Source of the DNA: Desulfobacterales bacterium
Lineage (GTDB): Bacteria; Desulfobacterota; Desulfobacteria; Desulfobacterales; Desulfobacteraceae
Assembly: GCA_022361395.1 (NCBI GenBank)
Contig: JAKSAX010000434.1
Span: 1 to 50,800, forward strand
DNA: 50,800 nucleotides
Direction: 5' to 3'
The notes under the pieces were generated by a model that searched no databases, had not been told where the DNA came from, and was given only the letters and a program-made list of their open reading frames with translations. This document shows positions 1-50,800 of the stretch, piece after piece. Within the stretch, counting starts at the first letter, position 1. Every line of letters starts with the position of its first letter. The position numbers and the translations under genes are program-made.

Positions 1-1
1 C

Positions 2-571
2 CCCGGATTCTCCAAGGGCGCTCCCTTTGAGAAGATGGGATGGGCCAGCCAGGATACAACGGAGCTTTTCTTTTCCGACTGCAGGGTCCCTTTTTCCAGC
101 CGCCTGGGAAACGAAGGGGACGGGTTTTTAATGCTCATGCAAAAACTCCAGCAGGAGCGGCTGGTCTGCGCGGCAGGCGGGGTGTTCGGCGCCCGGGCCA
201 TGCTGGATAAGGCCCTGGATTTCTGTAAAAACAGGGAAAGGGGGGGCAGGCCCCTGAGCAAACACCAGGATGTTCAGTTTGCCCTGGTGGAGATGGCCAC
301 TGAGGTTGAAATTCTCAACACCTTTGCCCACACCCTGATCCGGGATCACATGGAAGGCCGGCAGATCATTAAAGAGACCTCCATGGCCAAGTACAGGATG
401 ACCGAGATGTCAAAACGTATTGCCTCAAAATGCCTGGACATAATGGGAAGCGAGGCTGCCCTGGAAGACGGGGACCTGCCCCGGATGTTCAGGGATGCCC
501 GGGTCACATCCATCTTTGCCGGCACCAATGAGATCATGAAATCCATTATTGCCAAGACCCTTGGATTATAA
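2..571 (+). CDS. acyl-CoA dehydrogenase, C-terminal part (5' truncated by window edge)
   Basis: Flavin-dependent alpha,beta-dehydrogenation of an acyl-CoA in the cytoplasm. The reading frame is open from base 2, so the start lies outside the window. The first visible residues (GFSKGAPFEKMGW, then TTELFF and CRVP) are the family's middle beta-domain/C-domain junction, and the helical C-terminal domain follows. The position that holds the catalytic Glu in medium-chain enzymes (YEGT) reads FAGTNEI here. A Glu sits instead in QERLV (codon 155-157), the placement known for isovaleryl-CoA and long-chain dehydrogenases. I therefore infer a branched- or long-chain substrate. It is followed after 11 bases by a thioesterase and is the first visible gene of a four-gene operon. 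Electrons would pass to ETF, which is not in this window. Confidence 0.93.
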   Translation, partial: PGFSKGAPFEKMGWASQDTTELFFSDCRVPFSSRLGNEGDGFLMLMQKLQQERLVCAAGGVFGARAMLDKALDFCKNRERGGRPLSKHQDVQFALVEMATEVEILNTFAHTLIRDHMEGRQIIKETSMAKYRMTEMSKRIASKCLDIMGSEAALEDGDLPRMFRDARVTSIFAGTNEIMKSIIAKTLGL

Positions 572-582
572 AGGAGAAGGCC

Positions 583-1017
583 ATGCTGACAGACCTTAAG
601 GAGATGGTGGAAACAAGGTTTGATTTCCTGAGGAATATGGGGTTGAAAACCCTGGTGCTGGAACCCAACCGGGTCAAACTTCACCTGCCGAAGCAGGGGA
701 ATGAGAATCATCTGGGAACGGTATGGGCAGGCGCCCTGTTTACCCTGGCCGAGGTGCCGGGCGGTGTGCTGGCTTATGCCACCTTTGACGGGGCAAAGGT
801 GTATCCCGTGGTCAAGGAGATGAACATAAAATTTGTCCGGCCGGCCACAACAGATATAAGCGTTGAAATCTCAATGGAGAAATCAGAGTCCGACCGCCTG
901 GCCCGGGAGGCCGAAGAGAGGGGCAAGGCCGCCTTTACCCTTTATGGTGAACTCATGGATGCCCGGGGGAAGGTTGTGGCCGAAACCCGCGGGGACTACC
1001 AGTTGCGCAGAATTTAA
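583..1017 (+). CDS. hot-dog fold thioesterase-like protein (DUF4442/YiiD C-terminal type)
   Basis: A 144-residue single-domain protein. The pattern NHLGTVWAGALFTLAE followed by a Gly-rich helix and KEMNIKFVRPATTDI matches small hot-dog acyl-CoA thioesterases of the DUF4442/PaaI group, in which the helix N-terminus binds the CoA thioester. It would hydrolyse an acyl-CoA in the cytoplasm and could release CoA when the neighbouring oxidation pathway backs up. It lies 11 bases after the acyl-CoA dehydrogenase stop, with AAGGAGAAGGCC before the ATG, and 15 bases before the AMACR-like gene. The substrate cannot be read from sequence. A non-catalytic acyl-CoA binding role is possible because this subgroup has few characterised members. 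Confidence 0.8.
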   Translation: MLTDLKEMVETRFDFLRNMGLKTLVLEPNRVKLHLPKQGNENHLGTVWAGALFTLAEVPGGVLAYATFDGAKVYPVVKEMNIKFVRPATTDISVEISMEKSESDRLAREAEERGKAAFTLYGELMDARGKVVAETRGDYQLRRI

Positions 1018-1032
1018 AACAAGGATTGTTCT

Positions 1033-2178
1033 ATGGAAAACCAAATGCCGGCACAGGGCGCTTTAACCGGAATACGGGTGCTGGATCTCTCCCGCCTGCT
1101 TCCGGGCCCGTTCTGTTCAATGATCCTGGCGGATCACGGGGCGGATGTCATTGCCATTGAAGACGGGACAAGGCAGGGGGAGGAGATCTTTTTCAACGGG
1201 ATCAACCGGAACAAAAGGCATATGTCCCTGAACCTGAAAACCGGCACAGGCCGGGAGATTTTTTTCAAACTGGCAAAGGATGCCGACGTGATCCTGGAGG
1301 GCTTCCGTCCCGGTGTGGTAAAGCGGCTCGGGGTGGATTACGACACCGTAAAAGAGATGAATCCCGGGATTGTCTACTGCGCCATCACCGGGTTCGGACA
1401 GACCGGCCCCATGAGGGACCGGGTGGGTCATGATGTGAACTTCCTGTCCGAAGCCGGGATTCTGGACCTGATGGGTGATCCGGATCGGCCCCCGTCTATT
1501 CCGGGGGTTCAGATTGCAGATATTGCCGGCGGCGCCATGAACGGTGCCATCGGTATCCTCCTGGCCCTTGTGGCAAGGCAGGCCACGGGCAAGGGGCAGT
1601 ATATCGACATCTCCATGACCGATGGCGTGGCAGGGTTCATGATCCTTCCCCATTTTTTTTCACAACTCTTTGGCCGGGCCCAGCAGCGGTCCCGGACCAT
1701 GCTTTCCCACAGGTACGCCTGCTACAATACCTATGAAACCTCGGACAGGCGCTACCTGGCCCTGGGGGCGGTGGAGCCGGTGTTCTGGCAGAGGCTGTGC
1801 ACCCTTCTGGATATAGAGGAGTATACCCCGTTTCAATATGACGAAAACAGGCGGGACGAAATCATCTCCCGGCTCAGGAAGATATTTCTGGGCAATACGG
1901 CCGGCCATTGGAGGGAGATGCTTGAGGAGGCCGATGTCTGCTGTTCCATTGTGAAGACGCTGGACGAGGCCATGGCAGGAGATCTCTTCCGGGAGCGGGG
2001 TATGGTGTCGGATACCGGCCAGGCCGCCACATTCGGTGTGCCGGTGAAGCTCAGCCGCACCCCCGGAACGGTCAGGACGCCGCCCGAAGACTTCGGCCAA
2101 AGCACGGAAGAAATTCTCAAAGATCTGGGATATTCCCGGGAGGAGATCGACAAATTGAACCGAGACAGGATCATATAA
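1033..2178 (+). CDS. class III CoA-transferase family protein, alpha-methylacyl-CoA racemase-like
   Basis: A 381-residue protein of the CaiB/BaiF family. The N-terminus (LTGIRVLDLSRLLPGPFCSMILADHGADVI) is the family's nucleotide-binding start. His133 in GHDVNF and Asp163 in IADIAGGAMNG are 30 residues apart, the same spacing as the catalytic His126/Asp156 pair of mycobacterial alpha-methylacyl-CoA racemase. I therefore prefer a racemase/epimerase of 2-methylacyl-CoA over a CoA transferase. It would convert (R)-2-methyl acyl-CoA to the (S) form that acyl-CoA dehydrogenases accept, which fits the dehydrogenases on both sides. It is 15 bases from the thioesterase and 10 bases before the next gene, so co-transcription is likely. 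Transfer of CoA between acids remains the main alternative. Confidence 0.87.
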   Translation: MENQMPAQGALTGIRVLDLSRLLPGPFCSMILADHGADVIAIEDGTRQGEEIFFNGINRNKRHMSLNLKTGTGREIFFKLAKDADVILEGFRPGVVKRLGVDYDTVKEMNPGIVYCAITGFGQTGPMRDRVGHDVNFLSEAGILDLMGDPDRPPSIPGVQIADIAGGAMNGAIGILLALVARQATGKGQYIDISMTDGVAGFMILPHFFSQLFGRAQQRSRTMLSHRYACYNTYETSDRRYLALGAVEPVFWQRLCTLLDIEEYTPFQYDENRRDEIISRLRKIFLGNTAGHWREMLEEADVCCSIVKTLDEAMAGDLFRERGMVSDTGQAATFGVPVKLSRTPGTVRTPPEDFGQSTEEILKDLGYSREEIDKLNRDRII

Positions 2179-2188
2179 GGAGGAAGAG

Positions 2189-4042
2189 ATGACCCATGTG
2201 ATTGCAGACAGACGGGATATTGACTTTGTATTGTACGACCAGTTCAGGGTCCATGAGCTTTGCGGGCATGAAAAGTACAGGGACTTCAACCGGAAAACCT
2301 TTGACATGATCATCTCCGAAGCCCGGAAACTGGCCGTCAAGGAGATTTTACCCACATTTTCAGATGGGGACCGGGAGGGGGCTGTATTTGATAACGGAAG
2401 CGTACGGGTTCCCAAATGTTTCCAGCGTCCCTACAGATTATTTGTGGAAGGGGAATGGACGGCCATGACTGCAGATCCGGACCTTGGCGGCCAGGGGCTG
2501 CCCACCATGATTGCCCAGGCCGCATCCGAATACCTGTCCGGGGCAAATTATGCCTTTGGCTTTTACGGGTTTGAAGGCCATGCTGCCGGGCGGATGATAG
2601 AGGTGTTCGGGACCGGACTTCAAAAAGAACTCTTTCTCAAAAAGATGTATAGCGGCGTCTGGGGCGGCACCATGGATCTTACCGAGCCCGGGGCAGGATC
2701 TGATGTGGGGGCCCTGACCACGACGGCGGTGAAAAACGATGACGGCACTTATTCCATTACCGGAAACAAGATCTTCATCACCTCCGGGGACCATGACCTG
2801 ACCGAAAATATCATTCACCCGGTTCTGGCAAGGATAGAAGGCGCCCCTGCCGGCACCAAAGGCATCTCCCTCTTTATCGTTCCGAAAATCTGGGTTAACG
2901 AAGACGGGAGCCTGGGGGATGATAATGATGTGGTATGCACCGGAATTGAAGAGAAGATGGGTATCCACGGGTCAGCCACCTGCAGCCTGACATACGGTTC
3001 CAAGGGCAGGTGCCGCGGGCTTCTCCTGGGTGAGGAAAACAAGGGGATGAAAGTGATGTTCCAGATGATGAACGACGCCAGGATCATGGTGGCGGGTATC
3101 GGGCTGAACTGTGCCGCCCTGGCCTACTCCCATGCATTGGCCCATGCCAGGGAACGCCGCCAGGGGCGTGCCCTGGAAAACATCCTGGACCAGGGCGCCC
3201 CCCAGGTCCCCATAATCCGGCATCCGGATGTGCGGCGCATGCTGCTATGGATGAAAGCCCATGTGGAAGCCATGCGGTCCATGGTCTATTACGGCGGTTA
3301 CCTGGTGGAAAAAGAGAGCCTTGCCACGGAGGACAAAGACAGGGAATATCATAAAGCCCTGCTGGACCTGCTTACCCCCATCCTGAAATCCTGGTGTACG
3401 GACCGCGGGGTGGATGTATCTTCCATGGCCATCCAGGTTTTCGGGGGATACGGGTATACAAAGGATTTTCCGGTGGAGCAGATTCTAAGGGATGCCAGGG
3501 TTGCCCCCATCTATGAAGGCACCAACGGCATCCAGGCCATGGACCTCCTGGCCCGGAAACTGGGGATGAACAAGGGCAGGGTATTCATGGACCTGGTTGG
3601 GGAGATATCCAGAACCATTGCCCGGGCAAAAGAGAGAGATGAGCTTTCGGATCTGGCCCGGGCACTTGAATCCGGCCTTACCCAGCTCACGGAAACAGCC
3701 CAGCACCTGGGTATGACCGCCATGTCGGAAAAATTTAAAACCGCCTTTGCCCATGCCAGCCCATTTCTGGATGTGATGGGAGATGTGATGGCAGCCTGGA
3801 TGCTGCTCTGGCGGGCCGAATCCGCAAGTGAGAAGCTGTCAGGGCTGGTAAAAGACAGAACCGGTGACGAATTGGCGGCCTTTCTTAATAAGAACAGGGA
3901 GGCCGCGTTTTTCCGGGGCCAGATCACCACAGCCCGGTATTTTATCCGGTCGGTCCTTCCCCTGACCCTGGGCCGGATGGCAGCGGTTAAGGCAATGGAC
4001 TCTTCTGTTGTGGATATGGCGGAACCCTCATTTGGAACGTAA
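2189..4042 (+). CDS. acyl-CoA dehydrogenase with extended C-terminus (DmdC-like)
   Basis: 617 residues, about 200 longer than classical acyl-CoA dehydrogenases. Extra N-terminal helices and a C-terminal extension are typical of the DmdC/AidB-related branch. The FAD and substrate motifs LTEPGAGSDVGAL and KIFITSGDHD are present. The catalytic Glu is in IYEGTNGIQ, near residue 440. Family members act on methylmercaptopropionyl-CoA, phenylpropionyl-CoA or long-chain acyl-CoA, and no substrate can be assigned here. An RBS (AAGGAGGAAGAG) precedes the ATG. It is the last gene of the visible operon and is followed by a hairpin cluster at 4055-4184. The catalytic Glu position differs from that of the first dehydrogenase in the operon, so the two probably serve different chain types. 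Confidence 0.9.
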   Translation: MTHVIADRRDIDFVLYDQFRVHELCGHEKYRDFNRKTFDMIISEARKLAVKEILPTFSDGDREGAVFDNGSVRVPKCFQRPYRLFVEGEWTAMTADPDLGGQGLPTMIAQAASEYLSGANYAFGFYGFEGHAAGRMIEVFGTGLQKELFLKKMYSGVWGGTMDLTEPGAGSDVGALTTTAVKNDDGTYSITGNKIFITSGDHDLTENIIHPVLARIEGAPAGTKGISLFIVPKIWVNEDGSLGDDNDVVCTGIEEKMGIHGSATCSLTYGSKGRCRGLLLGEENKGMKVMFQMMNDARIMVAGIGLNCAALAYSHALAHARERRQGRALENILDQGAPQVPIIRHPDVRRMLLWMKAHVEAMRSMVYYGGYLVEKESLATEDKDREYHKALLDLLTPILKSWCTDRGVDVSSMAIQVFGGYGYTKDFPVEQILRDARVAPIYEGTNGIQAMDLLARKLGMNKGRVFMDLVGEISRTIARAKERDELSDLARALESGLTQLTETAQHLGMTAMSEKFKTAFAHASPFLDVMGDVMAAWMLLWRAESASEKLSGLVKDRTGDELAAFLNKNREAAFFRGQITTARYFIRSVLPLTLGRMAAVKAMDSSVVDMAEPSFGT

Positions 4043-4054
4043 AACCAGGGTTTT

Positions 4055-4184
4055 CTTCCGGGAACGTGCCATTCCCGGGGGAAGCGCCGGGTGCCGGTGT
4101 GGCGCCCGGCATCCCGGCCGGGATTCTTCCTGGTATCCCGGCCGGGAAACACCCGGAGCCCGGGCAGGTGCCTGCCCTGGCTCC
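4055..4184. repeat. cluster of four GC-rich hairpins between convergent genes
   Basis: The gap between the convergent stop codons at 4042 and 4199 is almost entirely foldback sequence. Hairpin 1 is 4055-4064 with 4072-4084. Hairpin 2 has ten-base arms 4086-4095 and 4101-4110 with one G-U pair and a five-base loop. Hairpin 3 is the 14-base palindrome 4111-4124, whose core recurs as a 12-base palindrome at 4136-4147. Hairpin 4 has 14-base arms 4155-4168 and 4171-4184 with one mismatch. None has a run of U after it, so this is not a textbook rho-independent terminator. It may act as a bidirectional terminator, an RNA 3'-end stabiliser or a REP-like repeat. Confidence 0.75.
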
Positions 4185-4198
4185 GGCCAGCGGCTGAT

Positions 4199-4597
4199 CT
4201 ATTTTTCATCCACGGGAAATTTGGCTCTGAACCATTCCCGCCACCCCCCTTTCAGGGCATGGACATCGGTAAACCCGTATGAGGCAAGTTTTTGTGCCAG
4301 ACCGGCACTTGTGTATTCATTGGGTCAGGCGCAGTAAATGACCAGCTTCCGGTCTTTCGGAAAATTGGCCTTCCAGTCGGAAACTTTCCGGGGATCGGCC
4401 CGGTGAGCGCCTTTTATTTTAAATTCGGATGAGCTCCAGTCCCTTCCGCGGCGGGCATCCAGAACAGTGACGGAGCCGTTGTCCATCCAGTCTTTCACGG
4501 TCTCTTTGGACACCACGGAAGTTGATGCCGCGCCTGAATAGGAGGCAGCCAGGAAAATGGCGAACAGAGGGATGAGAATCAGTAAAAATTTTTTCAT
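4199..4597 (-). CDS. exported rhodanese-like protein with UGA (selenocysteine) at the catalytic position
   Basis: Read through one in-frame UGA (4325-4327, residue 91) this is a 132-residue protein. It has a signal peptide (KKFLLILIPLFAIFLAASYSGAA) and one rhodanese domain: VLDARRGRDW, then VIYCA-U-PNEYTSAGLA, and a terminal GGWREWF. Rhodaneses of this type normally read YCACPNEATSA, and the UGA falls exactly on the second, catalytic Cys. The 41 residues after UGA keep the family pattern to the TAG stop, so this is not decay. A hairpin with loop GGUCU follows (4294-4308). The start has AAAGGAGTTCAC before ATG, and the permease stop TAA overlaps this leader, so the two genes are co-transcribed. 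A periplasmic persulfide or selenium/thiol-transfer role is inferred. A nonsense mutation is the alternative. Confidence 0.88.
4294..4308 (-). promoter_or_regulatory. candidate bacterial SECIS hairpin in the exported rhodanese mRNA
   Basis: Five base pairs (GUGCC with GGCAC) close the five-base loop GGUCU. Twenty-one bases separate the UGA at 4325-4327 from the first loop G. Bacterial SECIS elements lie within the coding region just after UGA, and the E. coli fdhF element has an apical loop containing GGUCU whose G and U contact SelB. The match in loop sequence and distance is direct. Function is inferred. Confidence 0.75.
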
Positions 4598-4607
4598 GTG
4601 AACTCCT

Positions 4608-5792
4608 TTATTTTTTTCTGAAAGATGATTTCAGGGAGAGTAAGACTCCCGGTATCCATGCCGTTATAAGAATCACCAGGAAATAAACGGTTTTTAACTG
4701 CCAGGCCTCCCCTGAAAATAAAAGCATGGCAGATCCTGTATAAATCAATATGGCGGCCGGCGATATTTTCCGGTGGCCGCTAAATATACCCGAATAGCTC
4801 AGGAGCCAGAGGATAAACACCGCCTGGATCCAGATCTCCAGGTTTTCACTCCCGGCAAGCCCCATTGCCATCATCAGGCCGGTGCCTGCGGCCAGGACAA
4901 AGGGAACATACCTGTCAACACCCCGGGGCAGAAATCCTGAACCGGCAATGCCGGCAGCTGTCATCCGGCAGGCCGTAAAAAGGGCGTTCACCCCGGAAAG
5001 CGAGCCGAAAATGATGACGGCGCCCATGAGATACCGGCCCTGGTCCCCCATGATGGCCCTGGCGGTTTTCAGATGGGGAATGCTTGAGCCGGACAGCTTT
5101 CCCAGGGGCACCTGGAGAATGGAAACCACCCCCCACAGCAAAAATATAATTCCGGCCAGGGTGATGGTCACCCCCAGGGCGTTTGATATTTTATGGTATC
5201 CGGTTTTGCCTGATCCGGGGGAGAGTGCGCCCAGGTCAACCCCCACCCAGAGCAGAAGCGGAACAAAGAAGACTGAAAGCCCGGGCATCTGATCCGGGAA
5301 GGCCGGGGCAGTGCTGCCGGGAGCGGCCAGCCCGGGAATGATCAGGGACAGCAGGCAGATCAGGGTCAATGACACAAAGACAACCTGGGCTTTAAGTGCC
5401 GCCTGGATCCCGGCCAGGTGGATTCCCAGAACCAGGGCCAGGAGGGTAAAGGCAAAACCGAAATTCGGAAACCAGTAGATAAAGACCTCGTTAAAGACAA
5501 ACCCGGAAGAGACCAGGACTCCGGTGGACAGGAACAGGGTTGCGCTGAATTTCAGAATAAGGGGAAAAAAGGTGTTCACTCCCGGTTTTTTCCGGACAGC
5601 CTGTTGTTTTTCCAGAGCCGGTGCCAGAAGAAGAAAGAGAGCCGTGGCTATCGTCAGCATCGCCAGGCCCGTCCACCCGGTATTTCCCATGAAATCCCCC
5701 AGGCGGACCAGGGTATCCGGGGAGATCAAAATCCCCAGGCCCAGGACCAGCGGCATCAGTTTCAGGGACCGGCATTGCTTTTTTGAGTCCAT
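4608..5792 (-). CDS. APC-superfamily-like membrane permease
   Basis: About 394 residues, strongly hydrophobic with roughly eleven to twelve membrane segments. The first helix holds the glycine-rich stretch LVLGLGILISPDTL, and a later one VIIFGSLSGVNALFTACRMTAAGIAGSGFLPRGVDRYVP resembles amino-acid/polyamine permeases. I chose the ATG at 5792 because AAGGGTGTAAC precedes it. An ATG 18 bases upstream has no ribosome site. The substrate is unknown. The stop codon runs into the Shine-Dalgarno of the UGA-containing rhodanese, with ten bases between the genes. The two are therefore translated as a unit, and the permease may move a substrate or product of that enzyme. No other operon partner is visible. 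Confidence 0.7.
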   Translation of the reverse strand: MDSKKQCRSLKLMPLVLGLGILISPDTLVRLGDFMGNTGWTGLAMLTIATALFLLLAPALEKQQAVRKKPGVNTFFPLILKFSATLFLSTGVLVSSGFVFNEVFIYWFPNFGFAFTLLALVLGIHLAGIQAALKAQVVFVSLTLICLLSLIIPGLAAPGSTAPAFPDQMPGLSVFFVPLLLWVGVDLGALSPGSGKTGYHKISNALGVTITLAGIIFLLWGVVSILQVPLGKLSGSSIPHLKTARAIMGDQGRYLMGAVIIFGSLSGVNALFTACRMTAAGIAGSGFLPRGVDRYVPFVLAAGTGLMMAMGLAGSENLEIWIQAVFILWLLSYSGIFSGHRKISPAAILIYTGSAMLLFSGEAWQLKTVYFLVILITAWIPGVLLSLKSSFRKK

Positions 5793-5928
5793 GTTACACC
5801 CTTGATTCATGTTCGTCCGGATAGTTGCCGAAGCGGTTTTCTCACTGCGTTTTTTCGGAACATATTTTTGTCATCTGCTATAGTCGCAGCGAAAAGGGGG
5901 GCCTTACATAAATTTTTACTCTTTTTCT

Positions 5929-8900
5929 CTAACTCTTTTTCAGGGTGGATTTGAGATTTTCATACCCCATGGGTTTATAAAAGTGGAATCCCTGGATGAG
6001 GTGGCATTGGTTTTTCCTGAAAAATTCGAGCTGGTCCTCGGTTTCAACCCCCTCGGCAACGACGTTAAATCCCATTACATCGGCCATATGGATAATGGTT
6101 TTGCAAATAGCGGCATCATTACTGTTCACGGGCAGGTCCCGGACAAAGGAGCGGTCTATTTTCAGCTCGTTCAGGGGAAACCCTTTGAGTACGCTCAGGG
6201 AAGAATAACCCGTACCGAAATCATCCATGGAGAGCTTGATGCCCATGGCAGAGAGCCTGTGCATGATCTGTATGGCCCGGGCAGCATCTTCCATGGGAAT
6301 GCTCTCCGTGATTTCAAAGCAAAGCTTGTCCGGCGGGAAACGGGTGGTGTCAAGGATGCGGCTGATGGTTTCAAGCAGGTGTTCATCGTTGAATTGTTTT
6401 GTGGAGAGGTTTATGGCCAGGGAAATATCCGGATATCCGGAATTGTGGATGGCTGCGATCTCTTCCATGGCTTTGACCATCAGCCACTCCCCTATGGGAA
6501 TAATCAGGTTGGTCTCCTCAGCAGCGGGGATGAACTCGGCCGGGCTGACCGGAGTGCCGTCGAGCTGCCATCTCAAAAGGGCTTCCACACTGTGAACTTT
6601 ATCATCTCGTGCCGTATCCACTTTTGGCTGATAGAACACGTCAAAGGAGTCAAACTTCCGGACGGCCTGGCGGAGTCCGTTTTCAAGCTGGATTTTCCTG
6701 AGCATTTTATCTTTGATAACCTGCTTGAAATGGAACGACCGTCTCTTTCCATCCCGCTTTGCCTCATACAGGGCCATATCTGCATTTTTTTCAAGGGTGA
6801 CAAGATCTTCGCCGTCGTCGGGGAAGATGGCCAGACCGATACTCACCGAGGTAAAGACCTCTTCACCCATGATGGCCACGGGGGTGTTGAACAGGGCAAG
6901 AATCCTGTTTGAGAAATCAATGACCTCGCTTTTCCGGGTGATATTGTTTAAAACAATGACAAATTCATCTCCCCCGTACCTGGCAAAGGTGTCGCTGTCC
7001 CTGCAAATGGTCTGGATTCTGTCTTTTACCTGGATTAAAAATTCATCGCCAAAGGGATGGCCATAAGAATCATTGATATGCTTAAAATTATCCAGGTCCA
7101 TGTATAGGAGCGCCATTTTTTCGTTGAGCCTTCTGGCGTTTCTCAGGGAAACAGTTGCCCTGTCATAGAGCAGTTTTCTATTGGGCAGTTTTGTCAGGGG
7201 ATCGTGAAAGGCGAGGAACTGAAGCTGCTCTTCCTTTAATTTTTTCTCGGAGATATCGTGGAAAAGGGAGACAAAATTGGTAATCTCGCCATCGTCGTTT
7301 CGAATGGCTGAAATTGACAGCCATTCAGGATAGGCAGATCCGTCTTTTCTCCGGTTCCAGATTTCACCGCTCCACTGGCCCTCGCTTAAAAGGTCTTCCC
7401 ACATGGCTTTATAAAAGCCCTTATCATGCCGGTCCGATTTCAATATCCTTGGATTTTTGCCGACCGCCTCTTCCCGGGAATACCCGGTGATGTCGCAAAA
7501 GGCCTGGTTCACCCGCCGGATCATCCCGTTACGGTTTGTGATGGCAATTCCTTCGATGGTGTTTTTAAAAACACTTTCCGTCAGCAGCAGGGCTTCCTCG
7601 CTTTTCCGTACCTTGGCCTGGGCGGTTTCCAGCTGGAGAACTTTTTGTTCAAGGGCGGTTGACCTGGTTTTTAAGGCCAGGGTCATCCCGTTAAACGCCT
7701 CTGCCAGCAGTGTGAGCTCATCATTGGTGTCAACGGCCACCTGGATATCATACTCTTTGTTTTTTACCCTTTCGGCAGCTGCTTTAAGGGCCAGTACAGG
7801 TGCGGACAGGCGCTTTGCCGCGTAAAGGGAGAACAAGAAAATCAAACCGGCAATGAGCAGGGTGGAGACACAGACCAGGAAGATAAACAGGGTAAGTGAT
7901 GAAAACGCTTCTTTTTTCTCTATTTCCGCAATCACGGCCCAGGTGATTCCCATGATATTGATAGGGGCATAGGCGGAGAGGACCTCTGCGTTTTTATAAT
8001 CCCTGGCAATGGTTTTTCCGGTTTGCCCGTTCAGGGCATTTTTTACGGGCAGGGTATTTAACCTTATATTTTCTTTTTTTGAAAAAGACCGGATCACGGA
8101 AAAGGTCTCGGGCATGAGAAATGAGTCGGACCGGAGTCTTTTGTCCGGCCCCACCAGGTAGATATCAGTGGTCTTACCCAGGCCTTTTTTGGTCTGCATC
8201 ACGGTATTAAGCCCTTCCGCCGGAAGTTTCAGGGCCGCTATCATTTCAACACCGCCGCTGTAGAGGAGGGGGGCCCCGAGATAGGCATAGGGCCGGGTTT
8301 CTTCGTCTGCGCGGGAGAAATCGATAAATTCCACCCTTTTGCTGTCCATGACCTTCCGGTAAATCCGGGCAAGCCCGGTATCGGAAAATACCCTTAAGTC
8401 GCTCTGGCTGCCCGGCCCGTCAATGGCAGAATAAAAGACCTGTCCCTCCGGTGAAATCAGATAGAGGTCGGTATACCCGTATGCCCGGACATATTTGGAA
8501 AAATAGTCCATGGCTTGATCCGGACGGCGGGGGTCAATGACATCGTTCAGCCCTATTCTGGTTGAGAGTACATAGGTGGTTCCAAATACAGGAATGGGCT
8601 CGAAAATGGAGAGCTCCGATTCTCCTGTCTCCCTGATCCGGATAACGGGTTTAACCGTTTTGAATAAACGCTTTCCGGGCAGGCTGTCTTTGACCCTGTC
8701 GCCGATGCCTCCCCCGGACAGCGGACGCCGGCTTCTCAGCCGGGTATCCCCGTCCCGGATAACGGAGAGGTAGGTTTCCCCCGTATCTCCCATACCCTGC
8801 CGCCTGAGGGTGATCTCGTTGATTGCATCAGGCGTGATTTTCAGGATGACCATTCCCTGGGTGGTGTTGTCTTTTGCCTTTATGGGGCTGCCGAATAACG

Positions 8901-9564
8901 CCAGGTATCGGCCGGCGGCATCAGGGTAGGATTGAAAATCCTTGTAGGTGGGTCCGTTAAGTCCCTGTTTAAAGCAAAGGCCCAGGCGGGTTGATGCCAG
9001 CGGGCCCTTGGTGAGGCTTTGCCCGAGTTCCGGACCCTGGCGTGAGGAATAAACCACTGTGCCCCGGGCTGTCACAAGCAGGAGGTCGTAATATCCGTAT
9101 ACATCCCTGAATTTGACCAGGGTATCCCCGTATTTTTCCGTTTCAAAAAAGTCGTAGAGAAAGGTGTCAAATTCCCCCCGGTCATCCACCACAGACTGAA
9201 AATCCTTTAATGCCCGGGATACAACAATACTTTTGGATATGACATCAAGGTCTTTGGCTATTTTATGAAAATGGGTGAGCACCTGGGCTTTTTTATTTTC
9301 CTGAACCGAACGGAGCTTGTTAAAGGCTGCCCTGCGCAGGCCGTCCACCGTATCCATGAGCATGGCAAGGTCTGTCCGGCGTTCCTCCATATAGGCTTTA
9401 ATCTGCTCTGTTTTTACCTCCCTTACATTTTCCAGCTGGGAAAAGGCCCGGTCGGTCAGGGCTTTTTTGTTAATGACCATGGCGGTCAGGGCAACAAGGA
9501 GCACGGGGATCAGGCCCATGGACATAAACCAGATCAGAATTTTATTTCGGATATTCATTTTCAT
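5929..9564 (-). CDS. membrane sensor with tandem Cache-type region, HAMP, PAS, GGDEF and EAL domains
   Basis: About 1211 residues. A first membrane helix (ILIWFMSMGLIPVLLVALTAMVI) is followed by a long periplasmic region of roughly 540 residues that repeats Cache-like strands (DLLLVTARGTVVYSS, DLYLISPEGQVFYSA, DIYLVGPDKRLRSD). A second helix, HAMP, a coiled coil and a PAS domain (GIAITNRNGMIRRVNQAFCDITGY) come next. The GGDEF domain has an intact RYGGDEF site and an RDSD inhibitory site. The EAL domain retains EALLRW, NLS, EITES, DDFGTGYSSL, KIDRSFV and AEGVET, so both synthesis and hydrolysis of c-di-GMP look possible. The start at 9564 is preferred (AGGCGG upstream), 16 bases after the DctP stop. 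A start at 9624 would overlap that gene. Confidence 0.92.
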   Translation of the reverse strand: MKMNIRNKILIWFMSMGLIPVLLVALTAMVINKKALTDRAFSQLENVREVKTEQIKAYMEERRTDLAMLMDTVDGLRRAAFNKLRSVQENKKAQVLTHFHKIAKDLDVISKSIVVSRALKDFQSVVDDRGEFDTFLYDFFETEKYGDTLVKFRDVYGYYDLLLVTARGTVVYSSRQGPELGQSLTKGPLASTRLGLCFKQGLNGPTYKDFQSYPDAAGRYLALFGSPIKAKDNTTQGMVILKITPDAINEITLRRQGMGDTGETYLSVIRDGDTRLRSRRPLSGGGIGDRVKDSLPGKRLFKTVKPVIRIRETGESELSIFEPIPVFGTTYVLSTRIGLNDVIDPRRPDQAMDYFSKYVRAYGYTDLYLISPEGQVFYSAIDGPGSQSDLRVFSDTGLARIYRKVMDSKRVEFIDFSRADEETRPYAYLGAPLLYSGGVEMIAALKLPAEGLNTVMQTKKGLGKTTDIYLVGPDKRLRSDSFLMPETFSVIRSFSKKENIRLNTLPVKNALNGQTGKTIARDYKNAEVLSAYAPINIMGITWAVIAEIEKKEAFSSLTLFIFLVCVSTLLIAGLIFLFSLYAAKRLSAPVLALKAAAERVKNKEYDIQVAVDTNDELTLLAEAFNGMTLALKTRSTALEQKVLQLETAQAKVRKSEEALLLTESVFKNTIEGIAITNRNGMIRRVNQAFCDITGYSREEAVGKNPRILKSDRHDKGFYKAMWEDLLSEGQWSGEIWNRRKDGSAYPEWLSISAIRNDDGEITNFVSLFHDISEKKLKEEQLQFLAFHDPLTKLPNRKLLYDRATVSLRNARRLNEKMALLYMDLDNFKHINDSYGHPFGDEFLIQVKDRIQTICRDSDTFARYGGDEFVIVLNNITRKSEVIDFSNRILALFNTPVAIMGEEVFTSVSIGLAIFPDDGEDLVTLEKNADMALYEAKRDGKRRSFHFKQVIKDKMLRKIQLENGLRQAVRKFDSFDVFYQPKVDTARDDKVHSVEALLRWQLDGTPVSPAEFIPAAEETNLIIPIGEWLMVKAMEEIAAIHNSGYPDISLAINLSTKQFNDEHLLETISRILDTTRFPPDKLCFEITESIPMEDAARAIQIMHRLSAMGIKLSMDDFGTGYSSLSVLKGFPLNELKIDRSFVRDLPVNSNDAAICKTIIHMADVMGFNVVAEGVETEDQLEFFRKNQCHLIQGFHFYKPMGYENLKSTLKKS

Positions 9565-9580
9565 GGTTGAATTCCGCCTG

Positions 9581-10633
9581 TCAGGGGCAATCTGTATTCT
9601 GGCGCATGGCTTTCCAGATATCAACCATCCTGACAGCTGCCTCTTCTTTTCCTTTTGTCTTCATGTTTTGGATGAAGGCGGTAAAATAATCCGGTGACGC
9701 ATCCTTCCATTTTTCAAGATCTTCCTTTGGAAAAGGATGAAACCTGACGCCTTGGGATTTTAAATAGTTCCTGGCCTTTTTTTCTGCCTCTGATACAAGG
9801 CGGATTTCCCTCTGGCCGGCCTCTTCAGCTGTCTGGATAATTATTTGCCGGGTATCCGGGGACAGCTTTTTCCAGGCAGATTCACTGATCCATACCCCCC
9901 AGCCCGGGCCTTCCCACAGAATGACTTCCGTGACATTCCCGGCTAATTTATGAATACCGTAGCTTACCATCAGATCAAGGGAAAAGGGGCATCCGTCTAT
10001 TATCCCTTTTTCAAGGGCCGGGTATACATCAGGCAGGAAAAGGGGAACCGGCTTTCCGCCGGCTGCCCGGATCAGGCCTGGCATATCATTGCCCCAGGTA
10101 CGGATCCGCTTTCCCTTGAGATGGGCCAGGCGGGTAATGGGGGTACGGCTCACCAGAACATAGGGGCTGAGTACGTGGAAAAACAGCGGCCGGATACCAA
10201 GGCCGGCAGCTTCCCGGGCTACTGCAGGCACCTCTTTGATGAACGCGGCCATGATATCCCGTGCCTGGCAGACATTATCCATGGCCATGGGGATGGAGTT
10301 GGGAGCCGCCATAAGGGGCATCTCTTCCGGAAAATAACCCGCTGACATGGCTGCCATGTCCAGAACCCCCCTGGAGATCAGGGAGAGGTTGTCACGGGGG
10401 CCGCCAAGTCCGTTGGACCAGTATATCTCTATGGTCAGTTTTCCCTTGGTTCTTATCTTTACCTGCTCGGCAAACCAGGCATCTATTTTTGACCCGGGGG
10501 CGCTTTCAGGGAACTGATGATTCATTTTAAGGGTAAGGGAATCCGTGGCCGCTGCTTCCCCGGGGCTCAAGGCGCTCAGGGTGTTCATAAAGATACACGC
10601 AATAATACTCAGGTACAAAATGCGAATGGCCAT
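9581..10633 (-). CDS. TRAP-type DctP-family periplasmic solute-binding protein (orphan)
   Basis: 350 residues with an N-terminal signal sequence ending near SPGEAAA, then a DctP fold: LTLKMNHQFPESAPGSKIDAWFAE, LSLISRGVLDMAAMSAGYFPEE, LKGKRIRTWGNDMPGLIRAAGGKPVPL and the YPALEKGIIDG stretch that in this family precedes the ligand-binding loop. DctP proteins bind carboxylates such as C4-dicarboxylates or keto acids. No DctQ or DctM membrane subunits occur nearby. The gene lies 16 bases upstream of a Cache/GGDEF/EAL sensor on the same strand, so the protein more likely presents ligand to that sensor than feeds a transporter. A transporter encoded elsewhere cannot be excluded. Confidence 0.88.
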   Translation of the reverse strand: MAIRILYLSIIACIFMNTLSALSPGEAAATDSLTLKMNHQFPESAPGSKIDAWFAEQVKIRTKGKLTIEIYWSNGLGGPRDNLSLISRGVLDMAAMSAGYFPEEMPLMAAPNSIPMAMDNVCQARDIMAAFIKEVPAVAREAAGLGIRPLFFHVLSPYVLVSRTPITRLAHLKGKRIRTWGNDMPGLIRAAGGKPVPLFLPDVYPALEKGIIDGCPFSLDLMVSYGIHKLAGNVTEVILWEGPGWGVWISESAWKKLSPDTRQIIIQTAEEAGQREIRLVSEAEKKARNYLKSQGVRFHPFPKEDLEKWKDASPDYFTAFIQNMKTKGKEEAAVRMVDIWKAMRQNTDCP

Positions 10634-10984
10634 GGGTATAATCCGAAAATCCGTTTTTGAATTTAACCTTCAATATATACTAAAATTATGAAAAAAACAC
10701 CACAAGTTGCCGGAAAAATCATGGGTAAAAATATGTATATTCGAAAATCGGAAAAATCAAGGATATGGTAAATCCAACTTTTTGCCGGTTTATTAAAAAT
10801 ACCGGACCAGCCGGTTCCCGTAAAGAGCGAATCGTAACGGATTATTGTTTATTATTGTTTTCTCAGGATCCGGGCAGCCGGCCGGCTTATCTCTCTTACC
10901 TCTGCCCACGGGTATTATAGACACAGGCTGAACCGGAAGGCTGTGCTGACAAACTCCCGGTTCAGCCAGGTTGGTTTTTATCTT
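10634..10984. other. 351-base intergenic region
   Basis: No credible gene is present. The part next to dctP (10640-10800) is A+T-rich and probably holds the dctP promoter on the minus strand, though I cannot place boxes with confidence. Further in there is a direct repeat of ATTATTGTTT (10841-10850 and 10851-10860), a 12-base palindrome AGCCGGCCGGCT (10876-10887) and a long hairpin (10926-10967) just past the tupA-like stop. Confidence 0.6.
10926..10967 (-). terminator. perfect 11-bp stem hairpin after the TupA-like gene
   Basis: Arms GGCTGAACCGG (10926-10936) and CCGGTTCAGCC (10957-10967) pair perfectly around a 20-base loop. On the minus strand the hairpin starts 17 bases after the stop codon of the TupA-like gene. 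The bases beyond it are not a clean U-run, so it may need Rho or act as an mRNA 3' stabiliser. Confidence 0.5.
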
Positions 10985-11842
10985 TTAATGGTCGTACTTC
11001 TTTGCGTACTCAGCATCATTATACATGGCCTCTCCGTACAGGGGTTTTCCGTAATTCCTGATGAGTGCCTGGCCTTTTTCCGATCCGATAAAATCAATAA
11101 ATGCTGCGGCCTGGGGCTGGGCAGGGGTGGCGTTGGCCGGTTGGCAGAGGCCGTGGTAGGTATTGATCAACACCGGGTCGCCCCTGAACAATACCTTAAG
11201 ATTGTTCAGGTCTTTTTTACCGGCCACCCAGGTGGATGAGTCAGTCATAAAGTAGCCGTTTACCTGGTTGGCCTTTTTAAGGGTGGCCATCATGAAATCC
11301 TTGGTAATAATGTACCAGTCGCCTCCCGGGGTAACCCCTGCGGTTTTCCAGATGCGGCGTTCCTTTTTGTTCGTGCCGGAGTTGTCTCCCCTGGAGAGAA
11401 AATTGCTGCCAGTCCTGGCAATTTTCCCGTAAGCATCTGCAGCGGATGTGGCAGAGGCAATGCCTGCGGGATCGTTTTTCGGCCCCACAATGTAAAATTC
11501 ATTGGATCCGATCAGTGAACGCTTGACAGCCCAGCCGTCGGCCACGGCTTTTTTTTCGGCAGCCGGCGCATGGACCATTACCGCATCCACCTCTTTGTTC
11601 TGCAGAAGCTTAAGGGATTTTCCGGACCCTGCCTTGACCCAGCACATGGCGGTATTACGCTCGGCATTAAAGGCATCTGCCAGCTCTTCAAGCAGCCCGA
11701 GCTCTCCGGGGCTCCCCGTGGCCAGGCGGAAGACATGGCCGGAATCGCCATAGGTGGCCCTGCATTCCGCAGCAGTGGATGCACCCGGCATGAGCACCAG
11801 GAGGCAAAAGAGGGTGATAAGGTGGAATTTAAAATAACGCAT
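10985..11842 (-). CDS. TupA-like tungstate/oxyanion periplasmic binding protein (orphan)
   Basis: 285 residues with a signal peptide (FHLITLFCLLVLMPGASTAA). The PBP-II fold shows VFRLATGSPGELGLLEELADAF, KLLQNKEVDAVMVHAPAAEK, NEFYIVGPKNDPAG and SRGDNSGTNKKE. The last resembles the RGDNSGT anion-binding loop of TupA and related oxyanion-binding proteins. Tungstate is the best guess because this family feeds W to formate and aldehyde oxidoreductases in anaerobes. The usual TTTS-type motif near the N-terminus is changed here (ATGSPGE), so the ligand could be molybdate or another oxyanion. No TupB or TupC gene is adjacent. A minus-strand promoter candidate lies about 60 bases upstream and a hairpin follows the stop. 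Confidence 0.82.
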   Translation of the reverse strand: MRYFKFHLITLFCLLVLMPGASTAAECRATYGDSGHVFRLATGSPGELGLLEELADAFNAERNTAMCWVKAGSGKSLKLLQNKEVDAVMVHAPAAEKKAVADGWAVKRSLIGSNEFYIVGPKNDPAGIASATSAADAYGKIARTGSNFLSRGDNSGTNKKERRIWKTAGVTPGGDWYIITKDFMMATLKKANQVNGYFMTDSSTWVAGKKDLNNLKVLFRGDPVLINTYHGLCQPANATPAQPQAAAFIDFIGSEKGQALIRNYGKPLYGEAMYNDAEYAKKYDH

Positions 11843-11901
11843 AGGGATATCCTTTGTCTGTTAAAGTATTAACCGGGCCGGGGCCGCGGGGTAAATGTTT
11901 T

Positions 11902-11931
11902 TCCATAGTTGAACCGGTTTGTTTTTGTCAA
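11902..11931 (-). promoter_or_regulatory. candidate sigma-70-type promoter for the TupA-like gene
   Basis: On the minus strand TTGACA (11926-11931) is followed after 18 bases by TATGGA (11902-11907). The -35 box is perfect and the -10 box weak. It lies about 60 bases upstream of the TupA-like start codon. Confidence 0.4.
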
Positions 11932-12062
11932 TGTTCAATTAAGAAATTGCAGATTTTGTTCTTAAAATAACTGCTTTTAACCATAAACAACCAACTTGAA
12001 TCCTTTTTGTTTTATTCCGGATATTTCCTCGCATCAACAGGTGATATCTGGTATGAGAGGAT

Positions 12063-12536
12063 ATGATGAAATACTCTTATGCTGAGTCCCCCATAGGCAA
12101 ATTACTCCTTTACGGCGGTCAATGCCTTGAAGGCCTGATGTTTCCAAAGGGAAAAACCCGTAAAGATCCTGAACCGGACTGGGTAGAGGACCCGGATGCC
12201 TTTTCCCGGGTAAAAGAGCAGCTGGATCTCTACTTTCAGGGAAAATTGACCCGCTTTGACCTGGAGATGCGGTTTTCCGGAACCGACTTTCAGAAACAGG
12301 TCTGGCAGGCACTGACCCGGATTCCCTACGGCGAAACCATCAGCTACGGCGAGCTGGCCGGAAGAATCGGTAATCCCAAGGCTTCCAGGGCTGTGGGGCT
12401 GGCCAACGGCAAAAATCCCATCCCCATCATCGTTCCCTGCCACAGGGTAATAGGGAAGAACGGCAAGCTCACCGGGTTCGGGGGCGGACTTGATGTAAAG
12501 GCGTTCTTGCTGGACCTGGAGAAAAACCATGGATGA
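12063..12536 (+). CDS. ogt: methylated-DNA--[protein]-cysteine S-methyltransferase
   Basis: 157 residues. It removes alkyl groups from O6-alkylguanine in DNA by irreversible transfer to its own Cys126, in the canonical PCHRVIG motif. The helix-turn-helix and Asn hinge regions are visible (FQKQVWQALTRIPYGETISYGELAGRIGNPKASRAVG), as is the GFGGGL loop after the active site. The length fits the stand-alone Ogt/AGT form without an AdaA regulatory domain. GAGAGGAT precedes the start; a second ATG follows immediately and cannot be ruled out. The next gene on the same strand starts 55 bases downstream, so it may head a run of four genes, although their functions are unrelated. Confidence 0.95.
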   Translation: MMKYSYAESPIGKLLLYGGQCLEGLMFPKGKTRKDPEPDWVEDPDAFSRVKEQLDLYFQGKLTRFDLEMRFSGTDFQKQVWQALTRIPYGETISYGELAGRIGNPKASRAVGLANGKNPIPIIVPCHRVIGKNGKLTGFGGGLDVKAFLLDLEKNHG

Positions 12537-12591
12537 AAGGCGGATAAATATTAAAGAGATTCCTGTCTCAAAACATGACCTGGATTAAACC

Positions 12592-13560
12592 ATGCCCAAG
12601 GAGATCACACATTTTGCCCTGGCCCGGATCCTGGGCAGGGCTGTGTCCGGATCCTCCCTCTTTTTTAATCCCATAACCAGGTATCCCCATCTCTTCTGCC
12701 TGGGTGCGGTTACCCCGGATATTCCCTATTTCTACCTGGCCGGCGGTGACCGGAAAAGGGTGCAGGCCCTGAGCAGTCCGTTTCATCGCCATGACGCCGC
12801 AGCCCTTGTGCCCGTGCTCAGGTATCTGGACAGGTTCAAGGATCAGCCGCCCGCCCTGGCCCTGGCTGCCGGAGTGATCTGCCACATCCTGTCCGACACC
12901 CGGTTTCATCCCTTTGTTTACTATTATGCCGGTATGGACGGTCTCCACAAGGGGGCAACAGGCCGCCACCGGCGGTTTGAAACCGCCATGGACCTTTACT
13001 TCTGGCATTTATACGATTATGAGACCTCTCTTTACCATGTTGTGAACAGCATTGAGATCCCGAGGCAGGTCCTGGACAGATACCTGGCAGCGCTGTTTAA
13101 CGTCAGTTCCCTTCCGGAAAAGGTGATGAGCCGTTCTTTAAACTGCTTCATGGGGCTTCAGTACCTTTTCAGGTCTTCTGCCGTTCGCAGCACCATGGCG
13201 TTTTTTAAGCGGATGAACCGCCCCCTGCCGGAAAATGCAACCGGTGTGGTATACCCCTTTGGCCGGCCCGTGCCGCTGCCCTTTTTTGCCGGCACGGTCC
13301 GGTACCGGGATCCTTGTACCGGAGAGGATATAAAAACGGATATCCGGAAAATGGTTGATCAAACCGTGGCATCCGCGAAAGAGGTGCTGGATCTGGTGGG
13401 AGACGGGCTTTTACGGGACCGCCCACTGGCGGAAACGGTTCTGCCCGATCCGGACCTGCCCTTTATCCGGCCTGATTTTTCCCCGGAGACCTTTCGGTTC
13501 TGGAAGGGACAGGCAGATCTGGTGCCTGATCTTTACAGGGGGGTTGCACCGCCTTTTTAA
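12592..13560 (+). CDS. zinc-dependent phospholipase C-like protein
   Basis: 322 residues, cytoplasmic, no signal peptide. The His/Asp pattern ITHFALAR, FHRHDAAAL, ICHILSDTRFHPFVYYYAG and HRRFETAMD matches the zinc-dependent phospholipase C/P1-nuclease-like all-helical fold used in the Zn_dep_PLPC family. Several bacteria carry uncharacterised members. The metal-binding His and Asp residues appear intact, so a phosphoester hydrolase is plausible, but the substrate is unknown. It lies between ogt and an Atg22-like MFS transporter with a gap of only 18 bases on the downstream side, suggesting shared transcription with the transporter. Confidence 0.75.
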   Translation: MPKEITHFALARILGRAVSGSSLFFNPITRYPHLFCLGAVTPDIPYFYLAGGDRKRVQALSSPFHRHDAAALVPVLRYLDRFKDQPPALALAAGVICHILSDTRFHPFVYYYAGMDGLHKGATGRHRRFETAMDLYFWHLYDYETSLYHVVNSIEIPRQVLDRYLAALFNVSSLPEKVMSRSLNCFMGLQYLFRSSAVRSTMAFFKRMNRPLPENATGVVYPFGRPVPLPFFAGTVRYRDPCTGEDIKTDIRKMVDQTVASAKEVLDLVGDGLLRDRPLAETVLPDPDLPFIRPDFSPETFRFWKGQADLVPDLYRGVAPPF

Positions 13561-13578
13561 CCGTACAGCCCAGGAGAA

Positions 13579-14889
13579 TTGTTGCAGATGAACACGAGCC
13601 GGACAGACAAAAAACAGATTTTCGGATGGGTGATGTATGATTTTGCCAACTCTGCATATACCACCCTGGTGGTCACCTTTATCTATGCCACTTATTTTGT
13701 TTCCGCCATTGCCCCGGATAAGATTTACGGCACCGCCCTCTGGTCCAGGGGGGTAACTGTCACCGCCCTGGTGGTGGCCTTTTTATCCCCCCTTCTCGGC
13801 GCACTGGCCGATCAGGGGCACCTGCGGAAAGCATTTTTGTTCATCTCCACGGCAGTGTGTGTGGCCGGCACCGCCATGCTCAACTTTGTCATGCCCGGCC
13901 AGGTCTATCAGGCCCTGGTCCTGTTCATTCTCTCCAATGTGGCCTTTGAGCTTGGTATGGTATTTTACAATGCCTTTCTGCCTGATGTCTCCACCCCTGA
14001 AACCATTGGCCGCATCTCCGGGATCGGCTGGGGTGTGGGGTATATCGGGGGGCTTGCCGCCATGTTCATTGCCATGGCCGGTTTCATCAGCCCTGAAGTG
14101 CCCTGGTTCGGCCTGGCCAAGGAGACCGGCGCCCATGTCCGGGCAACAAACCTTCTTGTGGCGGCCTGGATCGGTGTTTTCTGCATTCCGTTGTTTCTCC
14201 TTGTTAAATCAGGGCCTGCAAAGCATGCCCGTGGTGGGAGGCCGGGAACTGCCGGGCTGGTTACGGCCGGTATCCTTGACATAAAAACAACCTTTAAGGA
14301 GATAAGGGCCTATAAGGAGATCGTCAAACTCCTCGTGGCCAGGATGATTTACAATGACGGCCTGGTGACCATATTTGCCTTTGGCGGGATTTATGCGGCA
14401 GGCACATTCGGATTTACCTTTCAGGAGATCATGATCTTCGGTATTGTATTAAATGTGGCAGCCGGTATCGGGGCGCTTGTCATGGGGATATTTGACGACC
14501 GCCTGGGGGGGAAGAAAACCATCCAGATCTCCAATATCGTCCTTGCCCTGGCCGCGCTTCTGGCTGTGGTGGCCCCGGATAAGACCTTGTTCTGGGTATC
14601 CGGGATTCTGGTGGGGTTCTTTGCCGGCCCCAACCAGTCGGCCAGCAGGTCCCTGCTGGGGCGGTTTGTTCCCAGGGAAAAGGAAAACCAGTTCTTCGGG
14701 TTCTTTGCCTTTTCCGGTAAACTGACCGCTTTTTTCGGCCCCATGCTTCTGGGCATCCTTACCCAGGCGTTTGATTCCCAGCGGGCCGGCATCTCAGTGG
14801 TGGTTTTGTTTTTTGTCATCGGCGGCCTGATCCTCTCCCGGGTGGACGAGGAAAAGGGGGTGGCTGCGGCAGGAAAACCGGAAGGATAA
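13579..14889 (+). CDS. MFS transporter, Atg22-like (UMF1) family
   Basis: 436 residues with about twelve membrane helices. The N-terminus FGWVMYDFANSAYTTLVVTFIYATYF is the signature of the Atg22/UMF1 branch. Further motifs are FLSPLLGALADQGHLRK, the cytoplasmic loop typical of MFS, and FFAGPNQSASRSLLGRFVPREKENQFFGFFAFSGK. The yeast homologue exports amino acids from the vacuole. Bacterial substrates are not known. It starts 18 bases after the phospholipase-like gene and is followed after 39 bases by a flavodoxin-like gene, so it may belong to one operon with both. Confidence 0.88.
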   Translation: MLQMNTSRTDKKQIFGWVMYDFANSAYTTLVVTFIYATYFVSAIAPDKIYGTALWSRGVTVTALVVAFLSPLLGALADQGHLRKAFLFISTAVCVAGTAMLNFVMPGQVYQALVLFILSNVAFELGMVFYNAFLPDVSTPETIGRISGIGWGVGYIGGLAAMFIAMAGFISPEVPWFGLAKETGAHVRATNLLVAAWIGVFCIPLFLLVKSGPAKHARGGRPGTAGLVTAGILDIKTTFKEIRAYKEIVKLLVARMIYNDGLVTIFAFGGIYAAGTFGFTFQEIMIFGIVLNVAAGIGALVMGIFDDRLGGKKTIQISNIVLALAALLAVVAPDKTLFWVSGILVGFFAGPNQSASRSLLGRFVPREKENQFFGFFAFSGKLTAFFGPMLLGILTQAFDSQRAGISVVVLFFVIGGLILSRVDEEKGVAAAGKPEG

Positions 14890-14928
14890 ACCAACGGGAA
14901 AACGGATAATAAGCCGCAGGAGGCAGGT

Positions 14929-15915
14929 ATGTACGTATTAGGCATCCAGGGAAGTCCCAGGAAAAACGGAAATTCAGAGTACCTTTTGTCCTCATTTTTA
15001 AAGGAGTGCGGAGCCCTGGGGGCGGAAACAGATGTTATCAGGCCCCAGGCCCTGGATATCCGGCCCTGCAGAGAGCTGATTGTCTGTGAGAAAAAAGGGT
15101 TCTGCCCCATCAAGGATCAGATGGAGGCGGAAGGGTATGAGAAGATAAAGCAGGCCGATGTGGTGATTCTGGCCTCCCCTGTGTTTTTTTACGGGGTCAC
15201 GGCCCAGGTCAAGGTCTTTATCGACCGGTGCCAGATGTTCTGGGGCAGAAAGTACAAGCTGAAGCTGAGAGATCCGGACCGGTATACCCGTCAGGGCTTC
15301 CTGTTGTCCGTGGCAGCCTCAGGGGGCAAGCGGCTGTTTGAGGGCGTGGATCTCACGGCCAAGTATTTTTTTGATGCTGTTTCAGCGGATTATTCAGGCT
15401 CCCTGACCTATAAAAAAGTGGAGGATGCCGGTGATATTATTGTCCGGCCCGAACTGGAAAAGGAGATTAAGGAAGCGGTCTCCCATCTTCTGGTTCCGAT
15501 GCAGGAGAAGCGGCGGGTGATCTTTGTGTCGGCAGATGGGCAGTGCCGGAGCCCTGCGGCAGCCGCCTTTGCCAAAGAGCTAACCAAAGACCGGGTCAGG
15601 GTCCTGGCCACAGGCCTTGGAGAGCCCGGGAAGCCGGACGGGTTCATGGTCCGGGCCATGGCTGAGTCCGGTCTGGATATCAAATACCAGGCTTCCCTGA
15701 ACCTGGACAAGGTGCTGGAAGGCAAAGCTGCAATAAAAGAGGGGGATCAGGTGATTCTCATTGGATCGGGAGAAGAGCTGAAAAATGCAGGCCCCTTTCC
15801 CGGCCGGTGCTTAACCTGGGAGGTTCCCGGGCCGGAAAACGGTGACTACGACAGCTACCTGGCTGTCAAGGATGAGATATCAGCCCGGGTGAAGCAGTTG
15901 GCGGCTACTCTTTGA
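14929..15915 (+). CDS. flavodoxin-fold NADPH-dependent FMN reductase fused to an LMW-phosphatase-like domain lacking the catalytic Cys
   Basis: 328 residues in two domains. Residues 1-185 are an FMN reductase/iron-sulfur-flavoprotein-like flavodoxin domain: [16 protein letters not shown] binds FMN phosphate, [14 protein letters not shown] replaces the usual compact Cys cluster, and [23 protein letters not shown] follows. Residues 195-328 resemble low-molecular-weight phosphatases/ArsC. The P-loop, normally CX5R, reads S201-ADGQC-R207. The nucleophile Cys is therefore Ser, while C206, R207 and SP are kept. Phosphatase activity is unlikely, and the domain may bind an oxyanion or serve redox or regulatory use. 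RBS AGGAGGCAGGT. The 3' end overlaps the convergent cupin gene by 11 bases. Confidence 0.83.
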
Positions 15916-16330
15916 CTGTAACGGGATTTCCCTTTGTTCCGGCATAAAAAACAATGATGTCGGCGGGTTCCGCTCCTTTGTTCTCCCCGTAGTGCCAGGT
16001 ATCCACTACTTCCACGATGGGATCGCCGGCCTTCATCTCAAGCACCTTGCCAGACCGGGTGGTCAAGGTAAGTTCGCCGGAAATCAGCACGCCCGCATTA
16101 ATGACCGGATGGGTATGCCAGGGCAGGGTAACCCCGGCCGGGATCCGGATGCGGAGAATTGTGACCTCAGGGGTCCCTTCAGGATAGGCCGGCAGGGCAT
16201 TGCCGTTCCAGCTGTGGGTGGATTTGGCCAGGACCCGGGCTGAGGCCTTGGCTTCTCCGGCAAAACCGTGACCTGCGGTGACGGACAGGCAAAGAAAAAT
16301 AAACAGGCAGATCTTCATCATATATTTCAT
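15905..16330 (-). CDS. exported cupin-domain protein
   Basis: 141 residues with a signal peptide ([22 protein letters not shown]) and a single cupin barrel. The metal motif is [30 protein letters not shown] in the first half and [18 protein letters not shown] in the second, with His residues placed for a metal site. Family members range from dioxygenases and isomerases to sugar or sulfur-compound binders, so the reaction cannot be assigned. It is convergent with, and overlaps by 11 bases, the flavodoxin fusion gene. It lies 33 bases downstream of the PilZ gene, so it may be the last gene of the sugar transferase-PilZ transcript. Confidence 0.85.
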
Positions 16331-16363
16331 TTTTATTCTCCTTTAATTGTAATATCCAGAGAT

Positions 16364-16996
16364 TTAAAAATTCAGGGCAGGCACCAGGGTAGCCAGTACT
16401 TTTTTGGCATACCCGTCCAGGTCTTCGAATAAAACTCCGAAACTGGTCTGGCCATCTTTGCGGGTGGTGGTTCTGACCTCTCCCTCCAGTGTAAGGTTGT
16501 CAAACTGGCCGTAAGGCAGGTTGATGGTAATGGGCGTTGTTTTGCAGCAGTCCAGTTCAGGACAGCCGTCCACCAGGATGAGGCAGCCGTTTTTATTGAT
16601 GTTGACGATGATGCCTGACAATTCGTGGGCATCCAGGGTGAGATTGGCGGGCAGAAAGCAGTCCACCCGTTTTTTGGCCCGGATATTACAGGATTTCACA
16701 TCGTCGGGGTATTCCAGGAAAATCAGGAAATCCGGATTTTGTATGGTCCTGATGATATGGACCTTGAACCCGAGTACATCGTTGGACAGGATATACTTCA
16801 CCGAGAGATTTTCCCCTGAATTCAGCCGGCTTTTTTTCCAGTTCCGTTCAGACATCTGGACGATCAGGTACTTGCCCACCTGCATGCCGATGAGTTCTCC
16901 GGACACGGCCCGTTCCGGGTCCTCGGGTTCCAGCTGGAGCGCGGTTCCCAATTCCATAAACAATCGCTGACTTCGGTTGACATCTGCTGCATTCAT
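16364..16996 (-). CDS. PilZ-domain c-di-GMP-binding protein (YcgR-like)
   Basis: 210 residues. The N-terminal half (VGKYLIVQMSERNWKKSRLNSGENLSVKYI) is a YcgR-N/PilZN-like beta domain. The C-terminal half starts with RAKKRVDCFLPANLTL, the RxxxR c-di-GMP-binding motif. It continues with IIVNINKNGCLILVD, where the second motif (D/N)xSxxG reads NINKNG, so the Ser is Asn and affinity may be altered. It lies eight bases after the sugar-transferase stop codon on the same strand, which fits c-di-GMP control of exopolysaccharide export or synthesis. The window also encodes two proteins with GGDEF domains. Confidence 0.82.
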   Translation of the reverse strand: MNAADVNRSQRLFMELGTALQLEPEDPERAVSGELIGMQVGKYLIVQMSERNWKKSRLNSGENLSVKYILSNDVLGFKVHIIRTIQNPDFLIFLEYPDDVKSCNIRAKKRVDCFLPANLTLDAHELSGIIVNINKNGCLILVDGCPELDCCKTTPITINLPYGQFDNLTLEGEVRTTTRKDGQTSFGVLFEDLDGYAKKVLATLVPALNF

Positions 16997-17004
16997 AACT
17001 GGTC

Positions 17005-18348
17005 CTATCGGCTGCCCCGTCTGAACAAGACGATTTTAACTGTCTCAAAGACGATGAGCAGCTCAAGAAAGACGGACAGGTTGTTGATATAGTACAGGTC
17101 ATACCTGAGTTTTTCCACAGAGTCACCCAGGGAGGCCCCGTAAGGATACATGACCTGGGCCCATCCCGTGATCCCGGGTTTGATGGCATGGCGCTCCGCA
17201 TAATACGGGGTTACCTTGGAGATCTGGCTCACAAACTCGGGCCGCTCAGGCCTGGGCCCGATGAAGCTCATATCTCCTTTAAGCACGTTTATCAGCTGGG
17301 GAAGTTCGTCAATCCGGGTTTTCCTGATAAATGTCCCGAACCGCGTTACCCTGGGATCATTTTCAACAGCCCATGATGCACCGGTTTCCTTTTCGGAATC
17401 CTGGGCCATGGACCTGAATTTATAAATGGTGAATATCTTTCCGTTCAATCCCACCCGTTGCTGGAAATAGAAGACCGGGCCCGGTGAGTCCAGTTTTATC
17501 ATCAGGGCAACAACGGGGAAAAAAGGCAGGCAGATCCCAAGGAGGAGTGATGACAGGACCAGGTCCAGGATTTTCTTAAGGGATCTGATAAACGGGGTAA
17601 TGAGAAATCCCCTGCTCTGGACCAGCCAGGAGGGGGTGATATGCTCAACCGGTATCTTGCCGGTCATGAGTTCGAAAAAGCTTGGATAATCAATGATCCT
17701 GACCCCCATGAGTTTGCAGGTGACCAGCTTGTCCGCCGTCAGGTTGCCCCGCCGTTCGGTCAGGGCAATCACAATGGCCCTGGCATGGGTTGCCTTTGCG
17801 ATTTCCACGACCTGGTCAATATCCCCCAGGATTTTTGAGTCTTCAACACTCACCGGATCAACCGGGGTTCTGACGTATCCGGCCAGTTCGTATTTCCCCG
17901 GGGATTCCCTGATCAGGTTCTCCACATTTTCGGCTGTTGCCCCGGTGCCGATGACAATGAGTCTTTCTGCAAATACCCGGGCATTGTTTGACTTGTGGAA
18001 GATGCCCTGCCATCCGTTCTGGAGTATGAAAAACAGGAGGCTCAACTTAAGGACTCCGGGCAGTGCATCCACATGTCCCCCGGGCAGGATGAAGATGAAT
18101 CCAAGGGTAAAAAGCTGGGCCAGAACCGATCTGAGCAAGCGTTCCTTCAGGCTCCATTGTTCCGGCAGGTAGACCTCGCACAGGAAGGAAAAGACCAGGA
18201 CCAGGGGGATGAAGTACAGGCTCCAGGCCGGCATGGTGTCCGGCTTTATACCTGTTACAAGCATCAGCACCGCTATACCGGCCAGACAATCCCCTGCCAG
18301 AAGAATGATTTTGTGTCTAACCAGGCTCCCTTTTGCTAAAAGTCCCAC
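17005..18348 (-). CDS. polyprenyl-phosphate sugar-1-phosphate transferase (exopolysaccharide initiation)
   Basis: 447 residues. Four or five N-terminal membrane helices are followed by a soluble nucleotide-binding-like region (RLIVIGTGATAENVENLI). A last helix leads into the bacterial sugar-transferase domain: KKILDLVLSSLLLGICLPFFPVVALMIKLDSPGPVFYFQQRVGLNGKIFTIYKFRSM, then RIDELPQLINVLKGDMSFIGPRPERPEF and PGITGWAQV. The enzyme moves a sugar phosphate to undecaprenyl phosphate in the inner membrane and so starts exopolysaccharide repeat-unit assembly. The end motif YGASLGDSVEKLRYDLYYINNLSVFLELLIVFETVKIVLFRRGSR resembles the version linked to EpsH/PEP-CTERM clusters. No other exopolysaccharide genes are nearby apart from the coupled PilZ gene. 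Confidence 0.93.
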   Translation of the reverse strand: MGLLAKGSLVRHKIILLAGDCLAGIAVLMLVTGIKPDTMPAWSLYFIPLVLVFSFLCEVYLPEQWSLKERLLRSVLAQLFTLGFIFILPGGHVDALPGVLKLSLLFFILQNGWQGIFHKSNNARVFAERLIVIGTGATAENVENLIRESPGKYELAGYVRTPVDPVSVEDSKILGDIDQVVEIAKATHARAIVIALTERRGNLTADKLVTCKLMGVRIIDYPSFFELMTGKIPVEHITPSWLVQSRGFLITPFIRSLKKILDLVLSSLLLGICLPFFPVVALMIKLDSPGPVFYFQQRVGLNGKIFTIYKFRSMAQDSEKETGASWAVENDPRVTRFGTFIRKTRIDELPQLINVLKGDMSFIGPRPERPEFVSQISKVTPYYAERHAIKPGITGWAQVMYPYGASLGDSVEKLRYDLYYINNLSVFLELLIVFETVKIVLFRRGSR

Positions 18349-18657
18349 AATCCGCCACGAAAATTAATGGTTAAGAGGTATGGTTTGGTTTTATAGGTAA
18401 CCCCGGGTCATGTCAAGTGCGGGCCGATTTCCATCTATCCGGTGCACAGATGGAAACCGGCCAGGGATTACCCGTTGTGAATACCCTGATGGTATGTTAA
18501 ATTTTATCTATACCAGATAACCCCGCATTTCACATCAGCTTTTGGAACGGATTCCGGTGCTCTTCAACATGAGTTTATTCTCCGGCAAAACCTGTCCGTC
18601 CTGTGTCCGTCCGGCCGGGGTTATGGGATTGGAATAAACCAGAAAAAGGGGGGAACT
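18349..18657. other. 309-base divergent intergenic region with a strong hairpin
   Basis: It separates the divergent sugar transferase and ABM genes and presumably holds both promoters. Its main feature is an imperfect palindrome: arms 18422-18436 and 18448-18462 pair at 14 of 15 positions around an 11-base loop. A GGGGGG run serves as ribosome site for the ABM gene. No clear -35/-10 pair stands out. Confidence 0.6.
18422..18462. repeat. 15-bp near-perfect inverted repeat
   Basis: GGCCGATTTCCATCT pairs with AGATGGAAACCGGCC with a single A-C mismatch and a loop of 11 bases. It is over 70 bases from the sugar transferase start and about 195 bases from the ABM start, so it is not a terminator for a visible gene. 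It could be an operator, a leader structure or part of a small RNA. Confidence 0.6.
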
Positions 18658-19002
18658 ATGATTGCCAAGGTGATTATCAAGAGAAGGGTGAAACAGGATA
18701 AGGAAAAGGAATTTTTTACACTGCTCAGGCAGCTCCGCTCCGCGGCCATGGAGCAGAACGGGTATATTTCCGGTGAGACGCTGATCTGCGCAGACCAGAC
18801 CAATACTGTCCTGGTCATCAGCAAATGGGCATCCCTGGAGCACTGGAATGAGTGGAAGAATAATGCCAGGCGGCGGCAGATAGACTATCAATTAAAGGAA
18901 GTGCAGGAAGAACCCACCATATATGAACCCTATGTGTTCAGCAGGTATAAGGTTGCGGCTGAACTGGGATTTCCCCCGCCTCTGCAGGAGCAGGACCTGT
19001 AA
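18658..19002 (+). CDS. antibiotic biosynthesis monooxygenase (ABM) domain protein
   Basis: 114 residues with a single ferredoxin-like ABM domain (MIAKVIIKRRVKQDKEKEFFTLLRQLRSAAMEQNGYISGETLI, then VLVISKWASLEHWNEWKNN). Family members include quinone or haem-degrading monooxygenases and many dimeric proteins of unknown role. In an anaerobe a stress or quinone-related function is possible, but no residue pattern points to haem binding. The start is preceded by AAAGGGGGGAAC. A 14-base palindrome (GTGTCATGTGACAC, 19003-19016) follows the stop codon directly and may mark the transcript end. Confidence 0.85.
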   Translation: MIAKVIIKRRVKQDKEKEFFTLLRQLRSAAMEQNGYISGETLICADQTNTVLVISKWASLEHWNEWKNNARRRQIDYQLKEVQEEPTIYEPYVFSRYKVAAELGFPPPLQEQDL

Positions 19003-19016
19003 GTGTCATGTGACAC
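19003..19016 (+). terminator. short palindrome directly after the ABM gene
   Basis: GTGTCATGTGACAC is a six-base-pair palindrome starting at the base after the stop codon. There is no U-run, so terminator function is only suggested by position. Confidence 0.3.
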
Positions 19017-19126
19017 CGCCTGCAGGTGAACCGGCGCGGTTTGAAAAGTCGTCTAGAGAGGGATTCAGCCTGAAATTTCCGGGTTGGGGGTAAGTTTGGC
19101 GGGATAACTAAAAACGGATAAAGGGC

Positions 19127-21100
19127 ATGCTGTTCGATCCGGTGAAAATCAAAGGACTGAAACTGAAAAACAGGCTGGTGGCACTGCCTGTTTTTACAGG
19201 GTATGCCCTGCCGGACGGAAGGGTGTCCCCGTTAATGCTCGAACATTACCGGCGGCTTTCCAGTTCCGGTGCCGCTGTGGTGGTGGTACCCAATGTTGCG
19301 GTATCGGAAAACGGCCGCACGTCGGAGCGGAGCCTGGTGCTGGACCATGACGGGCGGATTGACCAGTTAAAGCGCCTGGCTGCAGTGATCAAGGCCAATA
19401 ATGCCCTGGCCTGTATTCAGCTCAATCACGGGGGGAGATACGCAGTCACGGAAGAGCCCATGCTGCCTTCGGCAATAGATTCGACAGAGATCCTGAGCAG
19501 TATATCAACGCTGAAAAATTTTATGGAAGGCTTTCCCTTTGGAAAGCGCTTCGGCCTTACCGCCCATATGGCCAAGATGACAGCCGGCTGGACCAGGGAG
19601 ATGACAGAAGACGATATCCGCCACTCGATTGCCGGGTTCGGGCAGGCGGCCCGCCGGGCGGTTGCCGCAGGGTTTGATATGATTGAACTCCACGGTGCCA
19701 CAGGTTATCTCATTGCCCAGTTCCTATCCCCCCGCACCAACCGCAGGCCGGGGCCATGGGGCGGTTCCCCGGATGCACGCATGTCGTATGCCGTTAGTAT
19801 TCTAAAAGAAATAAAGGCGCATATCCCTGAGCGGATACCTGTCGGGTTCCGGCTGATCCTGGATGAAATGGCGCCAAAGGGCATATGCATTGATGAGGCC
19901 GTCGTATTTGCAAAGAAGCTGGAAGAACACGGCGCTGCATACCTTTCCGCCACGGTTGCCACCTATCAGTCCATGTTTCTGCCTGATGTTGCAAAACAGC
20001 TGAAAAGGCCCGGGTGCCTTTCAGGGGCAACCAGGCATCTCAAAGAGAATGTCAACATCCCGGTCATCATCTCCAACCGCATCGTCTCCCCTAAACTGGC
20101 TGAAAAAATACTTCAAAATAAAGAGGCCGACCTCATCGGCCTTGGCAGGCCCCTGCTGGCTGATCCGGACTGGATCAGAAAAGCGGTTATCGGCGGAAAA
20201 ATTACCGGGTGCAAAAATTGTAACACCTGTTTCCGGCATGTGGCCCTCGGCCAGAGCGTTATATGCACCCGCTGGCCCAAAGCAGTGCGGGACCGGATAC
20301 AGATGGAGACACGGTTTACTTCCCGCCACGGTTACCGGACCCTGATTCTGCTGTCATCCGTGTCCGACTTTCAGGTAAACAGGACGCTCATCCAAAGGCG
20401 GGTTCCGGTGCACAGGGATATCCTGGATCGCCAGCTTTTTATGAATATAAACGGCGAGAAGAATTTTGAGGCAGAGGCAGAAAAGTATATTAAATGGTGC
20501 AATCATTACCTTAAGACCCAGCTAAAGCGGACCCGGGTCGAAAACCTGGTTGTGAAAGATTTCCAGGATCCCATTGAAACCGTGACGGAACAGCTTAAGG
20601 AGAATTTCGGCTTTGTCTCCATTACCCATGATGAAAAATCGGAATGGAAAAAGGCCCTGATAATGAATGCGCCCGCAGATGTTGTGGTGGTCAGGAACAG
20701 CGTTCATTCCAGTCAGAAAAAGGTAATGATCCCCTGTGATCTCTCTGATGTTACCCTGATGCAGATCAGGGTTGCCCGGCATGTATTTCACGGCCGGACC
20801 GATGTGAGAATAAGTTACGTCCATGTAACCCGTTCTCCCGGAGAAGCAGAGGACAGGTGGGCGGAAATTATTAAAAATTTTGAAATTGATCCCTCCCCCT
20901 CCCTGGAAATCTTTCAGCCGGATGAGGATTCAACCGTTGGGGAGACTTTATTGCAAAAGGCAAAAAAAGAGGGCTGCGGCAGCATAATAATCGCCAGGCG
21001 GGGCGGGCTTGCCCCCCGGTTCCGCCGGCGAATTTTCGGCTCGGTTTCCGGACTGCTGCTGACGGAGCTTCCTGAATGCAGCTTCTTCATCATCGGCTGA
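19127..21100 (+). CDS. Old Yellow Enzyme-family flavin oxidoreductase fused to a C-terminal universal-stress-protein domain
   Basis: 657 residues. Residues 1-360 are the FMN (beta/alpha)8 barrel of the NADH:flavin oxidoreductase family: KIKGLKLKNRLV, CIQLNHGGRY, ELHGATGYLIAQFLSPRTNRRPGPWGGS and LGRPLLADPDW. A 4Fe-4S type motif follows (CKNCNTC-x11-C, near residues 361-380), as in 2,4-dienoyl-CoA reductase. In that enzyme an FAD/NAD(P)H domain comes next. Here it is replaced by about 270 residues whose end (KKEGCGSIIIARRGG, then RRRIFGSVSGLLLTELPECSFFIIG) has the ATP-binding signature of UspA proteins. A stress- or ATP-sensing reductase that takes electrons from another partner is inferred. 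GGATAAAGGGC precedes the ATG. Confidence 0.87.
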   Translation: MLFDPVKIKGLKLKNRLVALPVFTGYALPDGRVSPLMLEHYRRLSSSGAAVVVVPNVAVSENGRTSERSLVLDHDGRIDQLKRLAAVIKANNALACIQLNHGGRYAVTEEPMLPSAIDSTEILSSISTLKNFMEGFPFGKRFGLTAHMAKMTAGWTREMTEDDIRHSIAGFGQAARRAVAAGFDMIELHGATGYLIAQFLSPRTNRRPGPWGGSPDARMSYAVSILKEIKAHIPERIPVGFRLILDEMAPKGICIDEAVVFAKKLEEHGAAYLSATVATYQSMFLPDVAKQLKRPGCLSGATRHLKENVNIPVIISNRIVSPKLAEKILQNKEADLIGLGRPLLADPDWIRKAVIGGKITGCKNCNTCFRHVALGQSVICTRWPKAVRDRIQMETRFTSRHGYRTLILLSSVSDFQVNRTLIQRRVPVHRDILDRQLFMNINGEKNFEAEAEKYIKWCNHYLKTQLKRTRVENLVVKDFQDPIETVTEQLKENFGFVSITHDEKSEWKKALIMNAPADVVVVRNSVHSSQKKVMIPCDLSDVTLMQIRVARHVFHGRTDVRISYVHVTRSPGEAEDRWAEIIKNFEIDPSPSLEIFQPDEDSTVGETLLQKAKKEGCGSIIIARRGGLAPRFRRRIFGSVSGLLLTELPECSFFIIG

Positions 21101-21178
21101 TATGGCCTGACCTGAATATTGGCTTTGTGCAAAAAGTAAAGATCCGGTATTATGCCGGGTGAGCATGGTGTCTACCTG

Positions 21179-21269
21179 AGGCAATCGTCGCATATAAACT
21201 TGGCAGGGTTTTTAATTTTCAAAGGTTTTGGACACTTAAGTTTTATCTGTATTTTGCCTGCGATTGCCT
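21179..21269. repeat. spaced inverted repeat AGGCAATCG / CGATTGCCT
   Basis: A nine-base inverted repeat (21179-21187 and 21261-21269) encloses 73 A+T-rich bases in the gap between the OYE fusion and the MscS gene. No gene fits in this 254-base gap. The arms are short for the distance and may be chance. Confidence 0.3.
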
Positions 21270-21354
21270 GTACAAAAGTGATGTATTGGAATCATTGGAT
21301 CTGAAAAGTTACTTGCGTTGACCCAGGGTGCCTACCCGATGTAAAGGAGAATTC

Positions 21355-23049
21355 GTGAATTTAAAGTTAAACTTTCTGATTGTTGTTCTGGTGTTGAGTT
21401 TTGCCCTGCCCGGGCTTGGGGGCCAGGAGCAGGGAGACAGAGACGGTTCCTGGCCCGTTAAGAGTCTCTCCTTCGGGGTTGAGGCGGAAAAGGAAAAGGC
21501 CACCCTGGAGATGCTTCACTCCATTGTCCGGCTCAAGAATAACCTTAAAAAGCGGATGGCTGAGAAAAAGCAGCTCATCGAAAAGGCTGATTCGGAGACG
21601 GAAAAAACATACCTGTCTGCGGAACTCAAGGAGATGGACGGGCAGCTGGCCGGTGCTGTGGTGGATTTTGAGCGGATTGCCACCGGTGTTGATGTGGGTC
21701 TGTTTGCGGAAAAAAAGGCCGAGCATTTTAACTGGAAAAATGAACTGGTTGCCCTGGTGGAGCCGGGGATAATGGAACTTAAGCGGCTCACCGTAAAGGC
21801 GAGGCATAAGACCAAGCTTAAGGATGAGTTGTCTGCCTACCAGAGCCTTGTGCCGGTTGCCCTTAAGGCGCGTACCCGGATTGAGGTGCTGGCCGGCAGG
21901 GCGGAAGACCCTGAACTGAAAAAGTCACTGGAAGGCCTGCTGCCGGAGTACCGCGGTGTGGAGAGCCAGATTAAAAATAAGCTGGACCTGGTCCGACTGC
22001 AGTTAGAGGAGATTGAGCGGGAAGAGACCTCCCTGATTGACAGCTCCAGTAAATCGGTAAAGAATTTTTTCAGGACCAGGGGGCTGTTCCTCTTTATTGC
22101 GGTAATTGTCTGTACCGGAGTTGTTTTCTTTCTGCGTTTTTTTTACAGGAACTTTATAAAACTGGTACCGGGGTATAAGGCCAGGTACAGGCCCTTTCAC
22201 ATCCGGGTCCTGGAACTGGTTTACAGGGCGTTTACCCTGATCTTAACCCTTTTGGCCGTTATCCTTGTCTTTTATGCATTTGAGGACTGGGTGCTGCTCT
22301 CCCTTGCCATTATCTTCCTCATGGGCATTGCCTGGGCAGCCAAGCATACCCTGCCCAGGGTGGTGCACCAGAGCCGGCTCATGCTGAATATCGGGGCGGT
22401 CCGGGAAGGGGAGCGTCTGATCTACCGGGGAATTCCCTGGCTGGTTAAGCATATCAATGTCTATACCACCCTGGAGAATCCCACACTGGGTATAGAGCTT
22501 AGGATTCCCATTGAAAACCTCATGGATAAAACCTCACGGTCCTTTCACCCGTCGGAACCCTGGTTTCCCTGCCGCAAGAACGACTGGGTCATCCTTTCCG
22601 ACGGCACCCGGGGCGGGGTGGTCAGCCTCTCCCATGAAACCGTGGAGCTTGTCCAGCGGGGCGGGGCCAGGAAGACCTACCAGACCCCTGATTTCCTCTC
22701 TTTATCACCGTTGAACCTGTCGGTAAATTTCAGGCTGAAAATTCCCTTTGGTGTATCCTATGCCCACCAAGAGGAGGTAACCGGCCGCATACCCGAGCTG
22801 TTATCCGGGCATATCCAGGAAAAGATAGAGGAGGAAGGGTATACGGACGACCTGCTGAACCTGAGGGTGGAGTTTGCCGAGGCAGCGGCCTCATCACTGG
22901 ACTTGGTTGTGATTGCGGATTTTAGAGGAGAGATGGCGCCGTTGTACAACCGGCTGTCCCGGGCCATCCAGCGGTGGTGTGTGGATGCGGCAACGCTTCA
23001 CGGATGGGATATCCCCTTTCCCCAGCTTACCATTCACCGTGAGGCCTGA
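21355..23049 (+). CDS. MscS-family mechanosensitive channel-like protein
   Basis: About 564 residues. I chose the GTG at 21355 because AAAGGAG lies five to six bases before it and a signal peptide follows (KLNFLIVVLVLSFALPGLGG). An upstream GTG at 21328 has no such site. A periplasmic coiled-coil-rich region of about 220 residues (LKNNLKKRMAEKKQLIEKADSETEKTY) is followed by three or four membrane helices (LFLFIAVIVCTGVVFFLRFF, then FTLILTLLAVILVFYAF). The MscS beta domain comes next (KNDWVILSDGTRGGVVSLSHETVELVQRGGARKTYQTPDFLS) and then an alpha/beta cytoplasmic domain. The glycine/alanine-rich pore helix is poorly conserved, so conductance may differ from E. coli MscS. Release of solutes under osmotic stress is the inferred role. 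Confidence 0.82.
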   Translation: MNLKLNFLIVVLVLSFALPGLGGQEQGDRDGSWPVKSLSFGVEAEKEKATLEMLHSIVRLKNNLKKRMAEKKQLIEKADSETEKTYLSAELKEMDGQLAGAVVDFERIATGVDVGLFAEKKAEHFNWKNELVALVEPGIMELKRLTVKARHKTKLKDELSAYQSLVPVALKARTRIEVLAGRAEDPELKKSLEGLLPEYRGVESQIKNKLDLVRLQLEEIEREETSLIDSSSKSVKNFFRTRGLFLFIAVIVCTGVVFFLRFFYRNFIKLVPGYKARYRPFHIRVLELVYRAFTLILTLLAVILVFYAFEDWVLLSLAIIFLMGIAWAAKHTLPRVVHQSRLMLNIGAVREGERLIYRGIPWLVKHINVYTTLENPTLGIELRIPIENLMDKTSRSFHPSEPWFPCRKNDWVILSDGTRGGVVSLSHETVELVQRGGARKTYQTPDFLSLSPLNLSVNFRLKIPFGVSYAHQEEVTGRIPELLSGHIQEKIEEEGYTDDLLNLRVEFAEAAASSLDLVVIADFRGEMAPLYNRLSRAIQRWCVDAATLHGWDIPFPQLTIHREA

Positions 23050-23114
23050 TGGCTTGGGAAGCCGGTGCCGGGAAATTGCCTTGACTTGACACCGGTTTCC
23101 GGGAATACTGAATA

Positions 23115-23138
23115 TTTGAGACCGGGCAGTGTCTCAAA
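23115..23138. promoter_or_regulatory. perfect 8-bp hairpin upstream of the GAF-kinase gene
   Basis: TTTGAGAC (23115-23122) pairs with GTCTCAAA (23131-23138) around an eight-base loop, 45 bases before the kinase start codon. A TTGACA box lies at 23086-23091, but its -10 partner is weak. It could be an operator or a terminator for the MscS transcript. Confidence 0.4.
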
Positions 23139-23183
23139 CAATCGGTATAAATACAATGAATCCAAGAAAACAGGGACACATCC

Positions 23184-25154
23184 ATGAATTTAAATTCCCA
23201 TCTTCTGGGCGATCTTCTGGTCAGCATGGGTACGATTTCAAAGGGGCAGCTTGAAGAGGCCCTGGCATTTCAACAGGGGTTTATAGAGGAATCCCTGCCG
23301 GAAGCCGACCTGGACCGGACAGAACTTATCTCCAGGGGGAGACGGACAACCTGTCCGGTACCAAAGCTGGGGAAAATTCTTATCGATAAGGGGTATTTAA
23401 CCGAGGATCAGCTGGCACCGGCCCTGGAAATCCAGCACCAGCGGGCAACCGAACTCAGCCGCCTTGACAACCATAAACTGGCCACGGCCCTTGAGGTTGG
23501 ATTTATCATCAACTCCACCATTGATCTGGTGGATGTGCTTTCCCTGATCATGAAATATGCCAATATTGTAACGGATTCCGTGGCGTCTACGCTCATGCTT
23601 CTGGATGAAAAAACCGGGGAACTTGTTTTTTCGGTGCCCACAGGGCCCAACGCAGACCAGCTTGAGGATATCCGGATTCCCAGGGGCAAAGGGGTTGCCG
23701 GCTGGGTGGCGGAAAACGAACAATACCTGATTGTGGAAGATGCGGAAAATGATGACCGGTTCTACAGCGGCGTGGATGACATGACCGGAATCCGGACCCA
23801 GTCCCTTCTCTGTATCCCCATGAAATCAAAACGGAAACTCATCGGTGTGCTGGAGGTCATCAACAAGAAAGACGGGGGCAGCTTTTCGGAGGACGACGCC
23901 CTGTTGTTGAGTATCTTTTCCCACCATGCAGCCATTGCCATTGAAAATGCCCTGCTGTTCAACTCCATGCAGACCCGTATGGAGAAAGAGAAGCTCATTG
24001 AGCAGAAGATCGCGGAATCCGAGCGGCTTCGCTCCATCGGCACCCTGGCCGGCGGAATCGCCCACGACTTCAACAATATTCTGAGTGCCATTGTCGGATA
24101 TACCGAACTGGCCCAGTTGGAATCCGAGAAAGACGGCCGTCCTTACGCCAATCTGACAAAGGTGCTGGGTGCGTCCAACCGGGCCCGGGATCTTATCTCC
24201 CAGATTCTTACCTTCAGCCGCCAGTCTGAAAAGATTTCAAAACCCATCCAGGTCAATCTCGTGGTAAGAGAGGCATTAAAACTCCTGCGGGCCTCCCTGC
24301 CCAGAACAATTGAAATCAGGTCCGACATTGACTGCCGCTCTGTGATTATGGGGGATTCCACCCAGATTCACCAGGTGATCATGAACCTGTGCACCAATGC
24401 AGCCCATGCCATGGACAGGGAGGGCGGACCCCTGGCCGTCTCTTTAAGTGAAGTTGAGATTGAACAGGACCCGGATGATATGCACGGTATAACTGCCGCT
24501 CTTAACCCCGGTTCCTATCTCAGGGTAGAGGTCAAGGATTCAGGCGAGGGCATGCCAGCCTATGTGATGGAGCGGATTTTCGATCCGTTTTTCACCACCA
24601 AGGAAAAGGGCCGGGGAACCGGCATGGGACTGGCTGTGGTCCATGGTATTGTAAAAAATCACGGGGGGGATATCCAGGTCACAAGCGAACCGGGAAAAGG
24701 GTCGCGGTTTGATATTTATTTCCCCGTGATCGAACGGGACCCCGAACCGGGGGAAACACCGAAGGCAGTGGATGTCCCGGGCGGAACCGAACATGTGCTG
24801 ATCGTGGATGATGAGATCATGCTGGTGGATGTGGCCAAAGGCCGGCTCAATGCGCTGGGGTACAGGGTGACCATTGAGACCGACAGTATCCAGGCCCTGG
24901 AACGGTTCAAGCAGGGCCCTGATACCTATGACCTGGTGGTCACCGACATGTCCATGCCCGTGATGACCGGGGATAAAATGGCCAGGGAAATCATGTCCGT
25001 CAGGCCGGATATTCCCGTTATCCTCACCACGGGGTTCAGCAGGGAGATGTCCGAGGAACTTGCCCTGAAGATGGGTTTTAAGGGGTTTTTAACCAAACCC
25101 ATGCGGTTCAACGATCTGGCCCTGGCCGTTCGAAAGGCCCTTGACGGTTCCTGA
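23184..25154 (+). CDS. hybrid histidine kinase: MshEN-like N-terminus, GAF, HisKA/HATPase, receiver
   Basis: 656 residues, soluble. The first 95 residues contain two helical repeats (LLGDLLVSMGTISKGQLEEALAFQQ and LGKILIDKGYLTEDQLAPALEIQHQ), the pattern of the GspE/MshE N-terminal domain, which binds c-di-GMP in some ATPases. A GAF domain (residues about 115-265) and the kinase core follow. The phospho-acceptor is His294 in IAHDFNNILS, the ATP site has DSGEGM and GRGTGMGLAVVHGIV, and the receiver has Asp in LVVTDMSMP and Lys in FLTKPM. Autophosphorylation with internal transfer to the receiver is expected. There is no output domain, so a separate partner must read the signal. It is transcribed alone, convergent with selO. 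Confidence 0.92.
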   Translation: MNLNSHLLGDLLVSMGTISKGQLEEALAFQQGFIEESLPEADLDRTELISRGRRTTCPVPKLGKILIDKGYLTEDQLAPALEIQHQRATELSRLDNHKLATALEVGFIINSTIDLVDVLSLIMKYANIVTDSVASTLMLLDEKTGELVFSVPTGPNADQLEDIRIPRGKGVAGWVAENEQYLIVEDAENDDRFYSGVDDMTGIRTQSLLCIPMKSKRKLIGVLEVINKKDGGSFSEDDALLLSIFSHHAAIAIENALLFNSMQTRMEKEKLIEQKIAESERLRSIGTLAGGIAHDFNNILSAIVGYTELAQLESEKDGRPYANLTKVLGASNRARDLISQILTFSRQSEKISKPIQVNLVVREALKLLRASLPRTIEIRSDIDCRSVIMGDSTQIHQVIMNLCTNAAHAMDREGGPLAVSLSEVEIEQDPDDMHGITAALNPGSYLRVEVKDSGEGMPAYVMERIFDPFFTTKEKGRGTGMGLAVVHGIVKNHGGDIQVTSEPGKGSRFDIYFPVIERDPEPGETPKAVDVPGGTEHVLIVDDEIMLVDVAKGRLNALGYRVTIETDSIQALERFKQGPDTYDLVVTDMSMPVMTGDKMAREIMSVRPDIPVILTTGFSREMSEELALKMGFKGFLTKPMRFNDLALAVRKALDGS

Positions 25155-25164
25155 AACACCATCT

Positions 25165-26760
25165 TCAGGAGCTGCAGGAGAGCATGGAGCACCCGGGTTT
25201 ATGCCGGGCCCACTCAGGCCGCTTTTCAGCAAACGTTTCCTTTCCCGGCTGGTCGTCATAGGGACGGCGGACAAGGTCCAGGAGTTCCCAGATCATTGAG
25301 TGATCCCCCTTTTCAGCTTTTTCAATGGCCATCTGCGCCAGGTAATTTCTCAGCACGTATCCGGGATTGACCCGGTTCATTCTTTTCCGCCGCCCTTTTT
25401 GATCCTCTTTTTTCAGTCTCAGCCCGTAAATCCGGAACCAGCGGTGGAATTGTTCAAGATAATTCTCTTCAAGCTGCCCGGGGCTGTACAGGGCAGGTGC
25501 CAGGAAGGCGGCCATTTCCTTCTTATTCCACTCCAGGTCCTGGTCGAATCCGGACAGCCTCCGGAAGAAAATCGTATAATCGGTTTCCACGGTCTGGAGG
25601 AGGCCCAAGAGGGATGCGATGATGGCATCGTCATTTTCAGCATCATAGGCTGAAAAACCGAGTTTCCCCGCCATCATTATTTTCCACCCCCGTGTATAGG
25701 TGGTGACGGCATCATCCAGGGCGGACTGGAGCGGTTCGGGATGACCTAAAACCGGAACAATGGCATTGGCCATCTGCCCCAGGTTCCACAGGGCAATCTG
25801 GGGCTGGTTCTTAAAGCAGTACCGCCTGCCTGCGGCATCTGTCGTATTGGGTGTCCAGTCCGGATCGTAATCTTCCAGCCACCCGTAAGGGCCGTAATCC
25901 AGGGTCAGCCCGAGAACGGACATATTGTCGGTGTTCATCACACCGTGGACAAACCCCACCCGCATCCAGTGGATGATCATGTCCATGGTCCGGTCACAGA
26001 TCTCCCTGAACCAGGCCTCGTATTTATCTTTGGTTTTTAAATGGGGAAAATCCGTTTTAATCGTATAGTCCGTGAATTGCCTGAGGGTCTCCGTATCCCC
26101 CTGGGCAGCCAGGATCTGGAAACTGCCGAACCGGGTGAATGATGGCGACATGCGGCAGATCACGGCACCGGGTTCCTCCTTTGGGTTACCGTCGTAGAAC
26201 ATATCCCGCTCCACCGGTTCTCCGGTAAGGGTCAGGCTCAGGGCCCTTGTGGTGGGGATGCCCAGATGGAACATGGCCTCACTGCATAAGAATTCCCGGA
26301 TGGAAGACCTTAATACGGCCAGGCCGTCCGCGGTCCTGGAATAAGGGGTTGGGCCGGCGCCTTTGAGCTGGAGCATCCACCGGTGTCCGGATGAGTTGAT
26401 CACCTCCGCAAGGTTGATGGCCCTGCCGTCCCCCAGCTGGCCTGCCCAGGTTCCGAACTGGTGTCCGCCGTAGCACATGGCAAAGGGGTCCATTCCGGGG
26501 AGCACGAGGTTGCCGGTGAACACCCGGGTAAAGGTCTCCGAGCGGCAGGCTGATTCATCCAGGTCAATAAGCCGGGCGGCCTCCCTGGAAAAGGCAACAA
26601 GTTCAGGGGCTGTGACTGCCGTGGGCAGGACACGGGAATAGCAGGCGTTTGGCACCTGGCGGCGGAAATTATTCAACTCCGGGTCAGCCGGAAGTTCCCG
26701 GGTAAACCGGTTGTCAAATTTCAATGCGTCCAAGGCAGGAACAGTCGGGTTGGGTGTCAT
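25165..26760 (-). CDS. selO: protein adenylyltransferase SelO (YdiU family), cysteine form
   Basis: 531 residues, full length for the family. SelO pseudokinases transfer AMP from ATP to Ser/Thr/Tyr of redox-linked proteins. Seen here are MCYGGHQFGTWAGQLGDGRAINLAE, the basic pocket LKGAGPTPYSRTADGLAVLRSSIREFLCSEAM, and the metal-binding HGVMNTDNMSVLGLTLDYGPYG. The C-terminus ends in CSMLSCSS. Eukaryotic SelO places selenocysteine near this end, while this gene has Cys codons and an ordinary stop, so it is not a selenoprotein. AAAGGAG lies five bases before the ATG. The stop is only ten bases from the convergent kinase stop. A redox-stress role fits the neighbouring ferritin-like gene upstream on the same strand. 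Confidence 0.95.
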   Translation of the reverse strand: MTPNPTVPALDALKFDNRFTRELPADPELNNFRRQVPNACYSRVLPTAVTAPELVAFSREAARLIDLDESACRSETFTRVFTGNLVLPGMDPFAMCYGGHQFGTWAGQLGDGRAINLAEVINSSGHRWMLQLKGAGPTPYSRTADGLAVLRSSIREFLCSEAMFHLGIPTTRALSLTLTGEPVERDMFYDGNPKEEPGAVICRMSPSFTRFGSFQILAAQGDTETLRQFTDYTIKTDFPHLKTKDKYEAWFREICDRTMDMIIHWMRVGFVHGVMNTDNMSVLGLTLDYGPYGWLEDYDPDWTPNTTDAAGRRYCFKNQPQIALWNLGQMANAIVPVLGHPEPLQSALDDAVTTYTRGWKIMMAGKLGFSAYDAENDDAIIASLLGLLQTVETDYTIFFRRLSGFDQDLEWNKKEMAAFLAPALYSPGQLEENYLEQFHRWFRIYGLRLKKEDQKGRRKRMNRVNPGYVLRNYLAQMAIEKAEKGDHSMIWELLDLVRRPYDDQPGKETFAEKRPEWARHKPGCSMLSCSS

Positions 26761-26818
26761 GGCACTCCTTTTACCGGATCGGGGTTAAGGTTTGCCTAAC
26801 AGGATAAGCACTAAAGGA

Positions 26819-27295
26819 TTAATCTGCAACCGGGGGATTTTGATAGGACCGGGCCATGAGGGTGAGTTTTTCCACATGGGCCATCTCTTCTTCAATAATT
26901 TTTCTCACCCCTTCCCGGGTGGCGTCCGATTCCAGAAAGGTCTCCAGGAATTCGTAAAAAAGAATGGTGTCGTTTTCAAACATGATAAAGGTCTTCAGCA
27001 TCTGTTCCGGGGTGTTGATCATGCCGAAGTCCACCTCATCCAGCGAGAGGCTGTTTTTACCCATCATTTCCTTTAATATATCGGGCAGCATCACCTCAAG
27101 GTCGTCATCCCCCTGGGGAAGCCTCTTTTTCTGGCTGAGAAACCAGTTGCTGTGACACTCCTCTTCATCTGCCATCCACTGAAGCAGGTCCAGAAGCTGT
27201 TTATCCTTTGTCTTTTCCATGGCCCTGCAATAGACGGCTTTTCCGTTTTCTTCCATTTTAACGGCAATGTCGAAAAGATCATTCTGGGTAAACAT
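26819..27295 (-). CDS. rubrerythrin-like ferritin-superfamily protein
   Basis: 158 residues, four-helix type. Two carboxylate/His motifs suit a di-iron site: EENGKAVYCRAMEK with MADEEECHSNWF in the first half, and MFENDTILFYEFLETF with IIEEEMAHVEKL in the second. There is no C-terminal rubredoxin domain, so it is shorter than classical rubrerythrin. Family members reduce peroxide or store or sense iron in anaerobes. It lies 58 bases upstream of selO on the same strand and is divergent from the triple zinc-ribbon gene. Both facts suggest an oxidative-stress neighbourhood, but the electron donor is unknown. Confidence 0.83.
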   Translation of the reverse strand: MFTQNDLFDIAVKMEENGKAVYCRAMEKTKDKQLLDLLQWMADEEECHSNWFLSQKKRLPQGDDDLEVMLPDILKEMMGKNSLSLDEVDFGMINTPEQMLKTFIMFENDTILFYEFLETFLESDATREGVRKIIEEEMAHVEKLTLMARSYQNPPVAD

Positions 27296-27353
27296 GGATG
27301 AAGTCCTCTGCTGAATTTATATGCGATTGCCCTGGGGCCCTAACGCCCGGCGG

Positions 27354-27384
27354 TTGACATTTCTCCGGGCACTGATCATATTAT
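27354..27384 (+). promoter_or_regulatory. candidate sigma-70-type promoter for the triple zinc-ribbon gene
   Basis: TTGACA (27354-27359) is followed by TATTAT (27379-27384) after 19 bases. The spacing is two longer than ideal, and an overlapping CATATT gives 17. It lies about 65 bases upstream of the start codon. Confidence 0.45.
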
Positions 27385-27449
27385 ACTAAGTTTCGGTTTG
27401 AAAGTCTTTATCTAAACTTTATCTGAAATATCTTTATCAGGAGGTGGTT

Positions 27450-27680
27450 ATGAGTGATCTGAACGCCTGCAAGACCTGTGGCAAAGTGGCGGAGGATCCC
27501 GGGCATCTTTGCGCCCCGGTGACCCTTGGAAAAGCCTATGTCTGTCAAGACTGCGGAGAATCCTCCCTGGATGCCAGGCATGTGTGCAAGCCCAAACTTG
27601 AAAAGTTGAAATATACCTGTGAGAACTGCGGCCGGCTCGCCGTTGAGCAGGATAAGCTCTGTAAACCCAAGGAAATCTAA
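27450..27680 (+). CDS. small protein of three tandem zinc-ribbon-like Cys repeats
   Basis: 76 residues. Three repeats of about 25 residues each have the layout C-x2-C-G followed after some ten residues by C-x-P: CKTCGK...LCAP, CQDCGE...VCKP and CENCGR...LCKP. The nine cysteines suggest binding of Zn or Fe, with each repeat offering three ligands. The ATG at 27450 is preferred because AGGAGG lies six bases before it. A GTG at 27444 lies inside that site. A promoter lies upstream and a strong terminator downstream, so it is a single-gene transcript. A related gene starts at 50660. I do not recognise a named family or function. Confidence 0.75.
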   Translation: MSDLNACKTCGKVAEDPGHLCAPVTLGKAYVCQDCGESSLDARHVCKPKLEKLKYTCENCGRLAVEQDKLCKPKEI

Positions 27681-27708
27681 GGGATCGCGTAAAAATAACT
27701 TCAAAATT

Positions 27709-27746
27709 ATCCCTGTTCCTGCAAATACTGCCGGGACAGGGATTTT
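27709..27746 (+). terminator. rho-independent terminator of the zinc-ribbon gene
   Basis: ATCCCTGTTCC (27709-27719) pairs with GGGACAGGGAT (27733-27743) with one G-U pair around a 13-base loop. It is followed by TTTT and, six bases on, a run of seven T. Confidence 0.75.
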
Positions 27747-27843
27747 AACTGCTTTTTTTGCCCGGCCTATTGATTTATACCGGTAAACCTCCTATAGAAA
27801 CTATACACAAATTACAACCGGACCCCGCTTTATACAATAGACC

Positions 27844-30021
27844 ATGGCAATGGAACGCATATTTGAGAAAATAAAAACATCCAACCATCTGCCCCAGCTC
27901 CCCCAGGTGATGCTGAAGCTGGTGAAAGCCTGTGGTAACGACAATACCAATATCGAACAATTGACCGGAATCATTGCCACGGATCCCTCTTTAACTTCAA
28001 AACTGCTTCAGATCATTGCCTCCCCCTATGTCAACCTGCCCAAACAGGTGAACACCATAAAGACAGCCGTTGTATATCTTGGGCTGGACACCATACGGAA
28101 CATCGCCATCAGTTCTTCGGCCATGCACTTTTTCAAAATGTCGAAACTATTACCGGATTTTGACATCACCCGGTTCTGGTACCACTCCTACAAATGTGGC
28201 GTCCTGGCCCGGCGAATCGCGGTTGAGGAGGGACAGGCCAATCCGGATGAGTTTTTTCTGGCAGGACTGCTTCACGATATGGGAAGCCTGGTGCTCATGC
28301 GGACCTTTCCCAAGGCCTACGGATCTGTCCTGGATGCGGTTAGAACAGGCAGCCGCCAGGGGGATGCGGAAATGGAGCGGTTTAATGTGGATACCCCCCG
28401 GGTCAGCGCCTGGCTCTTTAACCAATGGCAGTTGAATCCCATGACCTCTGATGCGGTTCTGTTTTTGAATGAATCCCCGGAGAAAATCCAGGGCGAACTG
28501 GCCCACGTGAAAATTCTTTATACGGCCAATATCCTGTCCGAAGAAGATGCCATGGACCGCGTGGATGACATGGCCGCAATGAGCGGTATCCCGGAGGTGC
28601 GCCTGGGCCAGGTAATTACAGAAGCTGAAGATGAAGTGGATAAGATGGCCAGGAGCCTCGGGGTCAGCATAAAAAAGAGCAGCAGCAAAGAGATCGATCA
28701 GGCTGTTGCCATGGAAATAAAGGATCTCTCCCTGTTTTACGGTACGCTGGATAACCTTCTGGAAGCCAGGGACCCGGCCAGGGTACTGGATATCGTTCAA
28801 AAGGGGCTGGAAATAAATTTTCATATACCGCGTATCTTTTTCTTTCTTATGGACGGGGAAAGGAATTTGCTCACCGGAACCTGCCATCCGGATGACCGTC
28901 ATCATAATATTGTGCGGAGCATTGCCCTGCCCATGGATAATTCCACAAGCCTTCTCGTGGCATCGGCGAAAAATGCTGAGGTTCAAACCAGTTTCAGCAG
29001 GGGCAAACTTGCTGCCTCAGATACCCAGATTATCCGGCTTCTGGAAACCCGGGGCCTGTACTGCATCCCCATGGTATCCGGCGGCAGGCCTATGGGGGTC
29101 ATGGCACTGGGGGTGGACAGGGAGACGGCCAAGGTACTGGACGGTAATCAGGGATTGCTCAACCTGTTTTCCAGACAGGCCGGCACCTGCCTGGAAAACA
29201 TCGAATTCCACCGGGCTTATGCCAGCGATATCAACGAAAAAAAGATGGAAGCCTATGCCGCTCTGACCGATAAAGTGGTTCACGAAATCAACAATCCGGT
29301 GGTCATTATCAAAAATTATCTGGAAACCCTCAAACTGAAACTGCCGGAAAACCATCCGGCCCAGGAGGAGTTATCCGTGATCGGGGAAGAGATGTTCCGG
29401 GTCTCATCCCTTCTGGACGGGCTGTCCAGCTATGCAAAACCGAAGATCGGCGGCCTTGATGTCATTGATGTCAACCGGACATGCGCCAGGGTTCTTGAGG
29501 TGCTGAAAAAATCCATTCTCCTGCCAAGGCAGATTAAGGCTGTGGCCAGCTTTGACAGGGATCTCCCGGAAATTAAAATGGATGGAAACGGTTTGAAGCA
29601 GGTCCTGATCAACCTGGTCAAAAATGCAGCCGAAGCCATGGGTAAGGGAGGGGAGATCCACGTGTCCACCCGGCTTTTGCCCGGCTCTGCCAAGGTGCTC
29701 ATTGATGAGAAAAAGAAGATTCCGGGACGTATGGAGATAACCATCCGGGATACAGGCCCCGGAATTCCGCCACACATAAAGGAGAGGTTGTTCGAGCCCT
29801 ACAACTCCACCAGGAAAAACGGCAGGAACTCGGGCCTGGGGCTTGCCATTGTCCACTCCATTGTCAAGGAGATGAACGGTAAAATAACCTGTGACAGCCG
29901 GGAAGGCCTGGGTACAAGTTTTTCAGTCTGCCTGCCCCTGGCTCCCCAATCACCCGGAAAAGCCGCTTCGGAGGGTGCTCCGGCAAAATCAGCGGCTCCG
30001 GCGGAGACCTCCCATGACTAA
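27844..30021 (+). CDS. HDOD-domain, GAF-domain sensor histidine kinase
   Basis: 725 residues, soluble. Residues about 10-215 are an HDOD domain (LPQLPQVMLKLVKACGNDNTNIEQLTGIIATDPSLTSKLLQIIASPYV, then FFLAGLLHDMGSLVL). A GAF domain spans about 300-455. The kinase core has His480 in VVHEINNPVVII, a conserved N-box with NLVKNAAEAM, and ATP-lid motifs DTGPGIPP and GRNSGLGLAIVHSIV. The tail is Ala/Pro rich. HDOD modules are protein-protein signalling domains, and fusion to a kinase suggests stress or cell-cycle input. The stop codon overlaps the next start (ATGACTAA, 30014-30021), and that gene in turn overlaps a ParA/MinD gene, so all three are translationally coupled. Confidence 0.92.
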   Translation: MAMERIFEKIKTSNHLPQLPQVMLKLVKACGNDNTNIEQLTGIIATDPSLTSKLLQIIASPYVNLPKQVNTIKTAVVYLGLDTIRNIAISSSAMHFFKMSKLLPDFDITRFWYHSYKCGVLARRIAVEEGQANPDEFFLAGLLHDMGSLVLMRTFPKAYGSVLDAVRTGSRQGDAEMERFNVDTPRVSAWLFNQWQLNPMTSDAVLFLNESPEKIQGELAHVKILYTANILSEEDAMDRVDDMAAMSGIPEVRLGQVITEAEDEVDKMARSLGVSIKKSSSKEIDQAVAMEIKDLSLFYGTLDNLLEARDPARVLDIVQKGLEINFHIPRIFFFLMDGERNLLTGTCHPDDRHHNIVRSIALPMDNSTSLLVASAKNAEVQTSFSRGKLAASDTQIIRLLETRGLYCIPMVSGGRPMGVMALGVDRETAKVLDGNQGLLNLFSRQAGTCLENIEFHRAYASDINEKKMEAYAALTDKVVHEINNPVVIIKNYLETLKLKLPENHPAQEELSVIGEEMFRVSSLLDGLSSYAKPKIGGLDVIDVNRTCARVLEVLKKSILLPRQIKAVASFDRDLPEIKMDGNGLKQVLINLVKNAAEAMGKGGEIHVSTRLLPGSAKVLIDEKKKIPGRMEITIRDTGPGIPPHIKERLFEPYNSTRKNGRNSGLGLAIVHSIVKEMNGKITCDSREGLGTSFSVCLPLAPQSPGKAASEGAPAKSAAPAETSHD

Positions 30022-30991
30022 AACCGGCGATATAATGGTGGAGGAAGGCCTTGTCAGCCCCGGGGATGTGGATCAGGTCCTGGCCATACAGGAGAAAAAC
30101 CGGACCTCCCTGACCCGGAACCGGGGTCAGCTCTTCGGCATGGTTCTCTGCGACCTGAACCTGGTGACCCCTCTGGATACCTATTGCGTGCTGGACAAAC
30201 ATGAAAAACTGATATCTGTCAGCGATTTTCTTGTCCAGAAAAATATTGTAACCCAATCCAGGATTGACCGGGCCAGGGCAAGGGCCAGGGCCAAAGACAT
30301 TCCCTTTATCTCCTATCTGCTTGAGGATCAGATCGTTCCCAAGACACTTCTCCAGCAGGTTCTGTTTGATCTTTTTCATATTCCGTTCCGGTCTGTCTCC
30401 GATGTTGTGTTTAATCAGACCAGCCGGGACAAGCTCTCCGGGATTATCGACAAAGAGCAGGCCGGGGAACACAAGGTTATCCCTCTTCAGCTCACGGGAA
30501 ATACGCTTCTTGCCGGGATTACGGATCCGGACAACCTTGTTTTTTTAAGGGAGCTTGATCAGCAGTTCCCCCAATACCGGTTCTCTCCCGTGTTTATTCC
30601 CTTTTCCGGGTTTACCTGGTTTTATAAACTGTTGTACAGGGAAAACTGGGGCGCAAAGAAGGCCAACAACATGCCGGTGGACCTGTCCCTGCTGATGAAA
30701 TTTTCAGTTTCCGTCACAGATCCGGACCGGGATAAAAAAAAGATTCTCTCCCTGTATGACCGGTATGAACAGGTCCGGATGCAAAGCCGGAATCAGGAGG
30801 AAAAACGATCTGCCGCTCCTGTCAGGAATCCGGATGACCGGTCCGGACTGTTTTTCACCTTTATCCGTCAGAATTATACCCGGATTTCCCGGGAGTACAA
30901 TTGCAGCGGTGTTGAATTTTCATTGAAGAAAACCGATGACCGGTTGATGGTGACGGCCCTGCCCCAAAAGGAGCGCTCATGGCAAAAGTGA
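30014..30991 (+). CDS. MshEN-like (GspE N-terminal type) protein without ATPase domain
   Basis: 325 residues. The start ATG lies within the end of the kinase gene. The sequence has three helical repeats: DIMVEEGLVSPGDVDQVLAIQE, VSDFLVQKNIVTQSRIDRARARA and YLLEDQIVPKTLLQQVLFDLFHIPF. A strand-rich part follows (HKVIPLQLTGNTLLAGITDPDNLVFLRELDQQFP). This is the layout of the MshE/GspE N-terminal domain, which binds c-di-GMP or docks ATPases, but no Walker motifs follow. The last 90 residues are charged and unassigned. Because it is coupled to an HDOD kinase and a ParA/MinD ATPase, I infer an adaptor that links signalling to localisation. Whether it binds c-di-GMP cannot be told from sequence alone. 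Confidence 0.72.
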   Translation: MTKTGDIMVEEGLVSPGDVDQVLAIQEKNRTSLTRNRGQLFGMVLCDLNLVTPLDTYCVLDKHEKLISVSDFLVQKNIVTQSRIDRARARARAKDIPFISYLLEDQIVPKTLLQQVLFDLFHIPFRSVSDVVFNQTSRDKLSGIIDKEQAGEHKVIPLQLTGNTLLAGITDPDNLVFLRELDQQFPQYRFSPVFIPFSGFTWFYKLLYRENWGAKKANNMPVDLSLLMKFSVSVTDPDRDKKKILSLYDRYEQVRMQSRNQEEKRSAAPVRNPDDRSGLFFTFIRQNYTRISREYNCSGVEFSLKKTDDRLMVTALPQKERSWQK

Positions 30992-32049
30992 TCACTGTTG
31001 CATCAGGAAAAGGCGGGGTGGGAAAGACCAGCATCAGCCTGAATCTTTCCCTGGCCCTGGCCGCTGCAGGATACCGGGTCTGTCTCTTTGATGCCGACCT
31101 GGGGCTTGCCAATGTGAACATTCTTACGGGCCTCTATCCCGAACACGGCCTTGCCGAAGTGATTGACGGCAGTCAGGGACTGGCAGATATCATGATAAGG
31201 GATTTTAACGGCATTGATATCATTCCGGGCAGTTCAGGGGTGGAAAAACTGGCGGATCTCAGCGGGGATGAAGCCGGGCGGCTGATCTCTTCCTTTCTGG
31301 GCCTGTCTGCCTATGACTATTTTATTCTGGACACCTCTGCAGGTATCTCTGCCCAGGTCCTGTCCTTCTGCCGGGCCTCCCACGAGATGATACTGGTGGC
31401 CACACCCGAACCCACCTCACTCACCGATGCCTATTCCCTGCTCAAGGTGATGGCCAAGGGCAAGGCCATGCCGAAGGTCCGGGTGGTCATCAACCAGGTC
31501 CGGTCGGCAGCCGCAGCCAAACAGGCCTACACCAAGCTGAAAAAGACGGTTCATAAGTTTTTATCTGTCAGGGTCTCCCCCCTGGGTATCCTGGCCCGGG
31601 ATCCCAATGTGCCCATTGCCGTTGTTTCCCAGGTTCCCTTTTTTACCCTTTTTCCGGATACCCCGGCAACCCGGTGTATCAAGGCCATTGCCCTGAAACT
31701 GATACGGAACCCGGGGCAGGACATACCGGTGGAGGCGTTCTGGAATCAGTGTTTGAAACTTTTGGCCAAAGGGAGGCCCGAGCCCGGGGCAGGTGTTGAG
31801 GCGTCCTCTCAGGAACCGGTCCCGCAGGCGGTGGTTTTGGAAGACCGGGCCGCCCTTGAGAACCGCCTGGCAGGTATTGAGGATAACATGTCCCGTCTGC
31901 TGGCGGAGATGGCAGAGATCAAATCCCTGCTCAGCAGGTCCGGGATGAAACCGGTGCTGCCGGCGGAATCTCCCGTGCCCGGGGAACACAGGATTATTTC
32001 CCGGCCCTTTGAGTTGAACTTTGAAGCCTGGGTGGCCAACCGGAAATAG
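30979..32049 (+). CDS. ParA/MinD-family ATPase (FlhG/FleN-like)
   Basis: 356 residues. The deviant Walker A motif GKGGVGKTS (residues 10-18) with N-terminal signature Lys is followed by LFDADLGLANVNILTGLYPEHGL and DYFILDTSAGISAQVLSF, typical of the MinD/FlhG branch. The C-terminal 100 residues are a Pro/Glu-rich linker and a coiled coil (NRLAGIEDNMSRLLAEMAEIKSLL), ending in a motif with Arg/Lys. These enzymes cycle on membranes or DNA to position structures such as flagella, pili or chemosensory arrays. It overlaps the preceding gene by 13 bases. No flagellar gene is near, so its cargo is probably linked to the two coupled signalling proteins. Confidence 0.88.
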   Translation: MAKVITVASGKGGVGKTSISLNLSLALAAAGYRVCLFDADLGLANVNILTGLYPEHGLAEVIDGSQGLADIMIRDFNGIDIIPGSSGVEKLADLSGDEAGRLISSFLGLSAYDYFILDTSAGISAQVLSFCRASHEMILVATPEPTSLTDAYSLLKVMAKGKAMPKVRVVINQVRSAAAAKQAYTKLKKTVHKFLSVRVSPLGILARDPNVPIAVVSQVPFFTLFPDTPATRCIKAIALKLIRNPGQDIPVEAFWNQCLKLLAKGRPEPGAGVEASSQEPVPQAVVLEDRAALENRLAGIEDNMSRLLAEMAEIKSLLSRSGMKPVLPAESPVPGEHRIISRPFELNFEAWVANRK

Positions 32050-32052
32050 CCG

Positions 32053-33216
32053 TTAGTCTATCCCAAGATCATTCATACAGCGCAGCAGTTCCTCTTTATC
32101 CCCGGTATGTTTGCCCCGGTCATCGGATAATTTTACCGTGGGTTTCCAGTCCGTATCCGGTCCGGTGCTGCATCCGGACAGCTTGATAACGATGTTCAGC
32201 GGTGTGGTTCCTACATCATTGGTCAGGTTGGTGCCGATACCATAGGCATCCTTTATTCTGCCGTCACATGCCCGGTGAATGGCCAGGGCACGGTCCGGAT
32301 CAAGACCGTCGGAAAAGACAATTGTTTTTGAGGCCGGATCAATACCAAGGGTTTTATAGTGGTCAATCATCGTTTGAATGAATGCCAGGGGATCGCCTGA
32401 ATCCTGGCGGACCCCGTCAAATATGGCTGCCCGGTGGTGGAAATCTTTCAGGAACACCGCCGTGGTATAGGTATCGGTGAGGGCAATGCCCAGAACACCG
32501 GGATAGATTTTCAGCCATGCATCCATGGCCACGGCATTGGCGGTGCTGTAGTTTCCCAGGGCAGAGTGGAACATGATCCATTCATGGGCCAGGGTGCCGA
32601 CGGGCGTGAGGCCGAACTTTTTTGCCAGGTGCACATTGCTTGTACCCGTGAGGCTGTGGGAGTCCATCGCCAGGATATCCCGGATGAGATACTCATGGTT
32701 GGCTGAAGAGAAGCGCCGCCGGGTGCCGAAATCCACAAATTTGACGCTGTTGCCGGCCATCAGTCCCGCTTTGGCCCGGTTCCGTTCACGGATCTTCTCC
32801 CGGCTGAGAATGTCCGGCCGGGTCATGGCAAAGAACGTCTCGCTGATGATGGCCATGAGCGGTACTTCCCAGAGAATGGTTCTGCACCAGTTTCCCTTTA
32901 CCGAAACAGCGAGCCGGTCTCCCTCCTGCAGGACCGTGACTTCTCCGGGGTCATACCGGTAGGACGAAAGGAAATCCAGATACGCCGGGGTAAAATAGGG
33001 ACAGGTTGTTCCGAGCCATTTTTTTTGATCTGAAGTCAGCCCCATACCTGCCATTTTCATGATCTCCTGTTTGACTTTTTGGCCCAGCCCTCCGGGAAAG
33101 GGGGTGCCCCCCCTGTTGGTCAGCCGGTATTCGGCCAGGGCATCGGGATAGAGGCGCAGGACGGCCTGCTGCATAGTGAACTTATACAGGTCGTTGTCAA
33201 GGATACTACGGATCAT
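32053..33216 (-). CDS. pncB: nicotinate phosphoribosyltransferase
   Basis: 387 residues. It forms nicotinate mononucleotide from nicotinate, PRPP and ATP in the NAD salvage (Preiss-Handler) route. The family pattern is clear: ILDNDLYKFTMQQAVLRLYPDALAEYRLTNR, FVDFGTRRRFSSANHEYL, TGTSNVHLAKKFGLTPVGTLAHEW with the His that is phosphorylated in PncB, and DGVRQDSGDPLAFI with IVFSDGLDPD for PRPP. AAAGG precedes the ATG. It ends three bases from the convergent ParA stop. With pncA at 34601 it completes conversion of nicotinamide to NaMN, though the yeiH gene lies between them and transcription directions differ. Confidence 0.95.
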   Translation of the reverse strand: MIRSILDNDLYKFTMQQAVLRLYPDALAEYRLTNRGGTPFPGGLGQKVKQEIMKMAGMGLTSDQKKWLGTTCPYFTPAYLDFLSSYRYDPGEVTVLQEGDRLAVSVKGNWCRTILWEVPLMAIISETFFAMTRPDILSREKIRERNRAKAGLMAGNSVKFVDFGTRRRFSSANHEYLIRDILAMDSHSLTGTSNVHLAKKFGLTPVGTLAHEWIMFHSALGNYSTANAVAMDAWLKIYPGVLGIALTDTYTTAVFLKDFHHRAAIFDGVRQDSGDPLAFIQTMIDHYKTLGIDPASKTIVFSDGLDPDRALAIHRACDGRIKDAYGIGTNLTNDVGTTPLNIVIKLSGCSTGPDTDWKPTVKLSDDRGKHTGDKEELLRCMNDLGID

Positions 33217-33326
33217 GGGTGTTGCCTTTCGTCTTTATTAAAATTCAGCCAATTCTAAAGACGATAATATCCTCTGGCTTTGGTTTTGTATAGACCCTAA
33301 AACCTCTGTGCCGGAAGTAATCCGGT

Positions 33327-34361
33327 TCAGAAGAGGCGGGTCATGAGCCGGGTTAGGCCGTATCCCCCGCATGTCACCCATATAAAGAGGCTGAATGCAA
33401 GATAGACAGGTGCCATGCCCACGCCTTTGAATTTGGTCAGGTTGGTTTCCATCCCAAGGGCGCACATTGCCATGGTCAGAAGGAAGAGTCCTGTTTCGTT
33501 TCCCAGGTTTACCAGGGTTTCGGGGACGATCCCAAGGGAGTGAATAAGAACCACACCAATAAAAGCTAAGGCAAACCAGGGAACGGATACAACCCTGCGC
33601 CCTCCCCCGGCTGTATCACCGGCCTGTTTTCCCAGCCAGAGACTGAGCAGGATCAGCAAGGGGGCGATCATCATCACCCGGATCATTTTTACGATAACAG
33701 CGGTATTGGCCGCCTCGGGTGACACCCCGTTTCCGGCAGCCACAGCATGGGCCACTTCGTGGATGGTCCCTCCGATATAAATACCGAAGTCAGCAGCAGG
33801 CATAGCAAAAAGTCCTGATGCATACAGGAGGGGATAGGCAAACATGCTCAGGGTGCCGAAAAGCACAACGGTTGAAACTGCAATGGCGCTTTTATGGGGT
33901 TCGGATTTGAGCAGGGGCTCTGTGGCCAGAACAGCGGCAGCTCCGCAGACCGCTGTCCCGACAGAGGTGAGCATGGCCGTATGCAGGTCCAGTTTAAACC
34001 ATTTTGTCCCTAAATACGTACCGCCGATAAAAGTGGTGGCCACGATCACAAGGCTGATCCCAAGTCCTGCAGGCCCCACTGTAAAAATATCCTGGACGGT
34101 GATCTGGAATCCGTAAAGCACAATACCGATACGCAGCAGGGTACGGCTGGAAAACAGCACCCCGGGTATCCATTGGGCAGGAAATTCCCCCCTGAGTGTA
34201 TTGCCGTATACCATTCCGATAAGAATCCCGACGATCAAAGGGCTGATACCCAGGTGCTCAAAAAGGGAAAAGCCGGACAAATATTTTGCAGTGGCGGCAA
34301 AGAGCAGTATAAAAAAGAGCCCGTTGAGCATTGGGCGTCTTCGGGTTATTGAAAATAGCAT
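33327..34361 (-). CDS. yeiH: YeiH/UPF0324-family membrane transporter
   Basis: 344 residues with about ten membrane helices. Conserved motifs are GISPLIVGILIGMVYGNTL, LLRIGIVLYGFQIT, TSVGTAVCGAAAVLATEPLLKS and IGGTIHEVAHAVAAG, characteristic of the YeiH/UPF0324 group. Members are proposed to export sulfite or related anions (in some bacteria they sit with sulfur metabolism or LysR regulators), but the substrate is not firmly established. In a sulfate-reducing type cell a sulfur-anion role is plausible and remains inference. The ATG at 34361 has no good ribosome site within ten bases; an alternative Met lies ten codons later. Divergent from pncA. Confidence 0.85.
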   Translation of the reverse strand: MLFSITRRRPMLNGLFFILLFAATAKYLSGFSLFEHLGISPLIVGILIGMVYGNTLRGEFPAQWIPGVLFSSRTLLRIGIVLYGFQITVQDIFTVGPAGLGISLVIVATTFIGGTYLGTKWFKLDLHTAMLTSVGTAVCGAAAVLATEPLLKSEPHKSAIAVSTVVLFGTLSMFAYPLLYASGLFAMPAADFGIYIGGTIHEVAHAVAAGNGVSPEAANTAVIVKMIRVMMIAPLLILLSLWLGKQAGDTAGGGRRVVSVPWFALAFIGVVLIHSLGIVPETLVNLGNETGLFLLTMAMCALGMETNLTKFKGVGMAPVYLAFSLFIWVTCGGYGLTRLMTRLF

Positions 34362-34600
34362 TGTTTCATTTTTCTCCGTATGAGAGGTTGTTGTTCAGAC
34401 CTGAGTTTCATTTGGTCTTTGGTAGCGGAAAAAAGATATGACAATAAAATACTTAAGTCAAATTCATTATTTTTGCTGTATCGATAAGTATTTTTGAATA
34501 ACAAAAATTAAGAACCCGGAACGGGTATTTTCCGGTTGAAAACCAAAGGGAACAGGCTTACCTTGTTTTAATACAGGAGCAAATTCAGTTGAGGGAGCAA
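34362..34600. promoter_or_regulatory. A+T-rich divergent promoter region between yeiH and pncA
   Basis: This gap is clearly richer in A+T than its surroundings and should contain the promoters of both divergent genes. I could not place a convincing -35/-10 pair. GAGGGAG just before 34601 sets the pncA start. Confidence 0.4.
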
Positions 34601-35224
34601 ATGATTGAAGTAAAAGAAGCGCACACAGCAGTGATTGTGGTTGATGTTCAGGGGGATTTTACCTTTTGCAACCAGGGCAGCCTGGCGGTGGAAGGGACGG
34701 ATCAGGCCTATGTGGATTGCGTGGAAGCAGAGACCCGCAGGTTGAAGGCCCTGGGATATCCGGTGTTTGCCACCCAGGACTGGCACCCGCACAATCATAT
34801 GTCTTTTTTTTCCAACCACGAGGGCAAGTCTGCATTTGACACCATTTCCGTTAATGACGGGATCCAGGTTCTCTGGCCCCCCCATTGTATCCAGGACACG
34901 GAAAACGCCAGGGTGCTGGTGGATAACACCTTGTTTGAATCCATCGTTCAAAAGGGTATGGATCCGCAATACGATTCCTACTCAGGTTTTTTTGACGACG
35001 GCGGACACCGCACAGGCCTGGAAGACCAGCTGCGTGACCGGGGGATAAATAAACTGATTGTTTACGGCCTGACAACGGATTATTGTGCCAGGGCAACTGC
35101 ACTGGACGCAAGGTCCCTGGGGTTTGAGGTGGTGCTGATTAAGCAGTTGTGCAGGGGGGTGGCTGAAGAGACCACCCGGGCCGCCCTTGAAGAGATGGCA
35201 GCGGCCGGGGTCTCTGTTCTTTAA
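34601..35224 (+). CDS. pncA: nicotinamidase (isochorismatase-family cysteine hydrolase)
   Basis: 207 residues. It hydrolyses nicotinamide to nicotinate and ammonia. The catalytic triad is visible: Asp15 in VVDVQGDF, Lys118 in QKGMD and Cys162 in TTDYCARAT, with the metal site Asp-x-His in TQDWHPHNHMSF. The start ATG at 34601 is chosen because GAGGGAG precedes it at the right distance, whereas a TTG twelve bases upstream has no such site. It pairs with pncB in the same region for NAD salvage. Its product is the substrate of PncB. Monocistronic, followed at once by a convergent SLOG-like gene. Confidence 0.93.
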   Translation: MIEVKEAHTAVIVVDVQGDFTFCNQGSLAVEGTDQAYVDCVEAETRRLKALGYPVFATQDWHPHNHMSFFSNHEGKSAFDTISVNDGIQVLWPPHCIQDTENARVLVDNTLFESIVQKGMDPQYDSYSGFFDDGGHRTGLEDQLRDRGINKLIVYGLTTDYCARATALDARSLGFEVVLIKQLCRGVAEETTRAALEEMAAAGVSVL

Positions 35225-35242
35225 TTCGGTTTAATCGCTGGT

Positions 35243-35794
35243 TCAACCGAAAGTACGCTTAAAAAGATCTTCCATGGCATTGGCGGCATCTTCGGTCAGA
35301 TTCCGGGTGCCTGTTCCGGTAAAGGTCTTGTGATGAATCACGGGTGTCACCATCTGCCATTCGTTGTCAATCCAGGAGAACCAGGCCTTACGGTCCTGCT
35401 CATAGACAAAGATGGGCCGGTTGAACAATTTTCCAAGCTCCACACCCCAGCCGGTTCCGCCTTTAACGGTTTTATCCGGGAGGATCCATCCAACCACAAA
35501 AATCTGGTACCCGTTGTTGATCATATGGAAGATGGACTGGATGACCTTCCGGATCTTGTTGCCTTTGGAAAAGGACCTGCTCAGCCGTTTGGAAACGATA
35601 TCCATGGAGATATTCCCCTTTTCCAGTTCATCCTGGCTGAGGATCCGGAGGCCGGTGTCCCGTTCCGGTTTATGGCCTTCAAAGGAAAAATTAACCTCTT
35701 TAATTCCGTATTTTTCTGCCAGTCTGCCGAATTCCGCTTCCGCACCTCTGTGGCCGCCGCTGTACAGGGTGAATTGAGAAGGTTCGTTGTTCAT
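35243..35794 (-). CDS. conserved hypothetical protein, SLOG/Rossmann-like
   Basis: 183 residues, cytoplasmic, no signal peptide. The start (FTLYSGGHRGAEAEFGRLAEKYGI) looks like a nucleotide-binding strand-loop-helix. Residues 112-119 read GGTGWGVE followed by LGKLFNRPIFVYEQ, which resembles the GGxGTxxE phosphate-binding loop of the LOG/SLOG superfamily. SLOG proteins bind nucleotides or their derivatives in cytokinin activation and in phage-defence and stress systems. No partner effector gene is adjacent, and the neighbours (pncA, signalling operon) do not define its role. A minus-strand promoter candidate is at 35909-35936. Function unknown. Confidence 0.6.
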   Translation of the reverse strand: MNNEPSQFTLYSGGHRGAEAEFGRLAEKYGIKEVNFSFEGHKPERDTGLRILSQDELEKGNISMDIVSKRLSRSFSKGNKIRKVIQSIFHMINNGYQIFVVGWILPDKTVKGGTGWGVELGKLFNRPIFVYEQDRKAWFSWIDNEWQMVTPVIHHKTFTGTGTRNLTEDAANAMEDLFKRTFG

Positions 35795-35908
35795 AAGCTT
35801 ACTCCTTAAGATAATTTATATTCGTTCTTCTAAGAAATTTGTGTTCGGACCCTGCGCTTAACTGGATGTAATTCCGATGGATTTGGCCCTATCATATAAA
35901 AGACGGAT

Positions 35909-35936
35909 AAGATAAGCAACCCCCAACCCAAGTCAA
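35909..35936 (-). promoter_or_regulatory. candidate promoter of the SLOG-like gene
   Basis: On the minus strand TTGACT (35931-35936) and TATCTT (35909-35914) are separated by 16 bases, about 115 bases before the start codon. Confidence 0.35.
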
Positions 35937-36051
35937 CCCCTGGCTGTATAAAAAAATGGAGGATATTGATTTATGTCTGATTTTATTGGGGAATTTTGGT
36001 TTTTTTATGGATCTGTCATGGTGCAGAACCCATTTTTTTCCCCTCCGGGTA

Positions 36052-36146
36052 GGCCACAAAGGCTTCATCTTCTTCGTTAGCCGGCCTTCGCGGCAGAGAT
36101 ACGACAGCTTCAGCCCTGCTGCCTTGAACCTGAAGCCTTTATGGCC
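36052..36146. repeat. 95-bp element bounded by 16-bp inverted repeats
   Basis: GGCCACAAAGGCTTCA (36052-36067) and TGAAGCCTTTATGGCC (36131-36146) are inverted copies matching at 15 of 16 positions. The 63-base core contains further short complementary stretches (GGCAG/CTGCC). The size and layout suit a REP/MITE-like palindromic element or a long-stem RNA at the 3' side of the signalling operon ending at 36224. No target-site duplication is obvious. Confidence 0.6.
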
Positions 36147-36223
36147 TTTGCAGCGGTAAATTCGGATGTGGTGGAATGATTATCTGAAGGACGCTTATCT
36201 TGAAAAGAAGAACCGGGCAGTGA

Positions 36224-37210
36224 TCAATCCACCTTGAACGTATTTCTTCCCGAGGCTTTGGCGCGGTAGAGGGCGCGGTCGGCGCTTTGGATCAGCTGGG
36301 TGGCGTTGGAGTCGTCCGTGGGAATGGTGGTGGCCAGTCCCAGGCTGATGGTGACGTGATCGGTGGTGGCCGCGTGTTCGTGGGTGATGTTCATCTCATC
36401 TATGGTTTTGAGCATGCGCCGGGCAATGAGGATGCCGCCTTCCTGGTCTGTTTCAGGGAGGATGGCCGCGAATTCCTCACCGCCGTAGCGGGCAATGGTG
36501 TCCACATCCCTTAATATGCTTTTATCCAGGCCTTTGGCGACTTTTTTAAGGCAGTCATCCCCGATGACATGGCCGTAGGCGTCGTTGTAGGCCTTGAAGT
36601 GGTCTATATCAGCGATGATAAGGGTCAGCGGCTTTTGCCGCCGTCTGCCCCGCTGCCATTCCCGGACCAGGGTCTCATCAAAGAAGCGGCGGTTGGGCAG
36701 GTCGGTGAGGCCGTCCAGGGAGGAGAGCTGCCTCAGTCTTTCATTGGAATCCTCAAGCTCGTGCTTGAGGGTTTCCAGTTCCACGACCTTGGCATCCAGT
36801 TCCTTGGTTTTTTCCTCCAGCAGCTGGCGCTGTTTGTCCAGTTCAAGAAAGATGGTGACCTTGCTCTTTAATACATCTGCTGCCAGGGGTTTGAACAGGT
36901 AATCAACTGCCCCGGAGCCATACCCCCGGAACACATGGGCCTCTTCCTTGTTGGCGGCTGTGACGAAAATAATGGGGATATTCTTGGTTCGCTTGTTCCC
37001 CCTCAAAAGGGTGGCGGTTTCATATCCGTCCATGACCGGCATCTGGACATCCAGAAGAATCAGGGCAAAGTCGTAATCCAGGGTTTTTTCCAGGGCCTGG
37101 TGCCCGGATTCGGCACGCACCACCTCCAGTTCCGGAGATTCAAGGACCTGTTCAAGGGTCAGGAGATTCTCGGGCCGGTCGTCTACTATGAGGACAGATG
37201 GTTTTTTCAT
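36224..37210 (-). CDS. response regulator diguanylate cyclase (REC-coiled coil-GGDEF)
   Basis: 328 residues. The receiver domain has VLIVDDRPENL, phospho-acceptor Asp in LILLDVQMPVMDG, FVTAAN and YLFKPL. A coiled coil of about 45 residues (LLEEKTKELDAKVVELETLKHELEDSNERL) joins it to a GGDEF domain with an intact RYGGEEF active site and the RDVD inhibitory I-site. Phosphorylation should drive dimerisation and c-di-GMP synthesis. Its start overlaps the CheB stop by four bases (ATGA), and it is the last gene of the operon headed by the triple-receiver kinase, the likely phosphodonor. Confidence 0.95.
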   Translation of the reverse strand: MKKPSVLIVDDRPENLLTLEQVLESPELEVVRAESGHQALEKTLDYDFALILLDVQMPVMDGYETATLLRGNKRTKNIPIIFVTAANKEEAHVFRGYGSGAVDYLFKPLAADVLKSKVTIFLELDKQRQLLEEKTKELDAKVVELETLKHELEDSNERLRQLSSLDGLTDLPNRRFFDETLVREWQRGRRRQKPLTLIIADIDHFKAYNDAYGHVIGDDCLKKVAKGLDKSILRDVDTIARYGGEEFAAILPETDQEGGILIARRMLKTIDEMNITHEHAATTDHVTISLGLATTIPTDDSNATQLIQSADRALYRAKASGRNTFKVD

Positions 37211-37821
37211 TTGGCAGGTGCTTTCCCTTTGGATATCATCTGGTTGATAAAAGGCGCAATCTTCTCCAAATCCAACACCGCATCCACCCCTGCATCAATG
37301 GCAGATCTGGTCATGGTGGCAGCTTCGCAGGTTTCCGGGGACTGGGCAAGGGCATAACCGCCGTGGGCCCTGATAGCCCTGATCCCCTCGGTGCCGTCGG
37401 TGTTGGCACCGGTCAGGAGGACCCCAATCAGTCCGTCCTGATATACTTCGGCTGCGGTTTCAAACAATACATCAATGGCCGGTCTTGAATACTGAACCCT
37501 TTCGGTTGTGGACAGGGCAAAGCTCCTGTCCTCTTCCACCAGCAGATGATAATTGGCCGGTGCAAAATATATGGTTCCGCTTTTGATCGGCAATTTGTCT
37601 TCAGCTTCTTTTACCCTGAGGCTGCATAATTTGTCAAAGTATTGAACCAAAAAATCATCAGAATCCGGGCTCATGTGCTGGACAATGATCACGGGCTGGT
37701 CCATCTGCCCCGATAAACCGGGTAAAATCGCTTTCAGGGCGGCAAGCCCGCCGGCAGATACACCCATGACAATGGCCTGGTAAGGGTTGGCTTTATTCTT
37801 CACCGTTGTCACTGTTGTCAC
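37207..37821 (-). CDS. cheB: CheB-type protein-glutamate methylesterase without receiver domain
   Basis: 204 residues, only the CheB catalytic domain. The Ser-His-Asp triad is present: Ser22 in GVSAGG, His49 in IVQHM and Asp in LTGANTDGTEG. Classical CheB (about 350 residues) has an N-terminal receiver that gates activity. Here it is absent, so activity may be constitutive or controlled by a partner. It removes methyl esters or deamidates Gln in receptor signalling helices. It overlaps CheR and the REC-GGDEF gene by four bases on either side. No methyl-accepting receptor is encoded nearby, so the substrate may be the kinase upstream. Confidence 0.93.
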   Translation of the reverse strand: MTTVTTVKNKANPYQAIVMGVSAGGLAALKAILPGLSGQMDQPVIIVQHMSPDSDDFLVQYFDKLCSLRVKEAEDKLPIKSGTIYFAPANYHLLVEEDRSFALSTTERVQYSRPAIDVLFETAAEVYQDGLIGVLLTGANTDGTEGIRAIRAHGGYALAQSPETCEAATMTRSAIDAGVDAVLDLEKIAPFINQMISKGKAPAK

Positions 37822-38639
37822 CGTTTTTTCCTGTAGATTTTTTCTTTTTCGCAGATGGACTCAAACCGGTCGGCCATATCCGTGAACTTCAGGCTCTCCT
37901 TTGATCCCAGGCAGAGGTAGCCGCCCGGGCAGAGACTATCATAAAAAAGCCGGATCACCTGGTTCTGGAGTTTCCGGTTAAAATAGATCAGAACGTTTCT
38001 GCAGAAGATCAGGTTCATCTCCCCGAACACCCCGTCCGTGACAAGATTGTGGGATGAAAACAACACTTTTTCCCTGAGACTGCGTTTGAGGATCACATTT
38101 TCATCATCTGCCGTATAATAATCGGAAAACGCCATTTCTCCGCCGGATTTCTGGTAATTGGCAGTATAGGTTCTCATCACATCCAGGGGGTAGATACCGG
38201 ATTTGGCCTTTTCAAGGATCAGTTCGTTAAAATCCGTGGCATAGATCTGTGACCGTTTTTTCATGTTCTCTTCTTCCAGAAGGATGGACATGGAGTATAC
38301 CTCCTGTCCGGCAGAGCATCCGGCATGCCACACCTTGATAAAGGAATAGGTCTTAAGCCGGGGAATCAGCTCCTCCCTGATTTTTTTATAGAACCAGGGA
38401 TCCCTGAACATTTCTGTGACATTGATGGACAGGTCCATGAGCAACTGATTGAAAAACGGCTCATCGTAAATCAACCGCCGCATCATGTCGGTATAGGTCT
38501 CCATCTTGCTCCGGACCAGGCGGCTTTTCAGCCGCCGTTTGGTATGGGCATTGGCATAGTCCTTAAAGTTATATCCGTACTTGAGGTGGATGGCCTCCAG
38601 GAGCAGCTGGATTTCTATGTTTTCATTTTCTGTTGTCAT
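37818..38639 (-). CDS. cheR: CheR-type protein-glutamate O-methyltransferase
   Basis: 273 residues. An N-terminal helical domain (LLEAIHLKYGYNFKDYANAHTKRRLKSRL) and the SAM-binding domain (IKVWHAGCSAGQEVYSMSILLEE, YATDFNELILEKAKSGIY, MNLIFCRNVLIYFNRKLQNQVI, SLCPGGYLCLGSKESL) match the CheR family. It transfers methyl groups from SAM to Glu in coiled-coil signalling proteins. I place the start at 38639, where ATGA overlaps the kinase stop, as at the other junctions of this operon. An ATG 12 bases upstream is possible. There is no pentapeptide-binding or TPR extension. Confidence 0.93.
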   Translation of the reverse strand: MTTENENIEIQLLLEAIHLKYGYNFKDYANAHTKRRLKSRLVRSKMETYTDMMRRLIYDEPFFNQLLMDLSINVTEMFRDPWFYKKIREELIPRLKTYSFIKVWHAGCSAGQEVYSMSILLEEENMKKRSQIYATDFNELILEKAKSGIYPLDVMRTYTANYQKSGGEMAFSDYYTADDENVILKRSLREKVLFSSHNLVTDGVFGEMNLIFCRNVLIYFNRKLQNQVIRLFYDSLCPGGYLCLGSKESLKFTDMADRFESICEKEKIYRKKR

Positions 38640-41600
38640 GCATATAACCATACCTTGAGCATTGAAATCAGTTTGTCCGTATCAACGGGCTTGGCCAGGT
38701 AGTCATTGGCGCCTGCATCAATGCATTTTTTCCTGTCCCCTTTCATGGCCTTGGCGGTCAGGGCGATGATGGGCAGATCCCTGTGGGTTTTCCGGATCTC
38801 TTCCATGGCTTCGTACCCGTCCATCCTCGGCATCATGATATCCATGAGAATAATGTCGATGTCAGGATTGGCCTTTGTCTTTTCAACCCCTTCGATTCCG
38901 TCCCTGGCAATGAGGATATTCATGCTTTTTTCCTCCAGTACCGAGGTGAGGGCAAAGACATTCCGCATGTCGTCATCCACAAGAAGGACGGTTTTTTCCT
39001 TGAGGACCCGTTCCTTGTCATGGACCAGTTTAAGCATCTCCTGTTTTTCCTTGGGCAGGTCCGCCTCCACCCGGTGGAGAAAGAGGGCGGATTCTTCAAG
39101 CAGGCGCTCGGGGGATTTAACCCCTTTGATGATGATGCTTTCCGTATACTGCCTGAGCTGGCGGTCTTCGTCCCGGCTCAGGTCCTTTCCGGTGTATACG
39201 ATCACGGGAATCTCGGAGCAGTCCGGGTCGTGCCGGATTTTATCCAGCAGTTCAAACCCGGACATGTCCTCAAGGCCGAGATCCAGGATCATACAGTCAA
39301 AGTGCTGGCCGGTCAGCGCGTCCCAGGCCTCGCCGCCGGTGGAGACCATAACGGTCTCAACATCCCCGTTGCCGATAAGTTCCCGGATACTCTCTGACTG
39401 GACCTTATCATCCTCCACCACCAGGAGTTTCCTTACCGGCCGTGTAATGATATTTTCAATCCTTCCAAAGGTTTCCTCCACCTTTTCCAGGGTCACGGGT
39501 TTGGTCAGAAATCCCAGGGCACCCATGCGCATGGCATCCAGGGAGCTGTCTGCAGCCGACATGAAATGGACCGGGATATGCCGCAGGTCCGGGTTGCCCT
39601 TCAGGCGCTCAAGCACAGTCCAGCCGTCAATGCCGGGCAGGCCGATATCAAGGATAATGGCGGAGGGCTTGTAATACTCAGCAAAGTGAAGCCCTGTTTC
39701 CCCGTCATCGGCAATCACGGTTTTAAATCCCCGCTCCCGTGCAAAATCACGCATTATTTTAGCTGAATTGGGGTCATCTTCAATGATGAGAAGGCTTTTT
39801 CCGTCAGCGGTCAGGTCTTTTCTGTCGTCCTGGACAAAATCATGGACAATGGACGGGCTCCCGGTGTCAGGTTCAGGGGTGATGTCCGGGGGGGGCTGTT
39901 TCCGGTCCCTGTCATCAGGTTCTGCCGGGGGGGCTGCAGGGGCAGGCGCCGGTGCTGCCTGGACCTGTTCCGGCAGCCGTTCAGGAATGACAACTGTAAA
40001 TACAGCCCCCTTTCCCTCTTCACTTTCAAGCATGATGTATCCGCCCAGAAGTTTGCTTAACTCCCGTGAGATGGACAGGCCCAGTCCTGTACCGCCGTAT
40101 TTTCTGCTTGTGCTGCCGTCTGCCTGCTGGAACGCTTCAAAAATGACGGCCTGCTGCTCCGGGGGGATACCGATGCCTGAATCTTTCACCGACAGGGCGA
40201 CTGAGGTTGCAGGGATAAGGTCATATCCCCTGCACATCTCTTCAGTGGGCCTGGAAATCCCAAGGCAGACCCTGCCTTTTTCCGTGAATTTAAATGCGTT
40301 GGTGAGCAGGTTTCTCAAGACCTGCTGGAGACGGAGGGGGTCGGTATAAAGGCTGGCTGAAAGATCCGGGGCCACTTCGATATCAAAGGAGGTTCCCTTG
40401 TCTTCGGCCAGGTTTCTGAATATCCGTTCAAGATCGGTTATCAGACCCTCTATCTCCACCTCTTCCAGCACCAGTTCAACTTTTCCGGCCTCCACCTTGG
40501 ACAGGTCCAGAATTTCGTTTATTAAAGTGAGCAGGTCTTCCCCTGAGGAGTGAATGGCATTGGCAGACTCAATCTGCTTGCCTGTCAGGGTGGCATCCTT
40601 GTTGCCTGCCAGAAGCTGGGACAGAATCAGGATACTGTTCAGAGGAGTCCTCAGTTCATGGGACATATTGGCCAGAAATTCCGATTTATACTTACTGGCG
40701 ATTTCAAGCTCCTCTGCCTTGGACTGGATGGCTTCCTGGGCCTCAAGCAGTTCGATATTTTTGGACTGGATATTCTCTTTCTGTTCTTCCAGGGCCTGGG
40801 CCTGCTCTTCCAGTTCCTCATTGGTGACCTGGAGTTCCTCCTGCTGGGCCTGGAGTTCCGCCTCTGATTCCTTCAGGGCCCTTGTCTGCTCTTCGAGCTC
40901 TTCGTTGACTACCCTCAGCTCTTCCTGCTGGGACTGGAGGGCGGCTTCGGACTCCTGCAGGGCCCGGGTCTGTTTTTCCAGGGTAAGGTTCTGCTCGGCC
41001 AGTTCTTTTTGGCTGGCCTGGGTCTCCTCCAGGAGCTGCTTGATGGTCTGGCGGGATTTGGCCGTGTTCATAAGGATCGCCGTGTTTTTAACGATCTGGT
41101 CAATATATTTTTTTTCAAGATCGGTGAACCGGGTCTGGGAGCCCAGGATAAATACACCGAGCAGGCTCTCTTCAAAGACCAGGGGAACAATCATATAGGA
41201 CTTTGCCGGTTTCTGATCAACCCCGTAATTGATGAGGGGGGCATCATCTGCGATATCCGTGAAAATAATGGTCTCCTGCTCAATGGCAGCCTGGCCCACC
41301 ATGCCTTCCCCCAGCTTCAGGGTGTTGAAGTTGCCCTGGCGGTCGGAAAATGCGTAGCTGGCAAAGAGCTGCAGGGCATCGTCCTGGTGAATATACAGGG
41401 CGCCCATGTCAGCGCCGATGTGCTGGGTGACAAAAGAGATAAACCGCCTGGCCAGCTCTTTTTCGTTGAGTTCTCCCCTGAGGGCGTCATCCAGGCCTTC
41501 CTTGCCCTGTTTGAGCCAGTCCGCATCCCTTAAGGTGTTGGCCATATGGTTCAGGGCGCCGGCCAGCTTGCCCAGTTCATCACGTTGCCTGAGGTGAATG

Positions 41601-42721
41601 GAGGTGGAAAAATTGCCCTTTGCAATGGCCTGGGCAAAGTCCACCCCTTTGATAATAGGTTTTGATATGCTCCTGGACAATAAATAAGCGCACAGGGCCA
41701 CAACAGCTATGAGGACCGCAGACAGGCCAAGGGTTTTCCCAAGGATTTTCCGGACGATTTCCTCTACCTCGAACTTGTCTATTTTGGAAATCAGGTACCA
41801 CTCCAGCCCTGCGATGGAAAGGCGGTTGTAGGCCACCAGCACCTCTTTTCCCGTACTGTCGGAATATAGGCCGGCCCCGGCTTTTTGTTCAACCGCATCC
41901 TCCCAGTAGTTCAGGTTCCTGCCCAGTTGAAAGCCGATGACGTACTTGCCCGATCCCATGGTTTTAAGAGCGCTCCTGAGTTCAAACTCCGACAGTTCCG
42001 GATCCCAGTGCAGAAGATAGGATTCCCCTGTCTCCCCCATTCCCTTTGTGGAACTCATTATCTCCTCAATAAACCCGGGTGTGATCTGGACAATAACCAT
42101 GGCAATCAATATGCCCTTTTCATCCATTACGGGCTCACCGAAAAAGGCGGTTTCAACATCACCGGCCGGCGCATAGGGGGAGAAGTCCACAATAATGCCC
42201 TCACGGGTCTCCTTGATTTTTTTCCAGGCCAGGGTCAGCCCGGAGTCTGCATAATGGGCCCTTAGGATATTATTCCCGATGAATTGGGTGTTCTGGATGG
42301 AAAATAGGATATTGCCGTGGTCTGCATCAATGATCTTTAGATCCTGGCATCCGTAAGAGGCTGAAAAATGTTTCAGGGGGCCTGCATAATTATTTTCAAG
42401 GGCTTTGAAATTAATGGACTCATAAATTCTGGACTGGATCCGCCTTTCATAGTAGGCGGCCATTTCCCTTGTGAACTCAAGCAGGTTGTTGCTTCCCGCA
42501 AGCCGTTTCAGATCCCTTGAACGCTGATCGAATACCGTCTCAAGCTGATCAATCCGTATGGTCTGGACGGACTCAAGCTGGTCAAAGGATTTTTCCATCA
42601 GGGCGTTTGTGGCAAGGATGGAACCGTAATATCCTGTAATGAGCAGGGGCAGGATGCCGGTCAGAATAAAGGCGATGATCAGCTTGGGGCGTATGGCCAT
42701 GTTATTCAGGTTGGACAGCAT
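38636..42721 (-). CDS. membrane hybrid histidine kinase: Cache, HAMP, GAF, coiled coil, HisKA/HATPase, three receivers
   Basis: 1361 residues. A first membrane helix (LIIAFILTGILPLLITGYYGSILA), a periplasmic Cache-type domain (to about 325), a second helix (LGLSAVLIAVVALCAYLL) and HAMP precede a GAF domain (about 430-570). A coiled coil made of 28-residue repeats (581-664) follows. The kinase core has His688 in NMSHELRTPLNS and ATP motifs DSGIGIPP and GGTGLGLSISREL. After a Pro/Ala-rich linker come three receivers, each with its Asp (LDIGLPG, LDLGLED, MDIMMPR) and Lys. It heads an operon with CheR, CheB and REC-GGDEF, all overlapping by four bases. It should sense a periplasmic ligand and phosphorylate several receivers. 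Confidence 0.95.
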   Translation of the reverse strand: MLSNLNNMAIRPKLIIAFILTGILPLLITGYYGSILATNALMEKSFDQLESVQTIRIDQLETVFDQRSRDLKRLAGSNNLLEFTREMAAYYERRIQSRIYESINFKALENNYAGPLKHFSASYGCQDLKIIDADHGNILFSIQNTQFIGNNILRAHYADSGLTLAWKKIKETREGIIVDFSPYAPAGDVETAFFGEPVMDEKGILIAMVIVQITPGFIEEIMSSTKGMGETGESYLLHWDPELSEFELRSALKTMGSGKYVIGFQLGRNLNYWEDAVEQKAGAGLYSDSTGKEVLVAYNRLSIAGLEWYLISKIDKFEVEEIVRKILGKTLGLSAVLIAVVALCAYLLSRSISKPIIKGVDFAQAIAKGNFSTSIHLRQRDELGKLAGALNHMANTLRDADWLKQGKEGLDDALRGELNEKELARRFISFVTQHIGADMGALYIHQDDALQLFASYAFSDRQGNFNTLKLGEGMVGQAAIEQETIIFTDIADDAPLINYGVDQKPAKSYMIVPLVFEESLLGVFILGSQTRFTDLEKKYIDQIVKNTAILMNTAKSRQTIKQLLEETQASQKELAEQNLTLEKQTRALQESEAALQSQQEELRVVNEELEEQTRALKESEAELQAQQEELQVTNEELEEQAQALEEQKENIQSKNIELLEAQEAIQSKAEELEIASKYKSEFLANMSHELRTPLNSILILSQLLAGNKDATLTGKQIESANAIHSSGEDLLTLINEILDLSKVEAGKVELVLEEVEIEGLITDLERIFRNLAEDKGTSFDIEVAPDLSASLYTDPLRLQQVLRNLLTNAFKFTEKGRVCLGISRPTEEMCRGYDLIPATSVALSVKDSGIGIPPEQQAVIFEAFQQADGSTSRKYGGTGLGLSISRELSKLLGGYIMLESEEGKGAVFTVVIPERLPEQVQAAPAPAPAAPPAEPDDRDRKQPPPDITPEPDTGSPSIVHDFVQDDRKDLTADGKSLLIIEDDPNSAKIMRDFARERGFKTVIADDGETGLHFAEYYKPSAIILDIGLPGIDGWTVLERLKGNPDLRHIPVHFMSAADSSLDAMRMGALGFLTKPVTLEKVEETFGRIENIITRPVRKLLVVEDDKVQSESIRELIGNGDVETVMVSTGGEAWDALTGQHFDCMILDLGLEDMSGFELLDKIRHDPDCSEIPVIVYTGKDLSRDEDRQLRQYTESIIIKGVKSPERLLEESALFLHRVEADLPKEKQEMLKLVHDKERVLKEKTVLLVDDDMRNVFALTSVLEEKSMNILIARDGIEGVEKTKANPDIDIILMDIMMPRMDGYEAMEEIRKTHRDLPIIALTAKAMKGDRKKCIDAGANDYLAKPVDTDKLISMLKVWLYA
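40730..40981 (-). repeat. tandem 84-base (28-residue) coiled-coil repeats within the hybrid kinase
   Basis: Residues 581-608, 609-636 and 637-664 are three copies of a four-heptad unit starting LE(K/E)Q. The first two share most residues (TRALxESEAxLQxQQEEL). The third has diverged. The unit is rich in Glu and Gln, the residues modified by CheR and CheB in receptors. Confidence 0.85.
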
Positions 42722-42764
42722 AGACGTATCCTTAAATTAAAATCTGCTGGATATTAAACTACTC

Positions 42765-42811
42765 CGGGCAAATCGCTCGCCGGCGGAAGGTCACACCTGT
42801 AAGCTTGCCCG
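42765..42811 (-). promoter_or_regulatory. hairpin in the leader region of the signalling operon
   Basis: CGGGCAA (42765-42771) pairs with TTGCCCG (42805-42811) around 33 bases in the 279-base gap between the divergent kinase and PPDK-like genes. A TATAAT box lies at 42819-42824 on the plus strand without a good -35. The hairpin's role is unknown. Confidence 0.3.
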
Positions 42812-43000
42812 CTTTATGTATAATCTTAAAGCCGAACCATAGCATAAAAAAATGGTGAAATATATGGAAAACCCGTTGAAAATCAGGCTTTAATTTTCCA
42901 CAAACACCGTTACAAATCAGGCCCGTCATGGTAAACTGGCCGGGTTGGAAACCCCGGGGGAGACACTCCCTGCCCAGTTAAACGTTTAAGAGAGGATAAC

Positions 43001-46000
43001 GTGAAGTCAAAAGCCCTTGAAGTCAACCTGTCCGACACCCGGGCAGAGGTGACCATTGACAAGCAATATGAACTGCTTCTGGATTTCTTTCAAGGTTATG
43101 TAGGGATTTTAAACCGCCTGGAAACCTTTTTAAAAGAACTGTCCCACCCTTACCGGAACTGGGGGTTTATTGTCAGCGAATCCCGGCATTTTGCCCTTCA
43201 CTACTTCCATCTTTACAAGAGCCATGACCGGGGCAGGGATGCGCTTGAGCTGTTCTGCGATATTTTCATCACGGCATTTGAGTCTGTGGCAGAGCCGGAA
43301 ATCAAAGCCAGTGCCGCTGACAACCTCATGCTGGTCATGCACCATATTGCCAAGGAGGGGGGAGAAGAGCTGCCGCTGTTTCTGCCCCTCCTGTACAGGG
43401 AACTCACCCGGATCCAGGCCTATGAAGAGGCCCAGTTCTTTTACTTTGTCTCTTCTTACTACCAGCCGGATAAGATGGCGAAGATGCTGTTGACAGACGG
43501 AGGGACAGACCTTGGCCCGGACCTTGTGGCCTCCTTGAACCGGTTGCTGATCCGTTTTTTTGATGCCTCTTTTTCCTTCTGGCTGACCCAGGATGACCCG
43601 TTGGCCTGGATGCGGGAGAATATTGACGAATGGCGCCTGGGACAGGATATGGTCGAGCTTCTGGAACAGGTTTCCCACGGCCGTCTGGTCGAGTGGCAGG
43701 GCCTTTTGAAAGACGTTGAATCCGGTGACCTGGACGCATTTGATACCACTGCTGCATTGATTGAACTCACCGGGCACAGGGATTTCGTAAAACGGTTCCG
43801 GGATATGCCCCGGAAAATACTGGCCATGGCCGGCGGGAGAACCTATGGAAAGTACTTCAAGCTGACCTTCCTCTTTTACATTATTCACGCACCGGGATTG
43901 TCCATGATCCACAGGGAAGCCCTGGGGGATATCCACCGGACCCTGATCCGCCTGATCGGTGAACGGCACTATAAGAAGGACATCCCCATCGTGGACCAGA
44001 CCTTTGCCCTGCTCAAGGAACATAAGGGCCGCTATCCCGGAACCGTTCTTGAGTGCATACACAAGATCGGGGATGCGGTTTACAATACCGATGAAATCGA
44101 GCTGATCAACCACTTCATAGACCGGTCAGTGGACCACGGGTTTCAGTTTCCCATGATCAAAGGCACCGGGGATGACTGGCAGATCAAGGGGAATATGGCC
44201 CATGTGAAGAACATCCGGGTCTTTTTAAACCTGGTGGGCAAACATCCCAAAAAATCCAAGCGCCTGCTCTCCGCCCTGATCACCTCCCTGGCCGTGGGCG
44301 GGGTCTTTATCCGGGATACCGATCTTTTTCCCAGGGATATCACCAAATTTCTCAACACCGATATCGCGCCGGTGTATAACCTGGTCAAGCAATTGTCCAG
44401 GCTGCTGCCGGCCTTTTTCAACGAGATCGGGGCAGAGGGGGAACTGCGGGATATTTCCACCGACCTGGACGAGGCCTGCTTCCGCCGGGACCGCCTGATT
44501 CATTTTTTGAGAAAGCAGTGTCATGTGGAAAGCTCCAGCCGGATTGTGGAGTTTATCCGCGAGGTAATGATCTTCTGGAAAACAAGGGATAAAGCCCCTC
44601 TGGAACCCTATGTGCCCCCTTCCATCTATGAAGAGATAGAATCCTCAGGCCGGTTCATTGACGGTCCCAGTGCGATTTTCCAGGCCCTGGAGTATAATAA
44701 GTTAGGAAATCCCGGTGATTATCTCCTGGCAAACCAGGAAGACCTGGACACCATGGTGGACAAGGTTGACGGTGTAACGGACCTGGACCGGAAGCGGGCA
44801 AAGCTCATGCTGAGGTTTTTCAGGCTGCTCAATGAAAAATACGGCACCGAACACCTTGAACTGCAGAAATACCTGGCCGCCCACAGGGCAGAGGGCATGC
44901 CTGATCCCGCGGATGTGATAGAGGCGCTGGATGAGTCCCACCTGGAAACCAAAATCGAGAGCCTGCTGTCCTACATGGCGGAACTTAAGGAGATTATCCT
45001 GTCGGACAAGGAGTTTCCCGTTAACGAAGCCATCTACCACAAGCGTCATTTTGCCGTGGATATTCCCTCCATGTACGGGTCGTACAACGAGGCCAAGTTC
45101 AATGCCCTGGGCCTGACCCTGAGGATAGAAAGCGTCGTCAATGTATTGTTTGAAGACCTGATCAACAGCATTGACCTGCGCCTGATCACCAAACCCACCT
45201 TTGTGAGGATATACGGGATTTTAAAGCTCTTCCGCCAGGCCCTGGTTCTGGACGGGATTGTCTCCAAAAAGCTGGACACCCAGATGGAGTTCCTCAAATA
45301 CTCCATTAATATCACCACCTGTTCCTTTACCCAGTACCTGGATATTTTCAAGGGGTTTACCCGGGCGGTGGCAGACGGGGTAAACGACCATTTCAACAAC
45401 CTGCACTCAAGGAACCTGACCCATATTGAAACCCGCATGGGCCGGGACAAGATCCTGGAGAAATACCTGCCCAAAGGGTATGACCCGGATGCGGAGGCTG
45501 CCCAGAAGGCCACTGAGGTGGCTGCCAAGATGGCCAAAAAGCTGGACCAGCGTGTGGCAGATATCTTTTTCAGGGACAGGATCGCCACCTCGCTCGGGCT
45601 CCAGCAGCTGGACGTGTTTTTAAACCGGATTCTTTCCACCCTGTTCCGGCAGTCCGAGCGGCTTTCCCAGGATGAGCTGTCCGCCCTGCTCAACTACGAC
45701 CCCAAGGCGGCCGTCACCACCATTGATTCCCAGCAATTGTTCAGCCACAATATTATTTACCTGGGCAACAAGGGGCTGAACCTCATCAAGCTCCAGCAGT
45801 TGGGCATAGAAATCCCCAACGGGTTTATCATTACCACAGAGGTCTTTAAATGCCTGGATCTCATTGACTCATATATTCCCGCTTCGGTCAACTTCAAGCA
45901 ATTGGTCACCACCATGCTGAAAGGGCTGGAAAAAACAACAGGGGCCAGGTTCGGGGATCCTGAAAACCCGCTGCTTCTCTCTGTGCGGTCCGGGTCCTCC

Positions 46001-47218
46001 ATTTCCCAGCCCGGAATGCTGGACTCCTTTTTAAATGTGGGCATAAATGAGGAAATCGCCTCAAGCCTGGCCGAGAAATCAGGCAACCCCTGGTTTGCCT
46101 GGGATTCCTACAGGCGTTTCATCCAGGCCTACGGCATGGTGTACGGGATTGAGCGGGACGAGTTTGACCGGCTTATCAAGGATTTTAAGGAGAGGGCCGG
46201 GATCACCTTTAAGCGGTATTTTACAGGGGAGCAGATGCGGACCGTGGCCCTGGCCTATAAAAAGCTGGTGGTGGATGCCGGGATCGATATCGCAGATGCG
46301 CCCGCTGAACAGCTTTTCCTGGCCATTAAAAAGGTCTTTTCCTCGTGGAACTCCAAACGGGCCCAGGATTACAGAAAGATTATCGGGATATCCGATGACT
46401 GGGGAACGGCGGTCACGGTCCAGGCCATGAAATTCGGAAACAGGTCCCGCGAATCGGGCTCCGGGGTGGTGTTCACCCACAGCCCCAAACTTCCCGGGGA
46501 CACCATCCGGCTGTGGGGTGATTTTACCATTGGCAACCAGGGGGAAGATGTGGTATCCGGTCTGGTGAAAACCCTGCCCATTTCGGAACTCCAGCGGGAG
46601 ATTGAAAAGCGGGATACCAAGATCAGCATGGAAACCCGGTTTCCGAAGATTTTTGAACAATTGCGGGTGATTGTCCAGCAGTTGATTTACGAGGGCGGGT
46701 GGAATCCCCAGGAAATTGAATTTACCTTTGAGGGGCCTGAACCCGAGGACCTGTTTGTTCTCCAGGCCAGGGATCTTTCCTTGCGGGACCGGAAAAAAAT
46801 AGTTAAGTTTGACGCGGACAATGAAATCCTTGAGGCGGCTTTCCTGGGCCAGGGAATAGGGGTCTCCGGGGGGGCCATGAGCGGCAGGATCGTCTTTACC
46901 CTGGAAGAGATCGACGGATTCCGGCGCCAGGACCCGGATGCAAGGCTGATCCTGGTGCGGAACGATACCGTGCCGGATGATATTCTTGAGATTGATGCGG
47001 CAGACGGCATTTTAACGGCCAGGGGCGGGTTGACCTCCCATGCGGCCGTGGTGGCGTACAACTTGGGCAAAACCTGTGTGGTCGGGTGTGAAAACCTGGT
47101 CTGCAGTGAAGCGGATAAAACCTGTGAACTGGACGGGGTGGTCATGAATACCGGTGACTTCATCAGTATTAATGGGTACAAAGGTGCAGTGTATCAGGGG
47201 CAGATGAAGATCGTTTAA
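43001..47218 (+). CDS. PPDK-like phosphohistidine protein: large helical N-terminus, ATP-grasp domain, PEP-utilising mobile domain
   Basis: 1405 residues with a GTG start after AGAGAGGATAAC. Residues about 1-900 are helical and match nothing I know. Residues about 915-1285 follow the ATP-binding domain of pyruvate phosphate dikinase (GNKGLNLIKLQQLGIEIPNGFIITTE, LSVRSGSSISQPGMLDSFLNVG, DSYRRFIQAYGMVYG, DDWGTAVTVQAMKFGN). Residues about 1290-1405 are the swivelling domain with catalytic His1347 in GGLTSHAAVVA. The C-terminal PEP/pyruvate TIM barrel of PPDK and PEP synthase is missing. ATP could thus phosphorylate His1347, but the acceptor must be elsewhere, perhaps bound by the N-terminal part. 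It is followed after 27 bases by a GAPDH gene, suggesting central carbon control. Confidence 0.88.
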   Translation: MKSKALEVNLSDTRAEVTIDKQYELLLDFFQGYVGILNRLETFLKELSHPYRNWGFIVSESRHFALHYFHLYKSHDRGRDALELFCDIFITAFESVAEPEIKASAADNLMLVMHHIAKEGGEELPLFLPLLYRELTRIQAYEEAQFFYFVSSYYQPDKMAKMLLTDGGTDLGPDLVASLNRLLIRFFDASFSFWLTQDDPLAWMRENIDEWRLGQDMVELLEQVSHGRLVEWQGLLKDVESGDLDAFDTTAALIELTGHRDFVKRFRDMPRKILAMAGGRTYGKYFKLTFLFYIIHAPGLSMIHREALGDIHRTLIRLIGERHYKKDIPIVDQTFALLKEHKGRYPGTVLECIHKIGDAVYNTDEIELINHFIDRSVDHGFQFPMIKGTGDDWQIKGNMAHVKNIRVFLNLVGKHPKKSKRLLSALITSLAVGGVFIRDTDLFPRDITKFLNTDIAPVYNLVKQLSRLLPAFFNEIGAEGELRDISTDLDEACFRRDRLIHFLRKQCHVESSSRIVEFIREVMIFWKTRDKAPLEPYVPPSIYEEIESSGRFIDGPSAIFQALEYNKLGNPGDYLLANQEDLDTMVDKVDGVTDLDRKRAKLMLRFFRLLNEKYGTEHLELQKYLAAHRAEGMPDPADVIEALDESHLETKIESLLSYMAELKEIILSDKEFPVNEAIYHKRHFAVDIPSMYGSYNEAKFNALGLTLRIESVVNVLFEDLINSIDLRLITKPTFVRIYGILKLFRQALVLDGIVSKKLDTQMEFLKYSINITTCSFTQYLDIFKGFTRAVADGVNDHFNNLHSRNLTHIETRMGRDKILEKYLPKGYDPDAEAAQKATEVAAKMAKKLDQRVADIFFRDRIATSLGLQQLDVFLNRILSTLFRQSERLSQDELSALLNYDPKAAVTTIDSQQLFSHNIIYLGNKGLNLIKLQQLGIEIPNGFIITTEVFKCLDLIDSYIPASVNFKQLVTTMLKGLEKTTGARFGDPENPLLLSVRSGSSISQPGMLDSFLNVGINEEIASSLAEKSGNPWFAWDSYRRFIQAYGMVYGIERDEFDRLIKDFKERAGITFKRYFTGEQMRTVALAYKKLVVDAGIDIADAPAEQLFLAIKKVFSSWNSKRAQDYRKIIGISDDWGTAVTVQAMKFGNRSRESGSGVVFTHSPKLPGDTIRLWGDFTIGNQGEDVVSGLVKTLPISELQREIEKRDTKISMETRFPKIFEQLRVIVQQLIYEGGWNPQEIEFTFEGPEPEDLFVLQARDLSLRDRKKIVKFDADNEILEAAFLGQGIGVSGGAMSGRIVFTLEEIDGFRRQDPDARLILVRNDTVPDDILEIDAADGILTARGGLTSHAAVVAYNLGKTCVVGCENLVCSEADKTCELDGVVMNTGDFISINGYKGAVYQGQMKIV

Positions 47219-47245
47219 ACTTATATCTACGTTTAAGGAAAAAAA

Positions 47246-48493
47246 ATGAACACAGACGTAAAGGTCCTGGGGATTAACGGACTGGGAAGAATCGGGAAAC
47301 TATCCCTGTGGCACCATGCAGGCAGAAAATACTTTGATGAGATTGTCATTAATGTGGGCAGGGAGGTAGGCTCTTCCATGGATGATATTGTCCACTATAT
47401 CGAGCGTGACTCCTCCTACGGGCGCCTGGAGGCCTTTCTTAACGGGTACCAGGGTAAACCCGTGATCACGGATGTGGATCTTGAGGCCTTTACCCTGAAT
47501 GTAAACGGGGTCAGGGTAAAGATCCTTAAAAACAACCGGAACCCCAAAGATATTGAATGGGCGGACAACAACGTGGATATCGTTGTGGATACCACAGGCC
47601 AGTTCCTGGACCCCAACCTGAGCGCAGACGATCCAAAGGGATCCATCCGCGGCCACCTGGATGCAGGGGCCCGGAAGGTTATTGCCTCGGCGCCCTTTAA
47701 GCTCAAACAGGGCGCGGTCATGCCTGAGGATTCCGTGACAACGGTCATGGGGATCAATGACAAGGTTTACGATCCGGTTGCGCACTGCCTGGTCTCCAAC
47801 GCTTCCTGCACCACCACCTGCCTCTCCCATATGGTAAAGCCCCTGCTGGATGCATTCGGCATAGAGCGGGTGCTCTCCGCATCCATGGCAACGGTGCATG
47901 CGGCCACAGGATCACAGCAGGTCCTGGACCGCCTGCCTAAAACCGGTGCTTCGGACCTGAGAAAGAACCGGTCCATACTGAACAACATTATCTTGACGAC
48001 CACAGGGGCGGCCAAGGCCCTGCAGCTGGTCATCCCGGAAATGGGAACCATCGGCTTCATTGCCGAGTCCGTGCGGATTCCCACCTCCACGGGCTCCCTG
48101 ATCATCCTGGTGATGAACTTCCAGGAAGAGCTGAATAAAAAGCCCATCCGCAGGGAAATGATCAATCAGATCTACCAGGATGCGGCAGCCGCAAACGACA
48201 ACGGCTACCTGGTGTACACGGATAAGCAGAACGTATCCTCGGATATCATCGGCACCCCAAGGGCGGCAGCCGTGATTGAGGGGCATGAAACCCACACCCG
48301 TACCGGTGCCATCAATATCAACCTGGAACAGGTCAGGGGCATTGACAAAGAGGTGCTTGAAACCATAAAAGACCATGTGGGCAGCATCCAGGTCACCCAG
48401 TCCGTTATTTACGGATGGTACGACAACGAGATGGCCTCCTATGTGAACATGATGGGGGATCGCACGGTATCCATTGCTGAATCCATGGAATAA
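47246..48493 (+). CDS. glyceraldehyde-3-phosphate dehydrogenase-like protein, long form
   Basis: 415 residues, about 80 more than usual GAPDH. The NAD-binding start is VLGINGLGRIGKLSLW, the catalytic Cys188 lies in SNASCTTTCL, and later motifs are TVHAATGSQQVLDRLPK, ILTTTGAAKAL, RIPTSTGSLIILV and WYDNEMASYVNMM. The active-site Cys is some 36 residues later than in standard enzymes, so extra sequence lies in the N-terminal NAD domain. The His partner of Cys appears in ATVHAATGSQ. AAGGA precedes the ATG. It follows the PPDK-like gene by 27 bases and probably shares its transcript. Glycolytic or gluconeogenic oxidation/reduction of GAP is expected, with a different aldehyde substrate as the alternative. 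Confidence 0.9.
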   Translation: MNTDVKVLGINGLGRIGKLSLWHHAGRKYFDEIVINVGREVGSSMDDIVHYIERDSSYGRLEAFLNGYQGKPVITDVDLEAFTLNVNGVRVKILKNNRNPKDIEWADNNVDIVVDTTGQFLDPNLSADDPKGSIRGHLDAGARKVIASAPFKLKQGAVMPEDSVTTVMGINDKVYDPVAHCLVSNASCTTTCLSHMVKPLLDAFGIERVLSASMATVHAATGSQQVLDRLPKTGASDLRKNRSILNNIILTTTGAAKALQLVIPEMGTIGFIAESVRIPTSTGSLIILVMNFQEELNKKPIRREMINQIYQDAAAANDNGYLVYTDKQNVSSDIIGTPRAAAVIEGHETHTRTGAININLEQVRGIDKEVLETIKDHVGSIQVTQSVIYGWYDNEMASYVNMMGDRTVSIAESME

Positions 48494-49325
48494 ATCAGTA
48501 TTGTTTTTCTGCCGGCATCTGGCAGCTGTTCTAGCTGTCTGTGCCGGCAGCCTGTTCCTCTGCACCGGCGGGGCATCTGCAAGGGATATCCCCTTTCAGC
48601 CGGGGGAGGAGGTCAAATACGATGTCCGGTGGCAGATGTACAAGGCCGGAGAGGCGCAGATCCAGGTGATGCCCTTTACCGAAGTTAAGGGAAGGCGCTC
48701 CTATCATTTTCAGTTCCGGGCCCAATCCAACGCCTTTATAGACAAACTCTTCAAGGTCAGGGACAGTGCTGAAGGTTTTGTGGCTGATGATTTCTCAGGG
48801 TCGACCGGGTATGAGTACAGGGGGGAGGGGAAGAAAAAAAAGGAGATCCGGGTGGATTTCTTTCCCGATACAAATAGGGTTGTCTATTCCAATTTTGACG
48901 AGCCCCGTAAGCCCCTTGAAATCCCGGAGGGCTGTTTTGACCCGGTCTCCTCGTATTTTAAGATGCGGCTAATGGACCTGGAGGTCGGCCAGACCCTGTC
49001 ATTCCCCATTACAGACGGGAAAAAGTATTTTTTCCAAAAGGGCGAAATAGTAAAAAAAGAGAAGATCACCATTAAATCGGTTGCCTACGATACCGTTGTG
49101 GTGGTGCCCCATGTCACCCATTTTTCAGGGGTGTTTAAAGAGAGCAAAGATCCCACGGTCCGGGTCTGGCTTACTGATGACGAAAGGCAGATCCCGGTCC
49201 GGATCAAGATTCGTATTGCAGTGGGCAGTATTTACTTTGATTTAAGCTCATACAAGCCCGGTAAACCGGCATCCCCGCCCCCGGCCAACGGCGGGTATGT
49301 TCACGGCGGTATCCTCTATCTTTAA
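48474..49325 (+). CDS. DUF3108-domain secreted protein
   Basis: About 283 residues. A signal peptide (FFCRHLAAVLAVCAGSLFLCTGGASA) leads into a beta-rich DUF3108 domain (FQPGEEVKYDVRWQMYKAGEAQIQVMP, YHFQFRAQSNAFIDKLFKVRDSAEGFVA, DPVRVWLT-type end with QIPVRIKIRIAVGSIYFDL). The start is uncertain. TTG at 48474 overlaps GAPDH by 20 bases and gives a positively charged n-region, while TTG at 48501 avoids the overlap; neither has a clear ribosome site. DUF3108 proteins are periplasmic or outer-membrane-associated and of unknown function. Its stop codon shares three bases with the stop of the convergent Sec-rhodanese gene (49322-49325). Confidence 0.72.
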   Translation: MLNPWNKSVLFFCRHLAAVLAVCAGSLFLCTGGASARDIPFQPGEEVKYDVRWQMYKAGEAQIQVMPFTEVKGRRSYHFQFRAQSNAFIDKLFKVRDSAEGFVADDFSGSTGYEYRGEGKKKKEIRVDFFPDTNRVVYSNFDEPRKPLEIPEGCFDPVSSYFKMRLMDLEVGQTLSFPITDGKKYFFQKGEIVKKEKITIKSVAYDTVVVVPHVTHFSGVFKESKDPTVRVWLTDDERQIPVRIKIRIAVGSIYFDLSSYKPGKPASPPPANGGYVHGGILYL

Positions 49326-49639
49326 AGTATGGTAAGACCGGTCTCTTTCCAGCCGGAAATTCCCCTGTCCAGCACCCGGGCACTGGTATATCCCTCTTCT
49401 GTGTATTGAACGGCAAGACCTGCCGCTGAGCTGTCGCCGGGTCAGCCTCAGTAAAAAATGATATCCGTATCTTTATCAAGATCCGGCTTCATCCTTAAGA
49501 ATTCGCTCATTGGGATTGCGCCTTCCAGGTGGGCCTGGCTGTGGAATTTATCGTCGTCATATATGCAGACCAGAAGGGAGAGGCCTGCGTCGATCCGGGA
49601 TTTCGCCTCCGGTGCCGGTATCCGTTTTGCTGTTGCCAT
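49322..49639 (-). CDS. cytoplasmic rhodanese-like protein with two UGA codons in the active-site motif (U-G-U-P)
   Basis: Read through UGA at 49448-49450 and 49442-49444 this is a 105-residue rhodanese domain without signal peptide. It starts PAPEAKSRIDAGLSLLVCIY and has FHSQAHLEGAIPMSEF, the strand DIIFY, the loop U64-G-U66-P-GDSSAAGLAV, and VLDRGISGWKETG before TAA. The usual motif is YCxCPxxxSSA, so U64 replaces the first and U66 the catalytic Cys. Forty or so residues after the UGAs keep the family pattern, which argues against decay. A hairpin with loop GGUCU follows at the same distance from the second UGA as in the other UGA-rhodanese. RBS AAAGGAGTTCACT is nearly identical to that of the paralog. 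Two Sec in one active site is unusual. Function is unknown, with selenium or persulfide transfer inferred. Confidence 0.88.
49411..49425 (-). promoter_or_regulatory. candidate bacterial SECIS hairpin in the double-UGA rhodanese mRNA
   Basis: CGGCA pairs with UGCCG around loop GGUCU (49416-49420). Twenty-one bases separate the second UGA (49442-49444) from the loop, and 27 separate the first. The stem-loop geometry and loop are the same as at 4294-4308 although the stems differ in sequence, a compensatory pattern that supports an RNA structure. Confidence 0.75.
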
Positions 49640-49778
49640 AGTGAACTCCTTTTTAAAATTGACAATAATCTCAAGCTAAGCACGAATTGCCGTCAGGCAA
49701 ATCAGGATTAGGATTGTAAACGTCGGGATTCGGGTGTAAAAATGAATAAGGAGAACCCATAACCGAGGAAGGAAGGCA

Positions 49779-50555
49779 ATGAACATCCAATGGCTGGGCA
49801 CGGCAGGATTTAAGATTCAAACGGCAGCGGCATCCTTTCTCACGGACCCTTATTTAAGCAGAAACAGCAGGGCTTTGCCCCGGCAGCCCCTGGCCCCCGA
49901 GGACCTGGCACCGGTGTCCCACATTTTTATTTCCCACGGCCATTTTGACCATCTCATGGATGTGCCGGCCATTGCCCGGCATACGGGTGCCCGGGTGATC
50001 TGCAGCCCAACCGCCGCCCACACCCTGGCTGACATGGGACTGGGGCCGGACAGGGTGATACCTGTGGGAAAAGACGGGTTTGAGATCAGCTTCAGCGGTG
50101 TCCGCGCCCGGGCGTTCTACAGCCGCCACGTCCGGTTTGACCTCAGGCTCCTGCTGACGACATTGATCAGGACCGGGCGGGAAATCCCTGAAATTCTTCC
50201 GCTGTTCCTCAAGTTTCCCTGCGGCCAGGTCCTGAGCTGGCGGTTTGAGGCAGAGGGGAAAACCGTCCATTTCTTCGGCTCCTGCGGTTCCACTGACAGG
50301 GAACTCAACGCTCTGGCTTCTCATCCCCTGGATATACTGCTGCTCCCCCTTCAGGGACATTCACGGATCTGTGACCTGGGGTTCCATTATGTCCGGGTAC
50401 TGAATCCCGGGCTCGTGATCCCCCACCACCAGGATGATTTTTTTCCTCCGGTTTCCCGGACGGTGGATATCAATCCTTTTACAGACCTGGTAAAAGGGGG
50501 CTGTCCCCGCACCCGGACCAGGGTGATGGCAGTGAATGAGGTTCTTTCCCTTTAA
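49779..50555 (+). CDS. metallo-beta-lactamase-fold hydrolase (UlaG-like)
   Basis: 258 residues, cytoplasmic. It begins with QWLGTAGFKIQTAAASFLTDPY, followed by the metal motif FISHGHFDHLMD (HxHxDH). Later elements are FYSRHVRFDL, HFFGSCGST and a final IPHHQDDFFPP with His. This is the L-ascorbate-6-phosphate lactonase/UlaG-like branch, whose substrates vary and are usually unknown. Ribosome site GGAAGGAAGGC lies just before the ATG. It is divergent from the double-UGA rhodanese with a 139-base gap. The other side is the zinc-ribbon gene, 104 bases downstream. Confidence 0.87.
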   Translation: MNIQWLGTAGFKIQTAAASFLTDPYLSRNSRALPRQPLAPEDLAPVSHIFISHGHFDHLMDVPAIARHTGARVICSPTAAHTLADMGLGPDRVIPVGKDGFEISFSGVRARAFYSRHVRFDLRLLLTTLIRTGREIPEILPLFLKFPCGQVLSWRFEAEGKTVHFFGSCGSTDRELNALASHPLDILLLPLQGHSRICDLGFHYVRVLNPGLVIPHHQDDFFPPVSRTVDINPFTDLVKGGCPRTRTRVMAVNEVLSL

Positions 50556-50594
50556 TTGCTTAAATCCCTTGACAATCTGAAAAAACGACACAAC

Positions 50595-50615
50595 TTTGTT
50601 TTTAAATGAAACAAA
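50595..50615. promoter_or_regulatory. inverted repeat upstream of the truncated zinc-ribbon gene
   Basis: TTTGTTT (50595-50601) and AAACAAA (50609-50615) are perfect seven-base arms with a seven-base spacer. They lie 45 bases before the start codon and next to an A+T-rich stretch with TATAAA-like boxes, so this is a possible operator. Confidence 0.4.
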
Positions 50616-50659
50616 AGTAAGGCAATGCTTATTATAAAATATAAAAATACGAGGTTGCC

Positions 50660-50800
50660 ATGAGTACATATCAATGCCAGAGATGCGGAAAAGTGTCACC
50701 AGATAAAAGCAAGATATGCGATTCCGGAGATGATGCAGGAGTCACCTCCCTTTATGTCTGTGAAGATTGTAACAAACAGAGCATGAGCGCCGAAGCCGTC
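50660..50800 (+). CDS. zinc-ribbon-repeat protein, 3' truncated by window edge
   Basis: Forty-seven residues are visible. YQCQRCGKVSPDKSKICDS and YVCEDCNKQSMSAEA repeat the layout C-x2-C-(G/N)-K of the complete 76-residue protein at 27450. The two are paralogs, but this one spaces its first two repeats somewhat further apart and lacks the C-x-P after the first. GAGG precedes the ATG by five bases. Metal binding is inferred from the cysteines; the role is unknown. An inverted repeat lies upstream. Confidence 0.75.
   Translation, partial: MSTYQCQRCGKVSPDKSKICDSGDDAGVTSLYVCEDCNKQSMSAEAV

Follow-up and report, generated by a model that had tools for sequence, protein, structure and literature searches.

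A Candidate Double-Selenocysteine Rhodanese from Desulfobacteraceae with Strong Comparative Support

The DNA analyzed here, referred to as the window, is a stretch of 50,800 nt from a Desulfobacterales bacterium (Desulfobacteraceae; assembly GCA_022361395.1, contig JAKSAX010000434.1, positions 1–50,800 of the forward strand). Close to its end the minus strand carries a gene for a single-domain rhodanese (49322–49639), which starts with ATG at 49639, ends with TAA at 49324–49322, and is preceded at a distance of 6 nt by AGGAG (49646–49650), a likely ribosome-binding site. By translating this frame we confirmed what an earlier sequence-only reading had described, namely, two in-frame UGA codons (49450–49448 and 49444–49442) followed by an open frame up to the TAA. 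With UGA read as selenocysteine (Sec) the product has 105 residues with Sec at positions 64 and 66, whereas translation table 11 yields an ORF of 63 residues, so that ordinary gene calling would cut the gene exactly as that reading had anticipated. The assignment of the sequence beyond the UGA codons to a rhodanese also held, because the match to the Pfam family Rhodanese (PF00581, E = 9.5e-10, 39.3 bits against a cut-off of 22.2) covers residues 11–99 and therefore spans both UGA codons. On the plus strand, a convergent ORF of 283 residues with a TTG start (48474–49325) overlaps with its end the stop codon of the rhodanese gene; a relative of this ORF occupies the same place in 2 of 15 loci from named public records (L046, L047). 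The window contains a second rhodanese gene (4199–4597, minus strand) with one in-frame UGA (4327–4325), a signal-peptide-like start, and the motif VIYCAUPNEYTSAG. This second protein is likely a Cys-x-Sec selenoprotein.

Two TGA codons in one frame could also be explained by a genome-wide reassignment of UGA to an amino acid. This idea is contradicted by the window itself, where 12 of the 29 non-overlapping ORFs of at least 200 codons terminate at TGA, and it is equally at odds with the presence of a tRNA-Sec gene (selC) with anticodon TCA in the same genome. We give reassignment practically no credence. The other machinery genes named in the sequence-only reading, selA, selB (354 bits against a cut-off of 242), and selD, are all present in this assembly, which is 95.68% complete with 8.89% contamination. 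Two selD genes score above the family cut-off (L155, G000:C487:3818-4741; L156, G000:C534:2299-3225) and each contains one in-frame TGA, so that SelD looks like a selenoprotein itself, in two copies. In the family as a whole, 77 of 86 genomes have a selB gene. Among the 22 genomes with a Sec-Gly-Sec (UGU) rhodanese, one (G065, 78% complete) has no selB and another (G072) has only a match below the cut-off; among the seven genomes with another Sec-x-Sec (UxU) form, five carry selB, and the two without it (G186 and G218) are 70 and 72% complete. Since selB is nearly universal in the family, its co-occurrence does not single out the carriers of the double-UGA gene.

Exactly two in-frame TGA codons within the rhodanese match occur in 22 of the 86 same-family genomes, that of the window included, which argues against a chance event. 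The proteins from the other 21 genomes are 60–77% identical to the window protein, and five of them come from single-contig genomes. The gene was also located in named public records, at 15 loci that belong to Desulfobacula, Desulfospira joergensenii DSM 10085, Desulfotignum, and to records titled only Desulfobacteraceae or Proteobacteria. All 21 distinct full-length UGU sequences share the motif F-Y-U-G-U. Median dN/dS is 0.13 upstream of the UGA codons and 0.18 downstream, or 0.15 when the hairpin codons discussed below are left out; saturated pairs were removed beforehand, which left 124, 185, and 102 of 210 pairs for the three regions. The coding stretch after the UGA codons is thus under purifying selection.

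These data bear directly on the possibility that there is no selenoprotein at this locus, and that the UGA codons simply end a 63-residue protein or reflect a pseudogene or an assembly error. The ORF defined by table 11 is compatible with this possibility, as is one relative (L034, G079:C993:8725-8874) that retains only about the first 53 residues before it diverges, either as a truncated gene or because of an assembly fault. On the other hand, the recurrence of the double TGA in 22 of 86 genomes and the dN/dS values after the UGA codons led us to reject a pseudogene as well as a sequencing error, and the codons of the downstream hairpin lack synonymous variation. We therefore judge a non-selenoprotein origin of the double UGA to be very improbable. 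In three relatives (L025, L026, L029) a further in-frame UGA follows the C-terminus of the rhodanese, with a few residues left before a TAA. This extra codon is probably the normal stop, in which case UGA seems to have two meanings within these genes, Sec and stop.

The surroundings of the gene offer no functional lead, since the neighborhood is not conserved. Across the 15 named loci and the window, several of them on short contigs, no conservation was found beyond close relatives. The largest cluster of neighbors is present in 6 of 16 loci, at varying positions and on varying strands. The two genes downstream in the window recur in 5 of 16 loci, and each of the two flanking genes does so in 3 of 16 (window counted); for genes adjacent to the rhodanese gene in the window, this adjacency is kept at no more than 4 of the 15 named loci. 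A search for plasmid matches at E = 1e-10 gave none.

To place the double-UGA gene among its relatives, we ran profile searches at the level of the order (389 genomes), the class (389, for the most part identical with those of the order), and the phylum (395), with E-value cut-offs of 1e-8 or 1e-14. Together with the family and named-record loci, these searches provided 107 distinct domains, 99 of which were included in a tree computed without the motif columns. Five domains were left out as short or truncated (L030, L034, L036, L099, L129) and three because they are of the FYCGG type (L035, L037, L038). The 99 rows comprise 68 Cys-x-Sec (CxU), 28 Sec-x-Sec, two Cys-x-Cys, and one Cys-x-Asn motif, and no Sec-x-Cys; in these counts Cys-x-Cys forms are under-sampled, because the searches were seeded with Sec forms and limited by these E-values, and only part of the listed matches was taken. 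TGA at codon 66 is accordingly found in 96 of 99 domains. The sequence-only reading had placed the two UGA codons at the Cys positions of a "usual YCxCP" motif. Homologues with Cys opposite the UGA codons do exist, with Cys at residue 64 in 71 of 99 rows and at both positions in two, so that the positional part of this statement stands; "usual" does not fit, since YCxCP is rare in a sample where 68 of 99 relatives are Cys-x-Sec.

The 28 Sec-x-Sec rows consist of 21 UGU, five UAU, one USU, and one UTU. All UGU rows form one clade (100/99) nested among CxU rows. Mapped onto the tree, the UxU state requires seven changes (7–7 over bootstraps), at least four of which are forced by starred branches. 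The alignment behind the tree has 102 columns, and 27 of the 96 inner branches are open; counts of changes do not distinguish gain from loss. The data reject a single UxU clade both for all 28 rows (p = 4.1e-5) and for the 24 rows with a cysteine at position 25 (p = 0.008). In all 68 CxU rows residue 64 is encoded by TGC or TGT, one base away from TGA. As none of the 99 rows is Sec-x-Cys, residue 66 was probably the first to become Sec. The absence of this form and the fact that CxU is the commonest state likewise favor gain of the second Sec over loss. The UTU protein (L139) represents a further Sec-x-Sec case, here with the D-V-R motif usual in rhodanese.

Next, we looked for the RNA signal that Sec insertion would require. 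RNAalifold, applied separately to the 21 UGU, the seven other UxU, and the 68 CxU genes, placed a hairpin at the same site, within nt 15–33 after UGA66. In the window this hairpin lies within the coding region at 49409–49427 on the minus strand, with the apical loop GGUCU at 49420–49416. A strict scan of the window gene found a 6-bp stem with the 7-nt loop AGGUCUU and a folding energy of −10.5 kcal/mol; the distance to the start of the loop is 20 nt from UGA66 and 26 nt from UGA64. The limits for bacterial SECIS elements given in PMC13188914 are a loop of 3–9 nt, a stem of 4–16 bp, G within the first two loop positions, a distance of 16–37 nt from the UGA, and a minimum free energy of at most −7.5 kcal/mol. 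The window hairpin falls within these limits, as do about 30% of background codons (328 of 1089 and 134 of 462), which marks the criteria as permissive. Measured from both UGA codons, the hairpins of 17 of 21 UGU genes and 7 of 7 other UxU genes lie inside the limits (24 of 28 double-UGA genes), and the remaining four UGU genes fall short of the energy limit at −6.7 kcal/mol. At codon 66, 63 of 68 CxU genes lie inside the limits. Neither of the two Cys-x-Cys relatives does so at either codon, and the single Cys-x-Asn row does, although its motif lacks a UGA.

More telling than fold stability is the behavior of individual codons. Five codons located +8 to +12 from UGA64, GCG GCA GGT CTT GCC, each show a synonymous homozygosity of 1.00 across the 21 UGU genes, compared to expected values of 0.24–0.33 (counted among rows with the majority residue at each position). 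Most codons that flank these frozen five vary about as expected. Row-wise synonymous shuffling gave mean z-scores for the hairpin of −0.94 for UGU, −2.03 for other UxU, and −1.54 for CxU genes. For UGU the gain in stability over the shuffles is slight, with 1 of 21 single rows below 0.05, and the shuffle contrast for the alifold consensus is inflated because rows were shuffled independently. A plain fold of 52 nt from the window gene was not unusual (z = −0.30). Position-wise codon freezing is therefore the stronger evidence for the hairpin. Rfam scans of the window and the gene region returned no SECIS and one snoRNA match below threshold (19.1 against 45 bits), which we took as chance. The Rfam model SECIS_1 found no match in the genome of the window, nor in 14 control genomes, which makes its silence here uninformative.

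On these grounds one conserved SECIS-like hairpin can plausibly serve both UGA codons. Another way to read the motif is that only UGA66 is reliably decoded as Sec, with UGA64 leading mostly to termination or to another amino acid, and that the pair acts as a regulatory brake responding to how much selenium is available. Recoding twice in close succession should indeed lower the yield, and in the CxU relatives the partner of the hairpin is UGA66. This proposal sits poorly with the codon usage at position 64, which is TGA in 21 of 21 UGU genes and TGC or TGT in none, with the scattered distribution of UxU outside any single clade, and with the spacing of UGA64, which also lies within the SECIS limits. 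We regard such a brake as improbable.

The reading that we prefer is that the window gene is a genuine selenoprotein gene with both UGA codons decoded as Sec, giving a Sec64-Gly-Sec66 active site descended from Cys-x-Sec rhodaneses. On the comparative evidence we hold this to be highly probable, and the two-Sec interpretation of the earlier reading is thereby supported. Selenium would take the place of sulfur at two neighboring positions in the active site of a small enzyme from sulfate reducers. In the scenario that we infer, the hairpin would already have served UGA66 in a Cys-x-Sec ancestor, and a single change from TGC or TGT to TGA at the active-site Cys64 would have introduced the second Sec by using this existing element, one hairpin within the spacing limits of both codons now serving both. 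Other lineages would have gained the second Sec independently by the same one-base step. A pre-existing SECIS for UGA66, which makes a second Sec a one-base step, would be the simplest account of the repeated appearance of UxU.

We then turned to the question as to what such a protein might do. A structure model from the single sequence was poor (pLDDT 53.4), and we therefore used a model based on an alignment of 64 rows (pLDDT 89.7). Its best matches are chains with rhodanese fold, with the sulfurtransferase GlpE at the top. In alignments, the counterpart of residue 64 is the active-site Cys in both GlpE and the rhodanese-fold structure 6mxv. Of the 99 relatives, 98 have Cys or Sec at position 66. 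A further conserved feature is Cys25 (codon at 49565–49567, minus strand), located at or beside the Asp of the usual rhodanese D-V-R. All 71 rows of the Cys25-type clade contain this residue, which is the sole Cys in 20 of 21 UGU proteins. In a phmmer pair alignment with GlpE, Cys25 falls on the Asp of D-V-R. In the family alignment it precedes by one position the column that holds Asp in 27 of the 28 other rows; the notion that Cys25 replaces this Asp fails there and finds support only in the GlpE pair alignment.

From this residue pattern we propose a thiol/selenol oxidoreductase built on a rhodanese scaffold, and not a classical thiosulfate:cyanide sulfurtransferase, an assignment that we favor over sulfur transfer with moderate confidence. 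Sec64 would be the nucleophile that attacks a sulfane sulfur, a polysulfide, or an oxidized thiol, Sec66 would resolve the product as a diselenide with Sec64, and the invariant Cys25, usually the lone Cys, may take part as the third redox residue, by which the bond is handed on. A serious if less probable option is a double-Sec protein that functions as a classical sulfur or selenium transferase, with a deliverable perselenide on Sec64 and a purely tuning role for Sec66. The complete rhodanese fold, the best match to GlpE, and the location of residue 64 at the active-site Cys are all consistent with transfer chemistry, although a common fold shows no function. The near-invariance of Cys or Sec at the +2 position together with the lack of Sec-x-Cys is more than a transferase with one nucleophile seems to need, and the fixation of Cys25 while the adjacent D-V-R was lost likewise seems to go beyond the needs of such an enzyme.

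How does the oxidoreductase candidate relate to known selenoproteins? The closest described type is the CxU rhodanese with one Sec, listed as form 3 and covered by the NCBIfam family NF041203, rhodanese_LYCAU (PMC13188914). Like this family, the window protein consists of one rhodanese domain in which Sec stands two positions downstream of the site of the active-site Cys. Unlike it, the window protein scores 41.6 bits against a cut-off of 115, contains Cys25, lacks D-V-R, and has a second Sec at position 64. Three UAU proteins, L102 (G186), L103 (G218), and L104 (G195), pass this cut-off with 140–154 bits and have the hairpin placed as in the window gene, although PMC13188914 gives NF041203 one Sec. 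A fourth UAU protein (L097) stays below the cut-off at 71 bits. Since three UAU proteins pass while L097 and the window protein fail, the UxU motif occurs both inside the named family and in a sister group that has no name.

The other rhodanese-like forms in the text of PMC13188914 (1, 2, 4, and 5) have the motifs UxxS, UxxG, UxxG, and UxxxxU, and the last one contains two Sec. This is TsoB, a rhodanese/DsbD fusion (NF045694), which resembles the window protein as a rhodanese-related protein with two Sec (PMC13188914) and differs from it in the spacing of the Sec residues and in its fused model of 572 positions, on which the window protein reaches 12.7 bits (cut-off 805). GlpE from E. coli (1gmx) has Cys instead of Sec at the active site and an active-site loop that is two residues shorter in the phmmer alignment. 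Outside the rhodaneses, UxxU motifs have been described in a Prx-like protein (PMC2398784) and in SELENOW (PMC7539508). These two and a diselenide-motif family share with the window protein a pair of closely spaced Sec residues in a redox motif, and SELENOW is a precedent for a change from CxxU to UxxU; in all three, however, two residues separate the Sec, and none is a rhodanese. Thioredoxin-like folds are common to these three groups, the last of which we take to be SelL.

A search of the literature on UxU or two-selenocysteine rhodaneses found no UxU rhodanese, with supplements and some key papers, which may list one, lying outside its range. The term UxU does not occur in the main texts of PMC13188914 and PMC9312934, with tables covered in part. 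At least 31 selenocysteine proteins have been reported for D. autotrophicum HRM2, some of which are identified by name solely in a supplementary table (PMC2702500), and it is possible that this supplement already lists a UxU rhodanese. Within the parts of the literature searched, we found no description for rhodaneses of a chemistry that combines an internal diselenide with a lone Cys.

Taken as a group, the UxU rhodaneses may represent a subfamily in which one hairpin serves two UGA codons six bases apart, the second Sec arose repeatedly by point changes on a pre-existing SECIS, and an internal diselenide cooperates with a lone Cys; judging from the sequences compared here, we give this combined proposal a little better than an even chance. 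With CxU cousins beside UxU members and an RNA signal in a fixed place, these proteins amount to a natural, repeated experiment on gaining a second selenocysteine. Whether one bacterial SECIS can serve two UGA codons, and what selenium adds at the catalytic position of a rhodanese, would thereby become accessible to experiment.
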